From Candidatus Zixiibacteriota bacterium (lineage in GTDB: Bacteria > Zixibacteria > MSB-5A5 > GN15 > PGXB01): DNA of 64,000 bases. This document shows positions 1 to 64,000 of this stretch, one piece after another. Position numbers and translations under genes: made by a program. Under the pieces are notes generated by a model. It ran no database searches. It saw only the letters and a list, made by a program, of their open reading frames with translations, and had not been told where the DNA came from. The stretch is taken from the NCBI GenBank assembly GCA_016933955.1, contig JAFGTT010000027.1, forward strand, positions 124,001 through 188,000. The letters run 5' to 3'. How positions within the stretch are numbered: the stretch's first letter is position 1; the number at the start of each line of letters is the position of its first letter.

Positions 1-1083
1 ATCGTTACGCCTGCCGACCTCGACCTTTCTTTTCTTCTTGTTATCGAGATAAACCAGAATCTCCCCCTCTTTTTCAAACACTGCTTCCAACGGCGCCGAG
101 ACCACATCAGGAAGACGATCCATTATTATCCGGCAGGAAGCCGACATCCCCGGCTTGATTTGCTTATCCTGAGAATTGATGGCGATTTCGACATCGAATA
201 CATTGATTTTCGATCCCGGCTCCTTGCGCCTCGCCAGTGTCCCTTTGTTAATGACGGCGCCGTCATATACTATTTCAGGAAAGGCATCGAGAACGATTTT
301 AACAGCCTGTCCCGAATCGACTTTGGCCGCATCGACCTCTGATACAGCGGCATTGACCACCATTTCCGATAAATCCGGGATATTTATAAGTCCCTGGCCG
401 GGCCACGGTGAATCTCCCTCCTGGACTTTGCTCATCGAACTTCCCTTCCAGATATCCAGATAAACAATCATACCCGGAAGAGGGGCATTTATCTGAGTTT
501 GATCCACCTCTTTTTGGGCTCGGTCGACCCGATCCTGGGCACGCTGAACTTCAAGCTCCGCTTTGGCAACATCGGACTTTATCTGGTCGAGCTTCGCCTT
601 GAAATTTAATTCGGCCAGATCAAGCTCAATTTTGGCCTCCTCGGCTAGCTTGGGAGCGTCATGTTTCTTTTCATCATAATTACGCTCGGCTTTCTTCAAT
701 TCCAGGGTCAGTTGCTTTTCCTGAATGGTAAATTCCTGGTTGGTTCGCTCCAGCGTGGTCTGGGCGATTTTAAGGCTCGATTCATAATCGGCCAGCTCGG
801 CCAGTTGTTCCGAGGCATCGAATTTAACCACCGGATTGCCCTTTGAAACCATCGACCCCTCGGGAGCCAGCCAGGTAATTTGCAATCCCCGAATTCGGGG
901 CGTGGTTATGGTAAAAGCCCGCTTGGCATCGACACTGCCGTTGGCGTTGAGCGAAATCACAAATTCACCGCGTTCCACCAGGGCCGTTGGGATCTCCGTG
1001 GATGTGGAAAAAATGGCGCTGACACTCATGTAGCCGCCAATTATTATGACTGCCAGAATCACCGGATATAGTATTTTTTTCAT
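1..1083 (-). CDS. HlyD/RND-type periplasmic adaptor protein, C-terminus cut by window edge
   Basis: This is a membrane-fusion (periplasmic adaptor) protein that would link an inner-membrane transporter to the outer membrane. The reading frame is open from the ATG at 1083 to base 1, giving 361 residues without a stop, so the C-terminus lies outside. The N-terminus has a single hydrophobic anchor (residues about 4-26, starting MKKILYPVILAVIIIGG). A lipoyl-like half follows around residues 50-88, then a long charged coiled coil (about 90-190), the second lipoyl half ('QINAPLPGMIVYL') and a beta-barrel part ('LINIPDLSEMVVNAAVSEVD'). This order is typical of HlyD_D23/MacA-like adaptors. The partner transporter should lie beyond the left edge, so the substrate is unknown. 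The family call is firm. Confidence 0.85.
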   Translation of the reverse strand, partial: MKKILYPVILAVIIIGGYMSVSAIFSTSTEIPTALVERGEFVISLNANGSVDAKRAFTITTPRIRGLQITWLAPEGSMVSKGNPVVKFDASEQLAELADYESSLKIAQTTLERTNQEFTIQEKQLTLELKKAERNYDEKKHDAPKLAEEAKIELDLAELNFKAKLDQIKSDVAKAELEVQRAQDRVDRAQKEVDQTQINAPLPGMIVYLDIWKGSSMSKVQEGDSPWPGQGLINIPDLSEMVVNAAVSEVDAAKVDSGQAVKIVLDAFPEIVYDGAVINKGTLARRKEPGSKINVFDVEIAINSQDKQIKPGMSASCRIIMDRLPDVVSAPLEAVFEKEGEILVYLDNKKKRKVEVGRRND

Positions 1084-1361
1084 CTCAATTCCTGTTGCCT
1101 TATTTCTTTCACCAAAGTTACAAAAATACCGTCCGTAACATAAAAAGTCCAGACGGTTGATTAGAAATTCCCATATTTATTATTACCATGCCCCATTTAA
1201 AAAGTTGCTTTTTTTTACCGGATATAATAATCTTGAGTAGAAACCTGTTAGAATAGACCATTGGAGACGGGCCTGGATTCAATATGCGGCCAGGAGCAAA
1301 ACCAAAAATCGACCGCCTGTATCGGGCCGTTTTCTGATTGATCCTAAGTGATGAGGGTATA

Positions 1362-3038
1362 ATGGATAGCAGTCTGAGATATAATATCGCTGATCAGCGG
1401 ATTGTTTACAATGGCAGACAGGATCGGGAGCCCTTTACTGCCGACCAGCTGGTCGAATTCAACCAGCGACACAAAGCGGTTTTGGCCTTCTATGATATCA
1501 TCCTGGAATCATGTGAAATAACTACTCTCGGCGGACAGGTGAATTATAAATCGAACCTGGGCGCCCTGAGAAACCGGCAATTACGTCAGTCGGTAATCCT
1601 TTCGGCGGCTCTTCCTGCCATGGCCGTCGGGATTCATGGACGGGCCAGCGTCAAGCGCTATTCGGAAAAGGAACTGACCTCGGATATAAAGAACGATCTC
1701 AAACGGACCAATGACCGCACTGCGGCTCAGATCATGGCCGAGGTTCTTCAACTGACAACCGAGACTTTCCCGCCCGGCGAGGAAATCCTGATAGAATCAA
1801 CCATTACCGAGGGTGTTCGGGTAAAACCGGGCAAAGAACCCGGCGGCAATCCAACCATTGCCGTCGGCGCGGTTTTCGGGAAAAAGCAGCATCGCATGCA
1901 GTACGGTCTGATGATGCCGCGCGATGTCACTTTATTATCGATGGGGTCGGATGTTGTCGAGGGAACGACCAAATCAATTATGGGGACACATTCCAGTATG
2001 ACCGCTCTCTTTGTCACCGAATCCCATGTCAAACGTCATTTGCCCGATATTTATGTTCAGCGCTGGATGAGCGGCGCTCATTTTCATGAATTCAACCCCC
2101 GCGAATTAAATCTGGTCGAGGCGGCCGAGGTTATTGCCCGGTCGTATGGCCATTCCCGGATTGAGGATTTAAGTTCTTTCTTTCTTGATCGACCGCGCCA
2201 TTATCCGGCAATGGAGATGCTCAATGCGGCCGGAGTGGCAACTCCATTCGATAAAGATGGTGATCTTATGCCCGGGATGATTCTCGGTCTGGATGGCGTC
2301 AAGTTTCCCGATGGCCGCGGCCTGAATTCCATGATTGGGGAAATCGGCGGCTCGGCCGAATGGGCTATTGGGGTTCTACCGCTGGTTTGGCGAGGTGGAC
2401 AGGCGCTTGGGATGCTGACCAGCCAATCATCGCTGACTAATAAAAATCTCTCACCCGATGATCAGTGGAAAGAACGGTTCCATTTCACCGAAGATGAATT
2501 TATTATGATTCAGGATGCCCGCTTCGAAAGAAAACCCTACTTTACCATCTTCGATATTGTCGAGGATCCATATGCCGGCGGGATAGGCGCTTTCGGCGCC
2601 ATTACTGACAACTATTTCATCCCCTTCATGAAAGGGGTCGAAATTGACCGCGAAAATAATCGTATCAAAGTCCATGTTTTGGTTATCAATTCGTTGGGCA
2701 CTGTGTCGCTATGGCAGTTTGTATTTAAAACCAAAAACAGTCTGGAACATACGGCCGATCTATTAAAGAGCCCCAAAGAAGCACTGATTGATCTGAAAGG
2801 CAAGGAACTCGAGAAGGCTATTGGTCGGATGCTGGAAGACCCGGTGGCGCGCAAAAGATTCCGAATCTTTTTCAATAACGAATATTATCCGGCCCTGATT
2901 CCCGTCCGGGATAAAATGGTTCTCCTGCATAAAGCCGTCCGGGGACTGATCGAACGGGATGCGCTCAAGGAAAGAAATCTCGAAATTGTCGAGACCACCG
3001 AGCGGATGGCCCCGGAATGGTTTACCAATTCCGATTGA
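1362..3038 (+). CDS. Divergent GlpX-like (class II fructose-1,6-bisphosphatase superfamily) protein
   Basis: The 558-residue product resembles GlpX-type class II fructose-1,6-bisphosphatases in spacing and some motifs. Around residue 197 'SDVVEGTTKSIMG' matches the metal-binding DPxEGT motif, and 'HLPDIYVQRWMSG' matches the following PDVYMEK segment. Later 'GEIGGSAEWAIGVLPLVWRGG' matches the IGGAPEGVLAAAA segment. The usual GEGEMDEAPM metal site is replaced by 'IESTITEGVRVKP', and the chain is about 200 residues longer than GlpX (about 330). Catalytic activity and substrate are therefore uncertain. I chose the ATG at 1362 because GAGG lies 5 bases upstream; an in-frame TTG at 1338 has no ribosome site. 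A hairpin terminator follows at 3073, so the gene is probably transcribed alone. Confidence 0.6.
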   Translation: MDSSLRYNIADQRIVYNGRQDREPFTADQLVEFNQRHKAVLAFYDIILESCEITTLGGQVNYKSNLGALRNRQLRQSVILSAALPAMAVGIHGRASVKRYSEKELTSDIKNDLKRTNDRTAAQIMAEVLQLTTETFPPGEEILIESTITEGVRVKPGKEPGGNPTIAVGAVFGKKQHRMQYGLMMPRDVTLLSMGSDVVEGTTKSIMGTHSSMTALFVTESHVKRHLPDIYVQRWMSGAHFHEFNPRELNLVEAAEVIARSYGHSRIEDLSSFFLDRPRHYPAMEMLNAAGVATPFDKDGDLMPGMILGLDGVKFPDGRGLNSMIGEIGGSAEWAIGVLPLVWRGGQALGMLTSQSSLTNKNLSPDDQWKERFHFTEDEFIMIQDARFERKPYFTIFDIVEDPYAGGIGAFGAITDNYFIPFMKGVEIDRENNRIKVHVLVINSLGTVSLWQFVFKTKNSLEHTADLLKSPKEALIDLKGKELEKAIGRMLEDPVARKRFRIFFNNEYYPALIPVRDKMVLLHKAVRGLIERDALKERNLEIVETTERMAPEWFTNSD

Positions 3039-3072
3039 TTTGATGTGAGGTCGTTTATCATGAACATTATCG

Positions 3073-3097
3073 GGGACGGTTTCAAACCGTCCCTTTT
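3073..3097 (+). terminator. Rho-independent terminator after the GlpX-like gene
   Basis: A near-perfect 10-bp inverted repeat (GGGACGGTTT / AAACCGTCCC) is followed by TTTT, 35 bases after the stop codon of the GlpX-like gene. Confidence 0.75.
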
Positions 3098-3141
3098 GCA
3101 TGATGATCATGGCCGCAATAATTACTCGCTTATATCTATTA

Positions 3142-3170
3142 TTGACGCCATCCGTCTTTTGTGATATATT
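3142..3170 (+). promoter_or_regulatory. Sigma70-like promoter for the secreted calcium-repeat gene
   Basis: TTGACG (3142-3147) and TATATT (3165-3170) are separated by 17 bases. The predicted transcript starts near 3177 and leaves a leader of about 40 bases before the ATG at 3216. Confidence 0.55.
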
Positions 3171-3215
3171 TGGTCTTGATTATGCCAATGCCGTGACTGT
3201 GAAAGGAAATCTTGT

Positions 3216-3659
3216 ATGAAGCAACTAACCACTCTGCTTTTTGTCCTCCTTTGTTTATTCGGTTTGATATTCTGTCATGGATCAAACATCTATGCCGCAG
3301 AAAATTCCGGAAAAGCTGTTTTTATTGATCGGGATGGCGATGGCTTCGATGATATTGCCGCCGATGATGATGGCGACGGTATTCCCAACGGCGCCGATCC
3401 AAACGCCGCCGAAGTCGCTCCTCGACCGACCGATAAGTCGAACGGCCTGATTGATTTTTCCAGGGGACTTGACCCGGCCGAGATTCCTGAGGGAATATTG
3501 AAAACATCGGATTTATTCAACACCAACCAGTTCAATGCCCGGGGCCTTTCGGAAAATCGATGCGGTTTCACTTCCGAAGAGGGCTTTGGATCGGGAACCG
3601 GAGTCGGGATTAATGATATCAGCGGCGGGGGCGGATGTGTGGGAGGTGTATGTCACTGA
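3216..3659 (+). CDS. Small secreted protein with thrombospondin type-3-like calcium repeats and a Gly/Cys tail
   Basis: The product is 147 residues. It has a signal peptide (about residues 1-27, hydrophobic LLFVLLCLFGLIFC then a cleavage-like YAA). An acidic Asp-Gly repeat follows (residues about 38-62, 'DRDGDGFDDIAADDDGDG'), of the type that binds calcium in thrombospondin type-3 repeats. The middle is low in recognisable motifs. The protein ends in a glycine-rich tail with two cysteines ('SGGGGCVGGVCH'). The stop overlaps the start of the next gene by 10 bases, so the two are probably co-translated. The glycine/cysteine tail and the coupling to a beta-barrel gene suggest an exported partner of that barrel, but I recognise no named family. 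Confidence 0.75.
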   Translation: MKQLTTLLFVLLCLFGLIFCHGSNIYAAENSGKAVFIDRDGDGFDDIAADDDGDGIPNGADPNAAEVAPRPTDKSNGLIDFSRGLDPAEIPEGILKTSDLFNTNQFNARGLSENRCGFTSEEGFGSGTGVGINDISGGGGCVGGVCH

Positions 3660-4936
3660 ACAATTTTTTTGGAATCGTGAAGGGCGGGATAATCTTAATA
3701 ATGGTACTGATATCCCTTGCCGGAATGAGAGTATCAGCCGATATCACAGCCGAGTTTCAGACAGCCGGCGGATATACCGATAACCTTCGATTCGATACTT
3801 CGGCAATAGACGATACCTTCGGCAAAGCCAAACTGACCCTAAACCTCATTCCCTATTCTTTTATGAAAATTGAGTTGATCAATGATTATATGAAATACGA
3901 CGGGGCTGTAATCGATGCCGATACCACCACCGAAGGCGATTCGACGGTTATCCGATACAACGCCATTGATCTGAGTAATAATAAAACCAGCGTCAATATT
4001 CACTTAGTGCCGGTTTGTCAGGATGAAAATTTTATCATGTTTATCAGGGCCGGTTTCAATACTCAGTCGTATATGGAAGGCTATGAAAAGTTCAACAATG
4101 ATAACCTGACTGCGGATTTCTCACTTGGTTATCGGTTGTGCGGCCGGATAATGCTTCGTTCCGGTTTTTCATTCAATTCCACCGATTACACCAATGAGGA
4201 GGATGACGATACCGCCACGGTCAAACAGACCTTCGATATTTCCGGTGATAACGATACCTATGAAATCTTTTTCGGAGGTAATATCACTCTTCCCTGGTCA
4301 AATGTCATTGATTTTGAGGGCGGTTATTCCAAAATGAATCTGACCTATGCCCGTCCTCCTAAAGATTCCATATTGAAATACTGGGATGATTTTACCTGGA
4401 TCCCGCGCGATTATCTCAACCCCAATAAAGACACCCTGATCGACGGGAGCCTGAAATCGTACTATTTTTCACCGCGCCTTTCGCGGCCAATCGGTTCCAA
4501 ATTCGGAATCAATATAACCTATATCTATCGCTCATTCGAAAGCCCTGACGATATTATTATCGCCGGATTGTCCAACCAGTTTCTATCACCGTGGACCTCG
4601 GTCTATGAGGGTGAATCCGTAACCGGAACCATCAAATCTTATATTTTGCCCAATTTCATTATCACCGCCGGGGCCGGATACTGGAAAAAGGACTATCTCA
4701 AGGGTGAGGAGGAGCGCAAATCGGATAATTCCATCCCGCCCCCTCCACGGATGATTCGTGATCGGCATGACGAACAGAATAAATTCTTCTGCAGTATCCG
4801 AAAACCTCTCGTTTTTCGATCCGGGCTATTTATCGAACCTTCATTCGAGATCAATATCTCACATAATAATTCTTCCAACGATCTTTATGATTACGACAAT
4901 TTTGCCCTTTCGCTGGGCCTGACCATGAGAAAATAG
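3650..4936 (+). CDS. Putative outer-membrane beta-barrel protein
   Basis: The 428-residue product has an N-terminal signal peptide (hydrophobic IVKGGIILIMVLISLAG, predicted cleavage after VSA). It then has many alternating hydrophobic/polar stretches rich in Tyr, Phe, Thr and Asn, ending with 'NFALSLGLTMRK', as expected for a transmembrane beta-barrel. I place the start at 3650, inside the previous gene, because GGGAGG lies 4 bases upstream; the in-frame ATG at 3635 lacks such a site. The 10-base overlap with the calcium-repeat gene implies translational coupling. No conserved family motif is visible, so function is unknown. A terminator follows at 4977. Confidence 0.65.
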   Translation: MSLNNFFGIVKGGIILIMVLISLAGMRVSADITAEFQTAGGYTDNLRFDTSAIDDTFGKAKLTLNLIPYSFMKIELINDYMKYDGAVIDADTTTEGDSTVIRYNAIDLSNNKTSVNIHLVPVCQDENFIMFIRAGFNTQSYMEGYEKFNNDNLTADFSLGYRLCGRIMLRSGFSFNSTDYTNEEDDDTATVKQTFDISGDNDTYEIFFGGNITLPWSNVIDFEGGYSKMNLTYARPPKDSILKYWDDFTWIPRDYLNPNKDTLIDGSLKSYYFSPRLSRPIGSKFGINITYIYRSFESPDDIIIAGLSNQFLSPWTSVYEGESVTGTIKSYILPNFIITAGAGYWKKDYLKGEEERKSDNSIPPPPRMIRDRHDEQNKFFCSIRKPLVFRSGLFIEPSFEINISHNNSSNDLYDYDNFALSLGLTMRK

Positions 4937-4976
4937 CGATTCCCGGAGTATAAAAGAAAATCCTGTTTTTCTTTTG

Positions 4977-5018
4977 GGCCGATTTTCAGTCGTCATGACT
5001 AATCGGCCTTATTTTTTG
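4977..5018 (+). terminator. Probable terminator after the beta-barrel gene
   Basis: GGCCGAT (4977-4983) pairs with ATCGGCC (5002-5008) and is followed by a T-rich run to 5017. The loop is 18 bases long, so strength is uncertain. Confidence 0.5.
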
Positions 5019-5173
5019 TTATCATTTTTGATAGCGTGATCATATCAATAGAAAGGCAATAGTTCAACGGTTAATACATACTTTGAAGTAAACTATATTT
5101 TTAGCATGCCTTTTAATGAAATTCCATGGTTAAAAAATCATCATAAGAATCGACCCTGATGCCTTCATAATCC

Positions 5174-5201
5174 TTGACAATTGGTAAAAAAAAGATATAT
5201 T
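5174..5201 (+). promoter_or_regulatory. Sigma70-like promoter for the CxxC/dockerin gene
   Basis: A perfect TTGACA (5174-5179) and TATATT (5196-5201) are 16 bases apart in an AT-rich stretch. The distance to the ATG at 5380 implies a leader of about 170 bases. Confidence 0.55.
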
Positions 5202-5379
5202 TTGTATATATTAACCACACCTGCCGGCTTATTGGAAACCTATAGCCCGCAACATATTACTTATAACTGGCGAAAATCCACTATGGTCTTTCCCGAGATG
5301 TGACCAGTTATCTGGTCGGTTATTTTGAATAAAGGAAATTATAAAATTTCAATGTTTATTTAACTTACAGGAGTGTGTT
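5202..5379 (+). other. Long untranslated leader with an 8-bp inverted repeat
   Basis: The region between the promoter and the ATG at 5380 holds ATAACTGG (5263-5270) and its complement CCAGTTAT (5304-5311) around a 33-base loop. No open reading frame is convincing here. The rest of the 443-base gap (4937-5173) holds the terminator at 4977 and otherwise AT-rich sequence in which I see nothing. Confidence 0.35.
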
Positions 5380-6723
5380 ATGAGAGGCCCTGCGTTAAAG
5401 GTTCTGGCTGTTTTTCTTGCCTGTATCGCTCTGGTGGTATCTATCGCCTTTGCCAATTCGATTAGTGTCTGCAAAGTCGAGAGGAACACCGAATACCAGC
5501 CCATCACCACACCGGCCGCTACTACCGCTGATAGTAAAGGCTATGCGGGCCGGCTTAGAGTCTATGTGGTGGAACCGCATTCCCGATGGGATGATTATAA
5601 CGGGAATGAATACCATTTCGGATTTCTCGGTTTTGCGGTAAACGAAGAAATTAATCTGACCGGCACCGAGGAATACACCAAAACGGCTTCATGGACCGGG
5701 ACATTCGAATCGGACAACATTATGATCATTGCCGCCCTGTTCAATATATCCGAATCACATCCGGGCCAGTCCGATACTCTGGGCGGAAGTGCCTGGCCAT
5801 TTGATGCCTATTATTCTGATGCCGCCGCCGCTGCAAAACCCGACACCCAGTGGTTTAATGTCTACAATGCCAATTTTACTCACACTGTTTTTGCTGAGGA
5901 AGGTACGGCCACCTGGTGTCCCAGTTGCCCGGGCATGAATACCTCCATGTATCAGGCCTACACCATTCTCGATCATCCCTTTTTCTATACGGCAATGGTT
6001 ATTGACATGAATGCTGAAGCCAATATTCGGATGGATGATTATAATCTTCACTGGGTTCCATCGACCTATTTCGACGGCGGCGATGAGGTTCAAGTTGGCA
6101 GCGATTATTATTGGAATCTCGGCAACAAAATTACCGCCTGTGGCGCCAGGGAGGTCCAGACTTTTGGGATGTCGGTAGAAATAACTTCCATGAGCAAAGG
6201 GAGTCTCAATCTTGAAGTTAGACTGGCCCAGAATTCCCCCCCTGCCGATCCCGCTATTCCGACCGGTGAAACCGACGGTTATTTTGGAGTCAATTACAAT
6301 TATGCCGCCAATACGACCGATGTCGAGGAAAACCAGTGCTATTACCGCTTCTGCTGGGAAGAAGGCGATACTACGGGCTGGTTTGGACCTTACGATTCCG
6401 GAACCGATTGTATTCAGAGCCATCAATGGGCCGATGAGGGGACATACAATGTCAAGGCCCAGGCCAAAGACAGCTGGGGTTTTGAATCGAATTGGTCTGA
6501 TGCCCTGAGCGTCTTTATCGACAGCTTTGTTTATGGTGATGCTAATGGAAGCGGATCGGTAAATATCCTGGATGCAACCTATTTGATAAATTACCTATAT
6601 AAAAGCGGCCCGGCCCCGATACCGGCCAGAGCCGGGGACGCCAATTGCAACGGCGCCACCAACATTCTGGATGCGACCTATCTGATAAATTACCTCTACA
6701 AGAGTGGTCCGGCCCCCTGTTAA
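5380..6723 (+). CDS. Secreted thioredoxin-like (Omp28-like) protein with C-terminal type I dockerin repeats
   Basis: The 447-residue product begins with a signal peptide (ALKVLAVFLACIALVVSIAFA). The middle contains 'TATWCPSCPGMNTSMYQAY', a thioredoxin-like CxxC segment as in Omp28-related surface proteins. An Ig/PKD-like part follows ('GTYNVKAQAKDSWGFESNWSD'). The C-terminus has two near-identical dockerin type I repeats beginning 'GDANGSGSVNILDATYLI' and 'GDANCNGATNILDATYLI', each ending YLYKSGPAP. Dockerins bind cohesins in cellulosomes, but no cohesin is encoded here; in this bacterial group such repeats occur widely at the ends of secreted proteins. The product is probably cell-surface or secreted; the redox role is inferred from CxxC alone. 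A bidirectional terminator separates it from the convergent TldE gene. Confidence 0.8.
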   Translation: MRGPALKVLAVFLACIALVVSIAFANSISVCKVERNTEYQPITTPAATTADSKGYAGRLRVYVVEPHSRWDDYNGNEYHFGFLGFAVNEEINLTGTEEYTKTASWTGTFESDNIMIIAALFNISESHPGQSDTLGGSAWPFDAYYSDAAAAAKPDTQWFNVYNANFTHTVFAEEGTATWCPSCPGMNTSMYQAYTILDHPFFYTAMVIDMNAEANIRMDDYNLHWVPSTYFDGGDEVQVGSDYYWNLGNKITACGAREVQTFGMSVEITSMSKGSLNLEVRLAQNSPPADPAIPTGETDGYFGVNYNYAANTTDVEENQCYYRFCWEEGDTTGWFGPYDSGTDCIQSHQWADEGTYNVKAQAKDSWGFESNWSDALSVFIDSFVYGDANGSGSVNILDATYLINYLYKSGPAPIPARAGDANCNGATNILDATYLINYLYKSGPAPC

Positions 6724-6743
6724 GACGGGGATGCTTTAAAATA

Positions 6744-6775
6744 AAAAGGGAGCAGAATTCCGCTCCCTTTTTTTC
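6744..6775. terminator. Bidirectional terminator between convergent genes
   Basis: AAAAGGGAGC (6744-6753) pairs with GCTCCCTTTT (6762-6771), with A-runs on one side and T-runs on the other, so the same hairpin can end transcripts from the dockerin gene on the plus strand and the TldE gene on the minus strand. Confidence 0.8.
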
Positions 6776-6791
6776 TGCCATCAGAACCAAA

Positions 6792-8114
6792 CTAAATGCC
6801 GCTGAATTGAACATCCCGAAAATGCAGGGTCGGCCGACGCATGGAAGAATAAATATACGGATCGTTACCAACCTCGACCAGTTGATTCCAGAAATCGATC
6901 TGGTTGCCTGAAATATTCATTTCATTGACCGGTTTGATAATTTTTCCGTCTTCGATATACATCCCGATTATCCCGGTCGAAAAATCTCCTGTAGTTGAGT
7001 TCGAATTGCCACCTATGAAAGAGGTGACATAAATGCCCTTCTTGATATCCTTGATAATTTCTTCCGCGGATTTATCGCCATATTCGAAAACCACATTGGT
7101 GGGCGATCCGATAGTCGGCTCCATACCCAGCTTCTTGCCATAGTAAGTATCAATAAAATACTCTTTTAAAATCCCGTGGTCTATAATCAGCCTCCGTCTG
7201 GTGGCCATACCTTCGCCATCGAACAGACGGGATCCTAAACCGCCGATTATAAGGGGATCGTCAATCACGGTGAATTTCTCTGAAGCGATTTTACTCCCCA
7301 GCTTACCCTCAAGAAAGGAGCTTTTTTGTTGCAGAGAACGGCCGCGAAGAGGATCACCAAGATTGCCCAGCAATCGACTCGCCGCCCGGTTTTCCACGAC
7401 CATATCATAAACCCCGGATGGCATTTTAGTCTGGCCTATTTTTTCCAGTGATCTTTCTACGGCCTTTTCTCCAAGTTTACTCGGCGGCGGCAGATCCCTT
7501 AAAAATCTGACCACAACCCATTCATAATCCTGGGGACGGCCATCGCCATCATCATGAATCGTAACCGAAACCCCGGCCGAATAAGAGCTTTCCTCCCGCC
7601 ATCCTTCAAAACCGTTGCTGTGTACCTTGGCGGTCATGAAATGCCCGTCGCTGTAACCCGAATTAACCGATATTATCCGGTCGCTTTGACCAAGAGCGGT
7701 ATCCTCGATTTCCCGGGCGATATCCACCCTCTGATTGGATTCAATCTTCTCATATTCGGCATCCATCAGCTTCAGATCAATATTCTCCTGCCCCGTATAA
7801 TATTTGGGATCAGGCAAAGTCCGAAATGGATCTTCATTGAGATATTTGGTCATCGAGACCGCTTCATTGATAAATTTTTCCAGTTCCCCGCGTCTTAAGT
7901 CGTTGGTGGAATGACTTGAATATTTCCCCCCGGAATAAATATCCAGACTCAGTGAGTTCTGGGTCGATTCGGTCAATTCTTCAAGTTTTCGGTCACGGAA
8001 ACCGATTTCAATTGATCTTTGTTTGGTCAGATTGACCGCCGTATCGTCGGCCCCGGCTTTTTTGGCCTGCGCGATCACCCAGTGGGCCAGCTCAAGTATT
8101 TCTTTATTATTCAT
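6792..8114 (-). CDS. pmbA: TldE/PmbA-family peptidase subunit
   Basis: The 440-residue product is a PmbA/TldE homologue, the non-metal-binding partner that forms the TldD/TldE protease. In other bacteria that protease trims the leader of modified peptides and degrades unfolded peptides. Family segments seen are 'LTKQRSIEIGFRDRKLEEL' near the N-terminus, 'FDGEGMATRRRLIIDHGILK' in the middle, and 'GGNSNSTTGDFSTGIIGMY' near the C-terminus. It has no signal peptide (MNNKEILELAHWVIAQ). It lies 55 bases downstream of tldD and is probably transcribed with it. No precursor-peptide gene is visible nearby, so the substrate is unknown. Confidence 0.9.
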   Translation of the reverse strand: MNNKEILELAHWVIAQAKKAGADDTAVNLTKQRSIEIGFRDRKLEELTESTQNSLSLDIYSGGKYSSHSTNDLRRGELEKFINEAVSMTKYLNEDPFRTLPDPKYYTGQENIDLKLMDAEYEKIESNQRVDIAREIEDTALGQSDRIISVNSGYSDGHFMTAKVHSNGFEGWREESSYSAGVSVTIHDDGDGRPQDYEWVVVRFLRDLPPPSKLGEKAVERSLEKIGQTKMPSGVYDMVVENRAASRLLGNLGDPLRGRSLQQKSSFLEGKLGSKIASEKFTVIDDPLIIGGLGSRLFDGEGMATRRRLIIDHGILKEYFIDTYYGKKLGMEPTIGSPTNVVFEYGDKSAEEIIKDIKKGIYVTSFIGGNSNSTTGDFSTGIIGMYIEDGKIIKPVNEMNISGNQIDFWNQLVEVGNDPYIYSSMRRPTLHFRDVQFSGI

Positions 8115-8169
8115 AATATATGTCCCATATTATCATTGACTTACAAATCACCACTCCTGCCATATCAGG

Positions 8170-9714
8170 TCAGGCATTGACTCCTCCGACTGTTATGGAT
8201 GAGACCTTGACCGTCGGAAGTCCTTGTGAAACCGGCACCATCTGACCGTTTTTGCCGCAGGTCCAGCCTCCTTCGTCAAGTTTCAGGTCATCGGCCACCA
8301 TAACGATTTTTTTCAAGACGTCCGGGCCATTACCAATGATATTGATATCCTTGACCGGGTAGGTTAATTCGCCATTTTCAATCATGTAGCCGGATTTTAC
8401 ATAGAATGTAAAATCACCGGGACCGATCCGAACCTCGCCATTGGTAAAAGATTCGGCATAAAGCCCTTTCTTAACGCTTTTAATAATTTCTTCACGGCTA
8501 TGCGGTCCGTTGGCCATATAAGTGTTGCGCATCCGTGGAATGGGCGGATAGCGAAATGACTGCCGGCGTCCGTTGCCGGTCGGCTTAACTCCATAATGGC
8601 GTGAGGAAATGCGGTCATGAAGATAACTCCGCAGGATTCCGTCTTTCACCAGATAGGTTAGTTGTGAAGGATTACCCTCGTCATCGATATTGATTGACCC
8701 GCGAGTATTGAGATTGGTACCGTTGTCGATAATGGTGACAAAGTTTTCGGCCACCGGCTTGTCGATTTTATCGGAGAAAATCGAAATCTCCTTGCGGTTG
8801 AAATCCGCTTCCATGCCGTGGCCGATGGCCTCATGGAGCAGGATTCCCGAACTTCCGGGGGCAAGAACCACTTCCATCTCCCCCGCTGCCGGTTTTATGG
8901 CCTTAAAAAGTCCAACCGTTCGCTTGACCGCCATATCGGCCAAACGCCCTATATTTTCTTCAGTAAAATGCTCAATCCCATAACGCCCGCCAAGGCTGTA
9001 ACCACTTTGTTCCCGATTACCATTTTCCTCGGCATTACACGTCGCATAAAGCATCGTCATCGGCTGATAATCATAGGCGATTACGCCATCGGAGGTGGCC
9101 ACCAGGATATATGATGCCTCATCGGAAAACCAGATCCGGGATTTGATTATGCGGCTGTCTTTGGCCAGTACCAGATCATTGATTTTCCTCAAATAGGGTA
9201 TCTTGCGGTCAATGATAACATCTTCCCAGCGGGTTTTGATCGGATAATAATCGGCGCTTTCCCGCAACTTCATTGAAACCGGGGGGATATTCTTCGATTC
9301 GTTGGCAATATTGGCAGCGGTTTTGGCGGCCTTGATCATTGCCTCAGGGGTTATTTCCTCAGTAAATGAATATCCGGTTTGATCGCCCTCGATCACCCTA
9401 ATACCGACCCCGTAATCAATACTGGAATAGGCTCGGTTGACAATGTTATCCTCAAGGCCGATATCGTTACTGATGGTGTGTTGAAAGAAGATATCGCAGT
9501 AATCGCCGCCTCGCTCCAGAGCCGCCCCCATAACCTTGCGGATTATCGCTTCATCAACTCCAAAGTGCCCGTAGTAGTCACTCAAGCCGCCCGTGACTTC
9601 ATCCGGCCCGGTGAAGGCCGCCAATGGATTGGCTCGGAAAACCAGCGGGATGCTGGCCAAGGCGATTCCTTTGGCACCTGTTTCGATAAATTTCCTTCGC
9701 GTCATTCCCGACAT
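8170..9714 (-). CDS. tldD: TldD-family metalloprotease with a Tat-type signal
   Basis: The 514-residue product carries the TldD zinc motif HExxxH at residues 294-299 ('LLHEAIGHGMEADFNRK'). Other family segments are 'NLNTRGSINIDDEGNPSQ' and 'TNGEVRIGPGDFTFYVKSGY'. The N-terminus reads 'MTRRKFIETGAKGIALASI', a twin-arginine motif followed by a moderately hydrophobic stretch. That is unusual because characterised TldD works in the cytoplasm. GGAG sits 8 bases before the ATG at 9714. It is the first gene of the pair with pmbA. The family call is firm; export is inferred from the N-terminus. Confidence 0.9.
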   Translation of the reverse strand: MSGMTRRKFIETGAKGIALASIPLVFRANPLAAFTGPDEVTGGLSDYYGHFGVDEAIIRKVMGAALERGGDYCDIFFQHTISNDIGLEDNIVNRAYSSIDYGVGIRVIEGDQTGYSFTEEITPEAMIKAAKTAANIANESKNIPPVSMKLRESADYYPIKTRWEDVIIDRKIPYLRKINDLVLAKDSRIIKSRIWFSDEASYILVATSDGVIAYDYQPMTMLYATCNAEENGNREQSGYSLGGRYGIEHFTEENIGRLADMAVKRTVGLFKAIKPAAGEMEVVLAPGSSGILLHEAIGHGMEADFNRKEISIFSDKIDKPVAENFVTIIDNGTNLNTRGSINIDDEGNPSQLTYLVKDGILRSYLHDRISSRHYGVKPTGNGRRQSFRYPPIPRMRNTYMANGPHSREEIIKSVKKGLYAESFTNGEVRIGPGDFTFYVKSGYMIENGELTYPVKDINIIGNGPDVLKKIVMVADDLKLDEGGWTCGKNGQMVPVSQGLPTVKVSSITVGGVNA

Positions 9715-9910
9715 TACATTATCTCCTATTTGGAATATTTAAAAGGCGTATTTGTGTGGTTGTTGGAAAGCAGTCCTCTCATATAATCTTAGACGGTCCG
9801 ATATTATTTGAGGATTCATTTTTTTAACATTTTTGCAATTTCATTTTGAATAATAATTCCTCTGGTTTTAATAACCTAATATTTTAATTATTCATATCTT
9901 CCCAATTTAC

Positions 9911-9938
9911 TTGCTGTTGGCTTAAATTAGTGTATAAT
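9911..9938 (+). promoter_or_regulatory. Promoter for the dehydrogenase/TPR membrane protein operon
   Basis: A consensus TATAAT (9933-9938) has TTGCTG 16 bases upstream (9911-9916). It lies 68 bases before the ATG at 10006. Confidence 0.5.
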
Positions 9939-10005
9939 AGGTCGAAAATCTTATTGGGACAGGTTAGTTTAACCGAATTGTAATTAATAACCATGAGGAT
10001 TATAA

Positions 10006-10965
10006 ATGCCTAAAAATTTCGCCCTGACCGGTGTCTCCGGATATATTGCCCCGCGTCATCTGAAAGCCATCAAGGATACGGGCAATGTCCTGGTGGCCGC
10101 CGTTGACCCCCATGATTCGGCCGGTATAATCGATTCGTATTTTGAGGGCGTCCGCTTCTTTACCGAATTCGAACGATTCGATCGTCATATCGAAATGCTT
10201 CGTCGCAAGGGGGATCAATCCCGAATACATTATGTCAGTATCTGTTCACCAAATTATCTTCATGATGCTCATGCCCGCTTCGCTCTTCGGATCGGCGCTG
10301 ATGCCATCTGTGAAAAGCCCCTGGTACTGAACCCGTGGAATATAGATGCCCTGCAGGAATTGGAGATTGAGCATAAACAGAAAATATTCACCATCCTCCA
10401 GTTGCGGGTTCATCCCTCGATTGTGGCGCTCAAGAAAAAACTCGATGAAAATCCGCCCGCCTCCAAAAGGGATATTTGCCTGACCTACTTCACCTCCCGG
10501 GGCCCCTGGTATCTGGCTTCATGGAAAGGTCAGCTGGAACGATCCGGCGGGTTGGCCACCAATATTGGCATCCACTTTTTCGATATGCTTATCTGGTTGT
10601 TCGGCACCGTGGAGCACAGCGAAGTCCATGTATCCACCCCGCAAAAAACGGGCGGTTTTATCGAATTGGAGCGAGCCAGGGTACAATGGTTTCTTTCTAT
10701 CGATAAAAACGATCTCCCGCAAGGAATCCAGGCCGGGGGACAGCGGACTTTCCGCTCCATTACCATCGATGGCGAAGAAATCGAATTCTCCGGCGGATTT
10801 ACCGATCTGCATACCATGGTATATCAGGAAACCCTGGCCGGTCGGGGTTTCGGTCTGGATGATGCCCGGCCGTCAATCGAGCTTGTTCACGCTATTCGCA
10901 ATGCCACGCCGCTCGGGCTTTCCGATAATTCTCACCCGTTTATGAAAACTCTTAACAAAAGGTAA
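10006..10965 (+). CDS. Gfo/Idh/MocA-family sugar-nucleotide dehydrogenase, WlbA/WbpB-like
   Basis: The 319-residue product has an N-terminal dinucleotide-binding fold (starts 'NFALTGVSGYIAPRHLKAI'), the family EKP motif ('GADAICEKPLVLNP') and the WlbA/WbpB segment 'SGGLATNIGIHFFDML'. Characterised relatives oxidise UDP-N-acetylglucosaminuronic acid at C3 for synthesis of diacetamido sugars in surface polysaccharides. That specificity is an inference; no aminotransferase or acetyltransferase partner is nearby. AGGA lies just upstream of the ATG. The next gene starts 11 bases downstream, so they form an operon. Confidence 0.8.
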   Translation: MPKNFALTGVSGYIAPRHLKAIKDTGNVLVAAVDPHDSAGIIDSYFEGVRFFTEFERFDRHIEMLRRKGDQSRIHYVSICSPNYLHDAHARFALRIGADAICEKPLVLNPWNIDALQELEIEHKQKIFTILQLRVHPSIVALKKKLDENPPASKRDICLTYFTSRGPWYLASWKGQLERSGGLATNIGIHFFDMLIWLFGTVEHSEVHVSTPQKTGGFIELERARVQWFLSIDKNDLPQGIQAGGQRTFRSITIDGEEIEFSGGFTDLHTMVYQETLAGRGFGLDDARPSIELVHAIRNATPLGLSDNSHPFMKTLNKR

Positions 10966-10976
10966 ACGGTTGGCCA

Positions 10977-13025
10977 GTGGCACGAAAAAAGAAGCAAACG
11001 GATATTCTCCTTAAGATTGTCTTTCCCGCCGTTGTTGCTATCATATGTATCCGCCTGATCGGTTCGTTCTTCACTGAATCAAGACTATGGGGTGTTAATC
11101 AGGCCGGTTATGTTACCGGGATGTTTGCTCTTTACCCCGTTCTTTTAATTGCCGCATACTGGCTCTACCGCCGGGGTAACAGGACGCCTCTCATATTTAA
11201 AGCCGGGGGTGATATCAAACCGATAAGGTCGCCCCGGGATTACCTTTATCCCATCCTGATTGCAGTCGCCGCCACAGCCGGGTTTTATTTTCTTTCAGTG
11301 AGGACTCACTTCCTTGGAGATGGATACCAGTTGATATCCAATCTGGCCCAGCCTAACCTGATTCTTAAAAGCGAATCCATCGGCGATATGAAACTGCATC
11401 AGTTCCTCGCAGGATTACTTGGTTCCGGAGATAAGCTGGATGTTTATTATTCCTTCAAATATCTCTCGATCATATCGGGAATCTTATTTATTGCAACCCT
11501 GCTGATATACGGGCAAAAGATAACCACCACTCGATTCGGCTATTATACTTTCATTCTATTAAATTTATTCCTGGCCTCGACTATCCTCTTTTTTGGCTAT
11601 GTAGAGACCTATTCGATTGCAAGTGGCTTTTTATTTCTGTTTCTGATATCAGCGGCCGCGGCCCTTTATCGCGGCCGGCGCTCGATTATTCCTCTTTTCG
11701 CTTTTCCGATTGCGGTAATCATGCATAAAATCAGCCTGATCTATTTTCCGGCTTATGTCATATATCTTTTTTTTATTATCTCGCGGCCGGAATTCGGGCT
11801 GAGACTTTCCCGAAAAATCAAACCGCTTATGGCATACTTGGCGATAATTATTCTTGTAGTTTACGCCGCCATAGTGGTGTTTGGTTCACTGTCATTGAAA
11901 ACCATATTCCTGCCACCGCTGTCCGGTCGTTTCACGACCGATGGTTATTTTCTTTTTTCCATCAAGCATATTGTCGATCTGTTGAATATTGGTCTATTTC
12001 TCGCGCCCGTCTCCTTTTTGGCCTTTTTCGTCAAAAGCCGGATAACAACCGGACCCTGGAAAACCGGAGCGGCCCTGTTTCTGATGTCGGCCTGCGTGTC
12101 CGGACTTATGGTCGCCATTCTGATCGAGCCCAAGCTGGGCATGGCCCGCGACTGGGATCTGATGTCGGTCATGTTTATCGGGATTCAGGCGGCCGGAATA
12201 TGTCTTTGGGTCAGATGGTTTGAAAAGCACCCCTGCTTTCAACCCGCGTCCCTTATGCTGATTATTCTGAGTCTGGCAGTTTTTATTCCCTGGCTGGCGG
12301 TGAACCTATCCCAAACCGGCATGTACACCTACAGCGTCCGCATGATGTCGCTGGATCCCAAACACGGCCGGAGCGGACTTTATTCCATCATACCTATAAT
12401 AGAAAACCAGGGAAGCCGAATCGAGGCCGAGCGATTGCGCCGATACTGCGCTATTAATTTCCCTGAAATCGAGATGCATAAAAATGGCGAGCGTTGCCTG
12501 ATAAACGGAGACTTACGCAAGGCTGAAAGTTATCTTGATTTGGCCATTCAGAATAATCCCGGTTTTTTCCGGTCTTATCAGACCAGGGCGCGAATTCGTC
12601 TGCTGGAGGGCCAAAACCGCGAAGCTGTTGCGCTTCTGGAAATCGCCGATGCGCTCAATCCGTACAGCTCGGATAATGCCTACTATACCGGTCAGGCCTA
12701 TCTTCAACTGGAGGATACTCTGAAAGCCCTTTCGTACTTCCAAAAAAGCCTGGCTTACGATCGCCTTAATCCCCTCCCCTATATGCTTCTTACCAATATA
12801 TACCTCAATCAGAATCAACCGGATACGGCCCGGCAGTATTATCTGGCCCTGCCGGATTCGGTAGAAATCTTTCCCGAAACGGCCAATTATGAACTGGGGT
12901 GTCTTGGTTTGTTGCTGGAGGACCGGGATCGGGCCATGCTTTTCTTTGACCGGTATCTTAAAACCGGCTCCGATTCGGCTCTTCTGGAACGAATCAGGAT
13001 TATCAAAGAATCAATGGGAAAATAA
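10977..13025 (+). CDS. Polytopic membrane protein, GT-C glycosyltransferase-like, with C-terminal TPR domain
   Basis: The 682-residue product starts at a GTG. The first 450 residues have about ten hydrophobic helices. The loop after an early helix carries an acidic motif ('THFLGDGYQLISNLAQ'), placed as in GT-C glycosyltransferases, which use an Asp/Glu in the first large loop. Residues about 490-680 hold TPR-like helix pairs ('ESYLDLAIQNNPGFFRSYQ', 'ALSYFQKSLAYDRLNPLPY'). This membrane-plus-TPR plan resembles protein O-mannosyltransferases such as TMTC and TMEM260. Sitting directly behind a sugar-nucleotide dehydrogenase fits a role in glycan transfer. The enzymatic call is inference; the architecture is seen directly. 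Confidence 0.6.
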   Translation: MARKKKQTDILLKIVFPAVVAIICIRLIGSFFTESRLWGVNQAGYVTGMFALYPVLLIAAYWLYRRGNRTPLIFKAGGDIKPIRSPRDYLYPILIAVAATAGFYFLSVRTHFLGDGYQLISNLAQPNLILKSESIGDMKLHQFLAGLLGSGDKLDVYYSFKYLSIISGILFIATLLIYGQKITTTRFGYYTFILLNLFLASTILFFGYVETYSIASGFLFLFLISAAAALYRGRRSIIPLFAFPIAVIMHKISLIYFPAYVIYLFFIISRPEFGLRLSRKIKPLMAYLAIIILVVYAAIVVFGSLSLKTIFLPPLSGRFTTDGYFLFSIKHIVDLLNIGLFLAPVSFLAFFVKSRITTGPWKTGAALFLMSACVSGLMVAILIEPKLGMARDWDLMSVMFIGIQAAGICLWVRWFEKHPCFQPASLMLIILSLAVFIPWLAVNLSQTGMYTYSVRMMSLDPKHGRSGLYSIIPIIENQGSRIEAERLRRYCAINFPEIEMHKNGERCLINGDLRKAESYLDLAIQNNPGFFRSYQTRARIRLLEGQNREAVALLEIADALNPYSSDNAYYTGQAYLQLEDTLKALSYFQKSLAYDRLNPLPYMLLTNIYLNQNQPDTARQYYLALPDSVEIFPETANYELGCLGLLLEDRDRAMLFFDRYLKTGSDSALLERIRIIKESMGK

Positions 13026-13041
13026 AAACCATTTTATTGAA

Positions 13042-13127
13042 TGCCGGAGGCCGGACTTGAACCGGCACGCACCTTGCGGTGCAAGGGATTTTAAGTCCCT
13101 GGTGTCTACCAATTCCACCACTCCGGC
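13042..13127 (-). tRNA. tRNA-Leu (anticodon UAA)
   Basis: The minus strand folds as an 86-base class II tRNA. The acceptor stem GCCGGAG pairs with CTCCGGC, the anticodon arm is AGGGA-CTTAAAA-TCCCT (anticodon TAA), and there is a long variable arm (TGCACCGCAAGGTGCG). The T arm GCCGG-TTCAAGT-CCGGC is canonical. The discriminator is A and the CCA end is not encoded. Confidence 0.96.
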
Positions 13128-13211
13128 TTGAATTGGACGGCGTCAATTTACATTATTCCTCCATGAGAAGCAAGGAGCTTTTTGGACCATGTGACCGGCA
13201 ATCGATCACGG

Positions 13212-13252
13212 AAAAAAACAAAAAAAGGCCCGCCCGTTTACTCCAGGCAGGC
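13212..13252 (-). terminator. Rho-independent terminator ending the RND exporter operon
   Basis: On the minus strand GCCTGCC (from 13252) pairs with GGGCGGGC (to 13228), including one G-U pair, followed by two runs of T (plus-strand A-runs at 13212-13226). Confidence 0.75.
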
Positions 13253-13295
13253 TTTATAATACTCGAAAAAAAAACGCCGCGAAATGGAACCCGAA

Positions 13296-13490
13296 TTACT
13301 TTTTCTCGTTGAAAAACAACCTGGAAAACACCATCTCGGCCGGACAAAATCCGGTAATGGACGATTGTACCAGGTTGAGTCCGACAAAGGCGGTCAATAT
13401 AAACCAATAGGGAGAAATATAATATCCCATTGCTACCGAGATTAGCACCAGCGTTCCGGCCAGAAGTCTGATACTGCCTTCCAAAGTCAT
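13296..13490 (-). CDS. DUF2892 (YgaP transmembrane-like) inner-membrane protein
   Basis: The 64-residue product matches the DUF2892 family: N-terminal 'GSIRLLAGTLVLISVAMGYY', a second hydrophobic segment and the family end 'FVGLNLVQSSITGFCPAEM', with the conserved cysteine in GFCPAE. Members are two-helix membrane proteins, often next to sulfur or rhodanese genes, of unknown function. It starts 14 bases after the outer-membrane protein gene and is followed by a terminator, so it is the last gene of the RND exporter operon. Confidence 0.85.
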   Translation of the reverse strand: MTLEGSIRLLAGTLVLISVAMGYYISPYWFILTAFVGLNLVQSSITGFCPAEMVFSRLFFNEKK

Positions 13491-13504
13491 CTTCTTTTCT
13501 CCTG

Positions 13505-14764
13505 TCAGTACCCGTAGGTAATTTTGATATAAACATTATCGTTTTGCTTGAAAGCCCCAAAATCGGTATAATCTTCGGTACCATCAAAAATATTGGCCCC
13601 GGCCGCCAGAGTCAGGGCATCGGTATATTTGTAACTGACAGAAAAGCGCCCGTAAAAATCCTCATCCGATGGCGAATAGAACCCGAAGGCCGAAATAGTG
13701 ACGGTTTCCATAAGAAGAAGTTGTGTTATTCTGGCGGTAATCAGGTGATACATTTCGTCGACCCTGATCATCCCCGGAACCAGGGAATTGACATACTTAT
13801 CATGGTCGATCATGTATTTATTCTGGTACTGCAGGTTGGCTGTCAGGGTGGATGTCAGTTGCCGCTCAAAGCCTATCAAACTGCTCAACTGGGAATTGGG
13901 TACGGTGGGATCATCGCCGCTGTTGTCGTCACGGGAATCAAAATAGCCGGATTCCAGCCAGGCAATCCCGCCCAGGATCGGCATCCGGACCGAGGTGCCA
14001 TATACATTCAAACGCGGGTAAAAAGCCTCCATTGCCATCATATCTATCCCCGTTGGATTTTTATAAAATCCATGATAGAAATAAAGGGCCAGATCGGCGG
14101 TTCCGATATAGCGGCTGAAACGAGCCGCGATTTCACTGTTTTTGAATTCGGCCTCGGGCATTCGTCCTTCGAAATAATAGTCCGATCCCCCGACGATCTC
14201 ACCTGCCATCGGGTTATAATAACTTAACCGCTCCCCGGTCGGGATTCGGTTGGGAGTGAATCGGGGCGTGAAAACGATATTGAATGTCCCCGGCGCTGAA
14301 TAAAAGGATGCCCGCAGAGCGTTTTGCGGGGCCTTGAGATACTGATCATCACGGCCGTTGAAAAACGACTGATAATCCTTGGCAAAAACATCGTTGATGA
14401 ATATCAAATCACCGGTTCCCCAGGTGATAATCTGGCGGCCAATTTGAAAATCGAACTTGCCGCCCAATTTGAACTTAACGAATCCTTCCCGTAATTCCAA
14501 ATCGGTGGCCGGTTCGTAATAATCATCATAGGTGAAATCCAGCCGCCCGAAAAATTCGGCGGAATTTGAAAACGATTCCATTCGCAATTGCAGCCTTGTT
14601 TCCGAGGCCGTCATCTCCGACGACGTCGGATTATTGCTGTCCAGGCCGCCCCCGTAAAGCCCCTGCAGGAAACCGGTGAAATATGTCTCACCGGCCCCGG
14701 TCATGGGTATCGCTAAGAGGAACAGCAGTAAAGCCGCAAAACCTCTGGCAACTTTATTAAGCAT
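13505..14764 (-). CDS. Outer-membrane beta-barrel protein of an RND lipid-export-type operon (DUF1302-like)
   Basis: The 419-residue product has a signal peptide (residues 1-24, ending PMTGAGE). It then has repeated beta-hairpin sequence such as 'LREGFVKFKLGGKFDFQIGR' and 'IITWGTGDLIFINDVF', which recalls DUF1302 and related porin-like barrels. The C-terminus ends 'NDNVYIKITYGY', with an aromatic final residue typical of barrels inserted by the Bam complex. GGGAGG lies upstream of the ATG. It is third in an operon behind an RND exporter and a LolA-like protein, so it may form the outer-membrane end of that route. The named family is tentative; the barrel call is good. Confidence 0.65.
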   Translation of the reverse strand: MLNKVARGFAALLLFLLAIPMTGAGETYFTGFLQGLYGGGLDSNNPTSSEMTASETRLQLRMESFSNSAEFFGRLDFTYDDYYEPATDLELREGFVKFKLGGKFDFQIGRQIITWGTGDLIFINDVFAKDYQSFFNGRDDQYLKAPQNALRASFYSAPGTFNIVFTPRFTPNRIPTGERLSYYNPMAGEIVGGSDYYFEGRMPEAEFKNSEIAARFSRYIGTADLALYFYHGFYKNPTGIDMMAMEAFYPRLNVYGTSVRMPILGGIAWLESGYFDSRDDNSGDDPTVPNSQLSSLIGFERQLTSTLTANLQYQNKYMIDHDKYVNSLVPGMIRVDEMYHLITARITQLLLMETVTISAFGFYSPSDEDFYGRFSVSYKYTDALTLAAGANIFDGTEDYTDFGAFKQNDNVYIKITYGY

Positions 14765-14779
14765 TATCTCTACCCCTCC

Positions 14780-15580
14780 CTACTTGATAAACTGGCGCGG
14801 CGGATTCTTAAGATAACGTTCGCTGAAAATGTCTTCCTCGATTCCGACGTTGTACTTGATATTATTGAATTCCACCGTAGAATACTGGCCTTTTTTGACA
14901 TTTTCCATCTTCCGCAAGGTCGGAGTCATAATACCGTCGATCGCGGTGATATTCCCGGCTGTAAAAACACGTTCCAGTTCATCCTTCTTGTCGTAATATT
15001 CCTCCAGGACCGGAAGCAAATATTCTTTATCGATAAAAGTAATTTTCCTGGAGAAACCTTTATAAGCTTCTTTGGGAATCGATTCTACCACATGAACGGC
15101 CCGGCCGTTATAAGTATCCTCGCGGAGAAGCTTATGATTATCCTCGGTCCAGTGCCGCCCGGAAACATCCTCATAAGTGAAATCGGAGCCGACAAAACTG
15201 GAGTTTTTATCATCGGCTGAAATACGTTTGATCAGATCGACCGCCGGAACATACAACCAGCGATTATCCGAGGCATCGGGGATTTTATGAACCATGAATG
15301 ATAAACGGGAGACATCATGGGGCTGGCGAAAATATGTATAGTAATCCTGCTTCCCGCCTTCAACCAGGTCTTTGCGAAGCATGGTAAATTCCCGAACGCG
15401 TTCCTTGCCCCCGGAATTGACGATCTTCATGGTGACATCGGTCAGGCCATCATCACCGGAATAGAACATCACCAGGTGAGCCTTTTTCATCAAATCTTCA
15501 GCATTGTCCTGAGCCGCAGATTTAACCGTCCAGGTCAGGAATAGAACCATCAGAGTCAGAATAATATGATGCAGTTTCAT
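14780..15580 (-). CDS. LolA-like outer-membrane lipoprotein-sorting protein
   Basis: The 266-residue product has a signal peptide (MKLHHIILTLMVLFLTWTVKSAAQ) and family segments of the LolA_like group (PF17131): 'LVEGGKQDYYTYFRQPHD', 'NRWLYVPAVDLIKRISADDK', 'SSFVGSDFTYEDVSGRHW' and 'YLLPVLEEYYDKKDELERV'. These proteins have the LolA fold with a cavity for acyl chains and are usually encoded next to RND exporters. I place the start at 15580 because GGAGG lies 5 bases upstream; ATGs at 15583 and 15592 are alternatives. It would act in the periplasm between the exporter and the barrel encoded on either side. Confidence 0.8.
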   Translation of the reverse strand: MKLHHIILTLMVLFLTWTVKSAAQDNAEDLMKKAHLVMFYSGDDGLTDVTMKIVNSGGKERVREFTMLRKDLVEGGKQDYYTYFRQPHDVSRLSFMVHKIPDASDNRWLYVPAVDLIKRISADDKNSSFVGSDFTYEDVSGRHWTEDNHKLLREDTYNGRAVHVVESIPKEAYKGFSRKITFIDKEYLLPVLEEYYDKKDELERVFTAGNITAIDGIMTPTLRKMENVKKGQYSTVEFNNIKYNVGIEEDIFSERYLKNPPRQFIK

Positions 15581-15597
15581 CATAACCTCCATTATTA

Positions 15598-17964
15598 CTA
15601 ATTATTTACAACTTTTTCATGGACTTCAGGCTGTTCGATCTCTTTAAAGGGAAACAGCCGTTTCCGGAAAACAATAAACAGCGCCGGCAAAAGAATCATC
15701 GTCACCGCCCCGGAGACCATCATGATGGCGAAGAAGAATGATCCGACCGTGATATACGGCACCAGCGAGGAAAAAAACATGGGCACAAAACCGATGGCGA
15801 TTACCAGAACATTACGGGCAATGGCCCGTGCCAACCCTTCGAACATCTCCGGGTAGGTTTTCCTGAAATCACCGGTTCGTTCATGGATGTATTTCGAGCG
15901 TTTGATAAAATGAATGGCAAAGTCAATCGACAATCCAAGGGTCAGCGATGACAGTACCGCCACCGGCATATCGTACGGTTTGCCGATAAATCCGATGGCC
16001 GCATAAATGGCCATGATGGTGATGCTGAGCGGCAACATCGACAGGAACCCGAGCAGGACGGAGCGGAAAAGGAAAATCATCATGACAAAAACCACGACAA
16101 ACGAACTCAGCAAGGCCGAGCGCATCCCCCCTACCATTTTCTCCTGCCAGACTATGTTGACATAGGGCAGTCCGGCCCAGTTAATATTCATTCCTTCCGG
16201 AAGCGGATTTGCGGCAAGAAACCGATCCAGGCTGTCAACTACTGACTTAACCGACTGGTTATCCCCTTCCCGCATCTGGACCCAGATATTGGCCTTGCGA
16301 TAATCCTGAGTAACGAATTTGAATAAGTCCTCCGGGTTTCCGCCCGAAATCTCGAACAGGAATAAATCCTGGGCCACCTCGTCCTGGTTACCGGGAATGG
16401 CAAATCTGGAGCTGTCGCCATCGAACAATTCATAACTGACTTTCTTGACGACATCGGTCAATCCGGTGGTCGAGCCGATCACCCCATTCTTTTCCAGAGA
16501 CCGCTGCATTCTCTCGATATATCGCAGGGTCTCCGGATTCTTCATGGCATCATCTTCACCGCCATCCAGAACCAGGTAATTCATATAAGTCCCGGCCAGA
16601 TGTTTATTTAAAGTCGCATCGGCCACCCGCAAAGGATGGTTTTCTTTGAACCATTTGACGGGGTTATCATTGACTATTATCATCTTCAGTCCGATAGCGG
16701 CGACCACAATAATCACCGATGTCCCCAGCAGAATAGCCTTATAATAACGGCGATCGAAGCCCCGGAAAAGGTGCATGATCCTGGCCAGCAGGCCATGGCC
16801 ATCCTCTTTAATCTTGCCGAAATTCCTGAGGGTTTTATCGGATATTAAAACCGCAAAGGCCGGATTGAAGGTGATTGATAAAAACCATGCCACGGCGATT
16901 CCGAAGGCTACGAATATACCGAAAACCCGGACCGGCGGTATTGGTGTCATAGCCAGTGACAGGAATCCCACAATGGTCGTCGCCGTAGTAAAAAGAATAG
17001 GGATAAAAAGCTCTTCAATAGTGTTGCGGATAGTCGTCTTTTTGTGTTTGTATTTCTGGTACCGGTCATGAAATTCCGAAATGATATGAATGGAGCTGAG
17101 AACGGCAATGGGAATCAGAAAGATCGGGATCATGGAACTCATTATATGAACCGTGTTGCCGGTCATAATCAAAAGCCCCATAGCCCAGATGACCGAAGAC
17201 ACCGCCACAATCATCGGAGCCAGGACAATCTTGAAATTTTTAAAGAAAGCCAGCATCAGCAGGAATATGATTAAACCGGCCAGCGGGGCGCTGACCGCCA
17301 TCTGCCGGAACATCTCAGCCCCGAAACTGTCCTCGGCTAACGGTAAACCGGCAATGAAATATTTCTCCCCGGTGGAATATTTATCTATAATGGTTTGAAT
17401 TTCCCCGGCGATACGATGCGACATATTCTTGGCCTCGATAGGCACGAACATGGCAATCGCTTCACCGTCATCCGAGGCCAGTTTACCGCGCAAAATCGGA
17501 TTATCCTTAATCCGGCTTAAAATGAATTGCGCCTGGGCATCACTTTCCGGTTCTTTTTCCAGGAGCGGCCTGACAGTCATAATCCCGTCTCTCTGAATGA
17601 TATCATCGACAAATGAAGGAGCCAGAATATCGTCGGCAATGACTCCGTCGATATTGGCGACCTCCTGCATAATATGGTACACATTGGTCAGGATCTGTTT
17701 GTTAAAGGCACCCTTCTCATCAACAACACCGACCGCTATGAAATCATGAATGGCGAATTCCTCTTTGACCTGATGATCGAAAACCCGCGCCGGCTCGTGC
17801 GCTTCAAGCATATTTTCCGGATCGGTGTCGATTTTAATATTGGGCAGTTGAGCCGCAAAGAATACGGTGATAATCAAAACCCCGAAAATAACGACCCACG
17901 GGTTGTTAATTGAAAATTCCGTAAAAATTTTTCTCACTTTCAAATCCTTTCCGATTTTTGGCAT
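15598..17964 (-). CDS. RND-superfamily exporter (MMPL type)
   Basis: The 788-residue inner-membrane protein has the twofold RND plan. A first helix ('PWVVIFGVLIITVFFAAQL') is followed by a large periplasmic loop and five helices, and the pattern repeats in the second half. The family segments 'IDFAIHFIKRSKYIHERTG' and 'HIISEFHDRYQKYKHKKTT' are seen. MMPL-type members move lipids or other hydrophobic molecules. The operon with a LolA-like carrier and a barrel points to transport towards the outer membrane. The ATG at 17964 has a weak ribosome site; an in-frame GTG at 17937 has GGAAAGG upstream and may be the true start. A promoter is seen at 18051-18079. Confidence 0.85.
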   Translation of the reverse strand: MPKIGKDLKVRKIFTEFSINNPWVVIFGVLIITVFFAAQLPNIKIDTDPENMLEAHEPARVFDHQVKEEFAIHDFIAVGVVDEKGAFNKQILTNVYHIMQEVANIDGVIADDILAPSFVDDIIQRDGIMTVRPLLEKEPESDAQAQFILSRIKDNPILRGKLASDDGEAIAMFVPIEAKNMSHRIAGEIQTIIDKYSTGEKYFIAGLPLAEDSFGAEMFRQMAVSAPLAGLIIFLLMLAFFKNFKIVLAPMIVAVSSVIWAMGLLIMTGNTVHIMSSMIPIFLIPIAVLSSIHIISEFHDRYQKYKHKKTTIRNTIEELFIPILFTTATTIVGFLSLAMTPIPPVRVFGIFVAFGIAVAWFLSITFNPAFAVLISDKTLRNFGKIKEDGHGLLARIMHLFRGFDRRYYKAILLGTSVIIVVAAIGLKMIIVNDNPVKWFKENHPLRVADATLNKHLAGTYMNYLVLDGGEDDAMKNPETLRYIERMQRSLEKNGVIGSTTGLTDVVKKVSYELFDGDSSRFAIPGNQDEVAQDLFLFEISGGNPEDLFKFVTQDYRKANIWVQMREGDNQSVKSVVDSLDRFLAANPLPEGMNINWAGLPYVNIVWQEKMVGGMRSALLSSFVVVFVMMIFLFRSVLLGFLSMLPLSITIMAIYAAIGFIGKPYDMPVAVLSSLTLGLSIDFAIHFIKRSKYIHERTGDFRKTYPEMFEGLARAIARNVLVIAIGFVPMFFSSLVPYITVGSFFFAIMMVSGAVTMILLPALFIVFRKRLFPFKEIEQPEVHEKVVNN

Positions 17965-18050
17965 TTAGTCCATTAGATAGGATTTCAAAGGAAACGATTC
18001 AAAATTTATACAAATTTTGTTTTGTTTTATAAGGTGTTGTATTTAAATGG

Positions 18051-18079
18051 ATTATAATACGACCGGGGTCGGCAACCAA
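18051..18079 (-). promoter_or_regulatory. Promoter for the RND exporter operon
   Basis: On the minus strand TTGGTT (18079-18074) and a consensus TATAAT (18056-18051) are 17 bases apart, about 90 bases before the exporter start. Confidence 0.45.
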
Positions 18080-18176
18080 GTATTCCGGCCCTGGTGGAAT
18101 ATTTTTTAATATATAAAATAATAAATTGGGTTTGGAGAAATACCGACTGCGCGGTGGATTTGAGATAGCCTAAAAG

Positions 18177-18428
18177 CTATCTTTTTTTCTTGAATTTCTT
18201 TTCCCAGCGTTGCCGAATGGCATCGGATAGCCGCTCTTCAAGCTCCCTGGGAAGAGGCTTTTTCCGGCCTTCCCGGCATAGAATTACGGTTTGACGCAGG
18301 GTATCGACCATAATCCGGCAGTCTTTGCATTCTTTGAGATGTTGTTCCAGCTCAAAACAGAGCGACTCATCGATCTCGCCGTCAATATAGTCGCATATAT
18401 GCTGGATATGCTTCTTACAGCTTTTCAA
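18177..18428 (-). CDS. Anti-sigma factor with zf-HC2 zinc finger
   Basis: The 83-residue product has the zf-HC2 pattern 'HICDYIDGEIDE...ELEQHLKECKDC' (His and Cys-x2-Cys zinc ligands), as in the N-terminal domain of ECF anti-sigma factors. There is no transmembrane helix, so it would be soluble, like short ZAS proteins. It overlaps the sigma factor gene by 14 bases, the usual arrangement for a cognate pair. The signal it senses is unknown. Confidence 0.85.
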   Translation of the reverse strand: MKSCKKHIQHICDYIDGEIDESLCFELEQHLKECKDCRIMVDTLRQTVILCREGRKKPLPRELEERLSDAIRQRWEKKFKKKR

Positions 18429-18999
18429 CTTTCCTCTCCTTGAGGATCCGGGTTATTTTATCTCTAAGAGCCAGCCGGGCCCTGAGAATTCGAGATTTTG
18501 CGGCCGGCAACGAAAGCCCGCTCATCCGGGCCACCTCTTTGATTGGCATATCTTCCATATAGCGAAGAATAAAGGGCATGCTGTACTTATAAGGCATATC
18601 GGCCAGGGCATCCTCTATTATGGCCTGCAATTGTTTTTCTTCCAGAATCTTGTGCGGATCGCCCCAATCAAACAAAGCCTCACTTCCATTCTGATGAGAA
18701 CCCGGCAAATAATCCTCCAAAGGTTTTAAAGTATGTTGCCTTCGACTGCCCATATGAGCTCGAATCGAGTTTAAGGCAATGGCATAAAGCCAGGTTCCGA
18801 ATGATGATTCCATTCGAAACCGGTCTATTTTATCCACCGCCTTAATGAAAGTTTCCTGCACAATATCTTCCGCATCTTCCCGGTTGCCGGTAACTTTGAT
18901 TGCCAACCGGTATATTTTATCCTGCTGGTCCATGATAAGGCGGTTGAAAGCATCGAAATCGCCGCCCCGGGCCAGTTTTACAAGTTCCTTTTCATTCAT
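18415..18999 (-). CDS. ECF (extracytoplasmic function) RNA polymerase sigma factor
   Basis: The 194-residue product has sigma region 2 ('NREDAEDIVQETFIKAVDKI', then 'SSFGTWLYAIALNSIRAHM') and region 4 ('MPIKEVARMSGLSLPAAKSR', a helix-turn-helix). There is no region 3, which defines the ECF class. The cognate anti-sigma gene overlaps it. The RND exporter operon begins 212 bases downstream on the same strand and is a candidate target, though no shared promoter motif can be shown from this window. Confidence 0.92.
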   Translation of the reverse strand: MNEKELVKLARGGDFDAFNRLIMDQQDKIYRLAIKVTGNREDAEDIVQETFIKAVDKIDRFRMESSFGTWLYAIALNSIRAHMGSRRQHTLKPLEDYLPGSHQNGSEALFDWGDPHKILEEKQLQAIIEDALADMPYKYSMPFILRYMEDMPIKEVARMSGLSLPAAKSRILRARLALRDKITRILKERKVEKL

Positions 19000-19007
19000 T
19001 GGATAAA

Positions 19008-19036
19008 AATATAGAATAAACGATTCAAAAAAACAA
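19008..19036 (-). promoter_or_regulatory. Possible promoter for the sigma factor gene, giving a near-leaderless transcript
   Basis: On the minus strand TTGTTT (19036-19031) and TATATT (19013-19008) are 17 bases apart. The expected start of transcription falls within a few bases of the ATG at 18999, so the mRNA would be almost leaderless. Confidence 0.35.
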
Positions 19037-19064
19037 CCGCGTTAAGTCCGGCGCGACAATCAGG

Positions 19065-20438
19065 TCAAACCTTGACATTAAGCCATTGCCCGCGGCGATA
19101 ATACCAATAAAATGCGGATACGGAAATCAGGGCGGCGGCACTTATGGACCACCAAACAGCGTTCTGATCGAAATTGAAAACCTGAGTCAGAATATAAATG
19201 GTCGGGATTTGTATCAACCAGGCATTACCAGCGTTGATAATCATGGCGGGGGTATTCATGCCCACCCCGGAATAGATTTGCTCCAGCATGATAAAGACCC
19301 CGATAAACGGGAAACTGATGGAGAGAATACGAAGCAAATGAACACCGTGCCCGATGGTTTCGGGGTCATGAAAGTACAGTGACAGGATTAGAGGCGCAAA
19401 AATAAAAACAGCCAACCCCATCAGGATCATAATTCCGACTGACATAAGCAGAGCCTGATTGGCCGTTTTCAGGGCCCGCTCTTTCTTGCCGGCACCCAGA
19501 TTATGTCCGATCAGCGAGGCCAGACCAAGACCGATTCCGACCAGCACCGAAATCCCGATTGCCGAAATCTGCATCCCGACTCCATATGCGGCTATAACCG
19601 AATTGCCGAATACCGCAATCATGGGCATCACCAATAACCTGGCCCCGGAATAAGACAGTTCCCCGATCCAGTGCGGGACACCGATCCTGACAATCTTTAT
19701 CATGGTCTTAATCGACATCGGAATCTTGCCCTTCAGACTGAGCCGGACATTGGTAGCCCTGGAATAGAACAACCCGACACCGACCAGGAAGGTGATGGTG
19801 TATGACGTGACCGATGCCACCGCGGCCCCGGTCACTCCCAGTTCCGGGAAAATCCAGTATCCATAAATAAAAAGCGGATCGAGAACCAGGTTTAATAGCG
19901 TAGAGCCAATCATCAGACCCATCGCCATATTGGGATTGGCAACACTCCTGAGGGCCGTGTAAACGGAATAAACGCTGAGAGAAAATCCCATCCCCAAAAA
20001 TATTATCTTGCCGTATTCGGCACTTAGGGCGATGGTTTCTCCCCTGGCGCCGCCCCAGTATACCAGTTGATCGGTCAGGAAAAATCCGATCAATCCCAGG
20101 AGCATTCCGGTGCACCATTTGAGAATAAAAGTCTCCTTGATAGCCGTTTCGGTGGCATCATAATTTTTCTCTCCATACCGTCGTGAAATAATCGCCACCG
20201 AGCCGGGTCCGACCAGACCATTGAACGAAAAGAAAACCCAGGAAATATTGGAATAAATGGTTACCGCGGCAACGGCCGTTTCCCGTTCGGGAAGGTGTGC
20301 CAGCCACCACATATCGACCATATAATATATATGATTGGCCAGAAAACCGATCATGGAAGGAATCCCCATTTTAAAAATGGATTGAATAATGGAACCTTCA
20401 GTATGATCGACCGGTTTCTTTCTCAATACGTCAGCCAT
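19065..20438 (-). CDS. MATE-family multidrug/metabolite exporter
   Basis: The 457-residue product has about twelve transmembrane helices in the MATE arrangement. Family segments are 'IPSMIGFLANHIYYMVDMWW' in helix 1, 'LRSVANPNMAMGLMIGSTLL' before the fifth helix and 'LGLASLIGHNLGAGKKERAL' in the second half. MATE proteins export cationic compounds using Na+ or H+. I start at the ATG at 20438; an in-frame TTG at 20453 is less likely. It is probably a single-gene unit. The substrate cannot be predicted. Confidence 0.9.
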   Translation of the reverse strand: MADVLRKKPVDHTEGSIIQSIFKMGIPSMIGFLANHIYYMVDMWWLAHLPERETAVAAVTIYSNISWVFFSFNGLVGPGSVAIISRRYGEKNYDATETAIKETFILKWCTGMLLGLIGFFLTDQLVYWGGARGETIALSAEYGKIIFLGMGFSLSVYSVYTALRSVANPNMAMGLMIGSTLLNLVLDPLFIYGYWIFPELGVTGAAVASVTSYTITFLVGVGLFYSRATNVRLSLKGKIPMSIKTMIKIVRIGVPHWIGELSYSGARLLVMPMIAVFGNSVIAAYGVGMQISAIGISVLVGIGLGLASLIGHNLGAGKKERALKTANQALLMSVGIMILMGLAVFIFAPLILSLYFHDPETIGHGVHLLRILSISFPFIGVFIMLEQIYSGVGMNTPAMIINAGNAWLIQIPTIYILTQVFNFDQNAVWWSISAAALISVSAFYWYYRRGQWLNVKV

Positions 20439-20600
20439 TATATAATCCGGCAATTAAATATTATAATATACTGCATTTATAAAGGGGTGGTTGCGAATTT
20501 TATCGCGGCATGTAAATATCTTGGATGTCTGCGGGACTTCTTAAAATCAAGGATGCCAGCCACCGAAAGGAGCCATCATACCATATGATGCGCGCCTGTT

Positions 20601-20849
20601 TCAACTGAAGACAGTTATCAGGATGGCGACCCATATTATGGCGGTGGCTATTATTCCCGATGGCTTATTCTTGCCGATAATCAGGGCCATAGCTGAAAAT
20701 ACCAGACCCAGCCCCAAACGCATTGAAAGCCTGGCTAGAAAATTTATATTCAGCGCATCCGCGAGTAGAATAATCCCTGATAGAAGTAACGAGGTGTAAA
20801 TCAGCCAGAGGAGTTTTCCCTGGCCACCGTTTTGAGCCTGATCAGTCAT
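20601..20849 (-). CDS. Small three-helix membrane protein of the murein-peptide operon
   Basis: The 82-residue product has three hydrophobic segments ('LLWLIYTSLLLSGIILLAD', 'LSMRLGLGLVFSAMALIIG' and 'IIATAIIWVAILITVF'). I recognise no family. Its start overlaps the end of the amidase gene by 8 bases, which supports real translation and operon membership. It is the last gene of the operon. Confidence 0.65.
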   Translation of the reverse strand: MTDQAQNGGQGKLLWLIYTSLLLSGIILLADALNINFLARLSMRLGLGLVFSAMALIIGKNKPSGIIATAIIWVAILITVFS

Positions 20850-22719
20850 GGTCGTATTCCTCCAGAAATTTTTCTATTCCTTTTCTGATAGCCCGGGCTA
20901 GTCGATTTTGAAATTTGGTTGATCGAAGCATGGCCTCATGCTCCGGCAAAATTATAAAGGCGCATTCAACCAATACTGCCGGATACTGCGTCGGCCTGTT
21001 GACTGCCAGATTGCCGTGATATAGCCCGTAATCCTCGAGTTTGGATTCTCTGATCAATTCCTTTTGAATACACCTGGCCAGGCCTATTGAATGGGGATGA
21101 TAATAGTATGTCGAAACGCCGTGATTTACCAGTGGATTCACCCCGTCAGGAAGCGCATTATTGTGAATTGAAATAAACAGGTCGGCATCATATGCCACCG
21201 CGATTTCCGGCCGCATGGACAGGGGCAAATCGGACATATCTTCCCTGGTCATCACTACCCGGGCTCCCCGTTTGACCAGTTCCTTCTTTAAAGCCAGGGC
21301 AATATTCAAATTGGCCGTAGCTTCTGTCAATCCTGTGGGTCCTATAGCACCCGGATCAAGGGAATGACCTGGGTCAATTACAATTATTTTATCCTTCAAT
21401 CTATCAATATCTTGTGGCGGTTTATTAATATTTAACTTTAATGTGTTTCCATCATAATAAATATCATAACCCCATACCGCCTTTCTGAAGGCGAACTTCA
21501 GGTTATATAATCCCGGCTCCTCCTGGCTCCAGGTCACCAGCTCAAGGTCTTTATCTCTGAAATCATACCTGATCCAATCAGTATCCGAGGCAACGCCATA
21601 AAGACTGATAACCAAATGATGATCGTCCGTTTCCTCGACCCGAAAGGGATGCCTCTCCGAAAGGGGCATCTCCACGGTCAGGCAATCTTTACCTGCAAAA
21701 GCCCGGATTGATTTCAGGAGGGATTTCGGAGACGGCAGACCTTTTTTTAGAAATTTAATAGAATTGATATTAACCCATCCGAATTGCGTTTCCGATAGTT
21801 TCAATTTCACCCAATCCCCTTCCCGCCCGACAGCCATAGCTTTAACCCCTTTTGGCTGAAATATTGCCAGATATCCCTGACGCGGTCCGATCCGCATAAT
21901 TTGGACCGAATCGGTGAATTCTACCAAACATGGATAATTGTCGGGATTGATAATGACAAAAAATCGCGAACTGTCGATTGTCCGATCATTTTTGAATTTA
22001 AGCAATTCCAGTGAGCCAAAATCGAGATCCTCAAGCGAGCGCGACATGGTCCTGCCCCACATTTCCAGAAAACTCGGAGCCCGGAGATGATAAATCACTC
22101 GGCTGGAATCGACCAGGCATTTGTCATCGATATCGAGGTACCCGCTGTAATACCCTTTTATTTTTAATGATTCCGGGACTGCTCCCGATCCGAAAACAGC
22201 TTCACCCCAGAATGGTTGAATCCGCGGTGGCCCTTCGGCCATCGGAACCGATTCGATATACCCCGGAATCGAAAAATAGGCGAAACACCCGGGGGTAGCC
22301 TGTATTTCGACTCGAAGTTGATCTCCCCTTCCAAGAATCATGTTTCCGCTGGTTCTGGTTTTATCGATTATAACCAGGCTATCGTAGGGCAGTGATTTCA
22401 TGGGTTGGGGAACTAACACCGGCCAGCCAAGAAAAGTTGTATCATAACCATTTACCGCTTCCAATTCAAAATCGAATGGTCCCGGGTTAAGGGGAAGGAA
22501 GGCTATAAAACCGCCATCCCTGTGTACATTGATATTGACTCCGTTAATTTCGAGCGTCGATCCGGGTGTCACCGATCCCAGGATAAAAGTTGAATCCACC
22601 GCCCCGATGGGACTTCCCTTTTTGGGGTAAATCACCTTTATAATGGGTTGTGCCGATACCACGACAGCCGAAATCAGCAGTATTGCAAAAATAACTGGTA
22701 GCCTGAATATTCTAATCAT
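20842..22719 (-). CDS. N-acetylmuramoyl-L-alanine amidase with N-terminal SH3-like and AMIN-like regions
   Basis: The 625-residue product has a signal peptide (residues 1-23). It then has a beta-rich Ig-like region, an SH3-like region (around 'GWVNINSIKFL') and an AMIN-like region. A C-terminal Amidase_3 domain starts near residue 445: 'IVIDPGHSLDPGAIGPTGL', 'TEATANLNIAL', 'DADLFISIHNNALPDG' and 'PAVLVECAFIILPEHEAM'. These carry the zinc-binding His/Glu residues and catalytic Glu. It cleaves between MurNAc and the stem peptide in the periplasm. Its start overlaps the end of the epimerase gene by 8 bases, in an operon with an NlpC/P60 peptidase. Confidence 0.92.
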   Translation of the reverse strand: MIRIFRLPVIFAILLISAVVVSAQPIIKVIYPKKGSPIGAVDSTFILGSVTPGSTLEINGVNINVHRDGGFIAFLPLNPGPFDFELEAVNGYDTTFLGWPVLVPQPMKSLPYDSLVIIDKTRTSGNMILGRGDQLRVEIQATPGCFAYFSIPGYIESVPMAEGPPRIQPFWGEAVFGSGAVPESLKIKGYYSGYLDIDDKCLVDSSRVIYHLRAPSFLEMWGRTMSRSLEDLDFGSLELLKFKNDRTIDSSRFFVIINPDNYPCLVEFTDSVQIMRIGPRQGYLAIFQPKGVKAMAVGREGDWVKLKLSETQFGWVNINSIKFLKKGLPSPKSLLKSIRAFAGKDCLTVEMPLSERHPFRVEETDDHHLVISLYGVASDTDWIRYDFRDKDLELVTWSQEEPGLYNLKFAFRKAVWGYDIYYDGNTLKLNINKPPQDIDRLKDKIIVIDPGHSLDPGAIGPTGLTEATANLNIALALKKELVKRGARVVMTREDMSDLPLSMRPEIAVAYDADLFISIHNNALPDGVNPLVNHGVSTYYYHPHSIGLARCIQKELIRESKLEDYGLYHGNLAVNRPTQYPAVLVECAFIILPEHEAMLRSTKFQNRLARAIRKGIEKFLEEYDHD

Positions 22720-23728
22720 CTTTCCTGTACTTATCTTTTAACCGGGGTCCCCCGATAATATCTTCATCGACCGAAACTTTTTCAACATTAAATTTGATTC
22801 CGGTGGCCATATCATCGGCCAGAAGCAATGGCCCATCGAAGTCAAAATAATCTCCCAGCGACCCACAATATAATGCCGGAGCGATCCCAACCTGAGACTC
22901 AACCATACATCCGAACATAACCGCCAGTTTATCTTTTTTAGCCCGGCGGGCAATCCTGATCGCTTCCAGAATCCCCCCGGATTTGGCCATCTTGATATTC
23001 ACGCCATCAATAAAATCACAATATTTCTCGTAATCTTCCAGCCGATTTAGCCCCTCATCCATTATGAATTTCACCGAAGATCGTTTCCGAAGATATTTCC
23101 ATTCCCGGATTGATTCCGGTCCGGTCGGCTGCTCGACAATATCGACCTCGAGCCTGTTCAGGTAATGCATCATCCGTTCCGTCTTCTCCGCTGTCCAGGC
23201 CTCATTGACATCAATACGAAATCTTTTGCCGCTTATTATGTCCAATGCCTTTAAAAGATTTTCATCATTCTCGTTTCCCAGCTTTATTTTAATAATCGGG
23301 TAGGGCGAAGCGGCAATCTCGCGTACCATATTCTCAGGATCATCGAGGCTGACAGTGAAAGACGTGGATATCATCCGAGGCGGCTCAAGATCAAAAATCT
23401 CCCATGGAAAGCGTCTGTTCCGGGCCGACAGGGTGTGTACAGCCGCGGCTATCAAAGCCGCCCTGGAAACCGAATTTAAAGACATCACTTCAAGTTCTTC
23501 AAGTATCGGAAAAGTAATGGCATCCCTGCTTCGAAGAAATTCGCATCCGCTCTCCAGATCGCCTTTAATAATCGAAGAATCGGGACCATAGGCCACCGAA
23601 CCGGCCGCCTCGCCATAATACTGACCATCAAGACAAATAAAATGATTCCTTTTAATATCGGCCATCCCGGTCGCTATTCGGAATGGACGCTTGAGGGCAA
23701 GTTCCAGTGAAAAAACGGAGGTATCTAT
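22712..23728 (-). CDS. Dipeptide (L-Ala-D/L-Glu) epimerase, enolase superfamily, possible ATA start
   Basis: The product epimerises L-Ala-D-Glu from murein to L-Ala-L-Glu. It shows the enolase-superfamily signature of this family: KxK ('PYPIIKIKLGNE', about residue 148), metal ligands in 'FRIDVNEAW', 'DIVEQP' and 'FIMDEGLN', then a second lysine in 'GVNIKMAKSGG'. The first in-frame ATG (23665) would cut off the N-terminal strand. In-frame codons upstream read 'DTSVFSLELALKRPFRIATG', which fits the family N-terminus. The only initiator-like codon with a ribosome site (AGGAGG, 8 bases away) is ATA at 23728-23726, overlapping the previous stop. I therefore give 338 residues from there. Neighbours (NlpC/P60, amidase) support murein recycling. 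Confidence 0.8.
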   Translation of the reverse strand: MDTSVFSLELALKRPFRIATGMADIKRNHFICLDGQYYGEAAGSVAYGPDSSIIKGDLESGCEFLRSRDAITFPILEELEVMSLNSVSRAALIAAAVHTLSARNRRFPWEIFDLEPPRMISTSFTVSLDDPENMVREIAASPYPIIKIKLGNENDENLLKALDIISGKRFRIDVNEAWTAEKTERMMHYLNRLEVDIVEQPTGPESIREWKYLRKRSSVKFIMDEGLNRLEDYEKYCDFIDGVNIKMAKSGGILEAIRIARRAKKDKLAVMFGCMVESQVGIAPALYCGSLGDYFDFDGPLLLADDMATGIKFNVEKVSVDEDIIGGPRLKDKYRKDD

Positions 23729-24525
23729 ATTCTCAACCTCCTCGCCACAATATAGGTCCGAAATAAATCTTCGCGGAAATCGACATCACCCGGTTTGAGC
23801 GAATTTTCAGCGACCCCTCCTTCACCGAGCGAGGCATGGATTATCCGATATTTATCCAGAGCTATGGCCACATGTCCTTCAAAAAAAAGCAAGTCCCCCG
23901 GCCGGATATGATCCCGGGCGACTTTTACTCCCATCCGGCGTTGATCCCGGCTGTCGCGGGGTAACGCCAACCCGGCGGCTTTGAATAATGTCTGCACCAG
24001 GCCGGAGCAGTCTATACCGTAAGGACTGATCCCGCCCCAGAGGTAGGGCGTCCCGATAAATTTGCGGGCTTCCCTGATTATGAATGACGGCATCGAAGAG
24101 CCATCCGGTTTTACAGATAAGGAAGTCAGGTACGATTTTACTAATCGGGATACGTTATTACCGAGTAATTTGGTCTGGGCGTGGCCTTTTGCCACGCTTT
24201 CAACCCTTAAACGAGTCCCGTAAAATAAAAATGGTGGCTGAGCAGGCATATTATTCTTTAGGGGTTTCAAATTCGCCGTCAGCGAAACCACCCGGTGGGT
24301 CAACTCCCGTTCAAAACGATTAAATATTCGGCGATCAAGGATCATCAGCGCCTTTTCATCGACCCAGCCATTGTAACCGTCGCGCTGATAAACCCTGGCA
24401 TAGCCATCTCTTATACGGCCGATTTCCAACGATTCATTGTATAACAACTGGCTTTTTCTTTCCGATTGGAATCGCGGTTCGGCTCTTAAATCGGTAATAC
24501 TCCTGATAACGATACCGTACTTCAT
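23725..24525 (-). CDS. NlpC/P60-family murein endopeptidase (YkfC-like)
   Basis: The 266-residue product has SH3-like N-terminal sequence ('YARVYQRDGYNGWVDEKAL') and a C-terminal NlpC/P60 domain. The domain shows catalytic Cys173 in 'GIDCSGLVQTLF', His218 in 'FFEGHVAIAL' and His230 in 'YRIIHAS'. YkfC-type members cut the gamma-D-Glu-diaminopimelate bond and release L-Ala-D-Glu, the substrate of the epimerase encoded next. No clear signal peptide is seen (MKYGIVIRSITDLRAEP), so it probably acts in the cytoplasm on imported peptides. It is the first gene of the operon and its stop overlaps the presumed start of the epimerase. Confidence 0.9.
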   Translation of the reverse strand: MKYGIVIRSITDLRAEPRFQSERKSQLLYNESLEIGRIRDGYARVYQRDGYNGWVDEKALMILDRRIFNRFERELTHRVVSLTANLKPLKNNMPAQPPFLFYGTRLRVESVAKGHAQTKLLGNNVSRLVKSYLTSLSVKPDGSSMPSFIIREARKFIGTPYLWGGISPYGIDCSGLVQTLFKAAGLALPRDSRDQRRMGVKVARDHIRPGDLLFFEGHVAIALDKYRIIHASLGEGGVAENSLKPGDVDFREDLFRTYIVARRLRI

Positions 24526-24562
24526 ACCATTAAATTATGTACACTGCCGCAACATGAAACAA

Positions 24563-24599
24563 TAAAAAAAAGCCGGACGGTTCAAAAAAACCGCCCGGC
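24563..24599 (-). terminator. Rho-independent terminator after the PorV-like gene
   Basis: On the minus strand GCCGGGCGGTT and AACCGTCCGGC form an 11-bp stem with one G-U pair, followed by a long T-run (plus-strand A-run at 24563-24571). Confidence 0.85.
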
Positions 24600-24619
24600 C
24601 GTTGTTAACACAAAGGGAG

Positions 24620-25648
24620 TTAGAAATTGATCTTACCGGTGAAATACTGGTTGTTGTCGAAAAATTCCGTTTCATTCCAGGAGTATTCGAATGTTACATT
24701 GGTCTCTCCGAGTTTCAACACTACCCCGGCGCCGAAAGCCATTCCATAGAGATAATCTTCCTGATCCTGGTCGACCGTATAACCGGCCCGGAGGAAATAT
24801 TTCTCATCGAAGGCGTATTCGGCTCCAAGACGATAGAGGTCCTTGGAGAAGCTGTTCGATTCGAATGTTCCGTAAAAAGTCGCGCGACTTTGCTCGACAT
24901 TGAGGAAATCCATCGCTCCGCTGAGCTGGATATACGACGGAAGTTCAAATTGAACCGATTGCGCGCGGAAAGTCTTATTCGGCGAAACAACCGAATTCTG
25001 GCCCGGTGCGGGGACATCCCTGTCAAAGCCGGCACCCTCGAATGTCATCCCGGGACCGATATTCTTAAGGACAATACCCAGGCTCAGCCCCCGCCATTTG
25101 GTATCATAATTGATACCGAAATCGAAGGCCAAACCGCTGGCCGAAACCAGATCGATCGATTCGTTGATATACATACCGGTGACCCCGAAGGTAACTCGAT
25201 CGGTCAGAATCCGGGAATAAGTCAACCCGATTACCGAAAGGGCCGGGCTGTAAACATCCCCGGTTCCATCGACCGTTGAGGCGGTTTCGGTAGTTTTGAC
25301 GATATCGCCGATTGAAAGCACCTTGGCGGAAACGCCGATCGAACCGAAATCCTCAAAGGCTTTGGTTACGCCGAAAAAGTTGAGATCCATGTCGGCGAAA
25401 TACTGCAGATTGCAGAACATCGCTTCTGTTCCGTCAATCAGAGCCACGCCGGCCGGATTATAAAAAATCGCCTCGGCCCCGACCACATCGGCTCCTATTG
25501 CACCACCGAGAGCGGTTCCACGGGAACCGATCGGGATGCGGAGCTCCTGTGCCCCGGCCGTACCGATTTTCCTGTCTGACCCAGCCATACTTACTGCGGC
25601 GAAGGTCAGGACAATTATAACACAAATGATAATTGTTTTACTATTCAT
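24620..25648 (-). CDS. PorV/PorQ-like outer-membrane protein (UPF0164 type)
   Basis: The 342-residue product has a signal peptide ending AVSMAG and the characteristic PorV/UPF0164 opening: 'AGAQELRIPIGSRGTALGGA' then 'GAEAIFYNPAGVALIDGTE'. The rest is a FadL-like beta-barrel. In Bacteroidetes PorV is an outer-membrane partner of the type IX secretion system that shuttles substrates to the attachment complex. Here it lies 21 bases downstream of a large secreted protein with an FlgD-like C-terminus, a plausible client. AGGAGG is upstream of the ATG and a terminator follows. Confidence 0.85.
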   Translation of the reverse strand: MNSKTIIICVIIVLTFAAVSMAGSDRKIGTAGAQELRIPIGSRGTALGGAIGADVVGAEAIFYNPAGVALIDGTEAMFCNLQYFADMDLNFFGVTKAFEDFGSIGVSAKVLSIGDIVKTTETASTVDGTGDVYSPALSVIGLTYSRILTDRVTFGVTGMYINESIDLVSASGLAFDFGINYDTKWRGLSLGIVLKNIGPGMTFEGAGFDRDVPAPGQNSVVSPNKTFRAQSVQFELPSYIQLSGAMDFLNVEQSRATFYGTFESNSFSKDLYRLGAEYAFDEKYFLRAGYTVDQDQEDYLYGMAFGAGVVLKLGETNVTFEYSWNETEFFDNNQYFTGKINF

Positions 25649-25669
25649 ATTATCTGCTCCTGCCTCCTG

Positions 25670-28600
25670 TTAATAAGTATTAAGCTGTTCGACTTCAGGG
25701 AATACCGCCATCTTGCCATAGGTACTCCCGATTCCGGGAGCTTCCAGATACCAGATGTATATTCCCGCCGCTACAGGAAGACCCTGATCGGTGGCCAGAT
25801 CCCATATCGCCCAGCTCTGACCCGGTTGTTTGATTTGCAGGTCATCGGATTCCATTGTCCGCACCTTATCGCCAGCCAGATTAAAAATCCGGATAGTGAA
25901 ATCCTCGGGCACGCCCAGGAATCGCACCTGACGATCGAATTGATCGCGTTCATAGGCTGAATAGGCATAGTACGGATTCGGGACCACCCTGACATTATCC
26001 ATGGCCGATTTCCCCAGTGCCACATTACCCGTCACAGCCTCAGTTGTCGATATGGTATAAATATCATTGGCGTCAGCCGGATTGGCCCACTGGAATCTGA
26101 GAACATCGCCGCTGTCGATCACGGATGAAGCGGCACTCAACTGGATCCAGGCCCCATAAAGGAAATCAAAGTTGGAGCCGTCATAGAAATCTTCGGTGGT
26201 ATAATCGATATCACCGGTTCCGGCGTCGGACTCGTTGTCTCCGTCATAGGCGGATTTAAGCGGGAACAGGTATTCACGACTGCCATTATCCTCAAAGCTT
26301 GGATCCCAGGTGGAATCATAAACACTAGAACCGGCCATTTCGACAAAGGCCGCATTAACCTGATAGTCATTGATAACATCCCAGGCAATAAACGGTACCT
26401 GGAAATAACCCTGGTAACCATAATTGGGATCACAACCGCGGCAGTAATTATAGGCTCTCTGCCCCGAAGGATCGCGAGTTATCGGGATATCATCGGTAAA
26501 CCTTACCTCTACCGTGGTAAATGAATCTATCATGGTTTCAGGATCAAGATAGCCACCCCAGAAATAATATCCGAAATCGCAACCGCCATCGAAGAATGCC
26601 CCACCCCAGTTGACACCGGAAAGAGCCTTGCTATGAGCCGTATTATCATTATCGTAATAGACACCCTGGAAGCCGGGTTCATGGGCACCAATCACCTTGA
26701 ACTGGATACCGTCGAAAATCTCGTAGTTTTCATCGCCCGATTTATTGAACTGCCGTTTAAGCAATCTGTTATCGGTGGTGAGATCCCACAATTCCCAGAA
26801 CTGGTAAATCCGAACCCATTCCCCGTCCTGATAACCAAGAGTATCATAAGGTACAATGGTGGTATCCCAGGGAATCATGGTGGTATCTACCAGAGTATCA
26901 TCATAAAGAGGACGGAACCGTACCTGGTAGGTATGGCCGTTCACTTTATTGGGATCGATAATAATCGGTTGAATAACATCGCTTGAAGGAGATAGAAGAG
27001 AATCATACCGTTCCTGGACTACCGGTGCCAGGGCCGAACCCCAGTCGGAGCCGGGATTATCATCCTGCGGTGTAATTTCGATAGCCTGGATACGATTCTC
27101 AAGGAACCAAAGCCCCTTAGGAATGATAAACTCATCATCGGGCTTGGCCGGGTCGCTCTCATAATCCTGCCAGTCGGTATAGTCATATGAGTATGCGGTT
27201 ACGGCATAATAATATGTTTTGCCGTTATGCAATCTCCCGCCATTGATAAAGTCCTCGGTGATTTCAAGACCGTACCCTTTACCCTCATCAAGGCCATAAA
27301 CCACCGGCTGGTAAATGACGTCGCCAAGGTCTGCATTAAGGACGAAATCCTTAAGCATCCCATACCCATTCTTGATATCGAAAGTTTTAATTACCGTCCA
27401 GGGACCGACACTTGTTTCGCCCTGGTACACCACATAACCCTCGAATTCATGAGTCGGCTCGTCATATTCAACCTCTGAACGGTTGGTCCAGGTCAGTGTT
27501 ACTTCGCGATTATAGGCCTGGGCCGTCACAATCGGCCGCGAAGGAGGTTGTGGAATATTGAAATTAACATCATAGGCATACTGAGCCAGGATATCATAGA
27601 ACTTCAAAGCCGCCACAGAGGATATTCTATCCTTACCCTGACCGACCAGAATCGCGGCCACAACCACCTGGGTATCGCCCGGATTGAAAGTGAACGGACC
27701 GGTGCTGAGCATAAATCGCCGATCGGCCGGGTTGGAATCAACCCAGCCTGTTCCGGCTACCGGATCTCCGGCCCCGAAATACGTGGTAGTATCGCCGGTT
27801 TCCGGATCGATATAGGGTCCACCTGTTTCGACAGCATCAAGTCCCTTCATGTAATCATATGACTGTTGCGGAATATCCGGGTCGGTTCCATTAATATACT
27901 TATTAAAAGAACTCATCCCCAGAATCTTCATGTCCGGATAAACAGTGCTGTCATTCAGGATAGCTGTGTCACCCACCGAAGGAACCAGCGGACCCTGTAA
28001 AAAGTCGAATCCGACTGCCGGCGGAGTGGCACCATATGCATTGTCATTATTAGTGGCATTATAACAATAACCGAGCGAAAGAGTCGTGTCGCAACCAACA
28101 AAGTCATCCGAGGCACCACCCAGATCGGGATCCGCCCACAGAGAAACAAAAGTCGACTCGATCAAATTGTCGCCCTTATTGATAATAATCCATTTAGCAA
28201 AAATGGTATTCCCCAGGGCGCCCGGCAAATCGAAGCCGAAAAATGAAGCCTGTAATTCCACACCGAGCGGTTCGGTCCCCCCGCCATAGGCATTATACAT
28301 ATGGAGACCGCCATCATTAACGGCATCGTCGTTGAAGACAGTCCAGAGCATCTGATCGCCGATCAGAAGTGGAAGATCGGTTAATGTATCAATCGGCGCC
28401 CCATCGGCTATCACGTCCGGATCCTGCCATTCCGTATAATCATTGAAATGCAGAGTCGAATCCAGACGGGTATAGGGAATACCATCATTGGTATTCAATC
28501 CGGTTTTATTCGGATTTAACCAGACCGAACTGTCACCGTTTATTTTGTAAACTTTATACCTCGTCTGGTCGGCCTGAGCATGACCAGTTATATCCATTGG

Positions 28601-28954
28601 TCCCTGGATATATTCGGGCGTATCAAAGGCACCAACCGCCAGACGAATATCCCCATCAACCAGACCACCGACCCAGATGCCGGCCGAGAAAAGGACGGTC
28701 TTATCGGTTCCGGCAGGAAAATACAGACCGTCATTCTTGGCTGTTTCCAGCAACAAGGACCAGTCCTCGGCATACCCGCCCTGGTTGGTGACAAACATCT
28801 GCAGGTTGTTGACGTCTATCATGGTTCGAGTGTCGACTCCCATCGCGGAACCGGGCCCGGCCGGTTTCGCAGTCATTCCCGGAGGCAATGCCACGGCCAG
28901 CGAAGACAGGGAAATCAACACCGCCAAAGTAAATATAATGTGTTTTATTTTCAT
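25670..28954 (-). CDS. Large secreted protein with fibronectin-like and FlgD/T9SS-like C-terminal domains
   Basis: The 1094-residue product has a signal peptide (residues 1-23, ending AVAL). A long region rich in Asp, Asn and Tyr follows, then an Fn3-like segment ('QPPSRPIVTAQAYNREVTLT'). The last 100 residues form a C-terminal domain with 'NVRVVPNPYYAYSAYER', 'DFTIRIFNLAGDKVRTME' and 'GLPVAAGIYIWYLEAPG'. That C-terminus is the FlgD-Ig or type A sorting-like module common at the ends of T9SS clients and FCB surface proteins. The gene lies between a TonB-dependent receptor (18 bases upstream) and a PorV-like gene, so surface display is likely. I see no enzymatic motif. Confidence 0.75.
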   Translation of the reverse strand: MKIKHIIFTLAVLISLSSLAVALPPGMTAKPAGPGSAMGVDTRTMIDVNNLQMFVTNQGGYAEDWSLLLETAKNDGLYFPAGTDKTVLFSAGIWVGGLVDGDIRLAVGAFDTPEYIQGPMDITGHAQADQTRYKVYKINGDSSVWLNPNKTGLNTNDGIPYTRLDSTLHFNDYTEWQDPDVIADGAPIDTLTDLPLLIGDQMLWTVFNDDAVNDGGLHMYNAYGGGTEPLGVELQASFFGFDLPGALGNTIFAKWIIINKGDNLIESTFVSLWADPDLGGASDDFVGCDTTLSLGYCYNATNNDNAYGATPPAVGFDFLQGPLVPSVGDTAILNDSTVYPDMKILGMSSFNKYINGTDPDIPQQSYDYMKGLDAVETGGPYIDPETGDTTTYFGAGDPVAGTGWVDSNPADRRFMLSTGPFTFNPGDTQVVVAAILVGQGKDRISSVAALKFYDILAQYAYDVNFNIPQPPSRPIVTAQAYNREVTLTWTNRSEVEYDEPTHEFEGYVVYQGETSVGPWTVIKTFDIKNGYGMLKDFVLNADLGDVIYQPVVYGLDEGKGYGLEITEDFINGGRLHNGKTYYYAVTAYSYDYTDWQDYESDPAKPDDEFIIPKGLWFLENRIQAIEITPQDDNPGSDWGSALAPVVQERYDSLLSPSSDVIQPIIIDPNKVNGHTYQVRFRPLYDDTLVDTTMIPWDTTIVPYDTLGYQDGEWVRIYQFWELWDLTTDNRLLKRQFNKSGDENYEIFDGIQFKVIGAHEPGFQGVYYDNDNTAHSKALSGVNWGGAFFDGGCDFGYYFWGGYLDPETMIDSFTTVEVRFTDDIPITRDPSGQRAYNYCRGCDPNYGYQGYFQVPFIAWDVINDYQVNAAFVEMAGSSVYDSTWDPSFEDNGSREYLFPLKSAYDGDNESDAGTGDIDYTTEDFYDGSNFDFLYGAWIQLSAASSVIDSGDVLRFQWANPADANDIYTISTTEAVTGNVALGKSAMDNVRVVPNPYYAYSAYERDQFDRQVRFLGVPEDFTIRIFNLAGDKVRTMESDDLQIKQPGQSWAIWDLATDQGLPVAAGIYIWYLEAPGIGSTYGKMAVFPEVEQLNTY

Positions 28955-28972
28955 CCTTCATTACCTCCCTGG

Positions 28973-31906
28973 CTAAAAGCTCATCCTGATTCCAAAGCGA
29001 ACCTGTCGCGGTATATCGTAGTTACCCGGATCCTTCTCTTTCAATACGTATTTTTCGTAACCAGTCAATCCGGAAGCATCAGAAGCCGTATTATACGTAT
29101 CCATCCAGTTTTCCCCGGATTCGGTCGTCAACCAATAAGTCGACTCGGCACTTCCCGACGATTCATACACTGCCAGGACATTATCCCCATCGAGAAGGTT
29201 CAATACCCAGACATAAACATCGAGATTAGCTCGACCGATGTGGAAGGTTTTGCTGGCTTTCATATCGATCCGGAATTTCCAATCGGAGTACCTGGAATTT
29301 ACCGGGGCCGCCGGAGTGTATGACACCGAATAAAGAGTAATCGGGTCGGCGTCAAGTCGAACCGGCGAATAAGGCGTTCCGGAGGAAAGATCGAAAACGA
29401 AGTTCACGCCGGCGTTTTCCAGAGGATAGATGTTTCCAAGCATTGGGCCTTCACCCCGTCCGGTTCTTATATCGACAATACCGGTAAACTTGTGCCGCAT
29501 ATCAAATACCAGCGGAGCCGTCTGTACCGGAACCTCCGATGATACCCAGGCAATATTCTGCTGGGTGCCGGCAAAAGAACCGGTTCCATTGGCCCAGGAG
29601 AGCGTATAGGCCAGATCAAGAGAAATATTGTGCATCCGGCGCATTTTCAAGGAGAAATCCATTCCCTTGATGGTTCCGAAATCCTGATTGAAATAGATCG
29701 AATAGGCTTTTGGCTGAGCCGGGAAAGTGGCCACCTGGGTCAGGTTCTGGACATCCTTGTAAAAAGCCGTAACCTGGAAAGCCGTATTATCGCCGAGCTG
29801 GTGGTCGATTCCGAATTCGTAGGCCGTTGTTTTTTCAGGCTCCAGATTGGGATTCCCGAAGGGATAGAAATATCCGCCGGAATTGACCTTGTACTCATAG
29901 TAATCGTACCCGACATACAGGTTCTGCAGATCGGGACGCTGGAAAAACAGGCCATAGCTGACATGAAATACGGTCTTGTCGGATATCGGGAAAGCAACTC
30001 CCAGACGCGGCGAAAGTCGAGTCTCGGCCTTACTGTCTTCCAGATCGGTTCGATCAAGGACAATATTGGTCCCGCCCTCGGGGTCGAACGGATATTGCAG
30101 GTTCTTTACCCGTAGAGCCTTGCTGTCGAAATAATCCCAGCGTAAACCGGCATTAACCACCAGATCCTGCCACTCGAATTTATCCTGACCGTAGAATGCC
30201 AGGGTAATCGGGTGTTTAGCTTCATTTCTCCAATCCAGATCATCCGTTTCATTCCCGTATTCATCATAACCATAGCGGTCAATATCCTGTGAAGTCGGAT
30301 TGGTCGGGAAAAGGTGGCGGTAATACCGCAAAGTATGTCTCTGGAAATCGAGACCGAGTTTCATCAGGTGGTTGGGTGTAATCTGACTGGTTATATCGGC
30401 GTCGATTCCGATATAACTGGATTTCCTCTTGTACAGGTCATCCCAGACATGCCCTTCATCCCCGGCCAGAATATACATCCGGTCAGTAGTAGTATCATAA
30501 TCGTAAATATACTCCCACTCATCCGGTTCAGTCTCAATTGAATCAATCAGGGTGGTATCGATGACATAATCGAAAATCGTCTCGGTTTCGCCGTTGATAT
30601 CATCCCAGCTGTAGAAAAGACCGGTGGCGTCGAACGATGGCTGTCCGTTGGGTCTCTTGTACATTTCCAGATCGTCGAAATGAACACCATCTCCACGGAT
30701 ACGCTTCGTTACAAAATAGCTGACAGATGTCGAATAGAATGTCTCCGGGTTGAGAGTATGCGTCCACTTGGCATACATGGAATAGTTTTCATCTTCGTAC
30801 TTCGGAGAATGTTCGATATCGAAATAGTAATTGTGACGATATTCTTTCCAATTATCGAACGAATACATTCCGCCGATTTTAAGATTCATGTTGTCGTTGA
30901 ACTTAAGAGACAGCTTCCCTTGGCCACTCCAGCCCCCAAGGCTGTTGTGGGGAAGCGGATCATCAATAATGGAGGAAGGTTGACGGTCACCCTGCCAGCG
31001 TCGTTCGCCGGACAGGAAGAACGACGAACCGGACATGGCTTCCTCGAGAAACGGAATCGGGCCGCCGATATCGACCGAATAGTTATTGTAATCATAATTG
31101 TCCGATAGGACATTATCGGTAATAGCCTCGACCGATCCGGCAAATTCCGCCGTTCCTTCCTTGGTCGTGGCATTGATAACGCCGGAAGCCGCCCAGCCAT
31201 ACTCGGCCGGGAAACCGCCGGTCGAAATCTCGACCTCAGCCAGAGCGTTGTTGTTAATGTTGGTCGTCGAAACACCGGAAAGCGGATCCTGCTGCGAGAA
31301 GCCGTCGACATAGTAAGCAACTTCCGAAGAACGACCGCCGCGGATATTCAATTGCATTGAATTGGCCGCGGTCTGATGGCCGCCCCGTTGCCGCGTATTG
31401 GCGTTATCACGGAAACGCACGACACCCGCCTGTAGCCCCACGATATCTTCGTAACCGCGGGTCGGCAGATTCTGAATTTCCTCGGCTTCGACAACCTTGA
31501 GGGATGCCGTTTTGTCTTTAATAACCAGTGGACGTTCGGCTGTCACCACAATTGTTTTCCCCAATTCCAGAGCTTTCCTGGAAAGGGAATAATCAATATA
31601 CGATGTCAGGTCAACCGAAACATCGACGTTGGTCACTTCGACCGGAGCATAACCGATAAGTTCCGCCTTGAGAGTGTAATTTCCCGGCGGAACGTTGATG
31701 ATATAAAATTCACCGTTTTCATCGGTCAACGCTCCCATCTTGGTCCCGACGATAGATACCGCCACACCCGGTAAGACTTCACCGGTTTCCTCATTGATAA
31801 TCTTACCGGATATTTTACCGGTGGTGCCTGCGAGAAGGTCCTGCGGCAATATCAATATTAGTGCCAGACCAAGCACGATCGCCATAGAAATGATTTTTTT
31901 AACCAA
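28973..31906 (-). CDS. TonB-dependent receptor with N-terminal carboxypeptidase-regulatory-like domain
   Basis: The 977-residue outer-membrane receptor has a signal peptide and then a CarboxypepD_reg-like domain ('GTTGKISGKIINEETGEVLP', 'GALTDENGEFYIINVPPGNY'). A plug domain follows ('LNIRGGRSSEVAYYVDGF', 'VEISTGGFPAEYGWAASGVI'), and then a large beta-barrel ending in phenylalanine ('RQVRFGIRMSF'). The start codon is TTG at 31906 with AGGAGG 8 bases upstream; no ATG is better placed. A promoter lies at 32124-32152. It heads an operon with a large secreted protein and a PorV-like protein. The ligand is unknown. Confidence 0.92.
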   Translation of the reverse strand: MVKKIISMAIVLGLALILILPQDLLAGTTGKISGKIINEETGEVLPGVAVSIVGTKMGALTDENGEFYIINVPPGNYTLKAELIGYAPVEVTNVDVSVDLTSYIDYSLSRKALELGKTIVVTAERPLVIKDKTASLKVVEAEEIQNLPTRGYEDIVGLQAGVVRFRDNANTRQRGGHQTAANSMQLNIRGGRSSEVAYYVDGFSQQDPLSGVSTTNINNNALAEVEISTGGFPAEYGWAASGVINATTKEGTAEFAGSVEAITDNVLSDNYDYNNYSVDIGGPIPFLEEAMSGSSFFLSGERRWQGDRQPSSIIDDPLPHNSLGGWSGQGKLSLKFNDNMNLKIGGMYSFDNWKEYRHNYYFDIEHSPKYEDENYSMYAKWTHTLNPETFYSTSVSYFVTKRIRGDGVHFDDLEMYKRPNGQPSFDATGLFYSWDDINGETETIFDYVIDTTLIDSIETEPDEWEYIYDYDTTTDRMYILAGDEGHVWDDLYKRKSSYIGIDADITSQITPNHLMKLGLDFQRHTLRYYRHLFPTNPTSQDIDRYGYDEYGNETDDLDWRNEAKHPITLAFYGQDKFEWQDLVVNAGLRWDYFDSKALRVKNLQYPFDPEGGTNIVLDRTDLEDSKAETRLSPRLGVAFPISDKTVFHVSYGLFFQRPDLQNLYVGYDYYEYKVNSGGYFYPFGNPNLEPEKTTAYEFGIDHQLGDNTAFQVTAFYKDVQNLTQVATFPAQPKAYSIYFNQDFGTIKGMDFSLKMRRMHNISLDLAYTLSWANGTGSFAGTQQNIAWVSSEVPVQTAPLVFDMRHKFTGIVDIRTGRGEGPMLGNIYPLENAGVNFVFDLSSGTPYSPVRLDADPITLYSVSYTPAAPVNSRYSDWKFRIDMKASKTFHIGRANLDVYVWVLNLLDGDNVLAVYESSGSAESTYWLTTESGENWMDTYNTASDASGLTGYEKYVLKEKDPGNYDIPRQVRFGIRMSF

Positions 31907-32396
31907 TTCTATAACCTCCTTAAGTTTAAATTAGAATTTTCCGGGGAATAATGAAAAGAAAATTTCCCTCTTCCTCTCACCTCCTTGTGTTAACTGATCC
32001 CAAAAGTTTAGCTGTATATGATCAAAAATAAACTATCAAGGAGCCTATTGTCCACATTCTCGGCCATAACTCACCAGCCGCCTGTTGAAAAGGGTAATAT
32101 CCATATATGTTTACGGCTGATTCATATTAGATTTATGCCAGTTTCTTGTCAACAAAAAAAACCACCGGTTTCTTCCGCTTTTTTGCAGTAATTTCGCACA
32201 TCCTCATTATTAAAATCGGCTTCGAATCAAAAAAATTAAGCATTTATAGTCCCTTGAAAGGATTTTTACCTTATTTTCGCCCATTTACGGGGATGTCAGT
32301 ACGAATAAATATTTTCATCGATTTATATATGCCGTTGAATATTACTCCCCCCGGCTGATATAATTAAAATTTATATTTTAAGAAATAAGCGGATTT
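31907..32396 (-). other. 490-base intergenic region: TonB-receptor promoter and a leader of about 210 bases
   Basis: Reading the minus strand, the promoter at 32152-32124 is followed by a leader of about 210 bases that reaches the receptor start codon with AGGAGG close to it. I see no riboswitch consensus in the leader. The remainder (32153-32396), downstream of the transketolase stop, is AT-rich and holds no convincing gene or terminator. Confidence 0.5.
32124..32152 (-). promoter_or_regulatory. Promoter of the TonB receptor operon
   Basis: On the minus strand a perfect TTGACA (32152-32147) and TAATAT (32129-32124) are exactly 17 bases apart. Confidence 0.6.
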
Positions 32397-34409
32397 TTAT
32401 TCGATTTCCCCCAACAGCCGCAGGGCCCGCATGGCAATAAATTCCGCCGCCAGCTCGAATTCCTTGATTAACTGCCAGGGTTGACCGGACTCCCCGAAAC
32501 GATCGGGAATTCCGATCATATCGAATGGTACCCGATCCCCGGAGACAGGACGATTCTGCATCAGAGCCGCCGCGATAAGATTTCCCAGCCCTCCGACCTG
32601 ATGCTCCTCGGCCGTCAGGATCGCACCGGTTTCCACAGAGGCCCGGATGACCGCTTTTTTATCAAGGGGTTTAAGAGTATGCATATTGATTATGCGGGTC
32701 TCAAGATCATATTCTTCTTTCAAAATCCAGGCCGCCCTCATGACCTCGGCGCACTCCGGACCGCAGGAAACAATCGCCAGGTCTTCATTTTCATTCTTAT
32801 AATCCATGGATAGACAAATATCAAAAGCATCCAGAAACATATCCTTCTCGCCTCGGTAACGATAAATATTGGCGATCCCGAATTCAAAAGGAGTTTTTTC
32901 ATCGCTGACAATTGGTGTCGCCTCCCGTGCAAATCGGAGATATTTCGGCCCGGTAATATCAAACAGCATGCATCTGGTCATCTTTTCCGTTTCCACAGAA
33001 TCGATCGGCACCCCCAGCCTCATGTTGGGCATTCCACCCATGGCGAAAAAAGACTCCAGTTCCTGATGGGTCGCTCCGTCGGGGCCGACTGAAATACCGC
33101 CATGCGCCCCGACAATCAGAACGTTGTAATCGCCATAACAAACCGAAACCCGAATCTGATCGAGATTCCTGGCCGAGGAAAACACTCCGTAGGTGCCAAA
33201 AACCGGAATTTTGCCCTCTTTGGCCAATCCCGCCGCAACGGTGGTACCACTCTGTTCGGCCACTCCGACTGATATCCAGCGTTTTCGCCGTTCCGGGTGG
33301 TTTTTATAAAAATCCGAGATGGCAATTGAATCTGATATATCGGCCCCGATACAGACAATTCGTTCATCGTCCCCGTATTTATCCAGGGCCCGCCCGAATC
33401 CCTTCCGGGTCGGATCCATTTCTACCCGCATATTGGTTTGTTCATTCCACCAGTAATTCTTTGAGAATCGAGGGAGTTTCTCCCCCAGGTCTTTTTCCAC
33501 CCTTTCCAGATGCGTCTTCCCTATCCGGAAAAAGGTATCCTGGTCGAACTGTTTATCAAGGCCAAGTTCGGCCAGCGCCTGTTTCATCTGTTCCCGATCA
33601 GGCGGTCTGCCGTGCCAGCCGACCGCATCTTCCATGAAACTTACTCCCTTCCCTTTTACCGTGTGGGCAACAACGAGAGTCGGCCGGGTCTTTGATGATC
33701 GCGCCTGATCGAGCGTAACAATCAGGGCCGGAATATCATGACCATCAACTTCCAGCACATCCCATTTGAAGGCGCGATATTTATCGGCTATGGGATCGAT
33801 ACACTGAACATTGCGGGTATATCCGTCTATTTGCAGCCGGTTTTTATCGAGAATATTCACCAGATTACTCAGCCCGAAATTACCGGCTTCCATAACAGCC
33901 TCCCAGATTGAGCCTTCCTGATGTTCTCCATCCGAAGTAATCGTAAAAACCCGGTAATCGCGGCCGTCAAGACGGGCCGCCAGTGCCACCCCCACTCCGA
34001 CCGATAAACCCTGTCCCAGTGAACCGGATGAAATCTCGACCCCCGGAAGTTCTTTATGATGCGGATGTCCCTGGAAGGGAGAATGCAACATCCGTAGTTT
34101 TGCCAGTTCATTTTCCGGGAAATACCCCGAAACCGCCAGCGCGATATATAGCGCCGGTGCCTTGTGCCCGGCTGACCAGATTATCCTATCCCGATCCGTC
34201 CAGCCGGGATTGGACGGATCATGCCGCGCCGTCCTGAGATACAACACTGCCAGGACGTCCATCATCGAAAGCGTCCCCCCAGAATGACCGGAACCGGCCG
34301 AACAGAGTGATAGCATATCCAGACCGCGCATATAATTAGCCATGGTTTTGAGTTCGTCTTGAGTATATTTTCTAATGGTTTTGCCGGATTTCGAATTGAT
34401 CAGGGGCAT
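32397..34409 (-). CDS. tkt: Transketolase
   Basis: The 670-residue product is a full-length thiamine-diphosphate transketolase of the pentose phosphate pathway. Seen are the N-terminal 'GSGHSGGTLSMMDVLAVLYL', the ThDP/metal motif 'TSDGEHQEGSIWEAVMEAGN' with 'DKNRLQIDG', and the pyrimidine-domain segments 'VGVAEQSGTTVAAGLAKEG' and 'GAHGGISVGPDGATHQELE'. The C-terminal domain is complete. It is one polypeptide, not the split form found in some anaerobes. GGAGG lies just before the ATG. Confidence 0.93.
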   Translation of the reverse strand: MPLINSKSGKTIRKYTQDELKTMANYMRGLDMLSLCSAGSGHSGGTLSMMDVLAVLYLRTARHDPSNPGWTDRDRIIWSAGHKAPALYIALAVSGYFPENELAKLRMLHSPFQGHPHHKELPGVEISSGSLGQGLSVGVGVALAARLDGRDYRVFTITSDGEHQEGSIWEAVMEAGNFGLSNLVNILDKNRLQIDGYTRNVQCIDPIADKYRAFKWDVLEVDGHDIPALIVTLDQARSSKTRPTLVVAHTVKGKGVSFMEDAVGWHGRPPDREQMKQALAELGLDKQFDQDTFFRIGKTHLERVEKDLGEKLPRFSKNYWWNEQTNMRVEMDPTRKGFGRALDKYGDDERIVCIGADISDSIAISDFYKNHPERRKRWISVGVAEQSGTTVAAGLAKEGKIPVFGTYGVFSSARNLDQIRVSVCYGDYNVLIVGAHGGISVGPDGATHQELESFFAMGGMPNMRLGVPIDSVETEKMTRCMLFDITGPKYLRFAREATPIVSDEKTPFEFGIANIYRYRGEKDMFLDAFDICLSMDYKNENEDLAIVSCGPECAEVMRAAWILKEEYDLETRIINMHTLKPLDKKAVIRASVETGAILTAEEHQVGGLGNLIAAALMQNRPVSGDRVPFDMIGIPDRFGESGQPWQLIKEFELAAEFIAMRALRLLGEIE

Positions 34410-34490
34410 GGATCCTCCGCGATTATTATATCACACGGTTTTATGTCAGGATTGAAAATTAGAGGCGGCAACAGATAAAGTCAATCTTTT

Positions 34491-35072
34491 TCAGGATAAC
34501 TTGCGGATAATACGGAGTACTTTACTTTCAAGGTCACTCAAGGAGCTGCTGTTCACGATAACCAGATCGGCCCGGGCGCGCACAGCACGATAAGGTATTT
34601 GGGCATTCAGCCGCTGGCGAGCCTCTTTGAGAGTAAACCCTTTATCCATCAGACGCTTTATTTTGACTGCCCTGGGTGCATTGACCAAAATGGTGACATC
34701 CAATCGCCGATCCCAGTTCCAGTCCAGTAAAAGGGCGGCATCGATGACAACCATCTCAAATTTTTGCAAAGCCTGTTTGGTTTCCAAGTCCATCTGCCTT
34801 AAAAGATGGGGGTGGATCAGGGCGTTCAAACGATCCCTGCTCTTTTTTGATGAAAAGACCAGATCTCCCAGCCGACGCCGCCTGAGACGACCTCCGGGAG
34901 TGAGGATTTCCCGGCCGAATATGACGGCCAGCTTTTTTTTAAGAGCTGGGCTTTTCTCGACCACATCTTTGCCAATGCGATCAGCCGAGATAATAAACGC
35001 CCCGTGCTTTTTGAACAACGAGGCCACGGTTGATTTCCCGGAACCGATTTGACCTGTGATACCGATCAGCAT
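34491..35072 (-). CDS. coaE: Dephospho-CoA kinase
   Basis: The 193-residue product carries out the last step of coenzyme A synthesis. It has the P-loop 'GITGQIGSGKSTVASLFKK', the CoA-binding segment 'HGAFIISADRIGKDVV', 'LIHPHLLRQM' and 'VVIDAALLLDWNWD'. The length is normal for CoaE (about 200). It begins 4 bases after the polA stop and is the last gene of the polA run. Confidence 0.93.
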   Translation of the reverse strand: MLIGITGQIGSGKSTVASLFKKHGAFIISADRIGKDVVEKSPALKKKLAVIFGREILTPGGRLRRRRLGDLVFSSKKSRDRLNALIHPHLLRQMDLETKQALQKFEMVVIDAALLLDWNWDRRLDVTILVNAPRAVKIKRLMDKGFTLKEARQRLNAQIPYRAVRARADLVIVNSSSLSDLESKVLRIIRKLS

Positions 35073-35076
35073 GGAA

Positions 35077-37809
35077 TTACTTGGCCTCGAGCCAGTTTTG
35101 ACCCACCCCTATATCCGCCACCACCGGCACTTTCAATTCGACGGCCTGTTCCATACCACGGCGGACAATTTCCTTGAGTTCATCTATTTCATCAACGGGC
35201 GCATCGAAAATTAATTCATCGTGAACCTGAAGAATCATCCTCGATTTCATTTTGGCCAGTTTATTATGAATCCGAATCATAGCCACCTTGATCATATCCG
35301 CGGCCGTCCCCTGAATCGGCGTATTTATGGCCGTTCGCTCGGCGAATTGCCGAACCTGGAAATTTTTGGCATTTATCTCAGGTAAATAACGAATCCGGTT
35401 AAACAAGGTCGTTACAAAGCCATCACGGCGGGCCCTTTCAATAGTCTCATCCATATATTTCTTGATCCCGGGATAGCGCGAAAAATAGGTCTCGATAAAT
35501 TCCTTCGACTGGGTAATATCCAGCTCCGTCTGCATCGACAGGCCATAGGCGCTGACTCCGTAAATGACTGCGAAATTGGCCGTTTTGGCGGCCCGACGCA
35601 TCTCCGGCGTAATTTTATCCAGCGCGACACTAAACACTTCGGCCGCCGTGCGGGCATGAATATCTTCCCGGTTTTTAAAGGCCTCTATCAGCTTTTTATC
35701 CTCGGAAAAATGGGCCAGAATACGCAACTCTATCTGTGAATAATCGGCCACCATCAGGCGATGATTTTCATCGCGGGGAATAAAGGCTTTCCTGATTCGG
35801 CGGCCGATTTCCGTCCGCACCGGGATGTTCTGGAGATTGGGGTCGGTCGATGATAATCTTCCGGTCGCGGCGATGGTCTGATTGAACGAGGTATGAACCC
35901 GGCCTGTTTTCTTTCGGATCAACAGCGGGATGGCATCGACATAGGTGTTTTTCAGCTTGGTCAATTGCCTGTAATCAAGGATCAATCGAGGTAAATCATG
36001 TATTTGAGCCAATTCCTCAAGAACCTTTACATCGGTCGAATAACCCGTTTTCTTGGCCGTTTTACCCTTTGTAGGTAGATTGAGTTTCTCAAAAAGAATG
36101 TGGGATAGTTGCTGAGTGGAATTAATATTGAATTCCCCTCCGGCCTCGGTATAAATATCAGCCGTCAATTTTTCCAGCTGCCCCTCGAGTTCTTTGGAAA
36201 AATCCCTGAGATAATCGGCTTCAACCCGGACTCCTTCTTCTTCCATTGCGGCCAGAACCCTGATTAGCGGCAATTCAATATTATAATATAGATCATGAAG
36301 TTTTAGTTCGTCGATTTTCGGAGCCAGAACTCCCCGCAGACGATAAGTATAATCGGCATCCTCGGCGGAGTAGAAAGTGGCTTTGTCAACATCCACCGTC
36401 GCAAACGATTTTTGTTTTTTACCGCTCCCGATTAATTCCGTGATTGGCTGCATGGTATAATTGAAATGTTCGAAAGCCAGGGCATCAAGGCTGTTCTGGC
36501 GGCCGGTTGGATTGACAACATAGGAAGCCAGCATAGTATCGAATGAAATCGGATCAATCTCCAGTCCGGCCCGGTGAAAAACCTCCAGATCGTATTTAAT
36601 ATTTTGACCGATCTTTTGCACTTTCCGGTCAGTGAGTAACTTCTTGAGTAATTCAAAAGCTTTTTCCCGAGGCAGATTCCGCTTTATATCATCATGGCCA
36701 ACGGGAATATAATAAGCCTTGCCGGCCGCGCCGCAGAGTGATACGCCGACCAGATCGGCGTCAAGAGAATTAAGCGAACTTGTTTCCGTATCAACCGCAA
36801 TTTCCTTTTTCTTCGATAATTCATCGATTACCCGCTTTAATTCATCCGGATTATCGATACACCTGTAATCTGCTTCTCTTCTGGATTGGCCGTCTGACGT
36901 CTGTGATGCCTGGTAGAATAAATCCAGCCGTCCGGTCTGCTTGGCCAGTTCATTAAGTAAACCGACAAATTCCATCTCCATGAAAAATTTTTTGGCCTTT
37001 TCGAAATCGATCTCTCCCCTTTTAAGATTCTTAAGGTCGAATTCAATCGGCACGGCGGTATCAATCGTCACCAGACGGCGTGATAGATGCGCTTCTTCAA
37101 TATGATCCGAAATCTTCTTCCGGACCCCTTTGGCCTTAATTTTATCTATGGAATCAAGAATCTGATCGAGACTGTCGAATTCCTCCAGAAGTGATATGGC
37201 TGTTTTGGGACCGATTCCCGCCACACCGGGGACATTATCCGAGGAATCGCCCATCAGGGCCAGCATATCAATTACTTTTTCAGGCGGTACCCCGAACTTC
37301 TCCTTTACACCCTCAGAATTCAGTTTTTCCGGTGGAGATGAACCGCGCTGGGGATTGTAGATTTTCACCCGGTCATTGACCAACTGAAACATATCCTTAT
37401 CCCCGGAGACAATCCAAACATCCATCCCCTTTTTCTCGGCGGCGCGGGCCAGCGTTCCGATAATATCGTCGGCCTCATAACCCTCCATCTCCAGGGATGG
37501 AAGTTCCAGGGCCTCTGTCGCCTCGCGGATACGCGGCAATTGCAACACCAAATCATCGGGCATCTTGGCCCGGGTCGATTTATAATCAGGATACATTTGG
37601 TGCCGGAAAGTCGGCGCCTTGGTATCGAATACCACCGCGAAATAATCGGGCTTCTCATCCTTGATAACTTTCAAGATGGAATTGAGAAACCCATATGTGG
37701 CCGAAGTGTTTTCACCTTTGGAATTTATCAGGGGATTCCGGATAAAGGCAAAATAGGCCCGATAGAATATGGCCGAACCATCCACCAGATAAAGGCTTTT
37801 GCCATTCAT
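35077..37809 (-). CDS. polA: DNA polymerase I
   Basis: The 910-residue product has all three Pol I domains. The 5'-3' exonuclease shows 'GYEADDIIGTLARAAEKKG', 'SGDKDMFQLV' and 'MGDSSDNVPGVAGIGPKTA'. The 3'-5' proofreading domain has intact acidic residues ('EIAVDTETSSLNSLDADL', 'GQNIKYDLEVF', 'YSAEDADYTYRL'). The polymerase domain shows 'DYSQIELRILAHFSED' near residue 688, 'KTANFAVIYGVSAYGLS' and 'QVHDELIFDAP' near residue 862. The ATG overlaps the nadD stop (ATGA). It repairs DNA and removes RNA primers in the cytoplasm. Confidence 0.96.
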   Translation of the reverse strand: MNGKSLYLVDGSAIFYRAYFAFIRNPLINSKGENTSATYGFLNSILKVIKDEKPDYFAVVFDTKAPTFRHQMYPDYKSTRAKMPDDLVLQLPRIREATEALELPSLEMEGYEADDIIGTLARAAEKKGMDVWIVSGDKDMFQLVNDRVKIYNPQRGSSPPEKLNSEGVKEKFGVPPEKVIDMLALMGDSSDNVPGVAGIGPKTAISLLEEFDSLDQILDSIDKIKAKGVRKKISDHIEEAHLSRRLVTIDTAVPIEFDLKNLKRGEIDFEKAKKFFMEMEFVGLLNELAKQTGRLDLFYQASQTSDGQSRREADYRCIDNPDELKRVIDELSKKKEIAVDTETSSLNSLDADLVGVSLCGAAGKAYYIPVGHDDIKRNLPREKAFELLKKLLTDRKVQKIGQNIKYDLEVFHRAGLEIDPISFDTMLASYVVNPTGRQNSLDALAFEHFNYTMQPITELIGSGKKQKSFATVDVDKATFYSAEDADYTYRLRGVLAPKIDELKLHDLYYNIELPLIRVLAAMEEEGVRVEADYLRDFSKELEGQLEKLTADIYTEAGGEFNINSTQQLSHILFEKLNLPTKGKTAKKTGYSTDVKVLEELAQIHDLPRLILDYRQLTKLKNTYVDAIPLLIRKKTGRVHTSFNQTIAATGRLSSTDPNLQNIPVRTEIGRRIRKAFIPRDENHRLMVADYSQIELRILAHFSEDKKLIEAFKNREDIHARTAAEVFSVALDKITPEMRRAAKTANFAVIYGVSAYGLSMQTELDITQSKEFIETYFSRYPGIKKYMDETIERARRDGFVTTLFNRIRYLPEINAKNFQVRQFAERTAINTPIQGTAADMIKVAMIRIHNKLAKMKSRMILQVHDELIFDAPVDEIDELKEIVRRGMEQAVELKVPVVADIGVGQNWLEAK

Positions 37810-38414
37810 TGATAAAGCCTCTTGTTTTCGATATAATGGTAAACCACTTCCGGCACAAAATACCGAATCGACTTCCCGGATTTTATCCGTTCCCGGATCA
37901 TGGTCGAAGACAACTCCAGAAGAGGCATATCGAATATTTTAACCTGTTTGTACCATAGCGAATCTTTGCCGTCGGGTCCGAATCCGGGGCGTTTGCCGAC
38001 CACAATGTTCACTTCTTCGATTAATCTTTCCGGCTGATGCCACGAATCGAATAGATCAATATTGTCGGCTCCGAGAACCAAATACCAATCGGTGATCCGG
38101 GGATATTTCGATTTCAATAAATCTACAATATTCACAGTATACGCCGGGAGAGATAAATCCTTTTCCAGATCACTGGCCAAAAACCGTTCATTGTCGGCGA
38201 TGGCCAAACTGACCATTTCCAGGCGTTCTTCAAATGAAGCCTGAGGCTTTTTCTCCCGGTGCGGGGGATTGAAACTGACGAGAAAAAGAACCCCATCCAT
38301 GTCGAAAGCGCGCGCGGCATTTTCTGCCAGGGCCAGGTGCCCGTAATGAATGGGATCGAAAATCCCACCCATAATACCCCAGCGGCCGCCCTTATCGGGA
38401 TTCGCCCGCGGCAT
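37806..38414 (-). CDS. nadD: Nicotinate-nucleotide adenylyltransferase
   Basis: The 202-residue product makes deamido-NAD+ from nicotinate mononucleotide and ATP. It has the nucleotidyltransferase motif 'GGIFDPIHYGHLALAENAA', the family segment 'LVLGADNIDLFDSWHQPE' and the C-terminal 'LLELSSTMIRERIKSGKSIR'. The start at 38414 lies inside bamD (23-base overlap). Residues before GGIFDP ('RWGIM') form the expected first strand, which supports an upstream start rather than the internal ATG. Confidence 0.93.
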   Translation of the reverse strand: MPRANPDKGGRWGIMGGIFDPIHYGHLALAENAARAFDMDGVLFLVSFNPPHREKKPQASFEERLEMVSLAIADNERFLASDLEKDLSLPAYTVNIVDLLKSKYPRITDWYLVLGADNIDLFDSWHQPERLIEEVNIVVGKRPGFGPDGKDSLWYKQVKIFDMPLLELSSTMIRERIKSGKSIRYFVPEVVYHYIENKRLYQ

Positions 38415-39180
38415 TTACCGTCTCCAGGGTTCGGTTGATTTTGGCGACATACTCCTCCGCCCTGGAAATCAGTTCATGGGTGGGATAAATGGTAATAAAG
38501 CTGTTGAATTTCTGAAGGGCTTCGGGATATTTGCCGTTTCTATATTGTGATTCGCCCAGCTTGAACAAGGCCGGCGGAGCATATGATGTCCCGGTATAAT
38601 TATCGATGACTTCCTGGAAATATATGGACGCCGCCCTGTAATCATACATTTTGAAATAAGTCATGCCGTTCTCATACGATTTGCGGGCCAGGATTTCTTC
38701 TCCCTCGAGAATCGAGGCCCGGGCATTTTCCGCCAGGGGCGAATCGGGATTATCCATAATAAAATCGCGAAGCATCTGGATCGCTTTCTTCAGATCTTCC
38801 TGATCCAGGGCGTAATGTTTTGGCGAATTTCTTAAATAACTTACCGCCTCCATGTACTGCGCTTCATCGACATAATCAGACTGAGGGTAATTTGACATCA
38901 ACCGGCGGAATTCTACCGCCGCCAGTTCATAATCCTCGTTTTCGAAATACGACATTCCCAGTAAATACTGAGCCGTATCCACCACCATCGATCCCGGGAA
39001 ATTAAAGATTACTTTCTGAAATCCCTCAACCGCGGTCAGCCAGTGTTTTTTATTGAATTCAGCCCGCGCCAGATCGAGTTGTTCCTCCGGGGTAGCCGCC
39101 ATTCGAACCACCCGGGGACTGCACCCGATAATAAAAGCCAGCAACACTAATCCCGTAATTATATGAATTGACTTATTCAT
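38392..39180 (-). CDS. bamD: Outer-membrane assembly lipoprotein BamD-like
   Basis: The 262-residue product is a lipoprotein (lipobox 'LAFIIGC', Cys20) with a run of TPR-like helix pairs: 'AEFNKKHWLTAVEGFQKVIF', 'DYELAAVEFRRLMSNYPQSD' and 'NGKYPEALQKFNSFITIYP'. This is the size and pattern of BamD, which helps insert beta-barrels into the outer membrane. It overlaps the preceding lytic transglycosylase gene by one base (TGATG) and the following nadD gene by 23 bases. Confidence 0.88.
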   Translation of the reverse strand: MNKSIHIITGLVLLAFIIGCSPRVVRMAATPEEQLDLARAEFNKKHWLTAVEGFQKVIFNFPGSMVVDTAQYLLGMSYFENEDYELAAVEFRRLMSNYPQSDYVDEAQYMEAVSYLRNSPKHYALDQEDLKKAIQMLRDFIMDNPDSPLAENARASILEGEEILARKSYENGMTYFKMYDYRAASIYFQEVIDNYTGTSYAPPALFKLGESQYRNGKYPEALQKFNSFITIYPTHELISRAEEYVAKINRTLETVNAAGESR

Positions 39181-39824
39181 CAGCTTTGGTATTTCTCCTT
39201 CAGCATTTTGTAGTTTTCCATGACTTTATCCAGATACGATCTCGGTAACGGTTCGTTCAGACGAACCCGGCTGCGCAGGGCGGTTTCTCCCATATTATAA
39301 GAAATCAGGGCTTTACGGACATCTTTGAATTTCAGAATCATCTCGAAAAAATGCAGCGAGCCCATCTGAATATTCAATTCCGGCTGAAACAGAGTTTTCT
39401 GATCCTCCCACTCGATTCCCATCTTGCCGGCCAGAGATCGGCCCACAAACGGCTTGATCTGCATCAGCCCCCGGGCACCCTTGGATGATACCTGGCCTCT
39501 CTTGAAGGATGACTCGGTGTAAATCATGGCCATCAGGAAAAGAGGATCATAATCATATTTGCGGCATTCCGAAAAAATGACCTCGGTCAGTTGTTTTTTC
39601 TCCTCATCATTGAATCCGATTTGAAAATCCTCGATTACCTGGAGAATCTGCAGTTTCTCTTCCAGTTCGCTGATCCGGGATTGCTGGAAATCAATCTGTT
39701 TTTCCAGGTCGAAACGGACTTTAACCAGGTAAATAATCAGGATGGATTGCGACAGGTAAATCAGAACAAAAAGCACGGCCACCGGTTTGGACAGAAAAAT
39801 TCCCAGGCGATTATATTCTACCAT
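39180..39824 (-). CDS. Membrane-anchored SLT-domain lytic transglycosylase
   Basis: The 214-residue product has one N-terminal transmembrane helix ('PVAVLFVLIYLSQSILIIYL') and a short coiled coil. A Slt domain follows, with catalytic Glu in 'MIYTESSFKRGQVSSKGARG', then 'LMQIKPFVGRSLAGKMG' and 'KALISYNMGETALRSR'. It cleaves the glycan strand of murein on the periplasmic side. It starts 2 bases after the rimO stop in the same operon. Confidence 0.9.
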   Translation of the reverse strand: MVEYNRLGIFLSKPVAVLFVLIYLSQSILIIYLVKVRFDLEKQIDFQQSRISELEEKLQILQVIEDFQIGFNDEEKKQLTEVIFSECRKYDYDPLFLMAMIYTESSFKRGQVSSKGARGLMQIKPFVGRSLAGKMGIEWEDQKTLFQPELNIQMGSLHFFEMILKFKDVRKALISYNMGETALRSRVRLNEPLPRSYLDKVMENYKMLKEKYQS

Positions 39825-39826
39825 AA

Positions 39827-41149
39827 TTACCCACCTGCCTTTTCGGCGATTAGATCATAGCCTTCGGCCATGACTATCCTGGCCTTGACAATATCCCCGA
39901 CCACCAGACCCTCGCCTTTAACATATACCTGTTGATCGATCTCAGGGCAATCCCCCATCGACCGACCCACCGCCGGGGCACCCTGCCGGATTTCGTCAAT
40001 TATAACCTTTTGTATTTTGTCAATCAAGCTAATATTTTTCTCGAAGGCAATCCCCTGCTGGAGTGACATGAGAATGTCCTGGCGTTCGGCCGCCATTCGC
40101 GCGGAAGGCCGCCGGCCCATTTTAACCGCCGCGGTTCCCTCTTCGGGAGAATAGGCAAAGACTCCCAACCGATTGAATTTGAAAGATTCCATGAATTCAT
40201 GCAATTCTTCAAAATCCCGTTCTGTTTCTCCGGGAAATCCGGTTATGAAGGTAGTCCGAATAATATTCTCCGCCGAGGCCTGCCTGATTTTCTCAAGCAG
40301 GTTTTCAATCTCCCGACGGGTCACCCTGCGATTCATCTTTTTCAGAATTTTGTCACTGACATGTTGCAACGGGATATCGAAATAGCCCAGGACCTTAGCC
40401 GAACCTGTCAGGTAATCAATTAATTGCTTGGTAACGGCCTCGGGATGAAGGTACATCAGCCTGATCCATTCCACCCCCGCCACTTTCTCCAGAGCTTTGA
40501 GAAGATCTATAATATCAGTGCCGTCCTTTGAATCGCGACCATATCCCGAACCTTCCTGAGAGACAAGGATCAGCTCTTTCTTGCCCCGTGAAGCCAGCAG
40601 TTGTGCCTCATCAATTATTTCTCTGATTGGCCGACTTCGGTAACGTCCCCGGATATACGGAATGGCGCAATAGGCGCAATAACGATCGCAACCCTCGGCG
40701 ATTTTCAGATAGGCATAGGGGTAGCTTTCCTCGACATATCGAATATCCCCGGAAGTGTATGTTAATTCGGAAGCAGGGTCTCTTACCAGATAACCTCCGG
40801 TCAAATTGCTGTCAAGCCGCTCAATCAGGGCCTCGATCTTACCCAATCCGAAAAATCCATCGACACCGGGAATATCCCTTTGTAAATCCTCTCCGTAGCG
40901 TTGCGACAAACACCCGGTAACAAAAAGCTTCTTGATCCTCCCCCGCTTTTTCTGCTCCTCAAATTGCAAAATCTCAGCGATTGATTCCTCCTTGGCCGGA
41001 AGAATAAAACCGCAGGTGTTGACAATAATCGCTTCGGCTCCTTCAGAATCAGCTACCAGTTCATGGCCCAGTTGTACCAGGCGTCCAGCCAGATAATCGC
41101 CATCGACATCATTCTTGGGACAACCCAGCTTTTTTATATAGAATTTCAT
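39827..41149 (-). CDS. rimO: Ribosomal protein S12 methylthiotransferase RimO
   Basis: The 440-residue product has the MTTase N-terminal domain with three cysteines ('LGCPKNDVDGDYLAGRL', 'IIVNTCGFILPAKEESI', 'VTGCLSQRYGEDL'). The radical-SAM motif CxxxCxxC follows ('EGCDRYCAYCAIPYIRGRYR', near residue 153), and then a C-terminal TRAM domain. The 'LGCPKN' start and 'PGVDGFFG' favour RimO over MiaB. The enzyme methylthiolates an aspartate of ribosomal protein S12. It starts 4 bases after the lolA-like stop. Confidence 0.92.
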   Translation of the reverse strand: MKFYIKKLGCPKNDVDGDYLAGRLVQLGHELVADSEGAEAIIVNTCGFILPAKEESIAEILQFEEQKKRGRIKKLFVTGCLSQRYGEDLQRDIPGVDGFFGLGKIEALIERLDSNLTGGYLVRDPASELTYTSGDIRYVEESYPYAYLKIAEGCDRYCAYCAIPYIRGRYRSRPIREIIDEAQLLASRGKKELILVSQEGSGYGRDSKDGTDIIDLLKALEKVAGVEWIRLMYLHPEAVTKQLIDYLTGSAKVLGYFDIPLQHVSDKILKKMNRRVTRREIENLLEKIRQASAENIIRTTFITGFPGETERDFEELHEFMESFKFNRLGVFAYSPEEGTAAVKMGRRPSARMAAERQDILMSLQQGIAFEKNISLIDKIQKVIIDEIRQGAPAVGRSMGDCPEIDQQVYVKGEGLVVGDIVKARIVMAEGYDLIAEKAGG

Positions 41150-41153
41150 GGAA

Positions 41154-41768
41154 TCAGAGCAGTTCGATGACTTCTACTGAATCAGGCAGACGCAAATTGA
41201 AAATATCGTCATCGATGGAATCGTAGAATGTTTCTTTCAAAATATTGATCCGGTTCAAATCACCGTTGAGATCGAAGTATTCGATAGAGGCCGGAGATTT
41301 CTTATCAATTGAAATGGTCAGGGAATCCGGCGGTTGCATCCCGCACTCCGGGATTTTCGTCAAACGATACTTACCGGGGATGTTTGATTTTTCGGTTTTA
41401 TAGCAGTGATCGAAATCCTTTATAAAAGACAGCTGATTTTCGAAATATTCGCCTTCCTTAAGGCAATCCAGCGTGACCTGGGCATTCTCGGCCGAATATT
41501 CCCGGATACAGGTGCCGTCAAAAAGGTAAAAATCATCATTGATATCGGCCCGATATCGGTCATCCGAGGCGATAGTGATTTCTCCCCTGGAGGTATCAAT
41601 TTCATCGAAAACATCTGAAACCACCACAATTTCGACCTCAAGTTGGATCATCGCCGCCCTGGAATATTCCTGTTTCTTCATCTCCAGAGGATCCCCGGTT
41701 TCCGCATCCACCAGCGATAATAGCGGCAGGAGTATCAGTCCGAATATCCTTATTATGGTTTTGATCAT
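41154..41768 (-). CDS. lolA: LolA-like outer-membrane lipoprotein carrier
   Basis: The 204-residue product has a signal peptide (IIRIFGLILLPLLSLVDA) and an alternating beta-strand pattern: 'RGEITIASDDRYRADINDD', 'FYLFDGTCIREYSAENAQVT' and 'PASIEYFDLNGDLNRINI'. This fits LolA in size, order and location next to ftsK, a neighbour seen in many genomes. Sequence similarity is weak, so the assignment rests on layout as well as pattern. Its role would be to carry lipoproteins through the periplasm. Confidence 0.7.
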   Translation of the reverse strand: MIKTIIRIFGLILLPLLSLVDAETGDPLEMKKQEYSRAAMIQLEVEIVVVSDVFDEIDTSRGEITIASDDRYRADINDDFYLFDGTCIREYSAENAQVTLDCLKEGEYFENQLSFIKDFDHCYKTEKSNIPGKYRLTKIPECGMQPPDSLTISIDKKSPASIEYFDLNGDLNRINILKETFYDSIDDDIFNLRLPDSVEVIELL

Positions 41769-41791
41769 ATTGATTTATACGCCGTGGGGAA

Positions 41792-44110
41792 TCAGGAGTT
41801 CGAATCGGTTAAGGATCTCGAAGACATCAATTTCTCAAGATACGAGCTGTCCACCAGCACCTCTCGGGCCTTACTGCCGTCATATTTGGAGACCACCCCG
41901 GCCTCCTCCAGTTGATCGATCAGCCGGGCCGCCCGCTGATAACCGATTCCCAGTTTTCTCTGTAACAGCGAGACTGAGCCCTGTTTATGGCGAATAACCG
42001 TTTGAGCGGCCTCAATAAACACCGGATCACTCATATCCACATCCTGCATTTCATCATCATCATCGGGCTCCGCCCGGCCCTCGGTCTTCTCCACTTTGGG
42101 GAACTGGTCGGTGATAAATTTGACCAACCCGGCTGTCTCTTCGCTGGAGATATAGGCCCCGTGAAGCCGGATCGGTTCCGGCTGACCGGTCTGCAGAAAC
42201 AACATATCGCCGTTTCCGAGCAGTTTTTCGGCTCCATTACCATCGAGAATGGTTCGGGAATCGACTTTGGTCGCCACCTGGAAACCGATTCGCGCCGAGA
42301 AATTGGCCTTGATTAGGCCGGTGATAACATCGACCGAGGGCCGCTGGGTGGCCAGCACCAGGTGTATCCCAACCGCCCGGGCCATCTGGGCCAGGCGGGT
42401 AATCAGCATTTCTATCCGCGATGATGACGCGGCCATCATCATATCCGCCAGTTCATCGACAATAATGACAATATAGGGGATGCGCTCCTCCGGGTTTTTC
42501 TGGCGGGCGTTGAAATCAGTTATATTTCTTACTGCCACCGCCGCCAGTTTTTTGTACCGGTTTTCCATCTCCACCACTGCATCCGAGAGGACCTTTTCGG
42601 CGCGCTTGGCATTGGTCACTACCGGCCGGCCCAGGTGAGGAATCCCGGCATAAACCGACAATTCCAGCATCTTGGGATCGATAAAAATGAATTTCAATTC
42701 TCGGGGATGCAGGCGATATATAAGTGATGTTATCAGGGCATTGATGCATACCGATTTTCCCGAGCCGGTCGCCCCCGCGATCAACAGGTGCGGCATTCTG
42801 GCCAGGTCGGTGACAAAGGGCCGTCCCGATATCGTCTTCCCCAAGGCCAGCGGCAACTGCACCCGTTTGTCGGAATAGATCTCTGAGGCAATAATCTCTT
42901 TTAAATAGACCATCCGGGCTTTCCGATTGGGAATTTCTATTCCAACCGCCGCCTTGCCCGGTATCGGAGCGACAATCCGAACCCGTTTGGCCTGCAGGGC
43001 CAAGGCCAGGTCGTCCGACAGGTTGACAATCTGATTAACCTTGATGCCCGCGGCCGGCTTGAATTCAAAACGGGTAATTACCGGACCGGGATATTTCTCG
43101 ATATTCCCCTGAATCGAGACATGAAATGTTTCCAGAGTATCCTTGAGCGATCGGGCCGTGAAAGCCAGTTCATCGGGACTGACCGATGGACCATTGACCG
43201 GATTATCACTCAGCAAATCGAGTCCCGGGAAGACATAATCTTTGGTTTCCCGACCGACCGGAACGGTCGGTGTTTTAAGTTTGAGCCTGCGGGCCGAGTC
43301 TTTTTTCCCGGTTCGTTCCTGCTTGCGCTTCCCGGTGGCCGTACCAACATCTCCCGATAATTCGATTTCCTCTTCGATTTCACTCATATCAGGATCGACC
43401 AGCTCATCACCAATATTATCATCCGTTGTATAATCAGCTCCCGGGGATTTTTCCGGTAATTTGAACCGAAATATGGATAAAAGCCCTCCGGGGACCTTTC
43501 TTATCCCGGCCCAGGTCAAATGAACTATTCCCGAAGGTGTCATAAGGGTCGGAAGTTTCAACCTGGCTCTTAAACCGGGATAGGCAAAACCCATAATTAC
43601 CAGTCCGGCCATAATCGCCGCCCCCATAATCAGAATCGATCCGATCCGGCCGAAAATCTTCACAATCAGAACTGTCAGATAATAAAACAAACACCCACCA
43701 TTGACCCCGGTATAACCGGCGGTATAATCGACCTCGGTAATGATATAAACGTTGGCAATCATAGTGATCAGGGCGCAGGCGGCCGTCACGAAAATCAAGG
43801 CCGGCTTTATCCGAGCCCGCCATCCAAAATCAAGTAGCCGAAAAGCCAGCATGACCAGAAAAGGCGGTATGAATATGGATAACCAGCCGAAAAAGATAAA
43901 AAAGAGGTATGAGGAAAGAGCCCCGATTATTCCCACCTGGTTTTGATAATCGATTTCCCAGGGATTATCGAAATCAGTTATCCGTCGGTCATCCCAGCCC
44001 GAGTGAGTCACCAGTGAAGTCAGGATCAACACCGACAATAAAATCAGAAGAATCCCGAGAATTTTTCTTTTTTTGCCGTTGGTTGTCTCTTTTTTACTCC
44101 GTCTTGCCAT
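41792..44110 (-). CDS. ftsK: DNA translocase FtsK/SpoIIIE
   Basis: The 772-residue product has four N-terminal transmembrane helices, a charged linker (about residues 240-310) and a motor domain. The motor shows Walker A 'LLIAGATGSGKSVCINALI' near residue 447, Walker B 'IVIIVDELADMMM' and 'LVLATQRPSVDVITGLIKAN'. A gamma winged-helix domain ends the protein ('GSVSLLQRKLGIGYQRAARL'). It pumps DNA during chromosome segregation at division. The ATG at 44110 begins MARRSKKE. A terminator of the upstream HU gene ends 63 bases away. Confidence 0.95.
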   Translation of the reverse strand: MARRSKKETTNGKKRKILGILLILLSVLILTSLVTHSGWDDRRITDFDNPWEIDYQNQVGIIGALSSYLFFIFFGWLSIFIPPFLVMLAFRLLDFGWRARIKPALIFVTAACALITMIANVYIITEVDYTAGYTGVNGGCLFYYLTVLIVKIFGRIGSILIMGAAIMAGLVIMGFAYPGLRARLKLPTLMTPSGIVHLTWAGIRKVPGGLLSIFRFKLPEKSPGADYTTDDNIGDELVDPDMSEIEEEIELSGDVGTATGKRKQERTGKKDSARRLKLKTPTVPVGRETKDYVFPGLDLLSDNPVNGPSVSPDELAFTARSLKDTLETFHVSIQGNIEKYPGPVITRFEFKPAAGIKVNQIVNLSDDLALALQAKRVRIVAPIPGKAAVGIEIPNRKARMVYLKEIIASEIYSDKRVQLPLALGKTISGRPFVTDLARMPHLLIAGATGSGKSVCINALITSLIYRLHPRELKFIFIDPKMLELSVYAGIPHLGRPVVTNAKRAEKVLSDAVVEMENRYKKLAAVAVRNITDFNARQKNPEERIPYIVIIVDELADMMMAASSSRIEMLITRLAQMARAVGIHLVLATQRPSVDVITGLIKANFSARIGFQVATKVDSRTILDGNGAEKLLGNGDMLFLQTGQPEPIRLHGAYISSEETAGLVKFITDQFPKVEKTEGRAEPDDDDEMQDVDMSDPVFIEAAQTVIRHKQGSVSLLQRKLGIGYQRAARLIDQLEEAGVVSKYDGSKAREVLVDSSYLEKLMSSRSLTDSNS

Positions 44111-44173
44111 AAATCAAAAACCTGTGTTTAGAATATCAAGTTATACTATGCCGCATGACAGGTCAACCAAAAT

Positions 44174-44205
44174 AAAAAAAGGCAGAGAGAGTTGTTCTCT
44201 GCCTT
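44174..44205 (-). terminator. Rho-independent terminator after the HU gene
   Basis: On the minus strand AAGGCAGAGA and TCTCTGCCTT form a 10-bp stem, followed by a T-run (plus-strand A-run at 44174-44180). Confidence 0.85.
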
Positions 44206-44228
44206 ATCGCTTTGAAACAGTATGGCGG

Positions 44229-44504
44229 CTATTTCTTAACAGCCTCCTTGAGGGCTTTACCGGCGCGGAAATGCGGGACTTTGCTGGCCGGGATATTTAT
44301 CTTTTCACCGGTCTGAGGATTGCGTCCCATACGCGCCTTTCTCCTTGAAACAGAGAACGTGCCAAAGCCGACAAAGCTTACTTTCTTGCCTTTCTTCAGA
44401 TTCGTCTGAACATTCTGGAAGAAACTGTGCAATGCATCCGATGCCTGACGCTTATTGATACCGGCGTCGGTGGCGATTTTGGCAATCATTTCTTCTTTGG
44501 TCAT
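44229..44504 (-). CDS. HU-family histone-like DNA-binding protein
   Basis: The 91-residue product matches HU/IHF across its length: 'MTKEEMIAKIATDAGINKRQ', 'KKGKKVSFVGFGTFSVSRR' and 'ARMGRNPQTGEKINIPASKV', with the conserved PQTGE and the proline at the tip of the DNA-binding arm region. It binds and bends DNA as a dimer. It is flanked by terminators on both sides and is transcribed alone. Confidence 0.95.
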   Translation of the reverse strand: MTKEEMIAKIATDAGINKRQASDALHSFFQNVQTNLKKGKKVSFVGFGTFSVSRRKARMGRNPQTGEKINIPASKVPHFRAGKALKEAVKK

Positions 44505-44552
44505 AGCACAATCCTTTATGCTTTAAGTTAAAGGTTTAATGGCACTTGATAT

Positions 44553-44580
44553 AAAAAAACAGGGCCCGCCCCGGGCCTGT
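44553..44580 (-). terminator. Terminator after the LptD gene
   Basis: On the minus strand ACAGGCCCG and CGGGCCCTGT form a GC-rich stem with one bulge and a 3-base loop, followed by seven Ts. Confidence 0.75.
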
Positions 44581-44654
44581 CAACAAAAAAAATTCTTCAT
44601 ACTCAAAAAATGCCTTATTTTTGCGGCCTGGCAGATGCCTGTTGAACCATTCAA

Positions 44655-47600
44655 TTACAGATAAGGTGCCCTTATCCCAGATTCGGATTTTTCGAATTTT
44701 ATATCCGGTATGGAAATGATATTCAACTTAAAATAGTAACCGCGGTTGGAACCATCGGGAACCCAGTAAAATTGCCCCTGCCAGCAATGTAAATTCTTGG
44801 TTATTTCAATTCGCCGGCTGACCGTTTTATCGTTCCTGATGTCGTAGGATTGGGAATAAGTGACCCTGATACTCGGGCTTAGATTAATCGTCCCGCTCAG
44901 GCTGACAGTATGGGTTTTTGTAAACGACGAACCCCGGCCGTATTCCTCATAATGATGACTCACCGAGACATTCCAGTTCTGGTTGGCACCCGAACCGCCG
45001 CCGAGCAGCCCCCCGGAAGTCGTATCCGGTTCCATGTATTCCCAGAGTATTCCTCTGGCGCTGAAGGTCGTGGAAAAACGCATACTCAGTAAATACGGCG
45101 ACCACCACTCCAGCTTATCGGTCTCGGGATTATAGAGGTCATGAGTGAAACTGGCATCGACCGAGATATTATAGTCCTTTAAAAGCGGAGTGCGGACGGT
45201 CGTGGTGAGATAGGAAAACTTGCGGCCTTCAGCCTTGAAATCATAACTCAGGGAATTACTGATCGTCAGGATATCCAGCTTTTTATATTCCTCGCCCGAT
45301 TTAACCTTGGCCTGGAAGGTCTGACCGAGAGAGAAACTCATACTTTTCGATTCCGATCCGCCTCCGCCGACCCCGGTATAAGATTTTATATCATTATGAC
45401 TGGTTATCTCAGGCGACCAGGAGAAGGTCACGCTTGGTGATATGACATGACGGATACTTTCCAGTCTGCACAGCTTCGGATTTATTGTCCCGTACAGGTC
45501 GGTCGAGGCCCTTAATGATGTACTGTAGGCATAACGGCGGTAAAATTGCGAAGCATCGATTCCCTTATCGAGACTCTGATCGGTTTCATAAATTTTGTAC
45601 CAGGTCTCCCGGTATGACACCGATGGATTCAACTTGAGATATTGGAATAAATCAAACGGCGCCGATAATGAGGCGCTGTGATCAAGGGTCATATATTCTC
45701 TCCGGCTCCTGACTCCGGCTGTATCGGTTGTCCTCTGGCTGTAATTATTAAGATTGTTCCGATAATTGAGAATAATATTGTTATACCAGCGGCGAATTTC
45801 CCGTCCCTCATCATCTTTGGCGGCGGCCCCGAATATCTGCCAGGGAGGCAAACTGAGAGCGGCGGTGGGAAACTGATCGGTCCGTTTTTCGGCATCGAGA
45901 TCGACATTATGAATAAACTGGACCGAAAGAGAGGTATTGCCCCAGCGTTTCGATATCGACACCTGACTTCTTAAATTCTTATTCAGACGATCATCAAGGT
46001 CGGTGGAAAAATCAGTATAATAACTTTTATCAGAAAGAAAGGTCCCGCTGGCCTTGATGGAAAAGGTCGGACTGATGGTATGGGAATGATCGAAATTGAA
46101 CTGCCAGCGTTTGGTTTTCTTTTCATCAACGCCGACATACTGGGTCTCATCGGCATATGATCCGGAAACGGAACCGGACATGATATAACGGATATTGTAG
46201 CGGAAGGTGCTGCGGTAATTCATGCCGTAATTCTCATTGTAATCAAGGGCGGCCAGAATATCCCAGTACTCCGAAGCCGCCCAGTAATATCCCACATTAT
46301 GGATATAGCCGTCGGTCCGCTCGAAGTTGCCAATTTGAAAAGACAAAAATCCCGAATGACGCCCGGCTTTCAGGGGAAAGACATAATAAGGGATAATCAT
46401 CAGCGGCAACTTCTCAATATAAAAAACCACCGGCCGCGCAATCACCTTATCCCCCTGAATCATTTTCATATTATGCGAGCGGAAATGAAAATGCGGGCAG
46501 TCCAGATTGCAGGTTGTGTAGGTGCCATCCTCGACATAATACACTTCCTTCTCCTCGCGGAATAATTCCCGGCCGCGATAATAAGCCTCCTGGTAATCGG
46601 ATTTCGACTGCAATATTAAACCTTTCTCGGTGTCCATCGAATATTCCATATAAGATCCGAGAATTTCCTCGGTCCCGTCCTTCAAAATGACGGGAATATA
46701 TACCAACTCGGAATCATTGACCATCATGGTATCATCGTACGCCGTCACCATTTCTTCCGAGGTTCCGTATTTAATCTGATGGGCCGTCAGGGAAACGGTT
46801 TTATTTTTTACAAAGGCGTTTCCCGTCAGGACGATAGTGGAATCGACAATGGAATAATCTATTTTATCCGAGGAATATTGAACCGAATCCTCGATAAAAG
46901 TACGGCCGGAATCACCGGTTTTATATTTCCCGGAAAGATACTCCCCCTCGGCCCCGCCCAGAACCTCGACCGCCCGCATATTCCGGTCTTCCATAAAGAG
47001 CTTGATAATGTCGCCCGACACGGTGTTTTTAACGACTTCGGAGCTGTCGGCCGATCCCGGGAAATAAAAAGAATAAGCCTGACCCGAGGCCACGATATTG
47101 TTCAGCTCGCCTTTTTCAAGATTGAATCTGATTTCTGACGCCCGAAGTTCCGACAGGTCAAAGACAGTCGTATCCTTACGGGCAGGTTCCCGGAAATCCC
47201 CTTCGGCCCGTCCCCAGACATGGATTTTCTCCAGGGCCGCATGCTCGCCGTACAGTATCAGCGTGTCCCCCCGTACTTCCGATTGCCGGATTCTGGCCGA
47301 TGGTTCCTCAAGCAGGAGAAGAATATTGTCATCCATATACATAATGGCCCGCCCTGAACGTGACTCGGTCTCTCCCTGACTGATAACCACTTCACCATCG
47401 GCATAGCCGATTTTCCCGAGGGCATCTATGGCCACCCGATCGGCATCGATTTGAACCATTCGACTGCTGTCCTGGTAACTGAGATAAACAGCAGGGCGAT
47501 CGGCCATGCGGAAGAGCGATGAATCGCGGCTATAATAGGCATTATTGCCGACCGCCATCACCGAATCCGATTGCGATATGATAATTACGGTATCACCCGA

Positions 47601-47915
47601 AGCCCTGGCGCTGTTGGCATTGATATCATAAATTACCCGATGAGCGGAAAGCTGGTAAACTGTATCCTGCACAAAAACATGGCCGACCAGAATTATACTC
47701 TCCCCTTTGATCCAGATGGCGGTATCGGCCATAAGAATACCATCATCGCGGCGGAAAACGACCGAATCGGTGATAAAAATGGTATCCCGGTCTAATCCCC
47801 GAATAAACTCATAAGTCCCTGAATAATCAAGATAAAGCGGCGATTTTCCGGTGGCCCCAAATGATACCGATCCGATAACTGTCAGAAACAGCCATATTAA
47901 AATCAGCCTGCGCAA
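44655..47915 (-). CDS. lptD: LptD-like LPS-assembly outer-membrane protein, enlarged
   Basis: The 1086-residue product has a signal peptide (residues 1-20) and then a long OstA/LptA-like beta region to about residue 420 ('MADTAIWIKGESIILVGHV', 'GYADGEVVISQGETESRSG'). A barrel with the LptD hallmark follows: 'EDGTYTTCNLDCPHFHF', 'VVFYIEKLPLMIIPYYVFPL' and 'KAGRHSGFLSFQIGNF'. LptD inserts lipopolysaccharide into the outer leaflet. It is about 300 residues longer than E. coli LptD, mostly in the N-terminal part, which seems to hold more than one LptA-like stretch. No lptE is seen nearby. It follows the AlaX-like gene by 3 bases. Confidence 0.85.
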   Translation of the reverse strand: MRRLILIWLFLTVIGSVSFGATGKSPLYLDYSGTYEFIRGLDRDTIFITDSVVFRRDDGILMADTAIWIKGESIILVGHVFVQDTVYQLSAHRVIYDINANSARASGDTVIIISQSDSVMAVGNNAYYSRDSSLFRMADRPAVYLSYQDSSRMVQIDADRVAIDALGKIGYADGEVVISQGETESRSGRAIMYMDDNILLLLEEPSARIRQSEVRGDTLILYGEHAALEKIHVWGRAEGDFREPARKDTTVFDLSELRASEIRFNLEKGELNNIVASGQAYSFYFPGSADSSEVVKNTVSGDIIKLFMEDRNMRAVEVLGGAEGEYLSGKYKTGDSGRTFIEDSVQYSSDKIDYSIVDSTIVLTGNAFVKNKTVSLTAHQIKYGTSEEMVTAYDDTMMVNDSELVYIPVILKDGTEEILGSYMEYSMDTEKGLILQSKSDYQEAYYRGRELFREEKEVYYVEDGTYTTCNLDCPHFHFRSHNMKMIQGDKVIARPVVFYIEKLPLMIIPYYVFPLKAGRHSGFLSFQIGNFERTDGYIHNVGYYWAASEYWDILAALDYNENYGMNYRSTFRYNIRYIMSGSVSGSYADETQYVGVDEKKTKRWQFNFDHSHTISPTFSIKASGTFLSDKSYYTDFSTDLDDRLNKNLRSQVSISKRWGNTSLSVQFIHNVDLDAEKRTDQFPTAALSLPPWQIFGAAAKDDEGREIRRWYNNIILNYRNNLNNYSQRTTDTAGVRSRREYMTLDHSASLSAPFDLFQYLKLNPSVSYRETWYKIYETDQSLDKGIDASQFYRRYAYSTSLRASTDLYGTINPKLCRLESIRHVISPSVTFSWSPEITSHNDIKSYTGVGGGGSESKSMSFSLGQTFQAKVKSGEEYKKLDILTISNSLSYDFKAEGRKFSYLTTTVRTPLLKDYNISVDASFTHDLYNPETDKLEWWSPYLLSMRFSTTFSARGILWEYMEPDTTSGGLLGGGSGANQNWNVSVSHHYEEYGRGSSFTKTHTVSLSGTINLSPSIRVTYSQSYDIRNDKTVSRRIEITKNLHCWQGQFYWVPDGSNRGYYFKLNIISIPDIKFEKSESGIRAPYL

Positions 47916-47918
47916 TCT

Positions 47919-49136
47919 CTATCCGCCCAGTTCCTGTTTAAGAATGTTTATCAGATTATCCGAAATTTCTGATCTTTTATCAAGAGGAATACCGCCCACC
48001 TGGGCGAAAGCCCGGTTGCCCCCGCCACGACCGCCGAAATTCTCCATAAATATCCGCGCCATATGCGAGGCATCAAACCCGCTGTCCTCACTCGCCGCCA
48101 TTAATACCTTATCATCGGCTAAAAGGACCACCGCAACCTGACCTTTTTGCACCAGCACTTGAGCCAATTCCCGAAGGTTTTTTATATCAATTCCGTCAAA
48201 ACGATCGACTACCAGGTATCCGCCGGCTATCGGGACGGCATTCTTAATCAGGCTCTCGGCCCTAAATGACATCATCTGCCTGTTTAAATCTGTAAGATCC
48301 CTCCGAAGTGAAACATTCTGTTCCAGAATTTTCCCGACCGATCCATCAAGATCGGTGAAATGGCAGGTGAGACGGCCGACCAGACTGGTCAGCACCTTAT
48401 GTTTTTCACGATAATCAGTGACCGCCTGTCGCCCGGTTAAAAATATTATCCGAACATGCCCCCGTATTTTTTCCTGTCCGATAATTTTTATCGATCCGAT
48501 TTCCCCGGTTCGGCGGCAGTGCGTTCCGCCGCAGGCGGTGTAATCGAAATCGCCGATTCCGATAATGCGGTACTCCCCGCCCCCCAATTCCGGGATTTTC
48601 CTGATCGGCATATTGCCCAGTTCTTCCCGGTCATAATAGCCGATTTCGATCGGATGATTTTCCATGACAATCCGGTTGGCCAGATCCTCGGCGGCTTCCA
48701 ACTGATTTTCATCGATTTCCGCGACGGATAATTCAATTGTCGATTCTATCTCCCCCAGGTGAGCACTGACGGTTTTCGCCCCGGCCGTCCTGATAAAGGA
48801 TTGGGAAAGAATATGCTGGCCGGTGTGTTTGCGTCGGTTATCCAGACGCCGCTCCCTATCAATTTTGCCTTCAACCAGGGTGCCGATATCCGTCTCCCAA
48901 TCAGCGACAACATGCACTACTTCATCGTCTCTCTTCAATACGTTGATGACGGTTTTATTATCCAGAAGGCCGGTATCAAATAACTGCCCCCCGGATTGGG
49001 GATAAAAGGCCGTCCGGTCGAGTATAATTTCCCAGCCGCCGTCAACCTGATCGGCGGATATTACCCGTGCCGTAAAATCCAGCATTTCACCATCATTAAG
49101 ATAAAGTTTTTCCGTCATGAAAGGATCCGTCTCCAT
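47919..49136 (-). CDS. AlaX-type alanyl-tRNA editing protein with DHHA1 domain
   Basis: The 405-residue product has the tRNA-editing fold shared with AlaRS: 'DRTAFYPQSGGQLFDTG', the zinc motif 'RRKHTGQHILSQSF' (His104, His108) and 'TACGGTHCRRTGEIG' (Cys202, His206). A C-terminal DHHA1 domain follows ('FMENFGGRGGGNRAFAQ'). Such AlaX-L proteins hydrolyse mischarged Ser- or Gly-tRNA(Ala). There is no aminoacylation domain, so it is not AlaRS. Two start ATGs (49136 and 49118) are possible; neither has an ideal ribosome site. A promoter is seen at 49203-49231 and lptD follows by 3 bases. Confidence 0.9.
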   Translation of the reverse strand: METDPFMTEKLYLNDGEMLDFTARVISADQVDGGWEIILDRTAFYPQSGGQLFDTGLLDNKTVINVLKRDDEVVHVVADWETDIGTLVEGKIDRERRLDNRRKHTGQHILSQSFIRTAGAKTVSAHLGEIESTIELSVAEIDENQLEAAEDLANRIVMENHPIEIGYYDREELGNMPIRKIPELGGGEYRIIGIGDFDYTACGGTHCRRTGEIGSIKIIGQEKIRGHVRIIFLTGRQAVTDYREKHKVLTSLVGRLTCHFTDLDGSVGKILEQNVSLRRDLTDLNRQMMSFRAESLIKNAVPIAGGYLVVDRFDGIDIKNLRELAQVLVQKGQVAVVLLADDKVLMAASEDSGFDASHMARIFMENFGGRGGGNRAFAQVGGIPLDKRSEISDNLINILKQELGG

Positions 49137-49202
49137 CCTTTTCAGGTATCAGGCACCAAATGACCGGTCATCCATTGATTATACATTTATCCGGTCGCCC
49201 GG

Positions 49203-49231
49203 AATATAAACATTGATCTTAATTTTGTCAT
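49203..49231 (-). promoter_or_regulatory. Promoter for the AlaX-lptD operon
   Basis: On the minus strand ATGACA (49231-49226) and TATATT (49208-49203) are 17 bases apart, about 65 bases before the first AlaX start codon. Confidence 0.45.
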
Positions 49232-49327
49232 GACCATGATAACGCAAATTGGCAATATGACGATTCACATTTCCCGAATCTCCCCCGTTAGCGACCCGAA
49301 AACAATCATTTCAATTATATAACCGGC

Positions 49328-50233
49328 TCAATCACCCAATGGCAATTCTATTTGATTTGGCAGAAAACGTCCGGGATATGAATCCCTGAATATTCCTCCC
49401 ATAATTACCAGGTACCAGAGTTTCTGACCCGTTCTGAGAATGGAAGACAACTGATATAAAACGAATTCAAAAAGGATAGCCAATGCGGCCGGGAAAAGAA
49501 TAATAACCCTAAGTGCCGACCACTCTGATATACCCCAGATAATTAAAAAAGGAACATATGTAACAATATATATTCCAAGCAATCTCCACAATCGCAGTTT
49601 TAAAAAGCCCGAACCCAGCTTTAACTTCTCCCTGATGCTTTTCTCGGGATAAGCCGCGCACGCGGCGCGAACCGAATCCGAGAAGATCGAAGCGGCCGTT
49701 AAAATCAATATCATGATCAATAATTTAAACAGCGCAAACAGCACAGCCGGTAAACCTATCAAATTCCCCCCGGCCAACCCTGCCATGTTTATAAAAAACA
49801 TCCCCGATGGTATCAGGAGAGAGTAGATAATCAGCATGACAAGCGTAATCTTTATATGGGCACCGAAATTAATCCCGCATTCGCCGTAAAACTCCTTCCA
49901 GTCAACTTTTTCAAACCCGCGGGATATCATTAAAAAATAAATGCCGCCATTCAAAAATTGCATTATAACGACATAAATAATGGCGCCGACAACCGGTATC
50001 ATCAGAAGGGCCGGGGCCGCCGTATAGGTCATCGTCATTAATTCCATAATAACCGACATATCCCAGTGATCGAGAAGTGTCAGCGAAAACGGCGATGGCG
50101 CCGCGATGGCATTGACGGTCATGAAAAATGGCAGAACCAGAAGGGCCGCGAAAATTGCTTTAAAAAGATACAGGTACAGCCATAGCCGACGAATAATTAT
50201 AACCTTCGAAAATTGTCTAAAAATCTCGAACAT
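49328..50233 (-). CDS. Polytopic membrane protein of unknown function
   Basis: The 301-residue product has about six hydrophobic helices: 'FAALLVLPFFMTVNAIAA', 'ALLMIPVVGAIIYVVIMQF', 'LVMLIIYSLLIPSGMFFINM' and 'LIMILILTAASIFSDSVRAA', among others. I recognise no family. Its ATG overlaps the stop of the peptidase gene (TGATG), so translation is coupled. The pairing of a polytopic protein with an exported peptidase may mean a joint envelope role, but no function can be given. Confidence 0.75.
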   Translation of the reverse strand: MFEIFRQFSKVIIIRRLWLYLYLFKAIFAALLVLPFFMTVNAIAAPSPFSLTLLDHWDMSVIMELMTMTYTAAPALLMIPVVGAIIYVVIMQFLNGGIYFLMISRGFEKVDWKEFYGECGINFGAHIKITLVMLIIYSLLIPSGMFFINMAGLAGGNLIGLPAVLFALFKLLIMILILTAASIFSDSVRAACAAYPEKSIREKLKLGSGFLKLRLWRLLGIYIVTYVPFLIIWGISEWSALRVIILFPAALAILFEFVLYQLSSILRTGQKLWYLVIMGGIFRDSYPGRFLPNQIELPLGD

Positions 50234-52038
50234 CACATTCCGCCCAGAAAACTAAGCAATGATTCCATCAGGAACATCATCCCCGAGGTCATCCGGAATC
50301 CCGGCCGGTTGTCGGTCTTGAGAGTAAGCGAATTATTAAACAGGTTGCCATCGATCGCTATAATTCCATCCGGGTCGATCACTACCCCGATGGCTGGTGA
50401 GGGGTAAATGAAACTGAATTCCTCGGTTTCTTTAATCGGATTCCAGGACTCTGTCAACGTGTCGCCGTTATCCAGAAACAGGTGATATTCGATCGGAAGA
50501 TCAAGCCCGCCCTTTTTCATGAGTACCAACGCAATTTTGTAATTGACCGAATCAATCATTCGGTTTTCAAGGCCGAAAATCGAGTAATCGATTGTCATCG
50601 GTTGGTAGATTAATTGTCCGGCGGCCTTTTCAATATCTGGTCCGGCTGTCTCATCGACCAGCGCCAGAAAATCATCGGTATCCGGATGTCCAAAGCGAAA
50701 TCGTTCAAAATAGGTCTTCCAGAAAACCGCCGTCAAAGAATCGCCCATTATATTTTCGATTGTCTCGACAATCAAAGGACCGCGCGAATAAATCATTTTA
50801 TAGTATTCTTCCGGCGATGGGAACTCATTGGCCGAAAGAGATAATGGATATGATCCCATCAGCAGGTTTGACCCGGCCCGCAATTGATCCCGCTCGCTCA
50901 CCTTAAATCCGGCCAGATTAAGCAGGTTTCCATCGACGCCCCATTGTTCTTCCATTATTTTCCGGGTAAACAGACAGGTTATCGATTCATCCAGCCAGGG
51001 ATTCTCGATCTGGTTGGAACCGATAACGCCATAAAACCACTGATGGATCAACTCATGGATAACCAATGATTCATATAATCTGGTTATTAATACCCCTCCC
51101 CCTGGGGACGATAAAACCACCATCCCCGGTAATTCAACGCCCCCGGCGAATAACCTGTCCATCAAGACAATACTGCAATAATCATAAGGATACCGACCTA
51201 CCCGATCTGACATATAATCAAAGACTACTTCAGCCGCCCTTTTAATTCTCGGCAGAACCGGGCGTTCGAAATCCCGGCAGAATATCATGATGGTTATCGA
51301 ATCATGCACCAGGGAATCGAGAATAAAATCCGGTGAGATGGCCAGGGCAAAATCATGAATCGGCCCGAATGAATAATGGCGAGTCATAAGCATGTTATCT
51401 TCAGTGCTGTCAACAGCCCGGACTCCAGCGGCAACCTTTTGTATGAACGGAGAGGTAAATTGAATATCGTAGAAATAATAATCGCCGACCAGTTCGGCAA
51501 ATGATCCGTATTCCGGCTGTACCCAGCGACCATCTTCGGTCAATAGAGCCGGTCGCGGATACCACCCATCAAGAAAATAGTCGTTTTCGAAATTCATCAG
51601 GCGGTCACCAACGTCCGGTAAAAATGTCCTGAAAAATATCTGTATCCGCTCTCCCCCAATAGACTCTGGCGGCTCCGGTACACAATGCCCCCCGGTTTCC
51701 TCGATTTTCAAAAATGAACTGATATCGTGGCCATTCATCATAATCGAATCGATTGACATTGATCCCCAGACTCCGGTTTCTTTCAGATGACTTCTCAGAC
51801 CATGATTCTTCTCCAGGTAGAGAGTCTGTTCCGAAGAATATACATTGGGGAAAAGCTGGAATTCAAAGGAAGTCAGGTCGGGGCGATCGGGCAAAATCCA
51901 GGTCAGCGATCCCTCGATAATTTTACGCTCGGCATTCAGGTTGGCCTTGATCCAAAGGGTATCGATCGTCGCCGCATCGGCAACGCCGACAAAAAGGCAG
52001 AAAATCGGTAATGCTCGGAAGAACTTAGATAACATCAT
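50233..52038 (-). CDS. M1-like gluzincin metallopeptidase, exported
   Basis: The 601-residue product has a signal peptide (ending VADA). Its catalytic core is 'VIHELIHQWFYGVIGSNQ' (HExxH near residue 327), with the third zinc ligand Glu in 'ENPWLDESITCLF'. Before it, 'FAGGVELPGMVVLSSPGGG' replaces the GxMEN motif of classical M1 aminopeptidases while keeping the Glu. The layout is that of M1 enzymes without the C-terminal ARM domain. It probably acts on peptides in the periplasm or at the surface. It overlaps the FAH gene by 14 bases and the next membrane gene by one base. Confidence 0.85.
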   Translation of the reverse strand: MMLSKFFRALPIFCLFVGVADAATIDTLWIKANLNAERKIIEGSLTWILPDRPDLTSFEFQLFPNVYSSEQTLYLEKNHGLRSHLKETGVWGSMSIDSIMMNGHDISSFLKIEETGGHCVPEPPESIGGERIQIFFRTFLPDVGDRLMNFENDYFLDGWYPRPALLTEDGRWVQPEYGSFAELVGDYYFYDIQFTSPFIQKVAAGVRAVDSTEDNMLMTRHYSFGPIHDFALAISPDFILDSLVHDSITIMIFCRDFERPVLPRIKRAAEVVFDYMSDRVGRYPYDYCSIVLMDRLFAGGVELPGMVVLSSPGGGVLITRLYESLVIHELIHQWFYGVIGSNQIENPWLDESITCLFTRKIMEEQWGVDGNLLNLAGFKVSERDQLRAGSNLLMGSYPLSLSANEFPSPEEYYKMIYSRGPLIVETIENIMGDSLTAVFWKTYFERFRFGHPDTDDFLALVDETAGPDIEKAAGQLIYQPMTIDYSIFGLENRMIDSVNYKIALVLMKKGGLDLPIEYHLFLDNGDTLTESWNPIKETEEFSFIYPSPAIGVVIDPDGIIAIDGNLFNNSLTLKTDNRPGFRMTSGMMFLMESLLSFLGGM

Positions 52039-52786
52039 TGACCAGAGAACCTATTCCCTCGATTCTGACCTCGATCCGGTCTCCGGGTTGCATCGGACCG
52101 ATCCCCGATGGAGTTCCGGTGGAAATCAGATCACCGGGATAAAGGGTCATCACCTGCGATATAAAGCTCACCAGTTTAACGATCGGAAAAATCATCATCG
52201 AGGTCCGCGCCGACTGCTTCAATTCACCATTAAGAAATGATTCTACCTCGACATCCTCGAACTTCAGCTTATCGACAATCCATGGCCCGACCGGACAGAA
52301 GGTATCAAAACCTTTGGCCCGCGTCCATTGTACGTCTTTTTTCTGCAAATCACGAGCCGTAACATCGTTGACACAGGTGAATCCGAAAATATAATCCTCG
52401 GCCTCAATCGCCGCCACATTACGGCATTCCCGGCCGATCACCACTCCCAGCTCAGCCTCGTAATCAACCCGGCCGGCCATGTCAGGATAATATATCCTGG
52501 CTCCGGGGCCGATCAGAGCTGATGGCGGCTTTAAAAACAGAACCGGCTCTTCGGGCACCTTATCTGCCGATTGCGACTCCTTGACATGTTCCTTATAATT
52601 CAGACCGACACAGACAATCTTGCCAGGTTCGACCGGCGCCAGCAGTTTTACCTGCGATGGTTCGTAGTACTTCCCTTCCGATTCATACGGATAAACGGGA
52701 TTATCCGAAATCTTCAGAATTTTCCCTTCCTCAAGGATGCCCCATTCTTTCCCTTCGGTTGCTTCAAATCTTACAAATCTTTCCAT
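52025..52786 (-). CDS. Fumarylacetoacetate hydrolase (FAH) family protein
   Basis: The 253-residue product has the FAH fold: 'KIVCVGLNYKEHVKES', 'PVLFLKPPSALIGPGARIYY', metal ligands in 'VDYEAELGVVIGRECRN' and 'FTCVNDVTARDLQ', and the C-terminal 'LISTGTPSGIGPMQPGD'. Members hydrolyse or decarboxylate oxo-acids, for example fumarylpyruvate or oxaloacetate. Substrate cannot be set from sequence alone. It is the first gene of a three-gene operon with the peptidase and the membrane protein. Confidence 0.9.
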   Translation of the reverse strand: MERFVRFEATEGKEWGILEEGKILKISDNPVYPYESEGKYYEPSQVKLLAPVEPGKIVCVGLNYKEHVKESQSADKVPEEPVLFLKPPSALIGPGARIYYPDMAGRVDYEAELGVVIGRECRNVAAIEAEDYIFGFTCVNDVTARDLQKKDVQWTRAKGFDTFCPVGPWIVDKLKFEDVEVESFLNGELKQSARTSMMIFPIVKLVSFISQVMTLYPGDLISTGTPSGIGPMQPGDRIEVRIEGIGSLVNDVI

Positions 52787-52936
52787 ATCGATTCTTTGTT
52801 ATAATTTCCATCAGCAACGACCGGATTCATCTCTGCCCCATTATTTACCGTTGCCGCTTGCGGGAATCAGTATTTTTTCCGGCCACGTCACCCCAAATAA
52901 ACGGAGATGTTAAACCATGTCAAGTTATTAAACGGG

Positions 52937-54286
52937 TTATAATTTCTTCTTTTTCCAATTGCCCTTTTTAAACCAGGCGGCCAGAATCAGGGCTTTGAAA
53001 AGCGAGGTAATGGTCAGCGTCCACCAGACTCCATTGACACCGATATCCAGGGTGAAACAGAGAAAATAGGCCAATGGTAAACGCGCAATTGAACCGGGAA
53101 TCGATACCGACATGGGCGGCAGGGTGTTCCCGGCCCCTGAAAAAGCCCCTTCGAGAACAATCTCAATGCCCATGAAAATCTGTGATAAACCGAGTATTTT
53201 CAAATAATCGACCGCTATGGCAATGGCTTCCGGGTCCGATGAAAAAACCCGGGCAATCAGATGGGGAATGGTTAGAAAGCAAATTGAGATAACAAACGTC
53301 TCCGCCACCACCAAACCGACTGTGGTCCAGGCCGCGCGACTGGCCCGATCCGGCTTCCCGGCCCCCAGATTCTGCCCGACCATAGTCGAAGCCGCTATGG
53401 AAAAGGCGAATGTCGTCAGGTACGACAGCGATTCCATCCGGTTGCCGATCCCCATCGCCGCCCCGGCCGTCGTACCATAGTGATGAACAATCTGGATTAT
53501 AAACCAGTACACCGTTACAAAAACAATATTCTGGGTGGATATCGGCAGTCCGATATTTATAATCTTAAGCATGGCTTTCGGCACTGGCCTTGTTCGATAC
53601 CATTTCCCCAAGGGAAATTCCAGACGGCCCCGAACGATCATGATCACATAAATCGAAAAACTGACCATAACCGATAAAATTGTGGCGGTGGCCGCCCCTG
53701 CCACACCCATAGCCGGAAACGGTCCCCATCCGAAAATTAGAAGCGGATCCAGAACCAGATTCAACAGCGTGCCGGTGGAAAGAGCAATCATTGGCGCTTT
53801 GGTATCGCCCGAGGCCCTGAATATGGAACCAAGCGATTCATTGATAAATAGGAAAACCATCCCGCCGAAAAATATCCGCAGATAGGGAATTCCCAGAGCA
53901 ACCACCCGGTCCCCGGCCTTCATAAACATCAGTATTTTAGGTGTAAGACATAAACCCAGAATCGAAAGAGCGGCCCCAATCCCGACGGCCATTAAGACTC
54001 CCTGCCGTGCGAAAAAAGAAGCCTCATCGGGTTTGCCGGCACCGATCGCCCGCGATACCAGAGCTGTCAGCCCAATAACTATCACCGCCCCGACCGCAAA
54101 TAGTGTCCAGGTGACGATCATTGAGGTGGTGATAGCATCCTGTTCCGGCGTCCCCAAAAATCCGACCCAGAAATAGTCTGTTATTTGCAGGGCGAATTCG
54201 AGGGCTGTTGAGGCCACCACCGGCCATGCCAGCCGAATTACCGTCGGCAGTATCGGGCCATCGGTTATATTCTGCACGCGGGCCAT
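52937..54286 (-). CDS. MATE-family exporter (second copy)
   Basis: The 449-residue product has twelve transmembrane helices and MATE motifs: 'RLAWPVVASTALEFALQITD', 'SLGSIFRASGDTKAPMIALS', 'GTLLNLVLDPLLIFGWGPF' and 'AASTMVGQNLGAGKPDRASR'. It differs clearly from the MATE gene at 19065 and is not a recent duplicate. Substrate unknown. Confidence 0.9.
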   Translation of the reverse strand: MARVQNITDGPILPTVIRLAWPVVASTALEFALQITDYFWVGFLGTPEQDAITTSMIVTWTLFAVGAVIVIGLTALVSRAIGAGKPDEASFFARQGVLMAVGIGAALSILGLCLTPKILMFMKAGDRVVALGIPYLRIFFGGMVFLFINESLGSIFRASGDTKAPMIALSTGTLLNLVLDPLLIFGWGPFPAMGVAGAATATILSVMVSFSIYVIMIVRGRLEFPLGKWYRTRPVPKAMLKIINIGLPISTQNIVFVTVYWFIIQIVHHYGTTAGAAMGIGNRMESLSYLTTFAFSIAASTMVGQNLGAGKPDRASRAAWTTVGLVVAETFVISICFLTIPHLIARVFSSDPEAIAIAVDYLKILGLSQIFMGIEIVLEGAFSGAGNTLPPMSVSIPGSIARLPLAYFLCFTLDIGVNGVWWTLTITSLFKALILAAWFKKGNWKKKKL

Positions 54287-54389
54287 TTTTCAAATCCGGG
54301 ATTTATCCTTGAATGCAAACGAAGTGTCTTATCTATTTTAAACCGCGGTCTTATGTTATAAAAGCCGATCTCATCATATTTAACAAACT

Positions 54390-55775
54390 TCAGGCTCGGA
54401 TATCATCTTCTTCCGTTACCGTTTTCTGTCCCATCAATTCAACCGGCCATATTATGCCCGTATCCGGATAATGTTGCACGACATTCGAGAAATCATCGAA
54501 AGTGCATCGTTCCTGAGCCGCCATAGCGGCTATCAGAAAGGCCAGACCAACCCTGGGATTTTCGAAACGGCCGAAATCCGCCCCGGCCAGAACCCCGGTT
54601 CCCTCGATCACCAGACCATCTTCCATTATTCCGCTCTTGACCCCCATTTTCTGCAGATTGGCCGTGATCTCCTCAAAAGGATTCAATCCTGACTCGCTCA
54701 TCTCCCGAACGCCCCTGATTACCGAGGTCCCCTTCCCGGCAGCTGCTATTATGGCCAGAAAAGGAATTTCATCGATAAGCGAAGTGGCCAGCGATCCGGC
54801 TGTCCTTCGAACTTTGATTTCTTTCCCCGTCACCGTCACCTCGCCAATCTGGAAACCGTCGACGTTTTTTCTCTCCCCCGTCTTAACATCCATCCCGGAC
54901 GCCTTCAGGTGATTTAAAAAGCCGGTGGCGTTATTATCCATACTGATACCCGGCAGGGTGATACTTTTTTTCTTTATAACTGCCAGGGTTATCAGAGCCG
55001 CCGCCATATCGAAATCAACCGGGATATTAATCGTCTGCCCCTGAAGACGAACCGACGGACCGAGGATTATTTCCCGCTTGTAATCGACGCTTGTGGTCCT
55101 AATTCTCTTACGCGGGTCGTGCGGGTCCGGCTTGAACTCCGGCTTCGGGGTCATTATATTTATATCCCCATCGAATCTTTTGATCCCCTTCTGGAAAACC
55201 CCCGAAGTGATTCGAAACTCTCGGATATTAACCGAGCATCCCGAAACCAGACCAAAAGCCAGCAGACAGTTCTTTGAATATGACAATGAAGACGATATCT
55301 TTATCTCGATGGGATGCTCTGCCGAGGCGCGGAAAACGACCTGTCGGGAATTGGCCTCATGAAATATATCAATACCCTTTTTATTGAGGACCTCGGTCAG
55401 GCTGTCGATAATATCGGAATTGACAGCTTCGCCGTAGTCAAGAATGCATGATTCATTCATCCCTGCCAGCAGCCCGATAATCAACGACAGCGGGGAAATA
55501 TCACCGCCATAAGTCAAATGCCGGTCTTCGGGTATGGTCGGTCCATCTCCCCGGCCAACCCGGAGAGTTCCTCCATCGACAATCACCCGACTCCCGATAT
55601 TTTTTAAAAAATCAACGGTCCGCCCGGTATTAAGTGATTTATTGTAGATATTGATAATCGTCTCGCCAGAGGCCAGGGCGCCGAGAATCAGCGCCATCTG
55701 GGTGGTATCGTAATCACCCCCGATTATGATATCGCCGGGCATTTGTTTTATGGGATAAATGGTAATACTCATCAT
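54390..55775 (-). CDS. Divergent EPSP-synthase-family (EPT) protein lacking key active-site residues
   Basis: The 461-residue product has the enolpyruvyl-transferase fold signs: 'ITIYPIKQMPGDIIIGG', 'ALILGALASGETIINIYNK', 'LPGISMDNNATGFLNHLKA', 'LIDEIPFLAIIAAAGKGTS' and 'VGLAFLIAAMAAQERCTFDD'. In AroA the N-terminal motif is PGDKSxSxR and a later one KESDR; here these read 'PGDIIIGGDYDTTQ' and 'EMSESGLNPFEEI', so the Lys, Ser and Arg that hold shikimate-3-phosphate and PEP are missing. The SRRPM segment is also absent. It may still be annotated aroA, but I doubt that activity. I start at the ATG at 55775, after the argS stop; a TTG at 55811 would overlap argS. Confidence 0.65.
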   Translation of the reverse strand: MMSITIYPIKQMPGDIIIGGDYDTTQMALILGALASGETIINIYNKSLNTGRTVDFLKNIGSRVIVDGGTLRVGRGDGPTIPEDRHLTYGGDISPLSLIIGLLAGMNESCILDYGEAVNSDIIDSLTEVLNKKGIDIFHEANSRQVVFRASAEHPIEIKISSSLSYSKNCLLAFGLVSGCSVNIREFRITSGVFQKGIKRFDGDINIMTPKPEFKPDPHDPRKRIRTTSVDYKREIILGPSVRLQGQTINIPVDFDMAAALITLAVIKKKSITLPGISMDNNATGFLNHLKASGMDVKTGERKNVDGFQIGEVTVTGKEIKVRRTAGSLATSLIDEIPFLAIIAAAGKGTSVIRGVREMSESGLNPFEEITANLQKMGVKSGIMEDGLVIEGTGVLAGADFGRFENPRVGLAFLIAAMAAQERCTFDDFSNVVQHYPDTGIIWPVELMGQKTVTEEDDIRA

Positions 55776-55788
55776 TCTGACCTGTTTT

Positions 55789-57600
55789 CTACATTTCTTC
55801 AGGAGATTCAATCCCCAGTAAATACAATCCTTCTTTGATCACTATTCTAACCGCCTCGACCAGCATCATGCGGGCCTCGGACAATTTCTCATTCTCGGAA
55901 ATTATTTTATCGATTCGTCCCTCGGAATCTTTTCGCTGATAGACTTTGTTGAAAGCGGCCGCCAGTTCCAGCAGGTACGAACTGATTACGTACGGTTCAT
56001 AGGTTGCCGCCGCCCCATCTATTTTCTGCGGAAACCTGTAGAGCAAATCAACCACCCGGTACTCCTCAGGCTGATCCAGAAGCGAATAATCAACCGCCTC
56101 CGGTAAAACCTTTCCATAATGGCGCACCAGCGATGACAACCGGGCATGAGTGTACTGCAGATACGGACCGGTTTCGCCTTCGAAATTGAGAACTTCATCC
56201 CAGTCGAAATTAACATCTTTCTGTCGCCGGGCCGACATGTCGGCAAAAAGGACCGCCCCAATCCCGATCTGTTGCGCTGTCTTTTCGATTTCTTTCAAAT
56301 CAGGATTCTTTTCTTCTATTTTCTTCCGGGCCAGCTCGACCGCTTTGTCCAGAACATCATCAAGCAGGATAATATTGCCCTCCCGGGTGGACATCATCTT
56401 ATCCTGGAATTTAATCCAGCCAAACTCGACATGCTCCAGCCGCGGCGAAACCCGTCTTTTCAAAGGAGTCTTCTCCGCCTCCTCAATCAACTCGACAACC
56501 TTAAATACCTGCCGAAAATGATCCCGCTGGGCGGAACCGACCACGTATAAAGCCTTCTCGAATTTGAAAGTCTGCCAGCGGTAAAATATCCCCGTAATAT
56601 CCCGGGTAGCGTAAAGGGTTGCTCCATCGGCCCGGGTCAGAAGACAGGGTGGCAATCCATATGGTTCCAGATCAACAATCAGAGCTCCCTGTGAGATTTT
56701 GGTCAGCCCCAGACTTTTAATCGCTTCAAGAACACCCGGCATCTGCTCATTGTAAAACGATTCCCCGGTGTAATAATCAAACCGGATCCCGAGCCGTTGA
56801 TAGGTTTTTTCAAAGGCCTCCAGCGACAGGTTCTTGAATTTCTTCCAGAGCTCGATTTCCTCGGGAGAACCCGATTCAAGATTTTTGAATGCTTCCCGGG
56901 CTTCATCGCCAAGTGACGGGTTATCCTTCTCCTCCCGGTGAAAACGGACATAAAGATTCAACAGCTTCATCACCGGCTCCTCGCCGAGATCCTCCTGTTG
57001 TCCCCATTTCCTGTAGGCTACGATCATTTTGCCGAATTGCGTCCCCCAGTCGCCCAGATGGTTTATCCCAATTGATTGATAACCCAATTTCTCGAAAATC
57101 CGATAAAGCGAGTGGCCGATGGCGGTTGTCCGAAGGTGCCCGATTCCGAATGGTTTAGCTATATTGGGCGATGAAAAATCAATGACAATTCTCTTTTCGG
57201 CGCCGACATCCGATGATCCATAGCGTTTTTTTTCTTTAAGGATTCCCGGCAGAGTGGTTCCGGCCAGATGGGGCAGGTCAATCCGACAATTATTGAAACC
57301 TCCCACCGCCGAAAAAATGAAATGACCTGATTCGGGATGTTCTTGCACATAGTCATTCTGCACCTGCACCAGTTGCCTGTTTATTTCCGCTGGATTTTTA
57401 TGGATTATTTTGGCCGCTTCAAACAATGGCAGGGCAAAATTGCCCATCTCCGGATTCTTGGGAGTCTCCAGACGGTTGTATATTTGAGCGGCATCGAATA
57501 TGAACAGTTCGGGATGCGCTTCTTTCGCCTCGGGAAAGGCCCGGGCCGAAGAAAGGGCAGTTAATTCGGCAACCTGTTCTCTGAATTTATCCTTAATCAT
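55789..57600 (-). CDS. argS: Arginyl-tRNA synthetase
   Basis: The 603-residue class I synthetase charges tRNA-Arg. It has the HIGH-type motif 'SSPNIAKPFGIGHLRTTAIG' near residue 150, 'NHLGDWGTQFGKMIVAYRKW', the KMSKS-type loop 'QDKMMSTREGNIILLDDV' near residue 400 and a C-terminal DALR anticodon-binding domain. It starts 4 bases after the stop of the small upstream gene. Confidence 0.95.
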   Translation of the reverse strand: MIKDKFREQVAELTALSSARAFPEAKEAHPELFIFDAAQIYNRLETPKNPEMGNFALPLFEAAKIIHKNPAEINRQLVQVQNDYVQEHPESGHFIFSAVGGFNNCRIDLPHLAGTTLPGILKEKKRYGSSDVGAEKRIVIDFSSPNIAKPFGIGHLRTTAIGHSLYRIFEKLGYQSIGINHLGDWGTQFGKMIVAYRKWGQQEDLGEEPVMKLLNLYVRFHREEKDNPSLGDEAREAFKNLESGSPEEIELWKKFKNLSLEAFEKTYQRLGIRFDYYTGESFYNEQMPGVLEAIKSLGLTKISQGALIVDLEPYGLPPCLLTRADGATLYATRDITGIFYRWQTFKFEKALYVVGSAQRDHFRQVFKVVELIEEAEKTPLKRRVSPRLEHVEFGWIKFQDKMMSTREGNIILLDDVLDKAVELARKKIEEKNPDLKEIEKTAQQIGIGAVLFADMSARRQKDVNFDWDEVLNFEGETGPYLQYTHARLSSLVRHYGKVLPEAVDYSLLDQPEEYRVVDLLYRFPQKIDGAAATYEPYVISSYLLELAAAFNKVYQRKDSEGRIDKIISENEKLSEARMMLVEAVRIVIKEGLYLLGIESPEEM

Positions 57601-57604
57601 ACTT

Positions 57605-57916
57605 TCATCCGTGCTCTGTAATCGGTTTAAAAATCAGCATATCATTTTTCAGCGTCATCTTAAACAGGACTTTGTCATGCCAGTTCTTTTCGAAGTCGAT
57701 TCCCAATCCGCGATAAACCTGTTCTATCACTTTCCCCAAATCCATATTCATTATCCGGGCCAGTTCCCCCGCCCCGAATTGAAGCTCTTCACCCTCACCC
57801 GTTCCCGATTCCGTAATCAGACCAATAATAATCTCCGGGTCGAATTCCAGCCCGGGATATGTCTCTTTCAAAACATAATGGATCTGACGGGCCAGTTCAC
57901 TTTTGCTCAATATCAC
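57605..57916 (-). CDS. Conserved-looking small protein of unknown function in the argS operon
   Basis: The 103-residue product starts at a GTG with AAGGA 6 bases upstream. It is soluble and mildly acidic, with helical segments 'KSELARQIHYVLKETYPGL' and 'GELARIMNMDLGKVIEQVYR'. I recognise no domain. It lies 9 bases after the MFS gene and 4 bases before argS, so it is part of a tight operon, which supports that it is a real gene. Confidence 0.65.
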   Translation of the reverse strand: MILSKSELARQIHYVLKETYPGLEFDPEIIIGLITESGTGEGEELQFGAGELARIMNMDLGKVIEQVYRGLGIDFEKNWHDKVLFKMTLKNDMLIFKPITEHG

Positions 57917-57925
57917 GACCGATCC

Positions 57926-59206
57926 TTATAACGGCTGTGATTCCACCAGGTAACCGTCCCTGGTATGTTTCTCCGAATCTCTGAAAAACATATAATACAA
58001 AATTGAGGAAAGCATGTAAAGCCCAACCGTTATCATCAGAGGCAAAGTATAACCGTGTTTTTCGATCAGCCGGCCGCCTACGGCCGTGGAAATCATCCAT
58101 GAGGAATTCCAGCCGAACATAAAAAGGGCATTGACCAGGGCATGTTCCTTTTGGGTCACCATCTCCATCCCGAAATTGGTCCCGATCGGACTGCCCATAT
58201 TCATTAATCCGCCGCGTATCAGAAAACAAACAAAGGCCAGTTCCAGCGAATATGTATAAGCCAGAATAACCATGAAGGGTATGGATAGCAGTTGGGTCGA
58301 AACCAGGGTTCGGACCATACCGATTTTTCGGGCTAGAATGGGACCAAGCAGAATTCCGACAAACATGGTGATATTAACCACCATAAAAAAGAAGCCAATC
58401 ATATCCGGTGGCTGTCTGAACCGGTCGCGGAAATAGAGATTTAAAAAGGGAATTATCAATCCCGCCCCGGTTCCGACCACGAAATAGGGCAGAAATAACC
58501 GGAAATAAAGCCCGGATCGTTTTTTTATCAGAGCCAGCGAAAATTCTGATCTTTTCTCCTCAAAACCCGGATCGGCGGCGCGGATCATGGAAAAGGGGAT
58601 CAGGGCCAGAAGACCCAGGCCGACACTCAATGCGAAAGTCCAGCGGTAGGCCGGGATCACCCCCCCGGCCATGGTAGTCAAGGCCGTCACCATCCAGCCG
58701 AAAACCATCGACCCCAGAACGCTGGCCAGAAGCGAGACCCCGAATGACAATGAAAATATATAGGTGCGTTCTTTTGGTGTCGAATTTCGCATAAAAAACG
58801 GCGCCGCGGCCACCCGGTAAAATGTCAGGGCGATTCCGGCCAGAAATGAAATCACCACCAGTAGTTGACTGACCGGCAGCCATGTTAAGAATAAAATCGA
58901 ACCGCCATAAAGAACGGTCGTGCTCAGGAGTATTTTTTTCAGCCGGATTCGTCGTAGAATGAATGAGGCCGGGATCGACGTTATAGTCATTCCGATCGCC
59001 CCGGCCGAAAGAATGGTGCCGATGAAGGATTCCGTCGACCCCTGTTCCCGGAGATAAAGATTCAGCAGCAACATATACCCGGAATAGGTCAAACCGATCA
59101 GAAAGGCAGCCGCCAGATACAACCTGACATTGCGTGAAAACAACCCCAGGTGATAGAGATAATCATTTATTGCCGAATGGATTCTATTGAGCTTTTTATC
59201 CGACAT
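57926..59206 (-). CDS. Major facilitator superfamily (MFS) transporter
   Basis: The 426-residue product has twelve predicted transmembrane helices: 'YLAAAFLIGLTYSGYMLLLN' first, then 'LVVISFLAGIALTFYRVAAA' and 'RLFLPYFVVGTGAGLIIPF'. The cytoplasmic loop after helix 2 has an MFS-like 'ILRRIRLKKILL'. Substrate unknown. It heads an operon with the 103-residue protein and argS. Confidence 0.88.
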   Translation of the reverse strand: MSDKKLNRIHSAINDYLYHLGLFSRNVRLYLAAAFLIGLTYSGYMLLLNLYLREQGSTESFIGTILSAGAIGMTITSIPASFILRRIRLKKILLSTTVLYGGSILFLTWLPVSQLLVVISFLAGIALTFYRVAAAPFFMRNSTPKERTYIFSLSFGVSLLASVLGSMVFGWMVTALTTMAGGVIPAYRWTFALSVGLGLLALIPFSMIRAADPGFEEKRSEFSLALIKKRSGLYFRLFLPYFVVGTGAGLIIPFLNLYFRDRFRQPPDMIGFFFMVVNITMFVGILLGPILARKIGMVRTLVSTQLLSIPFMVILAYTYSLELAFVCFLIRGGLMNMGSPIGTNFGMEMVTQKEHALVNALFMFGWNSSWMISTAVGGRLIEKHGYTLPLMITVGLYMLSSILYYMFFRDSEKHTRDGYLVESQPL

Positions 59207-59247
59207 GAAAACCTGCTGGATTTATTTCAAATGAGTATGCGTTCGGC

Positions 59248-60105
59248 CTAACGCCGGTCGGGATCGAAAACATATTCCCCACGGCAGACAAATACGGCCG
59301 GCCCGGTCAAAATAATGTTATCACTCTCAACTGGCCATTCTACCCGAAGTGACCCGGTCGGGAAAACCACCTCAACCGCCCGTTCCAGATAACCATTAAC
59401 CACTCCGGCTGCAACCGCGGCCGAAGCTCCGGTTCCCGATGACCCGGTGGCTCCTGCCCCCCGTTCCCAATCATTTAGAACAATTTTTTTGCGATTGACA
59501 ATCCTTACGAATTCCACATTGGTGCGATGCGGAAAATACCGGCTGTTTTCGATTATTTCGCCCAGCAATTTCCAGTCGAAATCGAAACGATCGACAAAAA
59601 TGACGGTATGCGGATTACCGACCGATAATATCGTCGCCGGAATTTTGACACCCTCAATTTTCAGAGGAGCATTGATATGATACTGCGCCTTCGACTTCAT
59701 GGGTACCCGCCGCGTTTCGAATTCCGGTCGGCCCAAAGACACCCTGACCATAGTCTCGGCAAGCGAGACCCGGATAATCCGGGCCTCGACCGAATCACCC
59801 CCGATTTCAAAAATCAGCTTTTTCCGCCGGGCGTACTTCCGATGGTAATAGGCGGCCGCAATTCTCAAGCCGTTACCCGATTTTTCCGCCCAACTGCCAT
59901 CGGAGTTAAACAGGTCGATACAACAATCAGCCCGATTACTCCGGGATAAAACCAGAATACCATCGGCCCCGACCCCGGAATTACGACTGCACATATCGAG
60001 AGCCATCCGGTTATAATCAATTTTTCCGGGACGCCGATTAATCAAATCGATAACCAGAAAATCATTTCCGAGCGCGTGATATTTATAGAATTCCAGCTTT
60101 TTCAT
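59248..60105 (-). CDS. DapF-like diaminopimelate epimerase homologue with both catalytic cysteines replaced by serine
   Basis: The 285-residue product matches DapF across its length: 'FYKYHALGNDFLVIDLINR', 'RNSGVGADGILVL', 'FNSDGSWAEKSGNGLRIAA', 'LSVGNPHTVIFVDRF', 'YFPHRTNVEFVRIV' and 'WERGAGATGSSGTGASAAV'. DapF converts LL- to meso-diaminopimelate with two cysteines, found as AEMCGNG and ACGTGA. Here both are serine (Ser76, codon TCG; Ser223, codon TCG). Other binding motifs are kept. Activity as an epimerase is doubtful. The ATG at 60105 gives the usual MKKLEFYK start; a TTG at 60114 is less likely. A terminator of the upstream aminotransferase precedes it. Confidence 0.85.
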   Translation of the reverse strand: MKKLEFYKYHALGNDFLVIDLINRRPGKIDYNRMALDMCSRNSGVGADGILVLSRSNRADCCIDLFNSDGSWAEKSGNGLRIAAAYYHRKYARRKKLIFEIGGDSVEARIIRVSLAETMVRVSLGRPEFETRRVPMKSKAQYHINAPLKIEGVKIPATILSVGNPHTVIFVDRFDFDWKLLGEIIENSRYFPHRTNVEFVRIVNRKKIVLNDWERGAGATGSSGTGASAAVAAGVVNGYLERAVEVVFPTGSLRVEWPVESDNIILTGPAVFVCRGEYVFDPDRR

Positions 60106-60140
60106 AAAGGCCAAGATATCGCTTTAAATCCGGTTGTAAA

Positions 60141-60166
60141 TAAAAAAAGCCCCGCCGGGCGGGGCT
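60141..60166 (-). terminator. Rho-independent terminator after the aminotransferase gene
   Basis: On the minus strand AGCCCCGCC and GGCGGGGCT form a strong GC stem, followed by seven Ts. Confidence 0.8.
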
Positions 60167-60193
60167 TGATAATTATCAATCCTATGACTTGAA

Positions 60194-61420
60194 TTACGGC
60201 ATATTGGCTTTGAAAACCCGGCCTAACCGTTCGATGGCGGATGACAGCATTTCGTGCGAGGCATTGGAGAAATTCAGCCTGAAGGTGTTGTCGCCCTTCT
60301 TGCCATCGGGAAAAAACGGACGGCCATAGACATAGGTGACCTTCTCTTTAATTGCCTCCTGCAGAAGCTCCGAAGCCGACATTGACAATGGCAGTTCGCA
60401 CCACAAAAACAGCCCGCCCTCGGGTTTGGTCCAGGTTATTCCCGGCGGGAAATGCTTTTCCAGCGCATGAATCATTAAATCCCGCTTGGCCCGGTAGCTC
60501 TTGATAATCTTGGGTATATGGGCCGAAAGTTTGCCGGATTTAATAAAATGATACAGGACAAACTGCGAGAAAGTGCTGGTATGCAGGTCGCAACCCTGTT
60601 TAATTTTTTCGAACATAGAAAGAATACTCACCGGCGCATTCATCCACCCGATTCTAAATCCCGGGGCGACAATCTTGGAAAAAGTCCCCAGCGAAATTAC
60701 GGCATCACCGCCAAGAGATTTCATGGTCGGCAAATTTTCGCCGTAAAAACGCAGTTCCCCGTACGGATTATCATCGACAATGGGAATATTATTGCGAACA
60801 GCAATATCGATCAGGGCTTTTTTGCGCTCGGTGGTCATGGTGATACCGGTCGGATTCTGGAAGGTCGATACGGTGTAGATGAATTTCGGTTTGTACTTCC
60901 TGATGGCATCCTCGACCTGATCGACCAGCATACCGTCATGATCCATCTCCACCGGAGCATATCGCGGTTTGTAATAATTGAAAGCCTGCAGGGCCCCGAC
61001 ATAAGTCGGGTTCTCGGTTACGATATAATCACCGGGATTGACAAAGGCCCGGGCCAGGAGTTCAATACCCTGCTGGGAACCGGAAGTGATCAGAATGTTT
61101 TCCATCCTGGATTTGGCCCCGAGGTTCGTTTCCCGCTCGGCAATCACCTCGCGGAATTGAGGGATTCCCATTGAAAAAGAATACTGCAGGGCCACCGATT
61201 TGAACTCATCAATAATGGCAACAGCCGACTCTTTTAAATCCTCGATAGGAAACATATCGGGCGACGGGTACCCTCCGGCCAGAGAAATAACCCCCGGCTG
61301 AGATGAAATCTTCAATATTTCACGAATGATGGACGTCGAAAGACCCCGGACATGGTCGGTAAACGGCCACTTGTCGGGATTGGCTTTGAGAGCCTCTTCA
61401 AAAGTCGATTTTTCATTCAT
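60194..61420 (-). CDS. PLP-dependent aminotransferase, class I/II, LysN/aminoadipate-type
   Basis: The 408-residue product has fold-type I aminotransferase motifs: 'PGVISLAGGYPSPDMFP' near the N-terminus, 'ITSGSQQGIELLARAFVNPG', 'YTVSTFQNPTGITMTTERKK', the PLP-binding lysine in 'ISLGTFSKIVAPGFRIGWM', and Arg in 'NTFRLNFSNAS'. The ISLAGGxP start and overall pattern resemble 2-aminoadipate/multi-substrate aminotransferases (LysN, ARO8-like). It may supply lysine or aromatic amino acids. It lies just upstream of the dapF-like gene but a terminator separates them. Confidence 0.88.
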   Translation of the reverse strand: MNEKSTFEEALKANPDKWPFTDHVRGLSTSIIREILKISSQPGVISLAGGYPSPDMFPIEDLKESAVAIIDEFKSVALQYSFSMGIPQFREVIAERETNLGAKSRMENILITSGSQQGIELLARAFVNPGDYIVTENPTYVGALQAFNYYKPRYAPVEMDHDGMLVDQVEDAIRKYKPKFIYTVSTFQNPTGITMTTERKKALIDIAVRNNIPIVDDNPYGELRFYGENLPTMKSLGGDAVISLGTFSKIVAPGFRIGWMNAPVSILSMFEKIKQGCDLHTSTFSQFVLYHFIKSGKLSAHIPKIIKSYRAKRDLMIHALEKHFPPGITWTKPEGGLFLWCELPLSMSASELLQEAIKEKVTYVYGRPFFPDGKKGDNTFRLNFSNASHEMLSSAIERLGRVFKANMP

Positions 61421-61602
61421 ATTATTAACTCATATCTACAGGTTTCCGGCAATGTAAACTTAACCATAAGAAAAGATAACAAAATGTCCAAATAAGTCAA
61501 CTGCCAAAAGGAGATTAAATGATGGATTAAAGATACTGCCTCGATCGCCTTCTCTCAAAGGCAGAAATTTAAATATATTTCAGGAATCGAGAAAAAGGAC
61601 GA

Positions 61603-62802
61603 TCAAATCTTGGTCCCGGCCAGTTTGATAGCCGAATCACCGAACCGATTACGAACTCTATCGATTGCCGCACTGGTTGCCTGTAGTTTTTTCACCGCAG
61701 TATCTTCAATCAATTCCATCTGACGGCTCACTTCTTTTTTCTCAAGATTCGACACCCGTACCCCCAGAAGACGAATTTTGATTTTCATGCCGTACTCACG
61801 GGGGACAAGATTCCGGGCTGCTTCATAAATAACCCTCGTCTGGTCGGTCGGATGATCGAGAGTATGGTCACGGGTGATGGTATTGAAATCTGATGAACGG
61901 ACTTTGACCGATACCGTCCGCCCCACATAATTATCCTTCCGCAGACGCCTGGCCACCCGGTCCGATAGCCAGAGCAGGGTTGAATATACTTTATCTATCT
62001 CCGTCAGATCATTCATCAGGGTTGTTTCATGAGACATGGATTTATCCATCGGACGGTTTTCGTAATTGTAAACCTCGTTGGTATCCATCCCCCGGGCCAG
62101 AATCGACAGGGACTCCCCGTTTTTACCGAAATGAGCCTTCAATTCTTTCTCTTTTCTTTCAGCCAGGTCGCCAACCGTAAAAATCCCGATTTTGTTGAGT
62201 ATTTTCCTGGTCGCTTCCCCGATTCCCCAGAGAGCGTCCACCGGCCGGGGATAAAAGATTCTCCGGAAATCGTCGCGATCCATAATTGTCATTCCGTCCG
62301 GTTTGTTCTCCCCCGAACCCATCTTGGCCATCAGCTTGGTCGGCGAAATACCCACCGAACAGGTCAGCGACAGTTTTTCCCTGATTTCTTCTTTCATCTG
62401 AGCCACCACGTTTTCGACCGTACCGAATACCCGGTGGCAGCCGGTCAATTCCAGAAAAGCCTCATCGACCGAAAACGGCTCGACCACCGGCGAATATTTC
62501 TGGAAGATAAGTTGCAGCATGGCCGAGGTATAAATATAACCGTTGAGTGTCCCCGAAATAAAAACACCATCGGGACAAAGTTGCCTGGCCCGGGTAATCG
62601 GCATCCCCGAATGGACCCCGTAGCGGCGGGCCTCGTACGAACAGGTCGAAACCACCGATCGCCACCGGGGATCACCGCCGACAATCACCGGTTTGCCCTT
62701 CAGCCAGGGACAGTTGCGGACCTCGACCGCCGCGAAAAAGGCATCCATATCGACATGCATAATCACCCTGTCCCAATCTTTTGTCCGGTCTATTCCACCC
62801 AT
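61603..62802 (-). CDS. dinB: DNA polymerase IV (Y-family)
   Basis: The 399-residue product has Y-family motifs: 'IMHVDMDAFFAAVEVRN' and 'PFSVDEAFLELTG' carry the catalytic acidic residues, 'STCSYEARRYGVHSGMP' binds the incoming nucleotide, and 'CSVGISPTKLMAKMGSGENK' is the palm segment. Helix-hairpin-helix and little-finger domains follow. It copies damaged DNA. It overlaps the upstream small gene by 13 bases, a common pairing. I see no SOS-like operator that I can name for this lineage. Confidence 0.95.
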   Translation of the reverse strand: MGGIDRTKDWDRVIMHVDMDAFFAAVEVRNCPWLKGKPVIVGGDPRWRSVVSTCSYEARRYGVHSGMPITRARQLCPDGVFISGTLNGYIYTSAMLQLIFQKYSPVVEPFSVDEAFLELTGCHRVFGTVENVVAQMKEEIREKLSLTCSVGISPTKLMAKMGSGENKPDGMTIMDRDDFRRIFYPRPVDALWGIGEATRKILNKIGIFTVGDLAERKEKELKAHFGKNGESLSILARGMDTNEVYNYENRPMDKSMSHETTLMNDLTEIDKVYSTLLWLSDRVARRLRKDNYVGRTVSVKVRSSDFNTITRDHTLDHPTDQTRVIYEAARNLVPREYGMKIKIRLLGVRVSNLEKKEVSRQMELIEDTAVKKLQATSAAIDRVRNRFGDSAIKLAGTKI

Positions 62803-63038
62803 ATCTTGCTGATAATCCAGCTGGTCTGACGTTCATCGAAAGTCAACTGGAAAAAATTCGATGAGCTGTCGACCACGGCGTAATGATGAATTTTATAAGC
62901 GCCGATATCCGTTTTCCAGTCCCCGGTAACCTCGCTGACCTTGTAAACGCGGTCATTCCAGCGAAACCGGACCGGTTTCATCTTGTGATTCTCGAAAAGA
63001 GCGATCACCTCGATCGGCTCATCCATATCCTGGTACAC
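62790..63038 (-). CDS. DUF6504-like small protein encoded with dinB
   Basis: The 82-residue product starts at a GTG with AGGTGAG upstream. It has the pattern of small proteins found next to Y-family polymerases: 'EPIEVIALFENHKMKPVRF', 'RWNDRVYKVSEVTGDWKT' and 'FFQLTFDERQTSWIISKIW'. It overlaps dinB by 13 bases, so the two are co-translated. Its role is unknown; a helper function for the polymerase is a guess. Confidence 0.75.
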   Translation of the reverse strand: MYQDMDEPIEVIALFENHKMKPVRFRWNDRVYKVSEVTGDWKTDIGAYKIHHYAVVDSSSNFFQLTFDERQTSWIISKIWVE

Positions 63039-63126
63039 AAACTCACCTGTTTATTCTTCAAATTCTTCGTCGTATAACATTTTCATTGCCGGGTCATCCG
63101 GATATAGAATAATAATCCACTAAAAT

Positions 63127-63266
63127 CCTGTCATTCCCGATAATAGCCTGTCATTCCTCCAAAAAGCCTGTCATTCCCCCAAAAAGTCCGTCATTCCCCC
63201 CAAAAGTCCGTCATTCCCCAAAAAATCCTGTCATTCCCCAAAAAAGTCTGTCATTCCCGACCTGAT
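63127..63266. repeat. Seven-copy tandem repeat with an exact 20-base period
   Basis: Units start at 63127, 63147, 63167, 63187, 63207, 63227 and 63247. The core is YCYGTCATTCC followed by C and A runs. The last unit runs on into ACCTGATCGGGAA and so forms a TTCCCGA...TCGGGAA inverted repeat of the kind seen in dispersed intergenic elements. No protein is encoded. The rest of the 467-base stretch from 63039 to 63505 holds the repeat ends listed below; in 63039-63126 and 63415-63505 I see nothing clear. Confidence 0.9.
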
Positions 63267-63278
63267 CGGGAATCTATC

Positions 63279-63330
63279 TTAATCCCCTCTCGAGAGGGGT
63301 GGATTCGCCGCAGGCGAAGACGGGGTGTGT
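63279..63330. repeat. Left end of a DUF559-associated repeat (solo copy)
   Basis: These 52 bases are identical to 63506-63557. They contain the perfect palindrome CCCCTCTCGAGAGGGG and end in GGGGTGTGT. They are followed after 19 bases by the right-end repeat at 63350. Confidence 0.9.
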
Positions 63331-63349
63331 TATCCAATCTGCTCTACAC

Positions 63350-63414
63350 ACCCCCAAATCCCCTCTCAAGAGGGGACTTTGAACTTGCCCTATCATATAA
63401 TCTCGCTGGTCGGC
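63350..63414. repeat. Right end of a DUF559-associated repeat (solo copy)
   Basis: These 65 bases match 63936-64000 with two mismatches. They contain the near-palindrome CCCCTCTCAAGAGGGG. The bases ACACACCCC just inside (from 63346) mirror GGGGTGTGT of the left end. Confidence 0.88.
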
Positions 63415-63505
63415 GCTCCGAACCGTCGCAGGCAAAATAATCACACTATTGGGTTACGTTCGGATTCCTCGTTACGCTTCGCGCCACTCAAACCCGATCT
63501 CCTTT

Positions 63506-63557
63506 TTAATCCCCTCTCGAGAGGGGTGGATTCGCCGCAGGCGAAGACGGGGTGTGT
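63506..63557. repeat. Left end of the DUF559 cassette
   Basis: These bases are identical to 63279-63330 over 52 bases. They overlap the last codons and the stop of the DUF559 gene, so the protein tail 'HTPSSPAANPPLSRGD' is encoded by repeat DNA. Confidence 0.9.
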
Positions 63558-63913
63558 ACCAAAATCCAATTATCAATAGTTACTACAACACCCTCAATGT
63601 TCGTCTTCACATCGCTATCATAAAACCTCAAAAATTCAATTCCCAGGGATTCCAGTTTTGCCTGCCTTATCTTATCTTCTATTTTTTTGCCTTCGTGACT
63701 ACTTCCATCAATTTCAATTGCCAACAATAACTCATTACAAAAAAAATCAATAATAAATTGATCAACCGGTTTTTGTCTATGGAAGTCATATCCTCGTCTT
63801 TGTTTACCCTTCAAGTAATGCCAGAGAATCTTCTCAGAAGCAGTACTATTATTTCTTAATTGCCGTGCCTTTTTTTTCAAGTCAGGATTGTATTTAATAA
63901 TCTCACGTTTCAT
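63506..63913 (-). CDS. DUF559 (Vsr/PD-(D/E)xK-like) endonuclease-domain protein
   Basis: The 135-residue product (ATG at 63913) has the DUF559 pattern: 'ARQLRNNSTASEKILWHYL', 'RRGYDFHRQKPVDQFIIDFF', 'LLAIEIDGSSHEGKKIEDKI' and 'LGIEFLRFYDSDVKTN'. The Asp and Glu of 'IIDFF...IEIDGSSH' are in place for a nuclease-like site of the restriction-endonuclease fold. No substrate is established for the family. The open frame runs upstream to 63982, but that part ('MMGQVQSPLLRGDLGV') is repeat DNA, so I start at MKREIIKY. No ribosome site is evident. Confidence 0.85.
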   Translation of the reverse strand: MKREIIKYNPDLKKKARQLRNNSTASEKILWHYLKGKQRRGYDFHRQKPVDQFIIDFFCNELLLAIEIDGSSHEGKKIEDKIRQAKLESLGIEFLRFYDSDVKTNIEGVVVTIDNWILVHTPSSPAANPPLSRGD

Positions 63914-63935
63914 AATACTTAAGCTTTGATTACAT

Positions 63936-64000
63936 ACCCCCAAATCCCCTCTCAAGAGGGGACTTTGAACTTGCCCCATCATATAATCTCGCAGGTCGGC
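63936..64000. repeat. Right end of the DUF559 cassette
   Basis: These bases match 63350-63414 with two mismatches up to the last base of the window, so the true end may lie further right. Confidence 0.88.

What the first reader, a model, noticed from the sequence alone, without database searches (positions are those of the whole stretch)
59248..60105. DapF homologue with both catalytic cysteines changed to serine
Seen: the DapF motifs are otherwise conserved, but the two active-site positions read AEKSGNG (Ser76) and TGSSGTGA (Ser223), both with codon TCG. Known: diaminopimelate epimerase uses a Cys/Cys pair as acid and base on opposite faces of the substrate. Inference: the protein is either a non-epimerase that keeps the substrate pocket, or a Ser/Ser variant with a changed mechanism, and the organism would need another source of meso-diaminopimelate.
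Basis: partly seen in the sequence, partly recalled or inferred. Interest (0 to 1): 0.8.

Follow-up and report, generated by a model that had tools for sequence, protein, structure and literature searches.

The report
DapF variant with serine catalytic pair
This cell-wall enzyme gene from an uncultured bacterium has serines where the characterised relatives need two cysteines, and the same swap is the only copy in genomes from several other bacterial phyla, so either the textbook chemistry is not obligatory or these bacteria have a hidden substitute.

Summary
In detail: window 59248-60105 (-) encodes a 285-aa DapF homologue with Ser76 and Ser223 (both TCG) at the two catalytic cysteine positions. 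It is neither an error nor a lone decayed copy. The genome is a Candidatus Zixiibacteriota MAG. Ser/Ser is nearly fixed in its order (53 of 56 dapF-bearing genomes) and also occurs in Acidobacteriota, Nitrospirota, SAR202 Chloroflexota, Myxococcota, Armatimonadota and others, as the only DapF in the 46 such genomes tested. Residues that bind DAP in solved structures are kept. 36 of 39 tested non-Zixi Ser/Ser genomes carry dapB; Ser/Ser dapF lies beside dapL (SAR202) or mpl (Acidobacteriaceae). So a functioning Ser/Ser DAP-type epimerase is the best reading, although engineered Cys-to-Ser mutants of related enzymes lose nearly all activity. No activity was tested. The window's order is odd in another way: dapB and ddh are missing, and no convincing dapA, DapL or lysA was found, yet a DNPR-type (DAP-type) MurE and DapF remain. 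There the substrate must be scavenged DAP, an analogue such as lanthionine, or come from an unknown route. I found no report of natural Ser/Ser DapF in the open-access library searched. Verdict: new variant of a known kind.

The parts
59248..60105 (-). dapF homologue, 285 aa, Ser/Ser variant
59878..59880 (-). codon TCG of Ser76, position of the first catalytic Cys
59437..59439 (-). codon TCG of Ser223, position of the second catalytic Cys
60194..61420 (-). class I aminotransferase, LysN/PH0207-like, directly upstream and conserved beside dapF in the order; functional link not shown
60147..60167 (-). terminator-like hairpin with T tail between the aminotransferase and dapF
57926..59206 (-). MFS transporter directly downstream, conserved near dapF in the order; substrate unknown

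Best explanation
The gene encodes a genuine DapF-fold enzyme whose catalytic thiol pair has been replaced by a hydroxyl pair. Shown: the sequence, a confident fold model, conservation, single copy, kept substrate contacts. Inferred: it still inverts one alpha-carbon of a DAP-like bis-amino acid (LL to meso) by taking the proton with Ser76 or Ser223, each at the N-terminus of a helix in a closed, water-poor pocket, and returning a proton from the other face. In Acidobacteriota, Nitrospirota and SAR202 the substrate would be LL-DAP. In the window's organism, where no route to DAP was recognised, the substrate would be scavenged or recycled DAP or an isostere such as lanthionine, feeding the DNPR-type MurE.
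For: Ser/Ser kept down to about 36% identity in the order. Both TCN and AGY serine codons occur at position 76. Asn14, Asn67, Asn164, Asn196, Glu214 and Arg215, the counterparts of the DAP contacts of Anabaena DapF (PMC12039745), are invariant in all 42 Zixi Ser/Ser rows. In 46 other Ser/Ser genomes it is the only DapF, and 36 of 39 tested have dapB, with dapA-like ORFs next to dapB in several (read from translations). Ser/Ser dapF is directly followed by a DapL homologue in four SAR202/Dehalococcoidia loci (L086 confirmed: NF006756, 590 bits against 507) and lies beside an Mpl homologue in five Acidobacteriaceae loci (L095 confirmed: TIGR01081, 421 bits against 388.7). MurE of the window genome has DNPR and GKGxEDYQ as in E. 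coli MurE. Natural Thr/Cys racemases exist (PMC8142540).
Against: Cys-to-Ser mutants of the related racemase PddB keep under 0.1% activity, with similar findings cited there for M. tuberculosis DapF (PMC8225329); HisR mutants are greatly reduced (PMC11602996). No assay of a natural Ser/Ser enzyme was found. In the window's own genome the DAP branch was not recognised, so the substrate is unproven. ddh was not searched in the Ser/Ser genomes of other phyla.
Confidence: 0.5

Rival explanations
1. The protein is no longer an epimerase. It keeps the pocket as a binding protein or performs another reaction on a DAP-like ligand (for example proton exchange or elimination), and meso-DAP in Ser/Ser organisms of other phyla comes from an unrecognised enzyme or ddh.
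For: Cys-to-Ser exchange nearly abolishes activity in tested relatives; a Cys-to-Thr change turns a hydroxyproline epimerase into a dehydratase (PMC8142540); the window's order keeps the gene without a recognised DAP branch; F. nucleatum HisR is a DapF homologue with another job in a DAP-less organism.
Against: It is the only DapF in genomes that have dapB, and lies next to dapL or mpl in some lineages. It would need a hidden second supply of meso-DAP in several phyla at once. The distal DAP contacts are all kept.
Confidence: 0.25
2. It is an active epimerase, but the proton transfer is not done by the serines: a water, the substrate's own groups or another residue acts as base, and the serines only position it.
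For: Serine hydroxyls are poor bases for a carbon acid of pKa near 29 (argument in PMC8225329, and PMC12039745). Some flanking positions differ between Ser/Ser and Cys/Cys rows, for example Tyr9, Lys75 and Trp178 in Zixibacteria.
Against: No replacement base is shared by all Ser/Ser lineages. Water is expelled when DapF closes (PMC12039745).
Confidence: 0.12
3. In the window's order the enzyme is specialised as a lanthionine epimerase (LL to meso-lanthionine) for a lanthionine-containing wall, as an adaptation to the loss of DAP synthesis.
For: No recognised DAP branch but a DNPR MurE; Gly49, the counterpart of the Gly that goes with lanthionine tolerance in plant and cyanobacterial DapF (PMC12039745), is invariant in Zixi rows.
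Against: Gly49 is common in DapF generally, in 8 of 12 Cys/Cys rows; lanthionine synthase was not sought; nothing is known of the wall of these bacteria.
Confidence: 0.1
4. Sequencing error, misassembly or a lone decaying gene.
For: MAG data; one relative (G040) has an in-frame stop.
Against: Ser/Ser is shared by over 50 genomes of the order and 48 proteins outside it, with intact frames and invariant active-site residues.
Confidence: 0.01

Closest known systems
Diaminopimelate epimerase DapF (TIGR00652, PF01678; structures 9mro, 3ejx, 2gke)
   Same: Fold (1.7 A to 9mro), length, DAP contact residues, catalytic positions at helix N-termini
   Different: Ser/Ser instead of Cys/Cys; in the window's genome no dapB and no recognised dapA, DapL or lysA
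Engineered C73S and C217S mutants of H. influenzae DapF (2q9h, 2q9j)
   Same: Serine at one of the same positions
   Different: Single laboratory mutants; the natural protein carries both serines and is conserved across phyla
Aspartate/glutamate racemases EcL-DER and MMP0739 (Thr/Cys) and trans-3-hydroxyproline dehydratase (Cys to Thr)
   Same: A hydroxyl residue replaces a catalytic Cys in a cofactor-independent racemase-type enzyme (PMC8142540)
   Different: Only one of the two residues is replaced; other families and substrates
F. nucleatum HisR, a DapF homologue in a DAP-less bacterium
   Same: DapF homologue kept without DAP biosynthesis
   Different: HisR keeps Cys67/Cys209 and acts on histidine; the window protein keeps the distal DAP contacts

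Membership tests
Diaminopimelate epimerase DapF | Profile score above the curated cutoffs of TIGR00652 and PF01678 | tested here: met
   217.2 against 114.65 bits; 143.2 against 34.7 bits
Diaminopimelate epimerase DapF | DapF fold with two pseudo-symmetric domains | tested here: met
   AF2 model pLDDT 96.3; Foldseek 9mro TM 0.90-0.92, rmsd 1.7
Diaminopimelate epimerase DapF | DAP-binding residues (Asn14, Asn67, Asn164, Asn196, Glu214, Arg215) | tested here: met
   Invariant in all 42 Zixi Ser/Ser rows; contacts taken from PMC12039745
Diaminopimelate epimerase DapF | Catalytic Cys/Cys pair | tested here: not met
   Ser76 and Ser223
Diaminopimelate epimerase DapF | LL-DAP to meso-DAP activity | not testable with these tools
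   No assay possible
Diaminopimelate epimerase DapF | Host genome encodes the DAP pathway | tested here: not met
   dapB and dapA not found, no ddh match, no DapL or lysA over cutoff in the window's genome; but dapB is present in 36 of 39 other Ser/Ser genomes
Bifunctional DapF/glutamate racemase (Chlamydia type, NF038284) | Score above the cutoff and absence of MurI | tested here: not met
   60.2 against 350 bits; MurI present in the genome, 258.9 bits, over cutoff
Histidine racemase HisR/CntK | Cys/Cys pair and histidine turnover | tested here: inconclusive
   Cys pair absent; distal DAP contacts kept; turnover not testable here

The most novel reading that the evidence does not exclude
A widespread natural class of cofactor-independent amino-acid epimerases works with a Ser/Ser hydroxyl pair, so that the thiol-thiolate pair is not required for PLP-free epimerisation; the class is the only DapF in many Acidobacteriota, Nitrospirota and SAR202 genomes.
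Probability: 0.4. Interest if true: 0.85.

Novelty: new variant of a known kind. Interest (0 to 1): 0.62.

Why it matters
PLP-free racemases of this fold are explained by a cysteine thiol-thiolate pair, and exchanging one cysteine for serine all but abolishes activity in the enzymes tested. A Ser/Ser DapF that is the only copy in genomes from several phyla means either that a hydroxyl pair can do this chemistry in nature, or that those bacteria make meso-DAP by a route not yet known; one enzyme assay separates the two. It also bears on inhibitors that trap the cysteines (aziridines), to which such enzymes should be insensitive, and suggests a reason for the change: the C. glutamicum cysteine pair is inactivated by oxidation (PMC5296763). 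For the Zixibacteria it exposes a gap: a DAP-type wall ligase without recognised DAP synthesis.

Tried and rejected
MurI substitute as in Chlamydia: rejected, MurI is present with both cysteines. Lone decayed copy or sequencing error: rejected. Second Cys/Cys dapF in the genome: none. meso-DAP dehydrogenase: none over cutoff in 60 genomes. Two dapA hits over cutoff in relatives (G005, G012): the one examined (L155, G012) scores higher on the HpaI-NOT-DapA exception model, although just below that model's own cutoff; the other was not examined. The best lysA hit in the genome scores 185 bits against 297.9 and was taken as another decarboxylase from its sequence. Single origin of Ser/Ser: the best tree splits it into several lineages, SAR202 grouping with a Cys/Cys Dehalococcoidia at 99, but the test with nested reversions included does not reject one clade (p = 0.355); an earlier test that rejected it was confounded by those reversions. 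Literature searches for a natural Ser DapF found none. Papers on Pyrinomonas and Chloracidobacterium gave no wall diamino acid.

Full report
Observation. The minus-strand ORF 60105-59248 encodes 285 aa with the DapF motifs intact except for Ser76 (AEKSGNG) and Ser223 (TGSSGTGA), both TCG. TIGR00652 and PF01678 score well above their cutoffs. E. coli DapF aligns at 34% identity with Cys at both positions. The window genome has one PF01678 protein only.

Is it fixed? A search of 60 genomes (own and 59 relatives) found dapF in 56. Reading the motifs gives Ser/Ser in 53, Cys/Ser in G002, Ser/Cys in G058 (both of its copies) and Ser at the first position in G050, whose gene is split. Relatives down to 36% identity share it. 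The MurI of the same genome keeps both its cysteines, so there is no general loss of catalytic cysteines. At position 76 both TCN and AGY serine codons occur.

Where else? The organism is a Candidatus Zixiibacteriota MAG, judged from its closest named relatives. The scan of genome contigs was capped at the best 80 loci and built on Ser/Ser patterns, so it cannot give frequencies. Outside the Zixibacteria it returned 48 Ser/Ser proteins: Acidobacteriota (27), Nitrospirota and Chloroflexota (5 each), Myxococcota (3), Armatimonadota (2), single ones from Sysuimicrobiota, Latescibacterota and a record labelled Bacillota, and a few without clear phylum, beside Cys/Cys and Cys/Ser ones. Cys/Ser occurs in two Zixibacteria outgroups (L072, L074) and in Rubrobacteraceae (L116, L132). 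In 50 of these genomes (46 Ser/Ser, 4 Cys/Ser) the protein is the only DapF over cutoff. Of 39 Ser/Ser genomes tested outside the order, 36 have dapB, as do all 7 Cys/Cys controls; dapA-like ORFs lie next to dapB in several of them (read from translations). Ser/Ser dapF is directly followed by a DapL homologue in four SAR202/Dehalococcoidia loci and lies beside an Mpl homologue in five Acidobacteriaceae loci; one example of each was confirmed over a curated cutoff. In the best tree Ser/Ser falls in several lineages, but one origin is not excluded.

Structure. The AlphaFold2 model has mean pLDDT 96.3, and the two helices begin right after Ser76 and Ser223. The closest solved structures are the inhibitor-bound DapF of Anabaena (9mro, 1.7 A) and Arabidopsis (3ejx). 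The residues equivalent to the DAP contacts of Anabaena DapF (PMC12039745) are Asn14, Asn67, Asn164, Asn196, Glu214 and Arg215. They are invariant in the 42 Zixi Ser/Ser rows and nearly so in the other 35. These include the residues that hold the distal amino and carboxylate groups, which argues for a DAP-like bis-amino acid as ligand. No replacement base is shared by all Ser/Ser lineages.

The pathway in the window's order. dapB is absent: TIGR00036 in the own genome and PF05173 in all 60 genomes, while each rings in 11 of 14 controls. dapA: 3 of 40 genomes match, two over cutoff, and the one of these examined fits the HpaI-NOT-DapA model better; the own genome has none. DapL: none over cutoff in 40. 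ddh: none over cutoff in 60. lysA: none over cutoff in 60, although three genomes of one family come near it. The MAG is 96.6% complete and the pattern repeats across the order, so missing contigs do not explain it; divergent or unrelated enzymes for these steps are not excluded. Against this, MurE is over cutoff in 55 of 60, and the own MurE has the DNPR and GKGxEDYQ residues of E. coli MurE; DNPR is the meso-DAP-binding signature (PMC3829189). Genes of the dcw wall-synthesis cluster are seen in L149 (read from translations). MurI is present. So a DAP-type MurE and a DAP-type epimerase fold are kept without recognised DAP synthesis. Scavenged DAP, an analogue such as lanthionine, or an unknown route are the candidates; none was tested.

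Neighbourhood. A LysN/PH0207-type aminotransferase lies directly upstream in 36 of 43 Zixi loci examined and an MFS transporter is found downstream in 35, with other genes (by sequence trpE/G/D) between in part of the order. A terminator-like hairpin separates the aminotransferase from dapF in the window. This is conserved synteny; it does not show a shared function.

Mechanism. The accepted mechanism uses a thiol-thiolate pair; Cys-to-Ser mutants keep under 0.1% activity in PddB, with like findings cited there for M. tuberculosis DapF (PMC8225329), and HisR mutants are greatly reduced. Natural Thr/Cys enzymes are known (PMC8142540). The single-copy, dapB-bearing Ser/Ser genomes therefore pose a real question: a hydroxyl pair that works, or another source of meso-DAP. 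I favour the first at 0.5, because the whole binding site is kept and the gene sits beside dapL or mpl in some lineages, but nothing here measures activity. One reason for the exchange may be resistance to oxidation, since the C. glutamicum pair forms an inactivating disulfide (PMC5296763); this is inference.

Limits. Most sequences are from MAGs. The Cys/Cys comparison set is small (12 rows). The literature library holds open-access papers only, so earlier mention of Ser DapF in subscription journals or in database notes cannot be excluded.

Noticed in passing
G000 and 59 relatives (whole genomes): The order lacks dapB throughout and, in the genomes tested, convincing dapA, over-cutoff DapL, ddh and lysA, while keeping a DNPR-type MurE: the source of its wall diamino acid is unexplained.
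   Followed up: partly
L072, L074, L116, L132, L009: Mixed Cys/Ser DapF proteins (first Cys kept, second Ser) in Zixibacteria outgroups, Rubrobacteraceae and one member of the window's family; possible intermediates or reversions.
   Followed up: partly
L049, L050 (G058): Two dapF copies in one genome, both Ser/Cys.
   Followed up: no
L024 (G040): dapF interrupted by an in-frame TAA, read as two pieces.
   Followed up: no
window 60194-61420 and 57926-59206: Aminotransferase and MFS transporter conserved beside dapF across the order; their role with DapF is unknown.
   Followed up: partly
G000:C9:70000-77000 (L151): An ATP-grasp-like gene (read from its sequence) next to a LysA-like decarboxylase homologue of unknown role.
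   Followed up: no
window 54390-55811: EPSP-synthase family protein that matches Pfam PF00275 but falls well below the aroA and murA cutoffs.
   Followed up: no

Follow-up and report, generated by a model that had tools for sequence, protein, structure and literature searches.

A DUF559 nuclease gene between palindromic ends: a probable member of a homing-type cassette family with gene-less derivatives

Near the right edge of the window, by which we mean the whole 64,000-nt stretch analysed here (G000:C27:124001-188000, G000 being the window's genome), a DUF559 gene lies between two ends that also occur next to it without the gene. What kind of element is this, and does the protein belong with its ends? 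The first-pass annotation had inferred a small element family, mostly non-autonomous, whose nuclease-like protein may act on, or be carried by, its own ends. The observations behind that inference are all reproduced. The two left ends (63279-63330 and 63506-63557) are 52 nt long and 100% identical; the right ends match over 70 nt at 96% identity (63345-63414 and 63931-64000), a match that contains the 65 nt noted before, and in the empty copy 19 nt separate 63330 from 63350. Palindromes are present in both ends of both copies (63284-63299, 63360-63375, 63511-63526 and 63946-63961), and the inner edges are inverted, with GGGGTGTGT (63322-63330 and 63549-63557) facing ACACACCCC or ACATACCCC (63346-63354 and 63932-63940, respectively). 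The gene was correctly named as DUF559 (PF04480, E=1.9e-28). The features of the locus are as follows.

63279..63330, + strand: left end of unit 1 (gene-less copy), with the stem TTCGCCgcaGGCGAA inside
63284-63299, + strand: left palindrome of unit 1, CCCCTCTCGAGAGGGG
63322-63330, + strand: motif GGGGTGTGT of unit 1
63331..63345, + strand: 15-nt loop TATCCAATCTGCTCT of the inner GGGGTGTGT/ACACACCCC hairpin of unit 1
63346..63375, + strand: right end of unit 1, consisting of ACACACCCC (63346-63354), a spacer and the palindrome CCCCTCTCAAGAGGGG (63360-63375)
63376..63505, + strand: spacer of about 130 nt after unit 1, from the alignment of units 1-3
63506..63557, + strand: left end of unit 2 (gene-bearing copy), with a palindrome (63511-63526) and GGGGTGTGT (63549-63557)
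63506..63913, - strand: DUF559 (PF04480) nuclease gene of unit 2, ATG at 63913, TAA at 63506-63508
63932..63961, + strand: right end of unit 2, with ACATACCCC (63932-63940) and the palindrome CCCCTCTCAAGAGGGG (63946-63961)
63962..64000, + strand, continuing past the window end: start of the second spacer copy, leading to unit 3
G000:C27:188092-188192, just outside the window: unit 3, gene-less, from the alignment of units 1-3

Unit 1 (63279-63375) runs in the order palindrome, small stem, GGGGTGTGT, 15-nt loop, ACACACCCC, palindrome. In unit 2 (63506-63961) these ends are found again, and the DUF559 gene stands in place of the 15-nt loop, its reading frame crossing the left end before it reaches the TAA. 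The second kind of palindrome, CCCCTCT-CA-AGAGGGG, consists of two 7-bp arms round a non-palindromic CA. The DUF559 unit of the window is the middle one of three, and the spacer recurs nearly identically after units 1 and 2 in the alignment. Judged from this sequence, the array probably arose when the element was duplicated in tandem together with its spacer, and adjacent filled and empty copies alone are therefore no proof of transposition. As single-stranded DNA the element is predicted to fold into nested hairpins (z=-6.1); a search of it against Rfam gave no match above threshold. Immediately to the left, six 20-nt tandem units with GTCATTCCC occupy 63117-63278 and end in ATTCCCGACCTGATCGGGAAT. 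This ATTCCC..GGGAAT palindrome adjoins the same side of nearly every element copy in this genome, presumably a dRS3-like pattern, as if the element used or carried it.

The ends are not confined to this locus, and the family is larger than the first-pass annotation had noted, with the third unit just past the window. A 151-nt element query gave 30 BLAST matches in the window's genome, and exact CCCCTCTNNAGAGGGG sites number 37, as against 0 for the reversed control pattern; together with the predicted folding, these counts argue that the element is not a chance product. About 20 copies on many contigs are gene-less with an intact inner hairpin and the conserved 15-nt loop, the remaining ones are halves or cut at contig ends, and only one copy bears DUF559, which agrees with the proposed small and mostly non-autonomous family. 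Many contig ends of the assembly (on C8, C12, C25, C26, C31, C32, C33, C36 and C27) coincide with element copies, so that the copy number is probably underestimated. The interior of the DUF559 gene has a GC content of 33% compared with 48% for the window, a value matched by only 2 of 678 sliding segments. By composition it looks as if the gene came from outside while the ends are of local type.

The protein matches DUF559 with 98.9 bits (Pfam gathering cut-off 20.6), the domain spanning 63572-63880. Seven residues, T24, E27, D56, E67, H73, D80 and R96, are invariant in 71 sequences, and the conserved E, D, H and D would fit a catalytic set, activity being inferred. For structure prediction the window protein and the locus proteins were used, the plasmid protein rows being left out. 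The AlphaFold2 model of the window protein (pLDDT 90.6) has as its nearest solved structures in Foldseek 3hrl, itself a DUF559 protein, and 3r3p, which is the catalytic domain of the homing endonuclease I-Bth0305I (probability 1.00, TM 0.65/0.79), followed by a weak match to Vsr; profile searches gave E=1.4e-32 for 3hrl and E=1.7e-6 for 3r3p. The enzyme is a PD-(D/E)XK/EDxHD-type nuclease with the homing-endonuclease/Vsr fold and not a Y1/HUH transposase. The earlier comparison with RAYT/REP therefore stands for the arrangement of palindrome pairs but not for the enzyme. A DUF559 protein of Caulobacter, CCNA_02930 (VsrA), has been proposed to be a Vsr-like T:G mismatch endonuclease and repair enzyme (PMC12907096), and in Legionella, segments carrying a transposase together with DUF559 were reported to be recombination hotspots (PMC12308824).

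Does the nuclease keep company with such ends elsewhere? We picked 77 DUF559 loci by protein alone from GTDB genomes other than the window's; 68 had enough flank. In 62 of the 68, one or both flanks have a CCCCTCT/CCCTCCT palindrome within 250 bp, and in 46 both do; among 2001 control windows, taken from the same contigs at a distance of more than 1 kb, 15 had one. Across phyla the ends share a common plan, from the outside in T-CCCCTCT-TG-AGAGGGG, 2-5 nt and GGGGTGTGT, inverted at the two sides, and the palindrome centre is TG in 51 of 70 oriented ends. Cassettes span 423-594 bp and possess terminal inverted repeats. The 4-nt-centre palindromes fall together in one clade of a 68-protein DUF559 tree (19 of 20 rows; a contig edge truncates the 20th), a clade in which Planctomycetota, Calditrichota, Zixibacteria and Bacteroidota are intermingled; Bacteroidota overall use both types. 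The centre type (2-nt or 4-nt) changes 2 times on this tree compared with 16.8 times with shuffled labels, which argues that the palindrome follows the protein and not the host phylum. The suggestion that the nuclease is carried with its ends is borne out by this recurrence across phyla.

All 35 genomes of such loci contain palindromes, 1-33 each (control 0). The genome G066 has about 13 gene-less copies at different places, with full ends as in its gene-bearing copies. DUF559 genes on plasmids or megaplasmids of cyanobacteria, alpha- and gammaproteobacteria and Deinococcus are accompanied by other C-rich palindromes, counted with arms of at least 8, in 11 of 14 cases (control 15 of 224). Of 6 weak or fused DUF559 domains none had palindrome flanks, and the E. 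coli locus was likewise without them. In a 99% complete genome (G033) with 32 palindromes of the same element anatomy no DUF559 gene was detectable; the gene is thus not needed to keep the palindromes. Within the window's own order, DUF559 and the window-type palindrome coincide only partly by genome, and this co-occurrence is weak because palindromes of other types accompany the DUF559 relatives of that order, and the gene is missing from some genomes rich in the repeat. We also considered a portable reading frame and rejected the idea, since the DUF559 frame is not preferentially open through the right palindrome (12 of 43, compared with 22 and 12 for the other two frames).

Several single loci deserve mention. 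A DUF559 pseudogene with several stops (L033, G010:C10) still has palindromes at its flanks, in a genome with 16 of them. At L208 (G131:C268:4962-5541), eight 78-nt tandem units each comprise a half-element (ACACACCCCTAA plus palindrome) and another hairpin, so half-elements can amplify in tandem. The cassettes L113 and L137 have short direct repeats at their flanks (15 nt in L137, ACAAAGCGTTAAAAA), possibly from insertion beside a pre-existing palindrome. The ends of a Sinorhizobium DUF559 cassette (L156) match 558 places in 117 rhizobial plasmid records; we take them to resemble RIME-type mosaic elements, for which we know of no mobility enzyme.

Whether the cassettes move can be judged from orthologous sites. 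In two genomes a type IIG restriction gene contains a cassette in frame (DUF7149-DUF7814-cassette-Eco57I), a third has it at the same place with one in-frame stop, and three homologues are without it. In a genus of Flavobacteriaceae (L070), three species have a cassette between two conserved genes and four have none; a fifth species without the full cassette retains one palindrome at the intergenic site, and related cassettes, 80-83% identical, are found at other loci of the genus. Two Lutibacter species have a common cassette that is 92% identical, one copy being frameshifted. Its fourfold sites are identical at 25 of 30 positions (83%), compared with 43-47% in the flanking genes; the cassette being far more alike than its flanks, it moved after the species split. 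A comparison of Sinorhizobium K101 with S. meliloti as an empty site was rejected, as the latter shows an internal deletion of the DUF559 gene with the ends kept. Direct repeats of 3-4 nt were found in 4 of 32 pairs, about the shuffled level, the outer edge not always being clear; in the G066 copies the outer flanks are partly repeated and the outer edges are uncertain. Of the earlier MITE comparison, the terminal inverted repeats are confirmed, but a target-site duplication was not seen at the edges of the palindromes. Comparison of orthologous loci, which had been proposed as a check, thus yielded filled and empty sites but not the target duplications. Mobility of the cassettes is, as far as sequence comparison can tell, well supported; gain cannot be distinguished from loss at any one site, and for the window copy itself there is no filled/empty comparison.

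The wider DUF559 family presents a similar picture. Lutibacter leuS and metH genes carry in-frame DUF559 cassettes with the palindromes CCTTTCC..GGAAAGG and CCCCCTT..GGGGG. Close relatives have empty alleles (leuS flanks 94% identical), and in 26 of 26 cases the leuS or metH insert differs in length from the empty allele by a multiple of 3 nt. The leuS host-gene tree of one genus requires at least 11 changes (gain or loss), at least 7 of them forced by starred branches, and the metH tree at least 7 changes, at least 5 so forced; the distribution of leuS inserts is no more clustered than shuffled labels. This recurrent filled/empty pattern in leuS and metH resembles homing. No intein domain was found inside the inserts, where only the DUF559 and MTES_1575 nuclease models match. 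In these cassettes the outer motif lies on the opposite side of the palindrome from that in the window-type element; with their other palindromes and reversed motif side, they are evidence on the wider family and not on the exact window element. A recG helicase gene (L238, G095:C2) has an in-frame DUF559 insert between the helicase domains.

How are these observations best explained? One could hold that ordinary REP/MITE repeats were spread by an unrelated transposase, RAYT/IS200-like or other, and that DUF559 merely landed or was trapped in them. Y1_Tnp genes are indeed present in the window's genome and in 10 of 13 other genomes tested, some repeat-rich genomes are without DUF559, and gene-less copies greatly exceed gene-bearing ones. 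However, three genomes (G081, G085 and G087) have DUF559 and 6, 22 and 14 palindromes, respectively, without any Y1_Tnp match, so RAYT is not needed, and neither Y1_Tnp place in the window's genome is near a palindrome. Mere trapping also sits badly with a palindrome type that tracks the DUF559 phylogeny across phyla, and with palindrome flanks at >90% of stand-alone DUF559 genes compared with <1% of control windows; we regard this explanation as improbable. Regulatory, terminator-like hairpins round DUF559, spread by local tandem duplication and recombination only, would account for the repeated element plus spacer of the window array and for the 78-nt tandem arrays of another genome. A promoter or terminator function would not account for about 20 copies spread over many contigs, for orthologous sites found both filled and empty, or for cassettes lodged in frame within genes, and the filled/empty alleles, as read from sequence, already contradict this idea, which has next to nothing left in its favour. 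Simple local duplication, which would have refuted the first-pass annotation, is likewise not what the orthologous sites show, though the window array still looks tandemly duplicated; the other refuting outcome, ends occurring only here, did not hold in view of the dispersed family.

A stronger competitor, though still an unlikely one, is a site-specific homing endonuclease gene with one host target, its palindromes being structural ends or terminators and the gene-less copies decayed cassettes. Repeated gain or loss at the same leuS and metH sites, the shared type IIG site in three genomes, the fold match to I-Bth0305I and the S. meliloti copy with its internal gene deletion and retained ends all suit it. 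Decay does not explain why the gene-less copies of the window's genome have a common conserved 15-nt loop that is not a gene remnant, nor the G066 gene-less copies with full ends at different places; both imply that gene-less copies spread as such.

We therefore consider it probable that the window copy is the gene-bearing member of a family of palindrome-bounded, homing-type selfish nuclease cassettes with gene-less MITE/REPIN-like derivatives. The cassette would consist of a stand-alone DUF559 nuclease between inverted ends, each made of CCCCTCT-NN-AGAGGGG, a short spacer and GGGGTGTGT; gene-less copies, two ends round a short loop, would be its non-autonomous derivatives. The nuclease may nick or cut DNA at the palindromic or cruciform ends, at the empty target allele or at both, and break repair or strand exchange may then copy the cassette into the gap in a homing-like manner. 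The same nuclease may also work in trans on copies without the gene, and arrays such as the three units of the window could be built up by palindromes recombining with one another. These steps are inferred. Dispersal, common travel of ends and nuclease, presence or absence at orthologous sites and in-frame insertion are established by the sequence comparisons, whereas cleavage by the nuclease of its own ends is deduced, there being no cleavage or binding data. The earlier reading is hence supported in substance, with direct action of the protein on the palindromes an inference only. Against the cassette reading, about 20 gene-less copies beside one gene copy are unlike efficient homing into them.

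A broader proposition is possible, and we put it forward only tentatively: DUF559 may mark out a class of very small selfish elements, ~0.45-0.6 kb in size with a single ~120-aa nuclease. Such elements would recognise the palindromes at their own ends, mobilise gene-less pairs of palindromes in trans and be able to enter essential genes in frame with no need of splicing, and they may drive several palindromic repeat families of Bacteroidota, Proteobacteria and cyanobacteria that are so far orphans. We found no link between DUF559 and palindromic repeats in the open-licence PMC literature, though one may have been described elsewhere. Annotation of the widespread DUF559 proteins goes no further than 'endonuclease domain-containing'. 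Should they prove to be the enzymes behind palindrome-bounded selfish cassettes, this large gene family would acquire a biological role, and the many short repeats at which assemblies break a likely cause; an arrangement of the REPIN/RAYT kind would also have arisen a second time, with an unrelated nuclease. Invasion of leuS, metH, recG and restriction genes in frame without splicing would show a homing-type gene living as a translated insert in essential proteins. The recurrent filled and empty leuS alleles in one genus offer a direct test system.

Among known systems, REPIN/RAYT is alike in its dispersed inverted palindrome pairs, the single enzyme gene flanked by the same palindromes, the gene-less pairs as non-autonomous copies and the absence of an observed target-site duplication. 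It differs in the partner enzyme, a TnpA_REP of the Y1/HUH type as opposed to a DUF559 nuclease of the PD-(D/E)XK/EDxHD type without a Y1 motif, and in the GTAG/CGTC tag (families of PMC3733652) where the cassette consensus ends have GGGGTGTGT; moreover, DUF559 cassettes insert in frame inside conserved genes. EDxHD homing endonuclease genes (I-Bth0305I, 3r3p) share the fold of the catalytic domain and recurrent presence/absence at one site, but DUF559 cassettes are without intron or intein and have palindromic ends and dispersed gene-less copies. Rickettsia palindromic elements (RPE) are palindromic repeats lying in frame in protein genes and carrying no gene; the DUF559 cassette, likewise an in-frame palindromic insert, adds a nuclease domain. 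MITEs are also short non-autonomous copies with inverted ends, but the gene-less elements lack a DDE transposase partner, we saw no target-site duplication for them, and their ends are themselves palindromes. Vsr and VsrA (CCNA_02930) have the same Pfam domain and fold class, VsrA being proposed as a repair enzyme (PMC12907096). By analogy, the cassette would work like a REPIN/RAYT pair in which a homing-type nuclease replaces the Y1 enzyme. As neither enzyme nor tag agrees, it is not a RAYT system, nor is it an intron or intein homing system, and that DUF559 cassettes are a separate class is a serious possibility.
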